33,911 nucleotides of DNA from an uncultured Hyphomonadaceae bacterium (GTDB taxonomy: Bacteria; Pseudomonadota; Alphaproteobacteria; Caulobacterales; Maricaulaceae). Location of the stretch: NCBI GenBank assembly GCA_913058335.1, contig CAJXPX010000020.1, positions 1 to 33,911 on the forward strand. Reading direction: 5' to 3'. Below, piece after piece: positions 1 to 33,911 of the stretch. How positions within the stretch are numbered: the stretch's first letter is position 1; every line of letters begins with the position of its first letter. The notes beneath the pieces were generated by a model. The model was given only the letters and a program-made list of their open reading frames with translations. It was not told the DNA's origin and ran no database searches. A program made the translations under genes and the position numbers.

Positions 1-32
1 AAAGGGAGAATCTATCTCTCTTTTATTTTGTA
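1..32 (+). terminator. Possible intrinsic terminator at the contig start
   Basis: A 9-bp stem (bases 1-9 with 15-23, one G-T wobble) closes a 5-nt loop and is followed by a T-rich run. It would end transcription of a gene lying upstream of the contig edge. The stem is A/T rich and begins at the very first base, so its full extent cannot be seen. Confidence 0.4.
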
Positions 33-148
33 AGTCACTGAAAAAAATGAGAGTTTCGAAAGAATAAGTGCGGATCAACATTTCGGCCCTCCCTCTTCCC
101 GTATTTTCACATTCCCCTTTCGCCCTCCCTCTGCTAGGCGCTGTCGGG

Positions 149-1654
149 ATGAGCGAGCATGATAAAAATTACCGGTCTTCCGGCGACAAAAAGCCTTTCA
201 AGAAAGACGGGCGAAGGGACGGAAAGCCGTCTGTTAACAAAGGGGGGAAACCCTCCTTTAAAAAAAGCGGTAAGCCTCCGTTTAAGACAGGCGGTCGGTC
301 TGATGAACGCCGGGAGTCCCGGCCTGAAAAAGATATTCCCCTCACTTCGGCGCAAATGACCCGCCAGTTCGCCGCTTCCGCGGTTCGAAATGTGCGTATA
401 GACGGCCTGCCTCTGGAGACGGTTTTATCGGCCTTGCCCGGCTATAATGAGCTTGATCCCAGAGACCGGGCCTTTGTTCGCTTGATCGCGGCGACAACCT
501 TCCGCCGGGACGGTCAATTAAAAGCCGTGTTTAAACCGCTCATCCGAAAAGAACCGCCGGCCTTTATTCGCGCCGCGCTGGAAACCGCCGCGGCGCAAAT
601 CCTGTTTTTGGGTACGCCGCCTCACGCCGCCGTGGGCGAAACCGTCGGCATGTTGAAATCCACCAAAGCGACTCGCGGCTTTGCCAATCTGGCCAATGCC
701 GTTCTGCGCAAAGTCGTCGAAGAAGGGCCGAAACTGGCCGGGATGGAAGCGCCGCGCGCCAATATTCCCGGCTGGATACGCGGCGCCTGGGAGCGCAGCT
801 ATGGCCGCGCCGCCGTACGAAAATCATCGCTGCAATTAATAAAAGATCCGCCTTTGGATTTGACTTTGAAAGATAGTTCAGAGGCCAACACCCAAAAATG
901 GGCCGAGGCGCTCGGCGGCTCCGTCATAATGCCCGGCACGGTTCGGCTGTCTTCTATCGGCAATGTCGCCGAGTTGGAAGGATATACCGAAGGGGATTGG
1001 TGGGCGCAGGATGTGGCAGCGACCCTGCCCGTCAGAACATTAGCAAACGCCTTAGGCGATCTGTCCGGAAAGACGGCGCTGGATTTGTGCGCCGCGCCAG
1101 GCGGAAAGACAATGCAACTGGCCGCGCAAGGCGCAAAAGTCACGGCGGTCGATAAATCCGAAAGCCGTCTCGCCCGGGTTCACGAAAATATGGCGCGGGT
1201 TAAACTCGGCGCCGAAATTATTTGCGCCGATGCCTTGGAGTGGGAAACAGATAAAACATTTGATGTTGTTTTGCTCGACGCGCCGTGTACGGCGACCGGA
1301 ACTTTCAGGCGACACCCGGATGTGCTTCACAATCGAACGCCGAAAACCTTGTCGCAACTCGTAAAGCTGCAAGACAAGCTTTTGCCCAAAGCCGCGAGTC
1401 TTGTCGCGCCGGGCGGATATTTGGTTTTTGCGACCTGTTCCCTCCAACCCGAAGAAGGCGAGCCGCGCATCACAAAATTTTTGGAAAACGCGCCCGAATT
1501 CCGCCCTATTCCGGTTTTACCTGTTTCTGGTCTGGATGTGCCAGATTCAGCCCGCGAAAGCGGAAGTTTACGAACGCTGCCACATTATTTGGAAGAGACA
1601 GGTGGTATGGACGGTTTCTTTATTTCGGTTCTGCAGAGAAAAGAGTCAGAATAG
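149..1654 (+). CDS. rsmB: RsmB/NOP-family rRNA (cytosine-C5) methyltransferase
   Basis: Likely SAM-dependent 16S rRNA m5C methyltransferase acting in the cytoplasm. Counting from a possible upstream GTG at 68, the SAM-binding motif LDLCAAPGGKT lies near residue 338, motif IV DAPCTATG carries Cys407, and motif VI TCSLQPEE carries Cys457. The two cysteines are the pair expected in m5C RNA methyltransferases. An NusB-like helical region precedes the catalytic domain. I prefer the ATG at 149, because the 27 residues added by the GTG are hydrophobic and unlike a cytosolic N-terminus, although neither start has a strong Shine-Dalgarno. Just after this ATG comes a low-complexity tail rich in Lys, Gly and Pro with repeated GKPxFK units, probably an RNA-binding extension. 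Family assignment is firm; the exact rRNA target is inferred. Confidence 0.88.
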   Translation: MSEHDKNYRSSGDKKPFKKDGRRDGKPSVNKGGKPSFKKSGKPPFKTGGRSDERRESRPEKDIPLTSAQMTRQFAASAVRNVRIDGLPLETVLSALPGYNELDPRDRAFVRLIAATTFRRDGQLKAVFKPLIRKEPPAFIRAALETAAAQILFLGTPPHAAVGETVGMLKSTKATRGFANLANAVLRKVVEEGPKLAGMEAPRANIPGWIRGAWERSYGRAAVRKSSLQLIKDPPLDLTLKDSSEANTQKWAEALGGSVIMPGTVRLSSIGNVAELEGYTEGDWWAQDVAATLPVRTLANALGDLSGKTALDLCAAPGGKTMQLAAQGAKVTAVDKSESRLARVHENMARVKLGAEIICADALEWETDKTFDVVLLDAPCTATGTFRRHPDVLHNRTPKTLSQLVKLQDKLLPKAASLVAPGGYLVFATCSLQPEEGEPRITKFLENAPEFRPIPVLPVSGLDVPDSARESGSLRTLPHYLEETGGMDGFFISVLQRKESE

Positions 1655-1757
1655 CGAGCTTAATTATTGAGTTTTTAGGGGCGTTTATCGCCCGTTAACG
1701 CAAATTGGTCTATTCTTTGCAAGTAACTGGTATATTGTTTCAGAATGGGAGGCTCAG

Positions 1758-2390
1758 ATGAGCACGCATAATTATCTTCGCGCCACGGCTATTACGGCCA
1801 TCGGTGCGGTTGCTTTTGCCGCCACAGCCGCGTCAGCCAATCCACAAAATAGCCGATACGGCAATATATATGACTATGAAAGCGGTCATAATTGCGGTCA
1901 GTCTTGCGCGGCGCCTGCCCCGTCTCACGCGATGCGCGCTCCGGCCTATGTGCCGCCGCAGCCCGTCTCCGGCCCGCCAATCTATGTCGATTGCTCCGTT
2001 ATGGGCAGCTGCGCGCCGCAAGCGGCCACAGTCTATACGGCCCCGCAAGCCCCGCATTCCAACACCTATTCACAGAGCATGACTTATAGCTCTGCACCGA
2101 TGAACTGCCCGGCCGGAACAACCGCTCAGGCAGACGGCACTTGTTTGCAAGACTCAAGCTATAGCCAGTCCTACAGCAGCACGACGACCTATAACGAAAC
2201 CTCGCCTTATCAGGGCACACTGTCCTATAGCGATCCTGTGAACTGCCCCGGCGGAACAATGGCGCAGCCGGACGGCACATGCCTACAGATGTCAGATTAT
2301 TCCGTCGAAATTTACCAAGGCGACGCCCAGACGAATTATGGCTATCAATCCAGCGGGGCGTCCACAGATTACCGCCCAATCCGGAAGTAG
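1758..2390 (+). CDS. Secreted protein with duplicated NCPxGT-DGTCLQ motif, function unknown
   Basis: A 210-residue protein with a signal peptide (hydrophobic segment around residues 10-25, cleavage likely after the Ala-Ser-Ala near residue 27). The mature part is rich in Ser, Tyr, Gln and Pro. A Cys-containing motif occurs twice: MNCPAGTTAQADGTCLQ from residue 115 and VNCPGGTMAQPDGTCLQ from residue 161, a 46-residue period. The paired cysteines in each unit could form a disulfide in the periplasm or on the surface. Further cysteine pairs occur near residues 46-50 and 75-82. The start is supported by a GGGAGG Shine-Dalgarno just upstream, and a strong terminator follows, so it is probably monocistronic. 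I recognise no enzymatic domain; an envelope or surface structural role is only a guess. Confidence 0.8.
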   Translation: MSTHNYLRATAITAIGAVAFAATAASANPQNSRYGNIYDYESGHNCGQSCAAPAPSHAMRAPAYVPPQPVSGPPIYVDCSVMGSCAPQAATVYTAPQAPHSNTYSQSMTYSSAPMNCPAGTTAQADGTCLQDSSYSQSYSSTTTYNETSPYQGTLSYSDPVNCPGGTMAQPDGTCLQMSDYSVEIYQGDAQTNYGYQSSGASTDYRPIRK

Positions 2391-2424
2391 TCTTTCCGGC
2401 TTATTTTGGATAATATACACTTTC

Positions 2425-2455
2425 AAAACCCGCTTTCAGAGCGGGTTTTTTATTG
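2425..2455 (+). terminator. Intrinsic terminator after the secreted Cys-motif protein
   Basis: An 8-bp perfect stem AACCCGCT/AGCGGGTT (2427-2434 with 2440-2447) with a 5-nt loop is followed by a T run, with flanking A/T pairs extending it. It separates the gene ending at 2390 from rpe. Confidence 0.9.
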
Positions 2456-2557
2456 ACTATTTAATGGGCTTGGAACTCGCCTCTAACGTGCCCCGCGCCT
2501 TGCGCGATTTTCCTGTGAATGATAGAAGACGCTCTAATTAGAAAAAGAGCCGTCCAC

Positions 2558-3244
2558 ATGCCTGCTTTAATCTCGCCGTCCATATTATCTGCTGACTTTG
2601 CCGCGCTCGGCCAGGCCGTGCGTGATATTGATGACGCCGGAGCTGATATGATACATATTGATGTCATGGACGGACATTACGTGCCCAATCTGACAATTGG
2701 GCCGATGGTGGTCAAAGCGCTCCGTCCGCATAGTGACAAGCCGTTCGACGTACATTTGATGATTTCTCCGGCGGACCCTTATATTCCGGCTTTTATTGAC
2801 GCCGGAGCCGATATTATTTCCATTCATCCTGACGCCGGGCCTCATCTTCACCGTTCCCTGCAAAGCATTAAAGATGCGGGCGTGAAAGCCGGGATTGTGC
2901 TGAACCCCGGCACACCGGTTGACGTTGTTGATCCGGTTCTGGATCTGCTCGATATGATTTTGGTCATGAGCGTTAATCCCGGATATGGCGGTCAAAGCTT
3001 TATTCCGTCCCAACTCGAAAAGATTAAGCTCTTGCGTGAGAAAATAGACGCCACTGGCCGCGATATTATTTTGGAAGTGGATGGCGGCGTTAATCCTGAA
3101 ACAGCTAAAGACTGCCTCGCGGCAGGTGCCAATGCCTTGGTCGCGGGGAGCGCCGTCTTTAAAGGGAAAGGTGATTATGCGGAAAATATTGCGGCGCTCA
3201 GAGGCAGCGGCGCGGCGGTCTCTCCTGTGACTCAGGTCGCTTAG
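2558..3244 (+). CDS. rpe: Ribulose-phosphate 3-epimerase
   Basis: Interconverts D-ribulose 5-phosphate and D-xylulose 5-phosphate in the pentose phosphate pathway (cytoplasm). From the ATG at 2558 the protein starts [14 protein letters not shown], the family's standard N-terminus, and is 228 residues, normal for this TIM-barrel enzyme. The metal-binding and catalytic segment [12 protein letters not shown] has His33 and Asp35; DVHLMI, the SVNPGYGGQ phosphate loop, VDGGVN and the closing AGSAVF motif all follow in order. An in-frame ATG at 2519 would add 13 residues without family support, so I reject it. It lies 23 bp before the heparinase-like gene and may be co-transcribed with it. Confidence 0.96.
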
Positions 3245-3267
3245 GCCAGCCGGTCCTGACAAACCTT

Positions 3268-5037
3268 ATGTCCTCCGCCCGTCTTTCCACCCCTTCGCTT
3301 TTGCTGGCGGCGTTGTCCGCGCGGGGCAGCTCTGCCGCGGACAGTTTGGGCGAGCCATTTCGGATGATGCGCCTGCGCGCGGGTCGGCCCGGACCTTTCC
3401 ATCCGGCGAGCCCCGCCTATCACATCGGCGACAAAGCCAAAGGCCAAGACCTTCTCTCGGGCAAGTTCAGCTATGGCGGGCAATCCGTTGATGTCGGGCT
3501 TCAAGGCGATCCGTGGACAATCACAGTGCCGTCCACCCGCTACGCCGCTTGGCTGCATAGCTTTAACTGGATGAATGATCTGCTCGCCGTCGGCCCAAAA
3601 GCCAAGGGCAAGGTCGAGGAAAAAGCCGCCGCATTGCGCGCGCGTTCTTTGGTCGATAATTGGATCACCCATTACGGCGTCTGGAACCATTTCAACTGGG
3701 AGCCGGAAATTTTAACGGCGCGCCTCTGGCATTGGCTCATTCACTGGACGCCGGTTCTGTCCTCTGACGGGGCAGGCCCGAAAGCCGCCCAACGTCGCGG
3801 CTCGGTTATGCGGCAGATGAAATATCTCCGCCGCCAATATAAATCCATTCCGCCGTCTCTTCTGCGCTTGCAGGCGGCGGCTGTTTTGACACTGGGCGGA
3901 GCTCGCCTCACCGAAAAATCCGAAGGGTATTTCGCGCGGGGTCTAGATTGGCTCGATGATGAAATTGAGGCGCAAATTCTGCCGGATGGCGGTCATATTT
4001 CGCGCAACCCCGAAGCCGCTCTAACCTGTCTTGATATTTTATTATCGCTGGATACCTGCCTTGCTGATCGCGGCGTTGAAGGGTCGCGCACGCTGAGCCG
4101 GGCGATTGACCGCCTGGTGCCGATGGTCGCTTTTTTCCTGCATAGCGACGGCGGGCTTGGCAGTTTTAATGGCGGCGGGCCCGGAGAGGCAGCCAATATC
4201 AGAACCATTTTAGACGCCGCTCCCGGAGAGGCCCGGCCTTTCGCCTTCTGTCCGCATACGCAATATCAACGCCTTGCCGCGGGCGAGTCCGTTTTGCTTA
4301 TTGATACAGGCGAAACCCCGCCCCGGCCCTATGATCTTGACGCCCATCTCGCGCCGCTGGCCTTTGAACTTTCTACGGATTTGGGGCGCTTGGTGGTAAA
4401 TTGCGGATGGAACGAAGCCCAGCCTCCGGGATGGCGACGCCCGATGCGCTCCTCTGCCGCGCATTCGACATTAAGCCTCGGCGCGGAATCGCCGGGACAA
4501 CTTTTGCCGAAGGGCTGGAAAACTCAAATCGCCGGAGAAGCGGTTTTGGAAAATGCCGGCCCGGCCAAAGGCACGCGCAAGGAACAAGAAGGCGGCATGT
4601 GGCTGGAATCAAATCACCAAGGCTATCTGCACCGCACAGGGCTTGGGCATAGACGCCGCCTCTTTATGTCTACGGACGGGGTAGATATTCGCGGCGAGGA
4701 TAGTCTCTATGTTCCGCTGGGCCGTTCCCCGCAATCGCGCGAAGAACGCCCGTTTGATATTCGGTTTCATTTCCACCCCGATGTAAGAGTCAGCCTGTCT
4801 CAGGATCAGGCAAGCGCCTTGCTCGTTCAGCGTGGCCAAGCCGGATGGCGATTCCGCACAGATGGCGGGCCATTGCGACTTGAAGACTCTGTCTATTTGG
4901 CGGAGGGCGCCAAACCGGTGCGGTGCCAGCAATTGGTCATACCGGGTCGGGCCTTATCGGATAATGACGGCGAAGGCCGGACGAATCGCGTGAGGTGGTC
5001 CTTCCGAAAACTCGAAAGTCGCCGTAAAGATGGATGA
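3268..5037 (+). CDS. Heparinase II/III family protein
   Basis: A 589-residue protein of the alphaproteobacterial heparinase II/III family: an alpha/alpha-toroid N-terminal half followed by a beta-sheet domain. Family landmarks seen are HFNWEPEILTARLWHW near residue 145, DGGHISRNP near residue 240, a FNGGGPGE segment, and the C-terminal RSSAAHSTLSL strand. Heparinase II/III enzymes cleave uronic-acid polysaccharides by beta-elimination, but these chromosomal alphaproteobacterial members have no settled substrate. No clear signal peptide is visible. It starts 23 bp after rpe, and its stop codon overlaps the following dehydratase gene by 8 bp. That coupling suggests a shared role in exopolysaccharide or envelope glycan metabolism. 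Its position upstream of purH is a recurrent alphaproteobacterial arrangement, from memory. Confidence 0.85.
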   Translation: MSSARLSTPSLLLAALSARGSSAADSLGEPFRMMRLRAGRPGPFHPASPAYHIGDKAKGQDLLSGKFSYGGQSVDVGLQGDPWTITVPSTRYAAWLHSFNWMNDLLAVGPKAKGKVEEKAAALRARSLVDNWITHYGVWNHFNWEPEILTARLWHWLIHWTPVLSSDGAGPKAAQRRGSVMRQMKYLRRQYKSIPPSLLRLQAAAVLTLGGARLTEKSEGYFARGLDWLDDEIEAQILPDGGHISRNPEAALTCLDILLSLDTCLADRGVEGSRTLSRAIDRLVPMVAFFLHSDGGLGSFNGGGPGEAANIRTILDAAPGEARPFAFCPHTQYQRLAAGESVLLIDTGETPPRPYDLDAHLAPLAFELSTDLGRLVVNCGWNEAQPPGWRRPMRSSAAHSTLSLGAESPGQLLPKGWKTQIAGEAVLENAGPAKGTRKEQEGGMWLESNHQGYLHRTGLGHRRRLFMSTDGVDIRGEDSLYVPLGRSPQSREERPFDIRFHFHPDVRVSLSQDQASALLVQRGQAGWRFRTDGGPLRLEDSVYLAEGAKPVRCQQLVIPGRALSDNDGEGRTNRVRWSFRKLESRRKDG

Positions 5038-7045
5038 CTCAAACATAAAGGTAGAGACAGACCTAACGCCGGACCGGAAAAAACAAATTGAGGCCGCACC
5101 TCCGAAGAATCGCCGGTTTCGGCGGCTCCCGAGCCCGGTGAGCCTCTTGGTTCGTATTTTAATGATTGCTTTTGACGCCTTTCTGGGCGGCGTTGCCATG
5201 CTTTACGTTATTCGCTGGCGCTATGATTTTTTAAATAAACCCATCCCGACCGAAATTGACTGGCAAGCATCAGTCGTGATGATGTTCAGCGTTGTCATTA
5301 TTTGGGCGGTGATGCGGCAGGATCGAGCGATTTGGCGCTTTACCTCTCTCAAGGATTTCCAACGTCTTATTATCGGCGTTGTTTTTGCCTGCGCCGTGGT
5401 GCCTTTGGTCTTGTTTTTCTTCATAGACCGCGGGGAGCATTTCCCCCGATCCGCACCGTTTACCGGCGGTCTGTTTTTCTTTGGGATGCTGCTTCTAACG
5501 CGCCTGCTGGCCATGATTGTTCAAAACGGGGATATTCGCGCCCTGTTTCGCCGGCAGTCACAATACGCCAATGATGCCATTTTGATCGGGCCAAGCTCAA
5601 AGCTTTATAATTACCTGCGGGATGTGTCGCGCCGCGATCATGTTGGGGCTGTTAATCCGGTGGGGTTAATTGAAACCTCCGGCGTGAATGTGGGCCGTTC
5701 TATTCGGAGTATTCCGGTTCTGGGCGGGATTGAGGACCTTACGCAGATTTACAATCGGTTGGCCGCCCGGCGGGATAAACCGGTACAGCTTATTTCTATC
5801 GATCCGCATCTGTCCCGCCCAGACACGGATATTTTAGTGAAATCGGCAGCCGAACTCGGCGCGCCGCTTGCGCGGTTGCAATCCGACGGAGTCAATACCG
5901 GGTTGACCACCTTTGAAGCCGCCGATTTAATTGGCCGTGATGTAAAGGCGCTTGACCTTTCCCCCGTTCGCCGCCTGATTAAAAACCGCCGCGTTCTTGT
6001 AACCGGGGCGGGCGGATCTATTGGCTCTGAGATCGCGACTCAGCTCGCGGCGCTTAATCCCGCCAGCCTCGCTTTATATGATTGCTCGGAATATAATCTC
6101 TATCAACTTGAAAAGCGGCTACTCCCGCTCCGGCCCTTGTCACGTGACCCGGATTGGACAACTTATATAGGGGATGTTTGCGACGCCGGACGTCTGGACG
6201 AAGTCTTTGGTTGGGAACGGCCTGAAATTGTAATTCATGCCGCAGCGTTGAAACATGTGCCGCTCGGCGAAAGCAACCCGATTGAAACCCTGCGCACCAA
6301 TGTCTTCGGTACGAAAAAAGTCATTGAAACCTGTATCCAACACGGCACAGAAAACTTCATTCTGATCTCTACCGATAAAGCGGTTAATCCTATTAACATT
6401 ATGGGCGCCAGCAAGCGTATTGTCGAAATGTTGATGGTCGCCATGGCGTCTAAAGAGCCAAAACTAAACAGTTCGGCTGTTCGCTTCGGGAATGTTCTCG
6501 CCTCAACCGGATCAGTCGTGCCGTTATTTGAAGACCAAATCGCGGCAGGCGGGCCCGTTACTGTCACCCATAAAGAAGTCTGCCGATATTTTATGACGAC
6601 GTCGGAGGCCGCCGCGCTGGTTCTGCAAGCCGCCGCATTGGAAGATCCCGGCCAACGCAAAAAATCTGGGCCCCAAGCCGATATTTACGTGCTGGAAATG
6701 GGCGATCCCGTCAATATTTCCCAACTGGCCAAGCAGCTTATCCGGCTTCGCGGCAAAGTCCCCGGGAAGGACATCGAAATCCAGTATACCGGATTGCGGC
6801 CCGGTGAAAAACTATCCGAGCTTTTAACCGGATCGACCGAAAATCTTGAGGCAACAACCGTTGACGGTATTCAGCGCTTTACCGGCGAGGTTGCGGATGT
6901 CGAAGACATTATGGTCCAAATAGATAAATTGCTCCGCGCGATTGATAAGAGAGACCGCATTGGAGTTGTGCGCGTCCTGAAAACCTTGCTCCCTGAGTTT
7001 GAGCCGAACGGCGCCCTAGTGGCAAAGAGCCAGCCCTCTATTTAA
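5030..7045 (+). CDS. Membrane-bound nucleotide-sugar 4,6-dehydratase (WbpM/CapD family)
   Basis: A 671-residue polysaccharide-biosynthesis protein. The N-terminal ~170 residues hold about four membrane segments, then comes a Rossmann-like domain, then an extended SDR domain with the NAD(P)-binding motif GAGGSIG at 326-332. In the active-site segment STDKAVNPINIMGASKR, Met458 replaces the usual SDR Tyr with Lys462 four residues on. This is the Ser-Met-Lys variant known from the long WbpM-type C6 dehydratases, which convert UDP-GlcNAc to a 4-keto-6-deoxy sugar for O-antigen, capsule or glycoprotein glycans. The GLRPGEKLSELL motif near residue 590 also fits. Translation is probably coupled to the upstream heparinase-like gene through an 8-bp overlap. 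The sugar substrate is inferred from the family. Confidence 0.9.
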   Translation: MDDSNIKVETDLTPDRKKQIEAAPPKNRRFRRLPSPVSLLVRILMIAFDAFLGGVAMLYVIRWRYDFLNKPIPTEIDWQASVVMMFSVVIIWAVMRQDRAIWRFTSLKDFQRLIIGVVFACAVVPLVLFFFIDRGEHFPRSAPFTGGLFFFGMLLLTRLLAMIVQNGDIRALFRRQSQYANDAILIGPSSKLYNYLRDVSRRDHVGAVNPVGLIETSGVNVGRSIRSIPVLGGIEDLTQIYNRLAARRDKPVQLISIDPHLSRPDTDILVKSAAELGAPLARLQSDGVNTGLTTFEAADLIGRDVKALDLSPVRRLIKNRRVLVTGAGGSIGSEIATQLAALNPASLALYDCSEYNLYQLEKRLLPLRPLSRDPDWTTYIGDVCDAGRLDEVFGWERPEIVIHAAALKHVPLGESNPIETLRTNVFGTKKVIETCIQHGTENFILISTDKAVNPINIMGASKRIVEMLMVAMASKEPKLNSSAVRFGNVLASTGSVVPLFEDQIAAGGPVTVTHKEVCRYFMTTSEAAALVLQAAALEDPGQRKKSGPQADIYVLEMGDPVNISQLAKQLIRLRGKVPGKDIEIQYTGLRPGEKLSELLTGSTENLEATTVDGIQRFTGEVADVEDIMVQIDKLLRAIDKRDRIGVVRVLKTLLPEFEPNGALVAKSQPSI

Positions 7046-7136
7046 CCCCAATTCTGCCTTTGCCGTCACTTCCCATAATCTGTAGCCCGTGATAGAGGCA
7101 GAGCTTAAATTTAATTCTCCCTTTTTAGGTCTGACT

Positions 7137-8768
7137 ATGCCCGCTCCCAATCCTGACCTTCCAGCTTTTGATTCTTCGCGCCTGACCCCTGTGAAACGCG
7201 CCCTTATCTCGGTTTCCGATAAATCTAGATTGATTGATCAGGCGACGGCTTTGCATGAGCGGGGCGTTAAGCTCGTCTCCACGGGCGGCACACACCGCGC
7301 CATCGCCGCCGCCGGCATTCCCGTCAAAGATGTCGCCGAGCTGACCCATTTTCCGGAAATGATGGACGGCCGGGTCAAGACCTTGCACCCCATGGTCCAT
7401 GGCGGACTTTTGGGCGACCGCGATCTCGCCTCTCATAAAGACGCCATGCACACACATGGCATCCTCTCTATCGATCTGTTGATCGTGAACCTCTACCCGT
7501 TTGAAAACGCGGTCGCCTCTGGCGGGTCATATGAAATGTGCGTCGAAAATATCGATATTGGCGGCCCGGCGATGATTCGCGCCGCCGCCAAAAACCATGC
7601 CCATGTCGCCGTATGTACCGACGCCGAAGACGTCGATGCGGTTCTGGCCGATATGGACGCCCATGACGGGCAGACTTCGGGTACGCTTCGCCAAAGACTT
7701 GCCGCTAAAACCTATGCCAGATCCGCAACTTATGATGTGGCCATTGCGAATTGGTTCGCGGCGCAGCTCGAAGAAACCCCGAAATACCGTTCGCAAGGCG
7801 GCTCGTTGAAACAGGAACTGCGCTACGGGGAAAACCCGCATCAGACAGCGGCGTTTTATTCTGACGGGTCCAACCGTCCGGGCGTGTCCACCGCCGAGCA
7901 ATTACAAGGCAAAGCGCTATCTTATAATAATATCAATGACACAGACGCCGCTTATGAATTGGTGGCTGAATTTGGCGATGTGTCCGAAGGGGCAAAACCT
8001 GCGGTCGCCATTATCAAACATGCCAATCCGTGCGGCGTGGCCGTGGCCGATGATTTTATCAGCGCTTATAAAAACGCTCTGGCCTGCGACCCTGTTTCGG
8101 CCTTTGGCGGCATTGTCGCGCTGAACGGAAATCTGGACGCGAAAACAGCCAAAGAAATTGTCAAAGTCTTTACCGAAGTCGTAATTGCGCCAAGCGCCGA
8201 TGACGACGCCATTGAGGTGTTTGCCAAGAAGAAAAACCTTCGCCTTCTGATCGCCGGCGGCCTGCCGGATGTGAGCGCGCCGTCCCTGACCCAGCGCAAT
8301 GTTGCCGGAGGCATTCTTGTACAGGACCGTGACAACGGATCTGTTCCGGAGGATGATTTAAAAATTGTAACCAAACGTAAGCCCACGGACGCCGAGATGG
8401 CGGACCTTCATATGGCGTGGAAAGTGGCGAAACACGTGAAGTCCAATGCAATTATTTATGTCAAAGACGGCAGCACCGCCGGAATCGGGGCGGGCCAAAT
8501 GAGCCGCATCGACTCCGCGCGCATTGCGGCGCGCAAAGCCGAAGACGCGCAAGAAGCAGCCGGATGGGACGCACCGAGAACGCAAGGTTGCGCCTGCGCC
8601 TCTGACGCCTTTTTCCCCTTTGCGGACGGCATGCTCGCCGCCGCCAGCGCCGGCGCGACCGCCATTATTCAGCCGGGCGGCAGTATTCGGGACGAGGAAG
8701 TCATCGCCGCCGCAGACGAGAAAGATATTGCGATGGTGTTTACGGGGATGCGGCACTTTAGGCACTAA
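7137..8768 (+). CDS. purH: Bifunctional AICAR formyltransferase/IMP cyclohydrolase
   Basis: Catalyses the last two steps of de novo IMP synthesis in the cytoplasm. The N-terminal cyclohydrolase domain shows [14 protein letters not shown] and [15 protein letters not shown]. The formyltransferase domain shows [24 protein letters not shown], the catalytic KHANPCG motif, [22 protein letters not shown] and the C-terminal [12 protein letters not shown] and FTGMRH. From the ATG at 7137 the protein has 543 residues, close to the usual 520-540. An upstream in-frame GTG at 7089 would add 16 residues with no family support. It is about 90 bp downstream of the dehydratase gene, so it may have its own promoter. 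Confidence 0.97.
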
Positions 8769-9105
8769 CCATCGCCGCGACCCGGTAGGGTCTGCCTCGC
8801 AAAGCGGGGAACGCGGCGAGGCTGCACTTTAGACGCTCAAATTTGACGGGGCGTTTTGAGTCTTAAAGACAAGCTCCGAGAATATAGTCTTCGGCATCCG
8901 TCAAAATCACCCGACCTTTTGAACTGTCTTATCTAATTCGGGCAAACGATCCGGCTTCTCTGCGGCTATGGGAAACTCAGTCTCACAGCCGCCGCCCTCC
9001 AAACCTCTCCAGTTTGTTAACGATTATTAAGCTTTCGTAAAGATGCGGAACGATTGCCCTTGGCCGGAATTATTTATGTGTAACACTCAGGAAAGGGGTT
9101 TTATT
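8769..9105. other. Intergenic region of 337 bp with stem-loops
   Basis: No credible gene is seen here. Just after purH a 7-bp perfect stem GCCTCGC/GCGAGGC (8794-8800 with 8816-8822) encloses a smaller GCG/CGC hairpin, with no T run after it. A second, weaker stem CTCAAA/TTTGAG follows around 8836-8861. These may be 3' UTR structures or an atypical terminator for purH. The 3' part is A/T rich near 9015-9045 and probably holds the promoter for the gene at 9106. Confidence 0.5.
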
Positions 9106-9498
9106 ATGGCTAAGTTTGCAACACTGACAGGAATTACCGTTACGGCGCTACTCTTTGCGGGCACAAATGCATTTGCCGGAGATCAGATAAAGTCTGATAA
9201 GCCGTCTGCTGACATGAAAACCACAACTGAAATGACGACAGAAACCGTCGTGAATGAAGACGCGACGAAATCTGCCCTCGTCACTTTCACCAAAACCGAT
9301 GAAGATCCCCGCGTAATGGGCGCGATCGCCCGCGGCGATATGGTTCGGGTTCAAGGTAATGACGGAAATGTCTATCTGAACCGCTTTGTCCCCGTCTCTG
9401 ATCTTCCTGACCCCGAACTCGATGTCGATACAGTTGACAGCTATACTTATGAGTATAAGGGCCGGACCTACACGAATAAGGTTGTGAACGAAAAATAG
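9106..9498 (+). CDS. Small exported protein, function unknown
   Basis: From the ATG at 9106 this is a 130-residue protein with a signal peptide: a hydrophobic core around residues 7-16 and probable cleavage after the Ala-Phe-Ala near residue 23. The mature N-terminus is rich in Thr, Lys, Asp and Glu. The C-terminal half (VTFTKTDEDPRVMGAIARGD and on) looks like a small beta-rich fold. A strong Shine-Dalgarno (AGGAAAGGGG) directly precedes this ATG. Using an ATG at 9043 would place the hydrophobic signal internally and ignore that site. It resembles no family I recognise. The next gene, also a small envelope protein, lies 156 bp downstream, so joint control is possible but not shown. Confidence 0.75.
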   Translation: MAKFATLTGITVTALLFAGTNAFAGDQIKSDKPSADMKTTTEMTTETVVNEDATKSALVTFTKTDEDPRVMGAIARGDMVRVQGNDGNVYLNRFVPVSDLPDPELDVDTVDSYTYEYKGRTYTNKVVNEK

Positions 9499-9508
9499 GC
9501 CCTATTTA

Positions 9509-9547
9509 CCGTAATTCTGGCGATGAACGGGATTTGTAAAATTACGG
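9509..9547. other. Inverted repeat between two small envelope genes
   Basis: Arms CCGTAATT (9509-9516) and AATTACGG (9540-9547) are perfectly complementary around a 23-nt loop. There is no T run on the plus strand, so it is not a canonical terminator. It could be an mRNA stem-loop or an operator. Confidence 0.3.
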
Positions 9548-9654
9548 AAAACTCATCTCTCATTCAGGAACCCGACAGGTTATCGCGCGTAAGGGTGAGC
9601 ATGGTTGGGATCGAAATTAACAGTTTCCACACGGATTAAAGAAGGAAAATAACG

Positions 9655-10020
9655 ATGAAATATTTAACAACGACAGTTGCTGCAGTCTCTTTGCTCGGGC
9701 TTGCTGCCTGTACAACAACAGGTAATGTTGAGAAAAACGCAGCGCTCGGCGCAGCCGGCGGCGCTCTTGCCGGGGCTGTTATCGGTAACAATGTTGGTTC
9801 AGGCGATGCTAAGACAGGCGCAGCAATCGGCGCGGTTGTCGGCGGCGCAGGCGGTGCCTATGCTGGTAATCAAAAAGACAAAGCTATCGGCGAGGGCACA
9901 CGTGTCCGTCAACGCGCCAATGGCCAACCGCTCTATTTTGATCAATCCGCAGGTCGTTACTACTATTTCGACGAAGCCCGTGGCCGCACCTATTTTGAAA
10001 ATGGTGAGCTTCGCGGTTAA
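9655..10020 (+). CDS. Glycine-zipper lipoprotein
   Basis: A 121-residue predicted outer-membrane lipoprotein. The N-terminal hydrophobic segment ends in the lipobox LAAC with Cys at residue 19, followed by Thr-rich residues. Residues about 30-70 carry two Gly/Ala-rich hairpins (GAAGGALAGAVIGNNVG and GAAIGAVVGGAGGAYAG), the typical glycine-zipper 2TM/OmpA-like repeat. The C-terminal part has aromatic RYYYFDEARGRTYFENG strands. Glycine-zipper lipoproteins (SlyB, OsmB and Rick-17kDa types) are linked to envelope integrity and stress; the specific role here is unknown. AAGAAGGAAAA upstream of the ATG is a good ribosome-binding site, and a strong terminator follows, so the gene is probably monocistronic. 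Confidence 0.85.
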   Translation: MKYLTTTVAAVSLLGLAACTTTGNVEKNAALGAAGGALAGAVIGNNVGSGDAKTGAAIGAVVGGAGGAYAGNQKDKAIGEGTRVRQRANGQPLYFDQSAGRYYYFDEARGRTYFENGELRG

Positions 10021-10039
10021 GCCGGGACTATATTTATTG

Positions 10040-10071
10040 AAAAGGCGGTTTTCCGAAGCCGCCTTTTTTAT
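10040..10071 (+). terminator. Intrinsic terminator after the glycine-zipper lipoprotein
   Basis: The stem GGCGG/CCGCC (10044-10048 with 10059-10063) is flanked by A and T runs that extend the pairing, and it ends in a T6 run. It sits 20 bp after the lipoprotein stop codon. Confidence 0.88.
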
Positions 10072-10097
10072 TGTCTGGATTTAGCGTATAAAGCCCT

Positions 10098-10472
10098 ATG
10101 ACAGATTTTCCTTTTGAACGCACAGCCACCGTTTATCCTGCCGGAACCATTTTGCAGGTAAAGGCCTTTGGCTTTGTCACGCATTACGGAATCTCCACGG
10201 GATACGGCACGGTTATTCATACCTCCGCCCGTTTTGGCCGCGTCGAAGAAACCGATATGGCAGATTTTTCGCAAGGCAAGCCCGTACAAGCAAGACAGCT
10301 CGCTTCTGGGATTTCCGGCTCTGAGCTGGTCGCCCGCGCCCGTTCCCGTAAAGGCGACCGATATAATGTGCTCGTGAATAATTGCGAACATTTTGTCACT
10401 TGGGTAATGGAAGGCAAAGGCCGCTCTTCGCAGCTTGGCCCGCTGGATGCTCGCCGCCTGTTGCGCGATTAA
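10098..10472 (+). CDS. LRAT-like (NlpC/P60 superfamily) acyltransferase or hydrolase domain protein
   Basis: A 124-residue single-domain protein matching the lecithin:retinol acyltransferase-like group of permuted papain-fold enzymes. The signature residues are His29 in FVTHYGI, a second His at 41 in TVIHTS, and Cys96 in NNCEHFVTW. NCEHF is the hallmark catalytic motif of LRAT-type proteins. These enzymes form a thioester on the Cys and hydrolyse or transfer acyl groups; bacterial members are mostly uncharacterised, so the substrate is open. No signal peptide is visible. Its stop is 10 bp before the DUF3703 start, and that gene overlaps mtgA, so the three probably form one operon. Confidence 0.8.
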   Translation: MTDFPFERTATVYPAGTILQVKAFGFVTHYGISTGYGTVIHTSARFGRVEETDMADFSQGKPVQARQLASGISGSELVARARSRKGDRYNVLVNNCEHFVTWVMEGKGRSSQLGPLDARRLLRD

Positions 10473-10482
10473 CTCCGGCCCG

Positions 10483-10836
10483 ATGCCTCCGCGCCTTCGA
10501 CACGCATTTGACCGCGAACTGAGCTTATCTGAAACAGCAGATCTGGCGGGAGAAAAAGACCGCGCCTTTTACCATTTGGAACGCGCCCATATTCTGGGTC
10601 AGACCTATTTTACTCCACATCTTCAAACGCATTGGAGAATGCTCAAATGGGGATTTAAAGCAAAACAGACAAAAGAAGTTTTTGGCCAGATTTTGAGGCT
10701 GATCGCAGTGTTTCCAGCGAGCCTGTTTGGATCGGTGCCTACGGGAAATACGGGCGGATCCAATGTGTCAGCCTTTGAGAAAATGGAGATAGACGAAGAC
10801 CTTCAGAAAATCCTTCAGGACTCCCAATATGACTGA
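10483..10836 (+). CDS. DUF3703 family protein
   Basis: A 117-residue protein from the ATG at 10483. It fits DUF3703 by its ordered motifs: [38 protein letters not shown] and the C-terminal [18 protein letters not shown]. The family's function is unknown, though the His- and Glu-rich helical pattern hints at metal binding. The start is chosen because the family begins near this Met and it falls 10 bp after the previous stop; an ATG at 10435 would overlap the upstream gene by 38 bp. The 3' end overlaps mtgA by 8 bp, suggesting translational coupling with peptidoglycan synthesis. Confidence 0.85.
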
Positions 10837-11617
10837 ACGCAAAGACCCTCCTTCCGAAGCGGAAAAGAAAGAATGGGAGGCAGAAAAAGGGGAAAGTTTG
10901 ACGCCCATTTCCTCTTCATCTTCTTCGCCTGCTTCGAAATCCAATCCGTTAAAACAGATTTTTAAAGGGTCGTTTATGGCCGGGCTTTTCCTTTTCCTGG
11001 CCGTCCATCTTTATCTTTTGGCGCTTGCTGTTTTCCCCGTCCCCATCACGATAAATATGAGTCTCAATGACGAGCCTCTTCGGCGGCAGAATATCCCTTT
11101 GTCTGAGATTTCCCCCCATCTCGTTTACGCCGTTATCGCCGCGGAAGATTCCCGGTTCTGTGAGCATGACGGTATTGATTTCGAAGCGGTGCAGAAAGCG
11201 TATGAAAACAATCAATCCGGCGGCAAGCAGCGCGGCGGCTCCACCATTTCCCAGCAAACCGCCAAGAATGTGATTTTCTGGAATGGCGGCGGATATGTTC
11301 GCAAGGCGGGAGAAGCCTATGTCACCTTTACGATTGAAACCTTCTGGTCGAAACGGCGCATAATGGAAGTTTATCTAAACGTGGCAGAATGGGGCGACGG
11401 AATTTACGGCGCAGAAGCGGCCGCGCGTGTGAGGTTTCGAAAACACGCCAAAGATCTCTCGGCTCGCGAAGCCGCTTTATTGGCTGCCGTCCTGCCCAGT
11501 CCGCAAAAATGGCGGGTCGATCCCGCCGGCCCCTATGTCAGCGGCAGAGCCGGGACTTTACAATCACGGATGGGCGAAGTCAGGCGCAGCGGCTTCGCGG
11601 ACTGCGTCCTGAAATAA
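10829..11617 (+). CDS. mtgA: Monofunctional biosynthetic peptidoglycan transglycosylase
   Basis: Polymerises lipid II into glycan strands at the outer face of the inner membrane (GT51 family). The 262-residue protein has a cytoplasmic N-terminus of about 50 residues rich in Glu, Lys and Ser, one membrane anchor (about residues 52-72), then the GT51 domain. The catalytic motif [12 protein letters not shown] carries Glu106; [12 protein letters not shown], the [11 protein letters not shown] segment with downstream EWG, and GAEAAAR follow in family order. Length is slightly above the usual ~230-240 because of the charged N-terminal extension. The ATG overlaps the DUF3703 stop by 8 bp, so it is probably the last gene of the operon beginning at 10098. 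Confidence 0.94.
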
Positions 11618-11703
11618 AAACAAACGGTCACTCCGGAAAATAGCCAGCCCAGAATGCGGGAAAGCAACCAAGAGTGCAGGCCTGATATAGAGAATTTCAA
11701 TGC

Positions 11704-11737
11704 GGGCAGAGCCCTTTTTATTTTTTATTTTATATTT
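11704..11737 (+). terminator. Weak terminator downstream of mtgA
   Basis: A short stem GGGC/GCCC with a 3-nt loop (11704-11714) is followed by long T runs broken by single A residues. The stem is only 4 bp, so efficiency is doubtful. The T-rich part also overlaps the reconstructed 3' end of the convergent channel gene. Confidence 0.4.
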
Positions 11738-11857
11738 TTAACAACACGCTGCGGGAATGGAATTTCAATATTATTCGCTTTGAGCGTTCGCCAAATAATC
11801 ATTCCGACATCGGAGGTAAATTTATTTGGCCCGTCATCAATACCCTCTGCCCAAAAA
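11725..11857 (-). pseudogene. Out-of-frame C-terminal remnant of the MscS-type channel gene
   Basis: Removing one T from the minus-strand T5 run (plus-strand A5 at 11853-11857) restores the reading frame as VEFWAEGIDDGPNKFTSD and continues through IIWRTLKANNIEIPFPQRVV to a TAA at 11725-11727. This is the standard MscS C-terminal cytoplasmic segment, including the PFPQR motif. In the sequence as given, the frame instead ends eight residues after the conserved MCVEF-region methionine at a premature TGA. The fragment therefore belongs to the gene that ends at 11837. Confidence 0.85.
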
Positions 11858-13018
11858 CTCAACACACATATTTATCGCGCTATCTCCAAAGGAGCGGAAC
11901 TCCACACTCGGCACATCCGGGTCGCTTAGCACAGCTTCATGTTTTAATACGGCGTCGCGAATAAGCGGCACCAAGGCATCTAAATCTGTGTCATAGGCCA
12001 CACCGAAATCCACCTCATAACGCTGCAACGGATTATCATGCGTCCAGTTTTCATAAGATTCTTCGGTGAATTTCGTATTGGGAACAATGATGTCTTTTCC
12101 GTCTGCTGTTGCCACAGTTGTTGAGCGAATATTGATCGCCCTCACCCGGCCAAATTTGTCCCCTTCCATATTCACATAATCCCCGATTTTGACAGATCGA
12201 TCAAAGAGGATGATGAGGCCTGAAATAAAATTGGCGGCAATCGGCTGTAAGCCCAGCCCAATTCCCAACCCAATAGCAGAAAACACAACCACAAGCCCGG
12301 ACAAGGGAATACCTGCGGCCCCCATGACGAGGAAAAAGATAATAACAAAAAGCGCAATCTGAAACAGTTTGGCGACAATTTCACGTACGCCCGCATCCAG
12401 ATTTTCTTGCGAGCGAATAGCCGACTGGCCCTTTACATTGGAAAAATTCCCTACCCAGAAAAATAATATCCCGAAAACAACCAGTTTTACCAATGTCATG
12501 GCCGTAATGGGACTATTCCCCATTGGGAGCAAAACTGTCCCGCTTAGAAGCGCTTTGAATTCATCAAAATATCCCAGAACGAAAATAAGGCTGAGCGGGA
12601 TCAAAATCCATAGGGCCAGCTTTCTATAAAGGGCGTCGTGAAGGAAAACCTTGATAATACGGTAAACCAGAAAAACCGCCGCCAGACTTTGGGCCAGCTT
12701 GACCAACCAGTCTTGGTCAAATGCCGGAATGGCCATCAATAAATTTGACGCCAACCCCAGAAGGAGCACAAGCATGATAGCCGGTAACAGTCCGCCAATT
12801 TTGTAAAGAACCTGTCTGACTTTCAGATATTTTACATTCTGCGCAGGTTCTGTTCTGAAAAATGGAAGGATCCGCTTAAGCAAGCTTGCCAGAAGGGGCG
12901 CAATCAGAATGGACAGAGCAATGGCGCTAAGCTGCGCTAAGAAAGACGGGGTCTGTAACCAGAGCCAAATCTGATCCCGCCAGCCTTCCAATTGGCTTTG
13001 AAATGTGGCCATATCCAT
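11837..13018 (-). CDS. MscS-family mechanosensitive ion channel, frameshifted near the C-terminus
   Basis: A 393-residue open frame of the small-conductance mechanosensitive channel family, an inner-membrane protein that releases solutes on hypo-osmotic shock. The N-terminal ~250 residues hold several membrane helices. The pore-helix region GLGIGLGLQPIAANFISGL, the beta-domain segments SVKIGDYVNMEGDKFGRV and STTVATADGKDIIVPN, and the start of the alpha/beta cage domain follow as in MscS. The frame ends at VEFLGRGY, about 36 residues short. A +1 base in an A5 run at 11853-11857 explains this, since the missing C-terminus is intact in the next frame down to 11725. Loss of the PFPQR tail could impair the cytoplasmic cage. 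It diverges from argG, and the start MDMATF has no strong competitor. Confidence 0.88.
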   Translation of the reverse strand: MDMATFQSQLEGWRDQIWLWLQTPSFLAQLSAIALSILIAPLLASLLKRILPFFRTEPAQNVKYLKVRQVLYKIGGLLPAIMLVLLLGLASNLLMAIPAFDQDWLVKLAQSLAAVFLVYRIIKVFLHDALYRKLALWILIPLSLIFVLGYFDEFKALLSGTVLLPMGNSPITAMTLVKLVVFGILFFWVGNFSNVKGQSAIRSQENLDAGVREIVAKLFQIALFVIIFFLVMGAAGIPLSGLVVVFSAIGLGIGLGLQPIAANFISGLIILFDRSVKIGDYVNMEGDKFGRVRAINIRSTTVATADGKDIIVPNTKFTEESYENWTHDNPLQRYEVDFGVAYDTDLDALVPLIRDAVLKHEAVLSDPDVPSVEFRSFGDSAINMCVEFLGRGY

Positions 13019-13116
13019 GGAGAAACCCCGTAAAAATTCGTTTTGGTTTAAAAGGGGGGCTATCTTTTGTAAATGGTTATGCGCTAGGAACGCGCCGTAT
13101 TTAAGGAGCCCTGTTT

Positions 13117-14340
13117 ATGTCATCCCCCAAAAAAGTTGTTCTCGCTTATTCCGGAGGTCTTGATACATCGATCATTTTAAAATGGTTGCAGGAAGAAAAA
13201 GGCTGCGAGGTTGTCACCTTTACCGCAGACCTCGGTCAGGGCGAAGAATTGGAGCCGGCTCGCCGAAAGGCTGAAGCGCAAGGCGTAAAAGAAATTTTTA
13301 TTGATGATCTGCGCGAAGAATTTGTTCGCGATTTTGTTTTCCCCATGATGCGCGCCAATGCCGTTTATGAAGGGCTTTATCTTTTGGGCACCTCGATTGC
13401 GCGTCCGCTTATTTCCAAACGTCAAATCGAAATTGCGCATCAGGTCGGCGCGGACGCCGTCTGCCACGGCGCAACCGGCAAGGGCAATGATCAGGTCCGC
13501 TTCGAGCTTGGCTATTACGCTTTGGATCCAGACATCAAAGTCATTGCGCCTTGGCGGGAATGGGATCTGAATTCCCGCACGAAACTTATTGAATATGCGG
13601 AAAAGCACGGCATTGAAATTGCCAAAGACAAACGCGGCGAAGCGCCGTTTTCGGTCGATGCCAATTTATTGCACACCTCGTCCGAAGGCAAAGCGCTGGA
13701 AGACCCGAATGAAGAAGCGCCGGAATTTGTTTACCAGCGCACCGTCGCACCGGAAGACGCGCCGGACACACCCACCTATATCACCGTCGGTTTCAAACGC
13801 GGAGATGCGGTCAGTATTGACGGCGAAGACATGTCGCCCGCAACTCTTCTGACCAAGCTTAATGAACTCGGCGGATCTAACGGGATTGGCCGACTTGATT
13901 TGCTGGAAAATCGATTTGTCGGGATGAAATCCCGCGGGATTTACGAAACGCCGGGCGGGACGATCCTGCTTATGGCGCATCGGGGTATTGAACAAATCAC
14001 ACTGGATAAAGGCGCGGCGCATTTAAAAGACGAGTTAATGCCGAAATATGCCGAGCTGGTTTATAACGGGTACTGGTATTCTCCAGAGCGCGAAATGCTC
14101 CAAGCCGCGATTGATACCTCGCAAGACCTCGTGACAGGCACCGTCCGTTTGAAGCTCTATAAAGGCAGCGTCGATATTGTCGGACGCGAAAGCCCTTATT
14201 CGCTTTATTCCCAAGAACACGTTACATTCGAAGAAGATGATGTATATGATCAAGCGGATGCAGGCGGGTTTATCAAGATCAATGCCCTGCGTTTGCGTTT
14301 GTTAAAGGCAAGGGACCGCAAGGCCGGAAAAAACGATTAG
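13117..14340 (+). CDS. argG: Argininosuccinate synthase
   Basis: Joins citrulline and aspartate with ATP to form argininosuccinate, the penultimate step of arginine synthesis (cytoplasm). The 407-residue protein has the ATP pyrophosphatase loop YSGGLDTS at 11-18, the substrate-binding segment [16 protein letters not shown] near residue 130, APWREW, and the C-terminal GYWYSPER and ESPYSLY motifs. Length is normal. The Shine-Dalgarno TAAGGAG lies 9 bp before the ATG. It diverges from the MscS-type gene across a 98-bp spacer that must hold both promoters. An unusual stem structure starts at its stop codon. Confidence 0.97.
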
Positions 14341-14391
14341 AGGTCGAATTTCGACGGCCCCGAAAGGGGGTCGCAGCGGTCTTACCTCTAA
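14337..14391 (+). other. Structured 3' element after argG
   Basis: An 8-bp perfect outer stem TTAGAGGT/ACCTCTAA (14337-14344 with 14384-14391) begins at the argG TAG codon. Inside it CGAC-GG-CCCC pairs with GGGG-GTCG around a GAAA tetraloop, with an alternative short GTCGA/TCGAC hairpin. There is no T run downstream, so it is not a standard terminator. It could stabilise the mRNA, act as a processing site, or be a small structured leader for the next gene. Confidence 0.5.
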
Positions 14392-14513
14392 TTGCTCAAA
14401 CCTCGCATGAATCTTGTGCATTTTGCCTGAAATAGGTCTGTTGCTTTGCTTTGAAATGGCGTAGCGCAGAAGAATAATTTTAAGCGAACTGAAAGTCTTA
14501 AAAGGGTAGGGTT

Positions 14514-15932
14514 ATGGTAAAGTCATCCTCCAAGGAACTGAATTTCCGCCAAAGTGTGGATGTGATGTTCAATCGCGCCGCGAGCTTTGTCGATTTATCA
14601 CCAAAAATGATTGAGAAGATCCGCGTCTGTAACGCGACCTATACGGTGCGTTTCGGTGTGAAGCTTCGCGGCGAGGTACATACCTTTGTTGGCTACCGCG
14701 CTGTCCACTCTGAACATAAAGAGCCTGTCAAAGGCGGCATTCGCTACTCGCTTGATGTGAATCAAGACGAGGTCGAAGCGCTGGCCGCGCTGATGACCTA
14801 TAAAACCGCGCTTGTGGAAGTGCCGTTTGGCGGATCGAAAGGCGGCTTGTGCATTAACCCCAAAGACTGGACCGAAGAAGAGCTGGAGCGCATTACCCGC
14901 CGCTTTACCTTTGAGCTGTCCCGCCGCGACCTTATCCATCCCTCGCTAAACGTTCCCGCCCCCGATATGGGCACAGGCGAACGCGAAATGGCGTGGATGA
15001 TGGATGAATACCGCCGCCTGCATAATGAAAATATTGACGCCATTGCCTGCGTGACCGGAAAACCCGTCCATTTGGGCGGGATTGAAGGCCGCGTCGAAGC
15101 CACCGGCCGCGGCGTGCAATATGCGCTCCGCGAATTTTTCCGCCATCCCGACGACATTAAAAAGGCGGGATTGCGCGGAGACCTCGATGGGAAGAAAATT
15201 ATCGTCCAGGGTCTCGGGAATGTGGGTTATCACGCCGCGCTCTTCCTGTCCGAAGAAGACGGGTCAAAAATTGTCAGCGTGATTGAGCGGGCCGGCACGA
15301 TCCGCAATCCAAAAGGCATCGACATTCGGGCCCTAAAAGAGCATATTTCCAACGGTGAAGATATGTCGGAATTTTCAGGCGGCGTATTTGAAGAACCTAA
15401 TGCCGACGCCATTTGCGAGCCGTGTGACATCTTGATCCCGGCCGCGCTGGAAGGCGTTATCAATGTCGATAATGCCCATGCTGTGAAAGCCAATCTTGTG
15501 ATTGAAGCCGCGAACGGCCCGGTCACGGCGATGGCGGATAAAATTCTCCGTGATAAGGGCGTGTTTATTATTCCGGATATGTACGCGAATGCGGGCGGCG
15601 TAACCGTGTCCTATTTCGAATGGGTAAAAAACGTCAACCATATCCGCTTCGGTCGACTTCAGCGCCGGAATGAGGAACGCAAATACCACATCCTGATTGA
15701 CGCGCTTGAAAGCCAAGGCATGAATTTCAAGAAAAGCTTCAAAAAAGAATATCTTGAAGGCGCCGGAGAGCTTGCTCTTGTTCGTGCTGGTTTAGACGAC
15801 ACGATGCGGGCGGCCTATATGAATATCAAAACGGCGCTGGATAATAATCCGGAACTGGAAGATATGCGCACAGCGGCCTTTTTCAGCGTCATCGAAGATA
15901 TCGCTCTGCATTACCGTAGTATCGGGCTGTAG
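14514..15932 (+). CDS. Glu/Leu/Phe/Val dehydrogenase (glutamate dehydrogenase-like)
   Basis: A 472-residue amino-acid dehydrogenase that reversibly deaminates glutamate (or another L-amino acid) with NAD(P)+ in the cytoplasm. The N-terminal domain shows PVKGGIRYS, MTYKTALVEVPFGGSKGG with Lys97, and NVPAPDMGTGEREMAW with catalytic Asp151. The TGKP...GGIEGRVEATGRG motif and the dinucleotide-binding segment VQGLGNVGYHAA follow, then AANGPVT and the NAGGVTVSYFEW segment. GDH versus Leu/Phe dehydrogenase specificity cannot be fixed by eye, but the GGS and NPKDW patterns and the length favour GDH. A GGGTAGGG sequence just upstream of the ATG is the likely ribosome-binding site. Confidence 0.92.
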   Translation: MVKSSSKELNFRQSVDVMFNRAASFVDLSPKMIEKIRVCNATYTVRFGVKLRGEVHTFVGYRAVHSEHKEPVKGGIRYSLDVNQDEVEALAALMTYKTALVEVPFGGSKGGLCINPKDWTEEELERITRRFTFELSRRDLIHPSLNVPAPDMGTGEREMAWMMDEYRRLHNENIDAIACVTGKPVHLGGIEGRVEATGRGVQYALREFFRHPDDIKKAGLRGDLDGKKIIVQGLGNVGYHAALFLSEEDGSKIVSVIERAGTIRNPKGIDIRALKEHISNGEDMSEFSGGVFEEPNADAICEPCDILIPAALEGVINVDNAHAVKANLVIEAANGPVTAMADKILRDKGVFIIPDMYANAGGVTVSYFEWVKNVNHIRFGRLQRRNEERKYHILIDALESQGMNFKKSFKKEYLEGAGELALVRAGLDDTMRAAYMNIKTALDNNPELEDMRTAAFFSVIEDIALHYRSIGL

Positions 15933-15955
15933 AGCTTCCGCGCTGAAGCCCGAAA
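15922..15955 (+). terminator. Possible weak terminator overlapping the dehydrogenase stop
   Basis: TCGGGCT (15922-15928) pairs with AGCCCGA (15947-15953), with a competing GCTTC/GAAGC inner hairpin. Only a short A/T stretch follows, with no real T run, so this may be a 3' structure rather than a terminator. Confidence 0.3.
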
Positions 15956-16034
15956 ATTCGGTGCGCCCTTGGAAACCTTTTCAAGCTTTCTATCGTAAGG
16001 TTTATAACTTGCCCGGTTTGGGGGGATTGATCTT

Positions 16035-16436
16035 ATGACCTATTTAATGGCTTATGTGGCGACGCTGATTGCATTTTTTGCACTTGATATGCTCTGGCTA
16101 GGCGTTCTCGCGCGCAAATTTTACGCCAATCAGCTGGGCCGTTTGATGGCCGATAACCCGAACTGGCTCGTCGCGATTGCTTTCTATGCCATGTATATTG
16201 CGGGTATCGTTTTCTTTGCCATCCGTCCTGCGATAGAGGCGGAACAGGTATTGAAGGCCGCGCTTTACGGCGCTCTCTTCGGCTTTTTCTGTTACGCCAC
16301 TTACGACCTGACCAATTTGGCAACCCTACGGGATTGGCCGGTAAAAATGGTTATTGTCGATATTCTCTGGGGCACTTTACTGACAGGCAGCTGCGCCGCC
16401 GCCGGGGCGTGGGCAACATTGAAATTCGCCGCTTAG
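16035..16436 (+). CDS. DUF2177 family membrane protein
   Basis: A 133-residue inner-membrane protein with four predicted helices (about residues 1-23, 43-63, 70-90 and 104-130). DUF2177 family features visible are LDMLWLGVLARKFY in the first loop and LYGALFGFFCYATYDLTNLATLRDWP between helices 3 and 4. The polar residues in these helices (Asp, Tyr, Asn) are conserved in the family, but no biochemical role is known to me. It starts about 100 bp after the dehydrogenase and ends at a bidirectional terminator. Confidence 0.9.
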   Translation: MTYLMAYVATLIAFFALDMLWLGVLARKFYANQLGRLMADNPNWLVAIAFYAMYIAGIVFFAIRPAIEAEQVLKAALYGALFGFFCYATYDLTNLATLRDWPVKMVIVDILWGTLLTGSCAAAGAWATLKFAA

Positions 16437-16454
16437 TTTACGGCGAATCCAAAT

Positions 16455-16486
16455 AAAAAAGACCTCGATAAGTTCGAGGCCTTTTT
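16455..16486. terminator. Bidirectional terminator between convergent genes
   Basis: CCTCGA/TCGAGG (16463-16468 with 16474-16479) around a TAAGT loop is flanked by an A6 run on the left and a T5 run on the right. It can therefore work for both the DUF2177 gene (+) and the PPOX gene (-). Confidence 0.88.
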
Positions 16487-16518
16487 AGTCATCTTACATC
16501 TGTTTTTGGCCTTAACCG

Positions 16519-17013
16519 TTAGAGGTCAACCGTTTTCATTTCGCCTAAATCCGGCTCTTCATGATTGATATTAGCTTTAGCCATTTTGTACATGAATGTC
16601 AGAGGGTTGGCGTCAGACGCCCAAATCGCCGCATCATGCGGAACGAATTTCAGCATCATAAGCTTTTTGTCTTCTTTGCCTTCGGGATACCAAGCCGCGA
16701 CCGTCTGATCCCAGAACTTATCAATAGTCGCCTTGTCGTGATGAGCCGTCAGACGCCCTTTCACGCAAGCCTGATAATCTTTGGAGATATGGCAAAGCTT
16801 GACTGTACCCGGATTAACAGCAATCGTTTTCCCCAATTCTGAAAAACGGTCAGAATAGAAATAAATCGCCATTTCGTCCGGATCAATTTGCGGAGACATG
16901 GGCTGCATATGCTCTTCTTCATCGGTCGAGCCGAGCATCACGCACATAGCGTCTTTAATCTCTTCCAGTAATTGTTTCTGCGGGTTTTCACGAAATTTAT
17001 CTAGGCTTGCCAT
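16519..17013 (-). CDS. Pyridoxamine 5'-phosphate oxidase family protein (general stress protein 26-like)
   Basis: A 164-residue split-barrel flavin-binding protein. It matches the general-stress-protein-26 branch of the PPOX superfamily, with MQPMSPQIDPDEMAIYFYSDR in the first strands, VNPGTVKLCHISKDYQACVKG mid-protein, FWDQTVAAWYPEGKED and the MMLKFVPHDAAIWAS segment. Relatives bind FMN or F420-like cofactors and are linked to stress; none of this group is confirmed as a true PdxH. The start is well supported by a GAGGAG Shine-Dalgarno. It lies 66 bp downstream of the OYE-family gene on the same strand and could be the last gene of that run. Confidence 0.88.
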   Translation of the reverse strand: MASLDKFRENPQKQLLEEIKDAMCVMLGSTDEEEHMQPMSPQIDPDEMAIYFYSDRFSELGKTIAVNPGTVKLCHISKDYQACVKGRLTAHHDKATIDKFWDQTVAAWYPEGKEDKKLMMLKFVPHDAAIWASDANPLTFMYKMAKANINHEEPDLGEMKTVDL

Positions 17014-17079
17014 TTTTTTCTCCTCTGACTAGTTGAAAAGAAAACGAGACAGGGGTGGGATAGTTCCCGGTTTTATAGG

Positions 17080-18357
17080 TTAAACATCGTTCAGCTCTTT
17101 GCTTTTTAACCAGGCTTTATAGCGGCTGGTCTGTTTTAAAGTCTTTAATTGTTGCGCCAGGGTCGCGAGGATTGGCCACTGCTTTGCCTTCACCGGCTTA
17201 CCCGCACCCAAGCGGTTAAGTTGTTCCTTCGCCAGCGCCATATTCGCCAGAGATAAGAGAGCTTTGTTCTTCCAGCTGACGGAAGTGATTTCGGTATTGA
17301 GGTTGCGCCCTGCCTGCCAGTCCTTTGGCAAATGCGGATTATAGGCCATCGCCCGCGCGAGACCGATAATATCGACCCCTTCGTATAAAGCCGTCTCTGC
17401 CGTATCTTTTCGCGTCACTCCGCCCGTTACCATAATCGGCATGGTCGCTGCGGCGGCTATATCTTTGGCAAAATCGAGAAAAAACATTTCGCGGTCTTTT
17501 GTGCTTTGGGCGCGGCCATCCGCCGCCAGACCCATCATCGCAGCGCTTTCATAATTGCCGCCGGACAGTTCCACAAAGTCCAATGCCTCGCCGCCCAGCC
17601 AGTCGACAACTTGTTTCGCGTCGCCAACATCAAAGCCGCCGCGCTGGAAATCCGCAGAGTTCAATTTGACCGCCACGATAAAACCCGGCTCTACCCGCGC
17701 CCGAACAGCGCGAACGGCTTCTAATAAAAATCGCGCCCGGTTTTCCAATGATCCGCCCCATTCATCTTCGCGCCTATTCGTCAAAGGCGATAAAAACTGC
17801 GAAATTAGATACCCATGAGCCGCATGAATCTGCACACCGTCAAATCCGGCGCGCTCGGCCTGATGAGCCGTGTCCGCAAAGCGTTTTATTAGGCCGAGGA
17901 TTTCATCAGAACTGAGCGCCCGCGCCTGTGCAAACATATCATTCGCCGGGCCCTCTAATGTCACTTTAGTCTCAGACGCGGAGACCGCCTCCGTGCCCAT
18001 GCTGGCATAGACCTGCCGCCCAGGATGAGAGATTTGCATGACAAGCTTGGCGCCGCCGGATTTTCCGGCTCCGGCCCATGTCTCAAACCGCTCCCGCGTG
18101 TCGTCGTCGGCCAGAGAGCCTTGCTCAAGCACCACCCCGCCCGGCCCGGTCATAGCCTTAGGGTCAATCATCACATTTCCCGTCAGGATCATCCCCGGCC
18201 CGCCCTTGGCCCACGCCGAATATAGATTGAATAAAGCCCCTCCCGGAACCTGCCCGGCATCCGCCAGATTTTCTTCCATCGCCGCCTTAGCGAGACGATT
18301 GGACAGAACCGCCCCGTTAGGAAGTTTCAGAGGAGAAAATAACATGGTGTGACTCAT
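17080..18357 (-). CDS. NADH:flavin oxidoreductase (old yellow enzyme family)
   Basis: A 425-residue FMN-dependent TIM-barrel oxidoreductase that typically reduces activated C=C bonds of enones or other electrophiles with NAD(P)H. Landmarks: the N-terminal LFSPLKLPNGAVLSNRLAKAAM, QISHPGRQ, the active-site AGFDGVQIHAAHGYLISQFL, SPLTNRREDEWGGSLENRARF, MVTGGVTRKDTAE and DIIGLARAMAYNP. The last ~65 residues form a C-terminal tail beyond the barrel, as in the longer members. Translation could begin at MSHTM or four residues later at MLFSP, which matches the family N-terminus. The CBU_0592-like gene ends 17 bp upstream, so the two are probably co-transcribed. Confidence 0.93.
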   Translation of the reverse strand: MSHTMLFSPLKLPNGAVLSNRLAKAAMEENLADAGQVPGGALFNLYSAWAKGGPGMILTGNVMIDPKAMTGPGGVVLEQGSLADDDTRERFETWAGAGKSGGAKLVMQISHPGRQVYASMGTEAVSASETKVTLEGPANDMFAQARALSSDEILGLIKRFADTAHQAERAGFDGVQIHAAHGYLISQFLSPLTNRREDEWGGSLENRARFLLEAVRAVRARVEPGFIVAVKLNSADFQRGGFDVGDAKQVVDWLGGEALDFVELSGGNYESAAMMGLAADGRAQSTKDREMFFLDFAKDIAAAATMPIMVTGGVTRKDTAETALYEGVDIIGLARAMAYNPHLPKDWQAGRNLNTEITSVSWKNKALLSLANMALAKEQLNRLGAGKPVKAKQWPILATLAQQLKTLKQTSRYKAWLKSKELNDV

Positions 18358-18374
18358 CTATTGCAAATAGGCTT

Positions 18375-18623
18375 TTACCGGGCTTTGGACAAGCGCCAAG
18401 CCTTGAACAATCCGTATATGCTGATCATGAGCCACGCACATTCGATAATAAACGAGGCGAGGTTAAAGGTGAAATAGAGAGACACCATAATCAGGAGCGC
18501 GCCAAAAGCGTTAAGCGCGGAATAACGCCAGCCTCTGGAATCAATTTTTTCGACTTGCAAAAGGCCGTAAGCCAAGAGGACGAAGGCCACACCCGTTATA
18601 CCGATAGCGTCGTAAATTGTCAT
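18375..18623 (-). CDS. CBU_0592-family small membrane protein
   Basis: An 82-residue protein with three predicted membrane helices (about 5-22, 34-52 and 56-75). The pattern AIGITGVAFVLLAYGLLQ, then SALNAFGALLIMVSLYF, then a helix ending in the charged WRLSKAR fits the CBU_0592-like domain found in many alphaproteobacteria. Function is unknown. Its ATG overlaps the alkB stop in a 4-bp ATGA junction, so translation is probably coupled with alkB, and the OYE gene follows 17 bp on. Confidence 0.82.
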   Translation of the reverse strand: MTIYDAIGITGVAFVLLAYGLLQVEKIDSRGWRYSALNAFGALLIMVSLYFTFNLASFIIECAWLMISIYGLFKAWRLSKAR

Positions 18624-19231
18624 AAGGGACTCACCCGTCTCATTGTCAGATTAATTCTGCCGCCCTTTGGCACGAGCGCGCTCTCTCCGTAAGAGACTTT
18701 ACTCACCCCGTGGTGACAGAGCCGGGCCTCTCCCGCCAGAACGACAACGTCGCCGGAAAATAATTTCACGCCTTTGGTCGGGCCGCCGCGTTTTGGGCCG
18801 CCAATGCGAAACATGGCTGGATCGCCGAGGCTTACGCTGACGACGGGGGCTTGAATATTCTGCTCGTCATTATCGACATGAAGTCCCATTTTCGCGCCGT
18901 CCCGGTACCAGTTTATCAGGCAGGCTTCGGGCGGAGCAGGATATCCGCTCACTTCGTCCCATAAGTTTTGCAAAGCCCGCGGCAAGTCAGGCCAAGGCTT
19001 TCCCGTTTTAGGGTGGAGCGCCTCATAACGATAGCCGCCCTTATCCGTGACCCATCCCAGCGGCCCGAAATTGCTCATGACGACTGAAAGCGGCGCGCCC
19101 GTCCGCGGCATGGTCGGCTGAAAAAACGGGGCTTGCGAGACGCCGTTTTTCACCGCCTCAATCAACCCGGCCTGCTCCTCCGGTGAGAAATAAAGCGGAT
19201 AATGCGCAAAGCCTTTCGGGAAGTCGGACAT
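18620..19231 (-). CDS. alkB: AlkB-family 2-oxoglutarate/Fe(II) dioxygenase
   Basis: A 203-residue oxidative demethylase that repairs alkylated bases such as 1-methyladenine and 3-methylcytosine in DNA or RNA. The iron ligands are visible as His118 and Asp120 in GLHVDNDE and His173 or His174 in LCHHGVSKV. The 2-oxoglutarate-binding arginines are in INLTMRR (Arg198, Arg199). The nucleotide-recognition lid region (SNFGPLGWVTDKGGYRYE) precedes the core, as in E. coli AlkB, and length is close to the 216 residues of that enzyme. The Shine-Dalgarno is weak. It diverges from dnaK across 252 bp and heads a run with the CBU_0592-like and OYE genes. Confidence 0.93.
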   Translation of the reverse strand: MSDFPKGFAHYPLYFSPEEQAGLIEAVKNGVSQAPFFQPTMPRTGAPLSVVMSNFGPLGWVTDKGGYRYEALHPKTGKPWPDLPRALQNLWDEVSGYPAPPEACLINWYRDGAKMGLHVDNDEQNIQAPVVSVSLGDPAMFRIGGPKRGGPTKGVKLFSGDVVVLAGEARLCHHGVSKVSYGESALVPKGGRINLTMRRVSPL

Positions 19232-19334
19232 AGGGTTTTCTATCAGCCTTTCGTGGAATTGGCAGAAGCAATCTCATTCAATTGTTTCTTTCTATCCAAG
19301 AGTCAGCCCATCAACACAAAAATTTGAGCCCTGC

Positions 19335-19363
19335 CCTTGCATGGGGCGCGTCGTCCCCCATAT
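19335..19363 (+). promoter_or_regulatory. Sigma-32 (RpoH) heat-shock promoter of dnaK
   Basis: CCCTTGCA at 19335-19341 matches the sigma-32 -35 box (CTTGAA), and CCCCATAT at 19356-19363 matches the -10 box (CCCCATNT). The spacing of 14 bp between the boxes is within the accepted range. Transcription would start near 19370, leaving a leader of about 110 nt before dnaK. The same bases form an inverted repeat ATGGGG/CCCCAT with a 9-nt spacer. No CIRCE element is present. Confidence 0.85.
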
Positions 19364-19447
19364 CGGGGCAGACGGTGCGTTTCTCTGTATAAAACCGCAG
19401 GAAAACTGAGGGTTCACACAGAGCGGACACACCCCATTATTAACGTC

Positions 19448-19477
19448 GTGGCCTTTTAAGGGGCCGCATAAAAGGAG
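19448..19477 (+). promoter_or_regulatory. Leader hairpin beside the dnaK ribosome-binding site
   Basis: GTGGCC (19448-19453) pairs with GGCCGC (19462-19467), closing a loop of TTTTAAGG. The Shine-Dalgarno AAAGGAG follows at 19471-19477, 6 bp before the ATG. The hairpin does not occlude the site directly. Confidence 0.4.
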
Positions 19478-19483
19478 CAAACC

Positions 19484-21397
19484 ATGTCTAAAGTGATTGG
19501 TATTGACCTGGGTACGACAAATTCATGTGTCGCCGTAATGGACGGTGACAAGCCCCGGGTTATCGAAAATGCAGAGGGTCAACGCACGACCCCATCCGTC
19601 GTCGCCTTTACGGAAGACGGCGAACGCCTCATCGGCACACCGGCGCGTCGCCAAGCCGTGACAAACCCGGAACACACTTATTACGCCATTAAGCGACTGA
19701 TTGGCCGCGCCATGACAGACCCGGCCGTCAAAAAAGACGCCAAAATGGTGCCGTATAAAATCGTCAAAGGTAAAGGCGGAGACGCCTATGTTGAAAACCG
19801 TGACGGAAAAGCGCTAAGTCCGTCCGAAGTTTCCGCGATGATCCTGACGAAAATGAAGGAAACCGCTGAAGACTATTTGGGCTCCAGCGTGTCACAAGCC
19901 GTTATCACCGTTCCGGCTTACTTTAACGATGCCCAGCGTCAGGCAACGAAAGACGCCGGTAAAATTGCGGGTCTTGAAGTTCTGCGGATTATCAACGAGC
20001 CGACAGCGGCGGCGCTTGCTTATGGTATGGACAAAGAAGACGGCAAGACAATTGCGGTTTACGATTTGGGCGGCGGTACATTCGACGTCTCAATTCTCGA
20101 AATCGGAGATGGCGTCTTTGAAGTGAAATCCACCAATGGTGATACATTCCTCGGCGGTGAAGATTTCGATATGGCCATCGTTGAATATTTCAATTCGGAA
20201 TTCAAAAAAGACACAGGCATTGATCTGTCAAGCGACAAGCTTGCGCTGCAACGCCTCCGTGAAGAAGCTGAAAAAGCCAAGAAAGAGTTGTCTTCAGCGG
20301 CTTCTTACGAAGTGAATCTGCCCTTTATTACGGCGGACTCTTCCGGCCCGAAACATTTGAACATGAAACTGTCCCGCGCCAAGTTGGAAACACTTGTCGG
20401 CGACCTTATCAAACGGACGATTGCGCCGTGTAAAAAAGCGCTTTCTGATGCAGGCCTCAAAGCCGGCAATATTGATGAAGTTGTTTTGGTCGGCGGCATG
20501 ACCCGAATGCCGGCTGTTCAAAAAGCTGTGACAGATTTCTTCGGGAAAGAGCCCCATAAAGGCGTAAACCCGGACGAAGTGGTTGCCATGGGCGCCGCAA
20601 TTCAGGCTGGTGTTTTGCAGGGCGACGTTAAAGACGTTCTCTTGCTTGACGTGACACCTCTGTCTCTCGGTATTGAAACCGAAGGCGGCGTGTTTACTCG
20701 CATGATCGACCGGAACACGACGATCCCGACCAAAAAGTCTCAGGTTTACTCAACCGCCGCAGATAACCAATCGGCTGTGACTATTCGGGTTTCCCAAGGG
20801 GAACGCGAAATGGCCGCCGACAACAAATTGCTTGGTCAATTTGATCTGGTCGGTATCCCTCCGGCGCCGCGCGGTATGCCGCAAGTCGAAGTTACTTTTG
20901 ACATCGACGCCAACGGCATTGTGAATGTGTCAGCCAAGGACAAAGCGACAGGCAAGGAACAGCAAATCCGTATCCAAGCCAGTGGTGGTCTGTCTGAGGA
21001 CGATATCGAAGCGATGGTTAAAGACGCCGAAGCCAATGCGGATGAAGATAAAGCCCGCCGCGAACTGGCCGAAGCCAAAAACCAGGCTGAAGCTCTGACG
21101 CACAAAGCCGAATCTGATGTAAAAGAGCATGGCGAAAGCCTTTCTGATGAAGACAAGGAAGCGATTGAAGACGCGATCAAAGAACTCCGCGAAGTTGCGG
21201 AAACTGATGATACAGCTTTGATCACGGATAAAATTCAGGTGCTCACCGCCGCTGTCATGAAAATGGGTGAAGCGATTTACGCTAACTCCCAAGAAGAGGA
21301 TGACGGCCCGGCTTCTGCTGCGGCTGACGCGGCAGAGGATGATGATGAAGACGTTGTCGACGCCGAGTTTGAAGACGTAGACGAAGACAAGTCTTAA
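19484..21397 (+). CDS. dnaK: Molecular chaperone DnaK (Hsp70)
   Basis: ATP-dependent Hsp70 chaperone of the cytoplasm, working with DnaJ and GrpE. The 637-residue protein begins with the phosphate-1 loop [13 protein letters not shown] and has [38 protein letters not shown] and LVGGMTRMP in the ATPase domain. The linker [19 protein letters not shown] comes next, then the substrate-binding domain with [16 protein letters not shown] and the helical lid. The C-terminus is acidic and ends DEDKS, like the EEVD-type tails. Expression is driven by the sigma-32 promoter at 19335, with the AAAGGAG Shine-Dalgarno. A strong terminator follows, so the downstream glycosyltransferase and dnaJ may need readthrough or another promoter. 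Confidence 0.99.
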
Positions 21398-21423
21398 GTT
21401 TTCTAAAGATTTGAAAAATTTAG

Positions 21424-21456
21424 CCCTCTGCGTCTAGGCGCAGGGGGTTTTTTATT
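21424..21456 (+). terminator. Intrinsic terminator after dnaK
   Basis: CCCTCTGCG pairs with CGCAGGGGG (21424-21432 with 21439-21447, one G-T wobble) around a 6-nt loop, followed by a T6 run. It sits 26 bp after the dnaK stop and 14 bp before the next start codon. Confidence 0.93.
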
Positions 21457-21469
21457 GGATAGATAATTT

Positions 21470-22570
21470 ATGATTTTGATGTCCGCACAGGCTTTCCCAC
21501 CCCGTTCCGGAGGCATTCAAACCTTGATGGACGGGTTTGCGCGTGCCGCCGCCAAACACGAAGAGGTTGTTGTCTATGCAGATGGAGACCGCAAAGCAGC
21601 GGCCTATGACCGGGGAGCGGGCGCGCCCTATACGGTTCGCCGTTTCAGCGGTCTGAAACAATGGCGTAGACGGAATAAAGCTTCCGCGATTAAACGCTTC
21701 TGTGAGAATAATTCCGTGAGCCGCCTTGTCTGCGATAGCTGGAAAAGCGCAGAGTTCCTTTCAACGGATATAGGCGTTCCTCTGCTCGTTTACGCCCATG
21801 GCAATGAATTTCCCCAAGACCCTAACAGCAGCAAAACGGCGCGAATCATGCGGTCGTTGGAAAAGGCGGATCACATCATTGCCGTCTCGTCGCAAACGGC
21901 GCTTCGTGTACAGGCCTATCTGCCCCATAGCGGGGGACCAAAACTGCATGTGAGGGCTAATCCCGTTTCGGAGCCCGACGCCGCAATGCAGGCTGATAAA
22001 CTCTTTGCCGAAAATCTTTGGCCGTCGAGCGGAACGCGCCTTCTCGCGCTTTGTCGCCTCGTCGATTGGAAAGGCATTGATGTGGCGATTACCGCGCTTC
22101 GCCAATTATCTCTGAAAGATATTAAGGCCCAGATGGTGATTGCCGGGACCGGCCCGGATCTGGGGAGATTAAAAGATATTGTCGAAAGTTCAGATATGTC
22201 AGACCGCGTTACTTTTGCCGGACGGGTCGAGGGCGGGCGTAAATCCGCCTTATTCGACAGTGCCGATATTTATTTGCAGCCCGGACGACAAATCGGCGAT
22301 CAATGCGAAGGCTTTGGCATTACCTATATCGAAGCCGGATTGCACCGCCTTCCGAGTCTCTCCGGCAAGGCAGGCGGCGCGCCCGATGCGGTTCTTGACG
22401 GTGAAACCGGCCTCGTGGTTGACGGAGAAAATCTGAACGAAGTTGTCATTGCCCTGCAAGGCCTTATTGACGAACCGGACCGTGCTTCCCACATGGGGAA
22501 CGCTGCTTATGCACAAGCGCAAACACTCCTCTGGGACCGCCAGATTGGAGAGGTTCTCGCGCTCAACTGA
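21470..22570 (+). CDS. Glycosyltransferase family 4 protein
   Basis: A 366-residue GT-B-fold sugar transferase. The N-terminal acceptor domain opens ILMSAQAFPPRSGGIQTL, the usual GT4 beginning with a Gly-Gly loop. The C-terminal donor domain contains LCRLVDWKGIDVAITAL, VIAGTGPDLGRL and the E-x7-E nucleotide-sugar motif in EGFGITYIE (Glu280 and Glu288), then GETGLVVDG. These enzymes use UDP- or GDP-sugars to extend lipopolysaccharide, capsule or glycolipid chains; donor and acceptor are unknown here. No strong ribosome-binding site precedes the ATG. It lies between dnaK and dnaJ, which are usually adjacent, so it is a positional insertion. No membrane helix is evident. Confidence 0.9.
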   Translation: MILMSAQAFPPRSGGIQTLMDGFARAAAKHEEVVVYADGDRKAAAYDRGAGAPYTVRRFSGLKQWRRRNKASAIKRFCENNSVSRLVCDSWKSAEFLSTDIGVPLLVYAHGNEFPQDPNSSKTARIMRSLEKADHIIAVSSQTALRVQAYLPHSGGPKLHVRANPVSEPDAAMQADKLFAENLWPSSGTRLLALCRLVDWKGIDVAITALRQLSLKDIKAQMVIAGTGPDLGRLKDIVESSDMSDRVTFAGRVEGGRKSALFDSADIYLQPGRQIGDQCEGFGITYIEAGLHRLPSLSGKAGGAPDAVLDGETGLVVDGENLNEVVIALQGLIDEPDRASHMGNAAYAQAQTLLWDRQIGEVLALN

Positions 22571-22620
22571 CATAGGCGGCAGAATGGGACTATCCAGACG
22601 AGAAGCAAGGAATCTAAGCC

Positions 22621-23775
22621 GTGGCAAAACGCGACTATTACGAAATTTTAGGCGTCGCAAAAGGCGCCGATGCCAAATCCCTTAAATCCGCATTCCGGAA
22701 GAAGGCGATGGAATGTCACCCGGACAGGCATCCAGACGATCCCGAAGCCGAGGCCCGATTTAAAGAGCTAAATGAAGCTTACGGCATATTGTCTGATGAT
22801 CAAAAACGGGCCGCCTATGACCGAATGGGTCATGCAGCCTTTGAACAAGGCGGCGGCATGGGCGGCGGCGCAGGCTTTCAGGATTTTGGCGACATTTTTA
22901 GCCAAATCTTTGGCGGCGGCGCGGCAGGCGGCGGATTTTCCGATATGTTTGGCGGCGGGCGCGGGAGACAAACCATACAGCGCGGGTCTGACCTTCGCTA
23001 TGAAATGGAAATCTCGCTGGAAGATGCTTTCACCGGCAAGGATATTGATATTGAAGTGCCTATCGCCGAAGATTGCGAGCGCTGCGACGGCGTTGGCGCC
23101 GAGCCGGGCGCCACAATCGAAACCTGCTCGACCTGCGGCGGCGCAGGTCGCGTTCGAACGCAGCAGGGCTTTTTCACAATGGAGCGTCCCTGCACGACCT
23201 GCGGCGGACAAGGCGAATATGTTTCCGATCCGTGCCGCGCTTGTGACGGGCAAGGTCAAACCCGGCAGCAAACAGCCTTGGATGTTTCTATTCCGGCGGG
23301 CGTTGAAGACGGCACCCGCATAAGGCTATCCGGCCAAGGCGACGCCGCCCCGAAACGCGGCGGTCCGGGCCAGCGCGGCGATCTTTATATATTTGTTTCT
23401 ATCAAACCCCACGCTCTGTTTGAACGCGACGGCCCCAATCTGTTTTGCCGGGCTCCGGTTCCGATGACGACAGCCGCTTTGGGCGGAGACGTCGAAATTC
23501 CTACCATTGACGGCGGACGGTCCAAGTTAAAGGTTCCCGAAGGCAGTCAGTCCGGCCGCCGGATGCGCCTGCGCGGCAAAGGAATGAGCACGCTGCGGTC
23601 TTCCCAGCGCGGGGATATGTATGTTGAGCTAAGCGTCGAAACACCGTCCAAGCTGAATAAACGTCAGCGCGAAATCTTGGAAGAATTTGCTCATGAGGGC
23701 GGTGATGACATTAGTCCGGAAAGCAAAAACTTCTTTGATAAAGCCAAGGCTTTCTGGGACGAATTAGTGGATTAA
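22621..23775 (+). CDS. dnaJ: Chaperone DnaJ (Hsp40)
   Basis: Co-chaperone that stimulates DnaK ATPase and delivers substrates. The 384-residue type I protein starts at a GTG as [11 protein letters not shown]. The J domain has the HPD motif at residues 33-35. A Gly/Phe-rich linker (about 76-120) follows, then four zinc-binding Cys repeats between residues 152 and 212 ([32 protein letters not shown]), then two C-terminal beta domains with [15 protein letters not shown] and [17 protein letters not shown] upstream is the likely ribosome-binding site. It follows the glycosyltransferase by 50 bp with no visible sigma-32 promoter of its own, so heat induction may depend on transcription from upstream. 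Confidence 0.97.
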
Positions 23776-23796
23776 AAAAGGGCTGCCCGCCTTTTC
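23774..23796. terminator. Probable terminator between dnaJ and the avidin-like gene
   Basis: AAAAGG pairs with CCTTTT (23776-23781 with 23790-23795) around an 8-nt G/C-rich loop. On the minus strand a T6 run follows the stem, so it works best for the avidin-like gene, whose stop codon overlaps its right arm. Confidence 0.5.
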
Positions 23797-24259
23797 ACTT
23801 TTCGGGGCCCGCCGGACGGAAATCGCTCGCGCCTGACGTGATAGAGCTCCACATATCCTTGGGTTCATTCTCGTCTTCGACATCTCGCGTCAGGTGCCAA
23901 AGCGTCCGAATATAGACGCCTTGCGCGTCTTCGCTCATTTGGCCTGTCCAGCTTGTCATAGAACCATAGCCTTTAAAAGTGACCGTAAAGGTGATTTGGT
24001 CACCTTGGATAAATCCCGTAAGTGGAAACCGTTTGGATTTATCAGGCTGGCCCAAGGCAGTTTGATAATATCCCGATAAGGCCCCGTCCGTTTCAATCAG
24101 CGTGACGGCGGAATTTCTATCATTTACCCACTGGCCTTCAAATAATTTTTCAGGCTCTGGTACGGCTTTATTTATTTGAGCCTGTGCGGCCGTCCAAAAA
24201 CCCAAAGCCAGCGCCAAGACCAGTCCCAAAATTAAGTTTGTGAGTTTTTGTTTAAACAC
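23795..24259 (-). CDS. Exported avidin-family biotin-binding protein
   Basis: A 154-residue protein with a clear signal peptide (residues 1-27, cleavage after AAQA) and one avidin domain. It aligns by eye along its whole length with avidin and streptavidin: GQWVNDRNS (avidin GKWTNDLGS), GALSGYYQTALG, FPLTGF, ITFTVTF, SMTSWTGQ, RTLWHLT and MWSSITSGASDF. Predicted biotin-pocket equivalents of streptavidin are Asn46 (N23), Ser50 (S27), Tyr65 (Y43), Thr67 (S45), Ser100 (S88), Thr102 (T90), Trp104 (W92), Trp121 (W108) and Trp137 (W120). Trp79 is replaced by Phe95 and Asp128 by Ser145. There is no cysteine. The start is a GTG overlapping the nhaC stop by 8 bp, so it is translationally coupled to that antiporter gene. 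The family call is strong; biotin affinity and oligomeric state are inferred. Confidence 0.9.
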   Translation of the reverse strand: MFKQKLTNLILGLVLALALGFWTAAQAQINKAVPEPEKLFEGQWVNDRNSAVTLIETDGALSGYYQTALGQPDKSKRFPLTGFIQGDQITFTVTFKGYGSMTSWTGQMSEDAQGVYIRTLWHLTRDVEDENEPKDMWSSITSGASDFRPAGPEK

Positions 24260-25727
24260 CTGAAAACCCCAGAATTAGATAAATGATTGTGGCACCTGCC
24301 CCGGCCAGAAGCGCGTAAGGGAGCTGCGTCCTGACATGGTCGATATGATCATTCGCCGTGGCCATAGAGGTAATAATAGACGTATCGGAAGTGGGACTGC
24401 AATGGTCGCCAAAGACTCCGCCGCCAAGCGCCGCTGCCACGGCCAATGTGACATTCGTCTCCAGCCCCTGCGCGAGCGGAACGGCAATCGCAATCATGAT
24501 GGCAAACGTGCCCCAGCTCGTCCCTGTAGAAAACGCAATAAAGCCGCTAATGATGAAAATCAGCGCAGGCACGAGGCCGGGCGAGAGAAACGGTTTGGCT
24601 TGTTCGGCGACATATATCCCTGTGCCGAGGTCGCCGCAAAGCGTTCCAAGCGCAAAAGCAAACACCATTAAAAGGGCTAAAGGTACCATGCCGGACATGC
24701 CCTTTAGAATAACATCGACCATTTCGCGTATGCCCATTATGCCCTGTGATTTATTTAAAATTACAGAGACAAGTATGGCGCCGCAGACGGAATAAAGGAC
24801 CGATTTGGAGCCTGAGGCCCGGTTAATAATATCAAAGAAACTATTCGGCGCATCCGCGGCCGACGCCCAGCCAGTGAAGATAAGAAAAATCGGCATGAGC
24901 AAAACGAGCGATATAATTGGGATGAGCATATTGCGCGCTTTGGGGGCGGTGGTCTCTTTGGCCTCCATCATGGTAATGTCGCCTGCAATCATAGGGACGG
25001 CCCCTTCTCGAAGAACTTTTCCCTCGCTCTTGGCGCGGGCTTCCGCTTTTTTCATCTCGCCGAAATCGCGGCCTGTTAAGATGACGAGAACCAAAAGAGC
25101 TATGGCCAGCATGGGATAGAAATTGAAAGCCACAGCCCCGACCAGCATTGAGACAGGCTCCTGTACATTCTGTTCTGCCAGCAATCCCATGACATAAGCG
25201 CCCCAGGCATTAAGCGGGATCAAAATACAAGCGGGGGCGCAAGTGCTGTCGGCAATATAGGCGAGTTTTTCGCGCGGGATGTTAAGTTTATCTGTGACGG
25301 GTCGATAGAGCGTGCCGACCGTCAGGGTTGAAATATTGCTCTCGACAAAAATCAGCATGCCTGTCAGGACGGCAAGGAGCTCGACCTTTTTGCGTTGGCC
25401 TTTCCCGTCGGTTTTGGCCGCCTTGGCTTGCAACCAATTCAGCACGCGATTGACGAATCCTTCAACGCCTCCGGCGCGTTGTATCAAGGCGATCAACGCC
25501 CCGATGAGTAAGGTGAAGATAATAATTTCGGTATTATAATTACTTTCAAATACAGCGACGAATCCGCCGAGAGTATCGAGCGTGCCCTGCAGCGGATTTC
25601 CACCCGCCAGAATAAGAAAGCCGGACGCAATGCCCAAAAGAAGCGACAGAAAAACCTGCCGCGTCCAAAGAGCTAGGACAATCGCCAGAACAGGCGGTAA
25701 GAGAGAAAGAAGTCCGTAGGTTTCCAT
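24252..25727 (-). CDS. nhaC: NhaC-family Na+/H+ antiporter
   Basis: A 491-residue inner-membrane antiporter with about eleven predicted helices, exchanging Na+ for H+ or carrying related organic ions. The NhaC signature region GDHCSPTSDTSI is present near residue 438, followed by HIDHVRTQLPYAL. The segments NISTLTVGTLYRPV, STCAPACILIPLNAWGAY and FSTGTSWGTFAIMIAIAVPL are the usual broken-helix motifs. A charged cytoplasmic loop (about 225-260) splits the two halves. The Shine-Dalgarno GGAGAG precedes the ATG. Some family members move malate/lactate or other substrates, so Na+ specificity is not certain. It is 54 bp downstream of the saccharopine-dehydrogenase-like gene and overlaps the avidin gene. 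Confidence 0.92.
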   Translation of the reverse strand: METYGLLSLLPPVLAIVLALWTRQVFLSLLLGIASGFLILAGGNPLQGTLDTLGGFVAVFESNYNTEIIIFTLLIGALIALIQRAGGVEGFVNRVLNWLQAKAAKTDGKGQRKKVELLAVLTGMLIFVESNISTLTVGTLYRPVTDKLNIPREKLAYIADSTCAPACILIPLNAWGAYVMGLLAEQNVQEPVSMLVGAVAFNFYPMLAIALLVLVILTGRDFGEMKKAEARAKSEGKVLREGAVPMIAGDITMMEAKETTAPKARNMLIPIISLVLLMPIFLIFTGWASAADAPNSFFDIINRASGSKSVLYSVCGAILVSVILNKSQGIMGIREMVDVILKGMSGMVPLALLMVFAFALGTLCGDLGTGIYVAEQAKPFLSPGLVPALIFIISGFIAFSTGTSWGTFAIMIAIAVPLAQGLETNVTLAVAAALGGGVFGDHCSPTSDTSIITSMATANDHIDHVRTQLPYALLAGAGATIIYLILGFSGV

Positions 25728-25781
25728 CTCTCCGCGTTAAGCTAAATTAAGGCGTCTGGGAAGGGAGGCTTGAGAGTTTGC

Positions 25782-26954
25782 TTAGCCTTCCAAAGTAAAT
25801 GTCAGCCCGGCATGGTTTTGCAATCTGTCTATCAAAGCCGCGCCCAGAGCCGGGGCGGTGGTATATACCCCTCCGCCCGTCTGATCGCGACCCACATCTC
25901 TGACGAGCGTCATGGCGCTTTCGGAAATCATTTTACAGGTTGAGCCATAGCCCGGATCTTTGTCGCCCTTAACGCTCGCCATCATTTGTGTGCCGTCTTC
26001 GGTGTTGCCGATAAAGAGAAGATCGTAGAGCCCGTTTTCGCGCTCTTCCTTGGACGGACCTTCGCCCGGCTTGGGCGGGTTTTTACCGAAAGTATCGGTC
26101 TCAGCCACATGTTTGGCCGCCATCTCGCCTTTATCGCCCGGGCCCGTCAAAACCATCTCGTCATAAACAAAGCCTTCGCCGTAAGCATGTCCCATCAGGG
26201 CATTGGATCGGTGGACATTTTTCGTATTTATCGAGGCCATGACAAAAGGCGCAGACCAGCTGTCTATATCCTTTTCATGGATTGGTTTGTGGCCTGTAGG
26301 CTGAGCCGGACCGGTAAAGTTTGGCACAAGAGAAAAGGGATCTTTTAGCCAATCGAGAATTTCGGGCTGTTTCTTGGCACGTTTCATGGTTTCTGCAAAG
26401 CTTGCTGCTGTGCCGCCGGAAAATGTGCCTTTCATCTTGCGGACGCGTCCACGGATTTTTGGCAAGGGCTTACCCATCGCTTCGTTGGCATGACGCTGGA
26501 GAAAATAAACGCCCATATCAAAGGGAATAGAATCAAAGCCGCAGGAGAGCACAACCCGAGAGCCACTTTCTTTTGCCGGAGCGTTATATTGCTCAATAAT
26601 ATCGTGCATCCAAGCAGGCTCGCCGCAAAGGTCAACATAATCGGTTCCGGCCTCGACGCAGGCTTTGACCAAGGGCTCGCCGTAAAGCTGATAAGGGCCA
26701 ACGGTTGTAATTACCGCTTTGGTGCGTTTGGCCATGTCAGAGAGCGTCTCCGGCTTATCGGAATTAGCCACAATCAGAGTAACGTCTTTGGAGATACCCA
26801 TTTCATCGCGCACAGTTTCTAGTTTGTCTTGAGAGCGTCCGGCCATAGCCCACTTCAAGTCATCCCCATATTCTCTATTCAGATATTCGGCCACGAGGCG
26901 TCCTGTAAATCCGGTGGCCCCATAAACAACAATTTCAAATTCACGGTCTGACAT
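25782..26954 (-). CDS. Saccharopine dehydrogenase-like NAD(P)-binding protein
   Basis: A 390-residue Rossmann-fold enzyme of the saccharopine dehydrogenase/trans-acting enoyl reductase group. The N-terminal dinucleotide motif VVYGATGFTGRLVAEYL is at about 8-24, followed by WAMAGRSQDKL. The segment YVDLCGEPAWMHDIIEQY and the VVLSCGFDSIPFD motif (about residue 135) are the conserved features of this group, and GTFSGGTAASF comes soon after. Mycobacterial relatives act on lipid double bonds; true saccharopine dehydrogenases are less similar, so lipid or ketone reduction is more likely than lysine metabolism. The Shine-Dalgarno GAGGAAAAG precedes the start. It is 39 bp after the SMP-30-like gene and probably in the same operon. 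Confidence 0.88.
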   Translation of the reverse strand: MSDREFEIVVYGATGFTGRLVAEYLNREYGDDLKWAMAGRSQDKLETVRDEMGISKDVTLIVANSDKPETLSDMAKRTKAVITTVGPYQLYGEPLVKACVEAGTDYVDLCGEPAWMHDIIEQYNAPAKESGSRVVLSCGFDSIPFDMGVYFLQRHANEAMGKPLPKIRGRVRKMKGTFSGGTAASFAETMKRAKKQPEILDWLKDPFSLVPNFTGPAQPTGHKPIHEKDIDSWSAPFVMASINTKNVHRSNALMGHAYGEGFVYDEMVLTGPGDKGEMAAKHVAETDTFGKNPPKPGEGPSKEERENGLYDLLFIGNTEDGTQMMASVKGDKDPGYGSTCKMISESAMTLVRDVGRDQTGGGVYTTAPALGAALIDRLQNHAGLTFTLEG

Positions 26955-26993
26955 ATCTTTTCCTCTTTTATTTATTTCGTTTCACCATACAGG

Positions 26994-28061
26994 TCAGGGG
27001 TATGGCCGATAACCCAAAGTTTTTGACCCGAGGCTAGACACATATAAGCGTTCGCCCACCACAATTCCGCCTGTCGTAAGCGGATAGGCCCCGTCCGGAT
27101 CCTGCCACGTCTTAACAACCCGCCCGGTGCTATCGAGTTGCACGACAAATCCGTAACTCTTTGCCGCAGGTTTAACGTATTCCGGCAGACGCCAAATGAC
27201 TTTGCGCAAAAACGGCTTTGACGAAAAATCGTCCAGAGGTTTGGCCCGCCTGGAAACAAGCCCCAGAAGATAAGTTCCGTCCGGCATGCGGTTTATATTA
27301 TCGGGAAATCCGGGCAGGTTATCTATCACCTCTCCTTTCCTGCCCTCTGGCGAAATTTCCAAAACGCGATATTCCCCTGTTTCATTCACCCATGCTGATC
27401 TTCCGTCGGGCGCAATCGCGACGCCATTCGAAAAGGAAATATCTTCTGCTATAATTTTAGTTTCTTGGGTGACGAGATCATAACTTAGGAGACGCCCCGT
27501 CCGGCCATGCTCCATAATTTCCAGCAAAGAGCCGTCCAGAGTTGATCCGGCTGACTGAGCGCCGAATTTTGTGCTGGCGTCAGAAAAATAAATTCTTCCC
27601 ACATCGGTTATATCCAAATCATCCGCATATAGAATAGGCGTTCCGTTCACCGCGTTTGTGAGGATTTTTATCTCCCCCTCGGCGTTAATTTCCAAAAGTC
27701 CTTTATAAGCATCCGCCACATAGAGCCGGCTTTTGAAAACCTCTAGCCCGAGAGGCTTGCCGCCTGTCTCTACAAATTCCGAAACTGTTCCGGCGGAAGG
27801 GTCATAGGTGAGTATCCACCCCGTCTGGGTGGAAAGATAGATGAGACCGTTCATTTCAACAAGGTCTTCAGGCCCGTAATGCCCATTTGGCAAATTTATT
27901 TCGGTTAGGCCCGATAAATCATCATTTGGCGCAAAGGCGCCAACATATCCTTTATCCTGTGGGGCCTCCCAGCTTTGCGGGCTGATCGGAACTGGCCAAA
28001 ATAAAAAATAGCCTAAAATGGCAATCCCTATTGCCCCTAATGCATAAATGAAAACTTTCAT
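26994..28061 (-). CDS. SMP-30/strictosidine synthase-like six-bladed propeller protein
   Basis: A 355-residue protein with one N-terminal membrane anchor (about residues 3-22) and a predicted periplasmic six-bladed beta-propeller. Family motifs: GHYGPEDLVEMNGLIYLS, GGKPLGLEVFKSRLYVADAYKGL, ITDVGRIYFSDASTKF, SFSNGVAIAPDGRSAWVNET, GFPDNINRMPDGTYLLGLVS and the C-terminal GERLYVSSLGSKTLGY. Relatives include gluconolactonases, paraoxonase-like hydrolases and the adipocyte APMAP protein; bacterial members may hydrolyse lactones or esters. The start is preceded by GGGGGAAA. It is the first gene of the minus-strand run that continues through nhaC, and it diverges from astA. Confidence 0.87.
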   Translation of the reverse strand: MKVFIYALGAIGIAILGYFLFWPVPISPQSWEAPQDKGYVGAFAPNDDLSGLTEINLPNGHYGPEDLVEMNGLIYLSTQTGWILTYDPSAGTVSEFVETGGKPLGLEVFKSRLYVADAYKGLLEINAEGEIKILTNAVNGTPILYADDLDITDVGRIYFSDASTKFGAQSAGSTLDGSLLEIMEHGRTGRLLSYDLVTQETKIIAEDISFSNGVAIAPDGRSAWVNETGEYRVLEISPEGRKGEVIDNLPGFPDNINRMPDGTYLLGLVSRRAKPLDDFSSKPFLRKVIWRLPEYVKPAAKSYGFVVQLDSTGRVVKTWQDPDGAYPLTTGGIVVGERLYVSSLGSKTLGYRPYP

Positions 28062-28220
28062 AATTTCCCCCGGCCCATTTAATTTGGGTGTCTGTCAACG
28101 CTAAACAAAGGCTCGTCGTTAAACAAGCGAACGAATGAATGGCTGTCTTGTGTGTTTACGGTTGGCTCGCCTTCGGATAGGAAAGAGGCTTCACGAAATC
28201 ACAAAGGATGACAATACGGT
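28062..28220. promoter_or_regulatory. Divergent intergenic region with repeated TAAACA elements upstream of astA
   Basis: The 159-bp spacer between the SMP-30-like gene and astA must hold both promoters. TAAACAA occurs at 28102-28108 and 28120-28126, an 18-bp spacing, and its inverse TGTTTA occurs at 28153-28158. The repeats may be regulator sites for the ast operon. AAAGGA at 28204-28208 is the likely Shine-Dalgarno for the TTG start of astA. Confidence 0.35.
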
Positions 28221-29246
28221 TTGGATACGCATAAAGATATTTTCAGGCTGGCTCAAAAAGCGGATATTGACGCCATTTTGGAGTTTACGTCCACGGCCCG
28301 CGAAGGATTGACGAATGTTCCGAATACGCGGGAGCTTGTTAAGGCGCAGGTCGAAGAATCGCTTGAAACCCTGAATAGAATAGACGGGGCAAACCGGCTT
28401 TTATTCGTTGTTGAACGCGACGAGGTTATTTTAGGAATTTCTGCTATTATCATGAAACTGGGCGGAGAAGTCCCGTTTTATAATTTCAAGCGCTCTCGTC
28501 ATTCCGGACGGGCGACAAACCCAAAACTCGCCATTGATTATGATACGTTGCAACTGACCACTGATTTTTATTCCTATTCCGAAGTGGCCTCTCTTTTCAT
28601 GGCGAAAGCCGGACGCGGAACCGGGCTTGCCCGCCTTCTATCTGCGGGCAGATTTGGCTATATTCAAAATAACCGCGATGAATTTCAAGACGGGTTAATG
28701 GCCGAAATCCTCGGCTGGACGGATGAGCAGGGCGTCTCGCCTTTCTGGAAACATCTGGCCTCTCGTTTCATTCAAATGGGATTCGATAATGCGGATAAGC
28801 TTTCGACCATAGATAAACGCTTTATCGTTGACCTCCTCCCGGCGCTCCCGATTATGCTGAACCTTCTGCCGCCCATTGTTTCGGAGTGTACCGGACGGCC
28901 GCATGATAATTCCCGCCCGGCGATGAATATGCTCAAGAGTATAGGGTTTGAGGAAACCGATATGTGCGACGTCTTTGACGGCGGCCCGGCGGTGCGGTGC
29001 CAAACCGATAAGACTTGGATTGCCCGAACAACGACCGCTATTGAGAGTTACGGTGACGTGACAGGTCAGGATCGATGTCTTTACACCTGCGGCACAGGGA
29101 TAAATTTCCGCGCCTCTGTAGGTCCGGCCAATCTTATTGAAAAAATCGGAGACAAACGTATCGCCGATAATATCAGCAACGGATCAGATCCGGTCTTTAT
29201 CGCGCAGATGAAAGAACCCCAAATTATCAGAAATGAGAAATCATGA
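28221..29246 (+). CDS. astA: Arginine N-succinyltransferase
   Basis: First step of the arginine succinyltransferase (AST) pathway: transfers succinyl from succinyl-CoA to the alpha-amine of arginine. The 341-residue GNAT-fold protein matches AstA over its length, with PFYNFK, YDTLQLTTDFYSYSEVASLF, RGTGLARLLSAGRFGYI, MAEILGWTDEQGVSPFW, FDNADKLSTIDKRFIVDLLP and the C-terminal FDGGPAVRC. The apparent start is a TTG, 12 bp after AAAGGA; an ATG at 28208 is out of frame and ends after 8 codons. No in-frame ATG occurs before the conserved N-terminal strand. The stop overlaps astB in an ATGA junction. Confidence 0.93.
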   Translation: MDTHKDIFRLAQKADIDAILEFTSTAREGLTNVPNTRELVKAQVEESLETLNRIDGANRLLFVVERDEVILGISAIIMKLGGEVPFYNFKRSRHSGRATNPKLAIDYDTLQLTTDFYSYSEVASLFMAKAGRGTGLARLLSAGRFGYIQNNRDEFQDGLMAEILGWTDEQGVSPFWKHLASRFIQMGFDNADKLSTIDKRFIVDLLPALPIMLNLLPPIVSECTGRPHDNSRPAMNMLKSIGFEETDMCDVFDGGPAVRCQTDKTWIARTTTAIESYGDVTGQDRCLYTCGTGINFRASVGPANLIEKIGDKRIADNISNGSDPVFIAQMKEPQIIRNEKS

Positions 29247-30589
29247 GCCCGCAATCAAAGAGCGTGGAATTAAATATCGACGGGCTAGTCGGTCCAACTC
29301 ATAATTATGCCGGGCTGAGCTTTGGCAATGTGGCCTCTGCCGGAAATAAAGGCAATGCGTCCAATCCGCGTGAAGCCGCTTTGCAGGGTTTGGAGAAAAT
29401 GCGTAAACTCGTCAAAATGGGATTGCCGCAAGCTGTCATGCCCCCCCATGCGCGCCCGCTGACCCATTACCTTAAACAAATCGGGTTTACAGGATCTGAC
29501 AGCGCGGTTTACGAGCGCGCCTGGAACGCGAACCCGTCACTTGTCGCAAACCTTATGAGCGCGTCTCCGATGTGGACGGCCAATGCGGCGACGGTCTCTC
29601 CCTCTGCCGATACTGCGGACGGACAAGTGCACCTGACCACAGCGAATCTTGTGGCTATGCCGCACCGATCCGTCGAAGCGCCGCAAACAGAGAGGCTGTT
29701 AAAAGCCATTCTACCCAAAGCTGTCGTTCATTCCGCCCTGCCGTCTAATACTGTTTTCGGAGATGAAGGCGCGGCCAATCACAATCGAATGTGCCAAAGC
29801 CACGATAAAGAAGGCCTAGAGATTTTTGTTTACGGGCGAGAGGCCTTTCGCGACACGCAACAAACTCGTTTTCCTGGGCGGCAAACTTTGGAAGCGTCAA
29901 AGGCCGTGGCCCGTCTCCATAAACTGGACGACGACAAAACGCTTTATCTACGGCAATCCGCCAAAGCCATTGATGCAGGCGCCTTTCACAATGATGTTGT
30001 TTGCGTCACCAATGGAACGGTTATGTTCTATCACAAGGACGCCTTTGACGATGTTGCTGCCATGCAAAAATCCGTTCGGGGCAAGGCAGAGGCCCTTGGA
30101 TTTGAGCCGGAATTCCTTATGGCGGATATGCCGCTTCAGGAGGCTATCAGCTCCTACCTCTTTAATTCGCAGCTTTTGAGCTTACCTAATGGAACTATGG
30201 CCCTGATTTTGCCAAAAGACGCGGAAGAGACGCCGAGCGCCAAAGCCTTTGTCGATCATTGCCTTTCGGGCAATAATCCGATTGCGGAAGCGCATTATCT
30301 TGATTTGCGCCAATCCATGCGCAATGGCGGCGGCCCGGCCTGTTTACGTCTTCGCGTACAGCTCACAGAAGACGAGCTGGCGCAAGTCCATTCGCCGATG
30401 CTGATGAATGACGCCAAAATTTCGGAACTGGAAGACTGGGTCAAACGTCATTATCGTGACCGCCTCGAAAAAGACGACCTTGGCGACCCTGCGCTAATGA
30501 CTGAGTGCCGCGCCGCTCTGGACGAGCTGACACAAAGGCTCTCTCTTGGCGCGATTTATGATTTCCAAATGGAAGGAGGCATCACATGA
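29243..30589 (+). CDS. astB: N-succinylarginine dihydrolase
   Basis: Second AST-pathway enzyme, converting N-succinylarginine to N-succinylornithine, CO2 and two ammonia. The 448-residue protein has the typical N-terminus NIDGLVGPTHNYAGLSFGN. The catalytic triad of this amidinotransferase-like fold is visible as Glu175 (GDEGAANH), His249 (AFHNDVVCV) and Cys367 (GGGPACLRLR), matching E. coli AstB Glu174, His248 and Cys365. The 4-bp ATGA overlaps at both ends indicate translational coupling within the ast operon. Confidence 0.97.
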   Translation: MSPQSKSVELNIDGLVGPTHNYAGLSFGNVASAGNKGNASNPREAALQGLEKMRKLVKMGLPQAVMPPHARPLTHYLKQIGFTGSDSAVYERAWNANPSLVANLMSASPMWTANAATVSPSADTADGQVHLTTANLVAMPHRSVEAPQTERLLKAILPKAVVHSALPSNTVFGDEGAANHNRMCQSHDKEGLEIFVYGREAFRDTQQTRFPGRQTLEASKAVARLHKLDDDKTLYLRQSAKAIDAGAFHNDVVCVTNGTVMFYHKDAFDDVAAMQKSVRGKAEALGFEPEFLMADMPLQEAISSYLFNSQLLSLPNGTMALILPKDAEETPSAKAFVDHCLSGNNPIAEAHYLDLRQSMRNGGGPACLRLRVQLTEDELAQVHSPMLMNDAKISELEDWVKRHYRDRLEKDDLGDPALMTECRAALDELTQRLSLGAIYDFQMEGGIT

Positions 30590-31866
30590 ATGCCGTCACA
30601 GACATGATTTCTCTCTCCGCCTTGAGCGAAGAAGATGAAGCCGTTCTTGAAGCCGTAAAGTCCCGACAGGATTTTATGCTGGAACGCGTAAAGAGTTGGT
30701 CGCTTATCAATACCGGGAGTTTAAATACCGACGGATTGAATGAGCTTTACCCGCTAATCTTAGAGGCCTTGTCCGACCTCGACGCCAAAGTCGAAGCCTT
30801 GCCGACCGAACCGATTGAGGAAATAAATAATAAAGGCACAAAGGATTATTTTCAATCCGGCCCTGTTCTTCGCGCTCAAGCGCGCCTCGACGCGCCTCTG
30901 CGAGTTGTGATGACAGGCCATTATGATACTGTTTTTCCGCCAGGAACCTTTACCGAAATCAAAGATCTGGGCGATGGCAAATTAAATGGCCCCGGATTGG
31001 CTGATATGAAGGGCGGATTGACCGTCATGATCGACGCTATGCGCGCTTTCGAAGCCGGCCCCTTTAAAGATAAAATCGGCTATGAAATTATCCTGACTCC
31101 GGATGAAGAGACGGGGAATTTTGCCTCGTCACCTTTCCTTCACGCCGCCGCAAAAGATGCCCATATTGGGCTGACATTTGAGCCCGCAATGGATTGTGAC
31201 AGCTTGGCCGGCGCCCGCAAAGGCTCAGGCATTTGGGATATTGTTTTCCACGGCAAAGCCTCTCATGCGGGCCGCGCGCCCGAAGCCGGACGGTCTGCTA
31301 TCTGGGCCGCCGCCGATCTGGCTCTTCGGGTGGAAGCCCTAAACGGCAAACGCGATGGTGTGACGTTTAATGTTGGTAAAATTGACGGCGGTAATGCGGT
31401 TAATATCGTCCCCGATCTCGGGATTCTTCGTATGGGCGCCCGTGCCCCCACACCTGAAGATGCCGATTGGGCTGACGGCGCCGTCAAAGCCGCCCTACAA
31501 GACGTTCTCGACAGCCGAGACGGCATTACCGCTCATACACATGGCGGGTTCTACCGCCCCCCCAAACCCCGTAATGCAGCACAAGATCGGCTCCTCTCTG
31601 ATGTTCAGGCAACAGGCAAAGCTTTGGGTCTTGAGCTTCAATTTAAAGATACGGGCGGTGTTTGTGAGGGTAATAATGTCTTTGCAGCCGGGACTCCGAA
31701 TGTCGATACTTTGGGCGTTCGAGGCGGACGGATTCATTCCGACGAGGAATTTTTCGTCGTTGAAAGTCTCTCCGAAAGAGCCGGTCTCGCGGCGCTTCTG
31801 CTCAACCGCATCGCGGATGGACGTATCGACGCCCTCGAAATTAAAAAACTGATGGGTCAATCATGA
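30586..31866 (+). CDS. M20-family metallopeptidase, probable N-succinylglutamate desuccinylase stand-in
   Basis: A 426-residue di-zinc aminoacylase/peptidase of the ArgE/DapE/carboxypeptidase G2 group. Predicted metal ligands and catalytic residues: His112 and Asp114 (TGHYDTVF), Asp140 (GPGLADMKGG), catalytic Glu174 with Glu175 (TPDEETG), Glu199 (GLTFEPAMD) and His384 (GGRIHSDEE). The dimerisation lid lies around residues 215-330, with HGKASHAGRAPEAG at its start. It is embedded between astB and astD with 4-bp ATGA overlaps at both ends, so it must serve the same pathway. The normal last enzyme, AstE, is an unrelated M14-type zinc desuccinylase that is absent here, so I infer that this protein removes succinate from N-succinylglutamate. 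Substrate not proven. Confidence 0.88.
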   Translation: MNAVTDMISLSALSEEDEAVLEAVKSRQDFMLERVKSWSLINTGSLNTDGLNELYPLILEALSDLDAKVEALPTEPIEEINNKGTKDYFQSGPVLRAQARLDAPLRVVMTGHYDTVFPPGTFTEIKDLGDGKLNGPGLADMKGGLTVMIDAMRAFEAGPFKDKIGYEIILTPDEETGNFASSPFLHAAAKDAHIGLTFEPAMDCDSLAGARKGSGIWDIVFHGKASHAGRAPEAGRSAIWAAADLALRVEALNGKRDGVTFNVGKIDGGNAVNIVPDLGILRMGARAPTPEDADWADGAVKAALQDVLDSRDGITAHTHGGFYRPPKPRNAAQDRLLSDVQATGKALGLELQFKDTGGVCEGNNVFAAGTPNVDTLGVRGGRIHSDEEFFVVESLSERAGLAALLLNRIADGRIDALEIKKLMGQS

Positions 31867-33293
31867 CGAAGACAGAAGATATTTATTCCGGCGGAAAGTG
31901 GTCAGAAGGTCAAGGCGAGGCATTTGAAAGCCTTTGCCCCGCGACAGGTGAAAGCGTATGGCAAGGCCGTGCTGCAAGCGCGGAACAAGTCAATGCCGCC
32001 ATTGCCAAAGCCCATGCCGCCCAACCGAAATGGGCGGCGACACAGCGCAAGGCCCGTATCCGCATATTGGAGAAATATGCAGAGGCCTTAAAATCCAAAA
32101 CCGAAGAAATCGCTTATGCGATTTCCCGCGATATGGGCAAACCCCTTTGGGAAGCGCGCACTGAAGTCGGCGCTATGGCCGGAAAGATCGGTCATTCCAT
32201 CCGCGCCCAAGCCGAACGCGCCGGAGATAAATCTGACGGCGGGTTGCGCCTGACCCATCGCCCGCATGGTGTGATGGCTGTCTTTGGGCCATTTAACTTT
32301 CCGGGACATTTGCCAAATGGCCATATTATTCCGGCCCTCCTTGCGGGGAATAGCTGCGTCTTCAAACCGTCCGAGCTAACCCCCTCTGTGGCCGCGCTGA
32401 TGGTTGCGGCGTTCGAAGAAGCAGGTTTACCCGAAGGCTGTTTAAACGTCGTTCAAGGCGGGCGCGACACGGGGCAAGCTTTACTTAACGCCGATATTAA
32501 TGGCCTGTTATTTACAGGGTCGGCGACCACAGGAACCGCTTTTCACAAGCATTTCGCGGGTCGGCCAAATATTATCCTCGCGCTGGAAATGGGCGGGAAT
32601 AATCCGTTGATTGTCTGGGATGGAGATATTCAAGCCGCGGCCGACATCGCTTTTTTCAGCGCCTATATTACGGCGGGTCAGCGCTGCACCTGCGCGCGGC
32701 GCCTTATCCTGCCCGAAGGCGCGTTTGGCGATGATATTCTCAACGCCATCAAAACCCGAATTGATCAAACCAGTATTGGCAAATGGGACGAAGATGTCTT
32801 TATGGGGCCGGTCGCCTCTAAGCGCTCTGCGCAAATGGCTGAGGAATTTGAAGGCGACTTAATTAAATCTGGCGGGAAAGCGATTATACCGGTCAAAACG
32901 GATGGAGCATTTGTCCATCCAAGCTTGATTGATATGTCAGCCGCCTCAAACGTGGCTGATGAGGAGCTGTTTGGCCCCCTCTTACAAGTTTACCGCGCAA
33001 AGGATTTTGACGCCGCAATTCACAAAGCCAATGACACACGGTTTGGTTTGTCTGGCGGGCTGGTTAGTGAAAACGCTAATCTCTGGGAACAAGCGAGCCT
33101 GCGTATGAAAGCCGGAATTTTGAATTGGAACAAACCCACCACGGGCGCGGCGTCCTCCCTGCCCTTTGGCGGGCCGGGCCTTTCCGGTAATTTTCGTCCG
33201 GGCGCGTATTACGCAGCCGATTATTGCGCTTGGCCCCAGGCTGGTCAAATCGCGGAGACGCCGGCGTCCCCGGCTATGGTCGGAATGAAATAA
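31863..33293 (+). CDS. astD: Succinylglutamate-semialdehyde dehydrogenase
   Basis: AST-pathway aldehyde dehydrogenase, oxidising N-succinylglutamate 5-semialdehyde to N-succinylglutamate with NAD+. The 476-residue protein has the ALDH features in order: GPFNFPGHLPNGHIIPALLAG, FKPSELTP, FTGSATTGTAFHKHFAGRP, the general base Glu242 (LALEMGGNNP), the nucleophile Cys275 (AGQRCTCARR), EELFGPLL and the C-terminal NWNKPTTGAASSLPFGGPG. The GNH-type Asn-Pro-Leu and the GQRCTC context fit AstD rather than other ALDHs. It overlaps the M20 gene by 4 bp (ATGA). Confidence 0.96.
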   Translation: MTKTEDIYSGGKWSEGQGEAFESLCPATGESVWQGRAASAEQVNAAIAKAHAAQPKWAATQRKARIRILEKYAEALKSKTEEIAYAISRDMGKPLWEARTEVGAMAGKIGHSIRAQAERAGDKSDGGLRLTHRPHGVMAVFGPFNFPGHLPNGHIIPALLAGNSCVFKPSELTPSVAALMVAAFEEAGLPEGCLNVVQGGRDTGQALLNADINGLLFTGSATTGTAFHKHFAGRPNIILALEMGGNNPLIVWDGDIQAAADIAFFSAYITAGQRCTCARRLILPEGAFGDDILNAIKTRIDQTSIGKWDEDVFMGPVASKRSAQMAEEFEGDLIKSGGKAIIPVKTDGAFVHPSLIDMSAASNVADEELFGPLLQVYRAKDFDAAIHKANDTRFGLSGGLVSENANLWEQASLRMKAGILNWNKPTTGAASSLPFGGPGLSGNFRPGAYYAADYCAWPQAGQIAETPASPAMVGMK

Positions 33294-33309
33294 GCCAAAG
33301 GATCCAACC

Positions 33310-33765
33310 ATGGAATATTTACACACAATGGTGCGCGTTAAAGATTTAGATGCGAGCCTTAAATTTTATCGTGACGCACTGGGCCTCGTGGAAACTCGTC
33401 GGTTCGATGTCGAGGCCGGTCGCTTTACACTTGTCTATCTGGCGGCTCCCGGAAATGTCGAAGCGGCGCATAAAGATAAATCCCCTGAACTGGAGCTGAC
33501 CTATAACTGGCCGGGAGAAAACGGCGAACAGGAAAGCTATGCTGGCGGACGGAATTTTGGTCATCTCGCTTACCGGGTTGATGATATTTATGCCGCTTGT
33601 GAACGCCTCCAAGAGCACGGCGTTACAATCAACCGCCCACCGCGTGATGGTCACATGGCATTTATACGGTCCCCCGACAATATTTCGATCGAACTATTGC
33701 AAAAAGGCGAGAGTCTGGAGCCACAAGAGCCGTGGGCCAAAATGGAAAATACGGGCGAGTGGTAA
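33310..33765 (+). CDS. VOC-family glyoxalase (lactoylglutathione lyase-like)
   Basis: A 151-residue single-module vicinal-oxygen-chelate protein resembling glyoxalase I. The four metal ligands are visible at the family positions: His5 (EYLHTMVRV), Glu62 (LELTYNW), His85 (FGHLAYRVDD) and Glu128 (SIELLQ). FYRDALGL and FIRSPDN are typical GloA motifs. Glyoxalase I isomerises the methylglyoxal-glutathione hemithioacetal; the residue set supports a real lyase, with a Ni-type enzyme likely. It starts 16 bp after astD and may be co-transcribed with the ast operon, though a detoxifying role is independent of arginine breakdown. Confidence 0.9.
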   Translation: MEYLHTMVRVKDLDASLKFYRDALGLVETRRFDVEAGRFTLVYLAAPGNVEAAHKDKSPELELTYNWPGENGEQESYAGGRNFGHLAYRVDDIYAACERLQEHGVTINRPPRDGHMAFIRSPDNISIELLQKGESLEPQEPWAKMENTGEW

Positions 33766-33863
33766 GTTCGTCTTAGGACACTGTTAAGCCTCTCTTTTAA
33801 ACTCGATTTAATCGCTTTCTGTAAGAAGTCTCCTGAATAAATTTGGGCAATAAGGCTTTGGGA

Positions 33864-33911
33864 CTGTCTCTTATACACATCTGACGCTGCCGACGACTCC
33901 TTACGTGTAGA
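33864..33911. other. Nextera sequencing adapter with i5 index, not genomic
   Basis: The 19-bp transposon mosaic end CTGTCTCTTATACACATCT occupies 33864-33882. GACGCTGCCGACGA, the rest of the read-1 side adapter, follows at 33883-33896. CTCCTTAC at 33897-33904 is the reverse complement of the i5 index GTAAGGAG (known from the Nextera set as S505/N505). GTGTAGA is the start of the P5 adapter. Genomic sequence therefore ends at about 33863. Confidence 0.97.

Follow-up and report, generated by a model that had tools for sequence, protein, structure and literature searches.

An avidin relative that overlaps an NhaC-family transporter gene in a predicted desthiobiotin auxotroph of the Hyphomonadaceae, and its possible role in vitamin capture

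The role of avidins in bacteria is an open question that is usually answered with defense or competition, and one proposal for bacterial avidins, streptavidin included, is that they starve competitors of biotin. Dimeric avidins of the rhizavidin type lack the neighbor-subunit Trp. According to the main text of Laitinen et al. 2021 (PMC8033661), avidins are widespread in bacteria, and those surveyed carry a signal peptide in about half of the cases and fall into eleven clades; the avidin family itself is therefore not new. The same main text names Maricaulis sp. once and contains neither the words lipoprotein and antiporter nor any word beginning with Hyphomonad-, Robiginitomac-, auxotroph- or scaveng-. 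A second described system is that of the desthiobiotin auxotrophs, marine bacteria with an orphan bioB gene that grow on desthiobiotin, as described in the main text of Wienhausen et al. 2022 (PMC9561691), where no word starting with avidin occurs.

Membership in the avidin family

We analyzed a stretch of 33,911 nucleotides from an uncultured Hyphomonadaceae bacterium (contig CAJXPX010000020.1 of assembly GCA_913058335.1), called the window here. An uninterrupted reading frame on its minus strand, positions 23795-24259, begins with GTG and encodes 154 residues, as an earlier note made from the DNA letters had it, and the product is a genuine relative of avidin and streptavidin. The note had called it an exported avidin homologue and proposed a profile search and a structure prediction. 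Both agree with that description, and the leader is export-like. Residues 40-147 scored 72 bits with the Pfam Avidin profile (PF01382; E 7.2e-20), whose cut-off is 24, and no other family was found. Phmmer related the protein to chicken avidin (1avd, E 4.9e-5) and streptavidin (1stp, E 7.8e-4), and in a sequence search of the PDB 160 distinct chains reached E<=1. First among them was 2c4i (E 2.1e-8), a long avidin chain with a score from three stretches; the best ordinary match was wilavidin (E 2.5e-7). With 24.7 bits against a cut-off of 300, the protein is not a streptavidin by the NCBIfam equivalog NF047623. A single avidin copy was detected in the window's genome.

An AlphaFold2 model built with five sequences predicts an N-terminal helix (residues 2-27) followed by eight strands (best of five models: mean pLDDT 79.1, pTM 0.65; other four 62-72), and these strands would form the eight-stranded antiparallel beta-barrel of avidins. 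The best 50 of 146 Foldseek matches with E<=0.001 were all avidins, shwanavidin first. Shwanavidin, wilavidin and xenavidin were among the best matches by both fold and sequence, with 24-32% identity in the fold alignments. The model is moderate, because the listed matches have TM-scores of 0.63-0.75 by target and rmsd values of 3.5-5.2; it suffices for the fold and not for pocket geometry. Pfam, model and alignment together place the barrel at residues 42-149 (positions 23813-24136, minus strand), where it holds the pocket residues.

The protein shares with streptavidin and chicken avidin the eight-stranded barrel, nine of eleven compared biotin-contact residues (N46, S50, Y65, T67, S100, T102, W104, W121 and W137) and, with W137 equivalent to Trp120, the neighbor-subunit Trp. 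It differs from them in having Phe (F95) for streptavidin Trp79, Ser (S145) for Asp128 and a shorter loop before strand 5. These nine kept residues and two changes had been proposed in the note, and an alignment with reference sequences checked against the PDB bore them out. We rejected F91 as the Trp79 equivalent: the loop gap was misplaced in the alignment that suggested it, and chicken avidin Trp70 corresponds to F95. Since W137 is present, and Trp occupies this position in 37/37 clade members aligned (see below), the protein does not show this feature of the dimeric rhizavidin type.

Avidin genes occur in 51 of the 137 genomes of the window's family. In a sample of 385 genomes from the whole class, which includes the window's, 6 have one. 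Hence, the statement that bacterial avidins are rare fails in this family. By score and sequence, the 51 genomes divide into 41 with the window's type of avidin, referred to here as the clade, and 10 with divergent ones. Four relatives from the named collection, labelled Hellea and placed by NCBI in the order Maricaulales, family Robiginitomaculaceae, have avidins 65-74% identical to the window's, and the gene is present in Hellea balneolensis DSM 19091, a named strain that has been sequenced. Phage records gave no avidin match. Among plasmids, matches came from 45 Xanthomonas records and 1 Rhizobium record, 46 together, and none reached 60% identity; the surroundings of the Rhizobium match were uninformative. 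Divergent avidin-like proteins of genus g8 (L142-L144 and L146, in G028, G029, G024 and G025) have no Trp aligned at the neighbor-subunit position and, by eye, keep the Trp at the Trp79 position.

Gene order around the avidin and NhaC-family genes

The avidin start overlaps by 8 bases (24252-24259) the stop of an upstream gene on the same strand, at 24252-25727, that encodes a membrane transporter. Its product matches the NhaC-family profile PF03553, by which Pfam groups it with Na+/H+ antiporters, with 172.8 bits against a cut-off of 23 but the NhaC equivalog TIGR00931 with only 45.2 bits against 370. Of the earlier description, an avidin overlapping an NhaC antiporter gene, the overlap and the family domain thus stand and the more exact assignment is not supported. 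On the other side, the convergent dnaJ gene (22621-23775, plus strand) ends 19 bases from the avidin stop codon and serves as a landmark rather than as part of the system.

We scored NhaC-family orthologues (identity 50% or more) in the 41 clade genomes. In 33 of them, the window's included, the gene precedes avidin on the same strand: immediately upstream in 23, at 400-800 nt in 3 and at 1.3-1.6 kb in 7. It is far from avidin in one genome, on another contig in three, with contig edges in G017 and G033, and was not found in four. Among these four is G006, a genome 73% complete in which a contig edge lies close by. For six of the seven genomes with a distance of 1.3-1.6 kb, we inspected the intervening DNA. 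Five (G005, G047, G050, G052 and G059) have a single intervening ORF, in each case a carboxylesterase by family scan, and G035 has two ORFs, both without a Pfam family. The carboxylesterase genes (L040:2307-3707, L050:1403-2713, L058:6564-7859, L062:3591-4859 and L084:3692-5002) overlap both neighbors in four of the five relatives, by longest-ORF coordinates.

Is the pairing with the NhaC-family gene meaningful? The gene order in the clade and the recurrence of the 8-base overlap in H. balneolensis (L031) speak for a functional link. However, four avidin-free relatives (G053, G018, G021 and G015) have nhaC convergent with dnaJ and no detectable avidin remnant around the junction, and avidin stands without an adjoining nhaC in G032, G034, G038, G098 and G107. 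The unit is therefore conserved but separable. We consider it probable that the link has no functional meaning and reflects an inherited place beside dnaJ and a shared transcript, an explanation that is compatible with a role of the avidin in vitamin capture and with the other readings considered below. Against vitamin capture, no gene with a known assignment to biotin transport was found next to avidin in the window.

A scan for BioR-like sites gave no perfect match, and no site fell in the stretch separating the nhaC start from the adjacent gene; loose matches numbered 49 against a mean of 30.7 and a largest value of 44 in shuffles, and were scattered over the whole window. Promoter and terminator scans were near chance (3 vs 2.3 and 5 vs 3.0).

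Several other features of these loci can be recorded. G053 (L041), a single natural contrast, combines bioB, bioA and bioD with an NhaC-family gene at the dnaJ locus and no avidin. In the window, a family 4 glycosyltransferase gene (21470-22570) lies between dnaK and dnaJ, and one 57% identical to it adjoins dnaJ in G005. An arginine succinyltransferase (AstA) gene at 28221-29246, followed by three long ORFs on the same strand, is perhaps part of an arginine-degradation cluster. Avidin neighbors were scanned for families in some genomes. Among these, G038 (L155:6949-11028) and G032 (L151:5227-8339), both of genus g9, have avidin beside ubiE/fpg and a TonB-dependent receptor gene upstream of it on the same strand; the two receptors are hardly alike (best segment 22% over 163 aa). 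In G038, a gene for a transporter of the EamA family, to which the E. coli biotin importer YigM belongs, follows avidin on the same strand.

Biotin synthesis in the host and its family

The window's genome, 99.49% complete, has bioB (403 bits) and a biotin-protein ligase gene. Our searches of it for bioD (E<=1e-10), bioA (E<=1e-100) and BioY found nothing, and eight ORFs scanned at bioB (bioB, mutY and a CcrM-type methylase gene among them) held no other biotin-synthesis gene. With bioB and without bioD, an above-cut-off bioA or BioY, the host should need biotin or desthiobiotin from outside. It shares the presence of bioB without bioD or above-cut-off bioA with the orphan-bioB bacteria, and by the scheme in the main text of Wienhausen et al. 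2022 (PMC9561691) it seems to be a desthiobiotin auxotroph.

Within the family, bioD is present in 24 of 137 genomes and BioY in 2. A bioA gene scores above the cut-off in 22 genomes; counting two more with partial genes, these are the same 24 that have bioD. Another 20 genomes, 7 of them avidin carriers, gave bioA-like matches of 340-373 bits, which we took as putative paralogues because they are below the cut-off and these genomes have no bioD. We rejected bioF as a pathway marker, as 135 of 137 genomes have matches at E<=1e-60, paralogues included, and 19 have one above the cut-off.

A firm result is that the clade's avidin occurs almost exclusively in predicted auxotrophs. bioD is absent in 50 of the 51 avidin carriers, and avidin is present in 1 of 24 genomes with bioD vs 50 of 113 without (Fisher p 1.1e-4). 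For bioB, with one partial below-cut-off gene scored as present, avidin was found in 40 of 72 genomes without it vs 11 of 65 with it (p 3e-6), and among genomes at least 90% complete in 25 of 41 vs 9 of 57 (p 5e-6). The association is mostly clade-level and confounded by clade. Genus g12 contributes 18 of the 24 bioD genomes, and once it is set aside the association of bioD and avidin loses significance (1/51 vs 5/67, p 0.23). Permutation within genera gave p 0.09 to 0.12 for bioB against avidin. A test of correlated evolution, on a single-gene DnaK tree with 101 of the 137 genomes, gave p 0.010 when the clade's avidin was the trait and 0.068 when avidins of any type were counted; within the clade, p was 0.26. 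That auxotrophy drives the presence of avidin is suggested by these data. Of the 86 genomes without avidin, 63 have no bioD either, so auxotrophs do not require an avidin. Across the class, 3 of 6 avidin genomes have bioB, and six genomes are too few for a comparison. In the avidin-carrying relative G058, two adjacent partial bioB matches (L141, G058:C3:348782-349181) look like the remnant of a broken gene.

Location, ligand and possible role

We favor, with confidence evenly balanced, the reading that the avidin is an envelope catcher of biotin or desthiobiotin in an auxotroph. The protein would be exported to the cell envelope, where it would bind biotin and probably also the precursor desthiobiotin. 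The dilute vitamin would thereby be held close to the cell, helping a bacterium that is unable to make biotin de novo. Because the host keeps bioB and the biotin-protein ligase, it could convert desthiobiotin that it captures into biotin and put this to use.

Residues 1-27 (24179-24259, minus strand) are a predicted export signal, judged by sequence, the predicted helix and relatives. It ends in TAAQA before a Q, an ordinary-looking site at which cleavage probably occurs, and has no lipobox Cys, so the window's copy is not a lipoprotein by this pattern. Three of the 41 clade leaders were left out, as they could not be read or ran off a contig. By pattern matches on the 38 readable leaders, the window's included, 16 have a strict and 24 a relaxed lipobox, and 30 have a Cys anywhere in the last 35 leader residues; the window's copy is one of the 8 without any. 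By the E. coli rule, a residue other than Asp after the lipobox Cys directs a lipoprotein to the outer membrane. None of the 24 relaxed-lipobox members has Asp there, which points to outer membrane placement by that rule. Leaders ending in Cys in many relatives suggest an avidin that is anchored rather than freely diffusing. Literature searches combining avidin with lipobox, or avidin with lipoprotein, TonB-dependent and biotin uptake, gave no match.

These leaders bear on the usual explanation, that the avidin is a secreted weapon that removes biotin and starves competing microbes or grazers. The ordinary signal of the window's copy would suit a released protein, and defense is argued for in the main text of Laitinen et al. 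2021 (PMC8033661). We nevertheless consider a weapon unlikely. Many relatives have a Cys that is expected to tether the protein, and an irreversible trap would starve first a producer without bioD, above-cut-off bioA and BioY. A released, femtomolar, irreversible trap would be self-defeating, since the producer must itself import biotin. This objection does not apply to a binder of loosened affinity that stays in the periplasm or is held at the envelope. The earlier note had offered both scavenging of biotin and starvation of rivals; scavenging fits a host with these gene absences, and starvation fits less well.

How tightly the protein might bind depends on the two altered pocket positions. 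We aligned 37 of the 41 clade members, leaving out one contig-edge fragment and three loci. The nine kept pocket residues and F95 are invariant in 37/37, and position 145 carries Ser in 25 members and Ala in the other 12, so that Phe for Trp79 and Ser or Ala for Asp128 mark the clade. Invariant columns make up 10 of 11 in the pocket vs 26 of 110 overall (hypergeometric P about 1e-6), a value to be read as constraint within the clade and not as a test on independent samples, because the sequences are related. A Cys within the barrel occurs in 1 of 37 members. Replacing Trp79 by Phe is a mild change; a literature search on W79F with streptavidin gave no match. PMC4888747 puts the cost of streptavidin D128A at 4.4 kcal/mol by calorimetry. 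From the substitutions, we predict binding that is weaker and more releasable than that of streptavidin.

The uniformity of the two changes could also mean that tight biotin binding was lost and that the barrel moved to another ligand or to a structural role, as exemplified by the fibropellins, avidin-domain non-binders according to the main text of Laitinen et al. 2021 (PMC8033661). We regard this as quite unlikely, since the nine other pocket residues are held invariant well above the background and Phe for Trp is conservative. Moreover, the fibropellin-like avidin mutant described in that text lost binding through a double change to charged residues.

Capture and retention of the vitamin are thus favored over a weapon and over another ligand by the substitutions, predicted to loosen binding, together with the likely tether in many members. 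A more elaborate version, in which a Hellea-like clade of the Maricaulales turned its avidin from a weapon into a part of vitamin uptake, is very unlikely. In it, the avidin would be a loosened receptor for biotin or desthiobiotin, anchored in the envelope, that hands its ligand to the NhaC-family transporter in place of BioY, with the carboxylesterases of the five relatives and the TonB-dependent receptors of G032 and G038 as further parts.

New here is an avidin host in which bioB was found and bioD, BioY and any above-cut-off bioA were not, in a family where avidin is common, biotin synthesis is mostly absent and nearly every carrier is without bioD. Scavenging can be tested directly by deletion and feeding, as H. 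balneolensis DSM 19091 carries the gene in a conserved two-gene unit. If vitamin capture is confirmed, naturally loosened avidins would be of interest to biotechnology, and avidin would have to be counted among the ligand-binding components of vitamin uptake.
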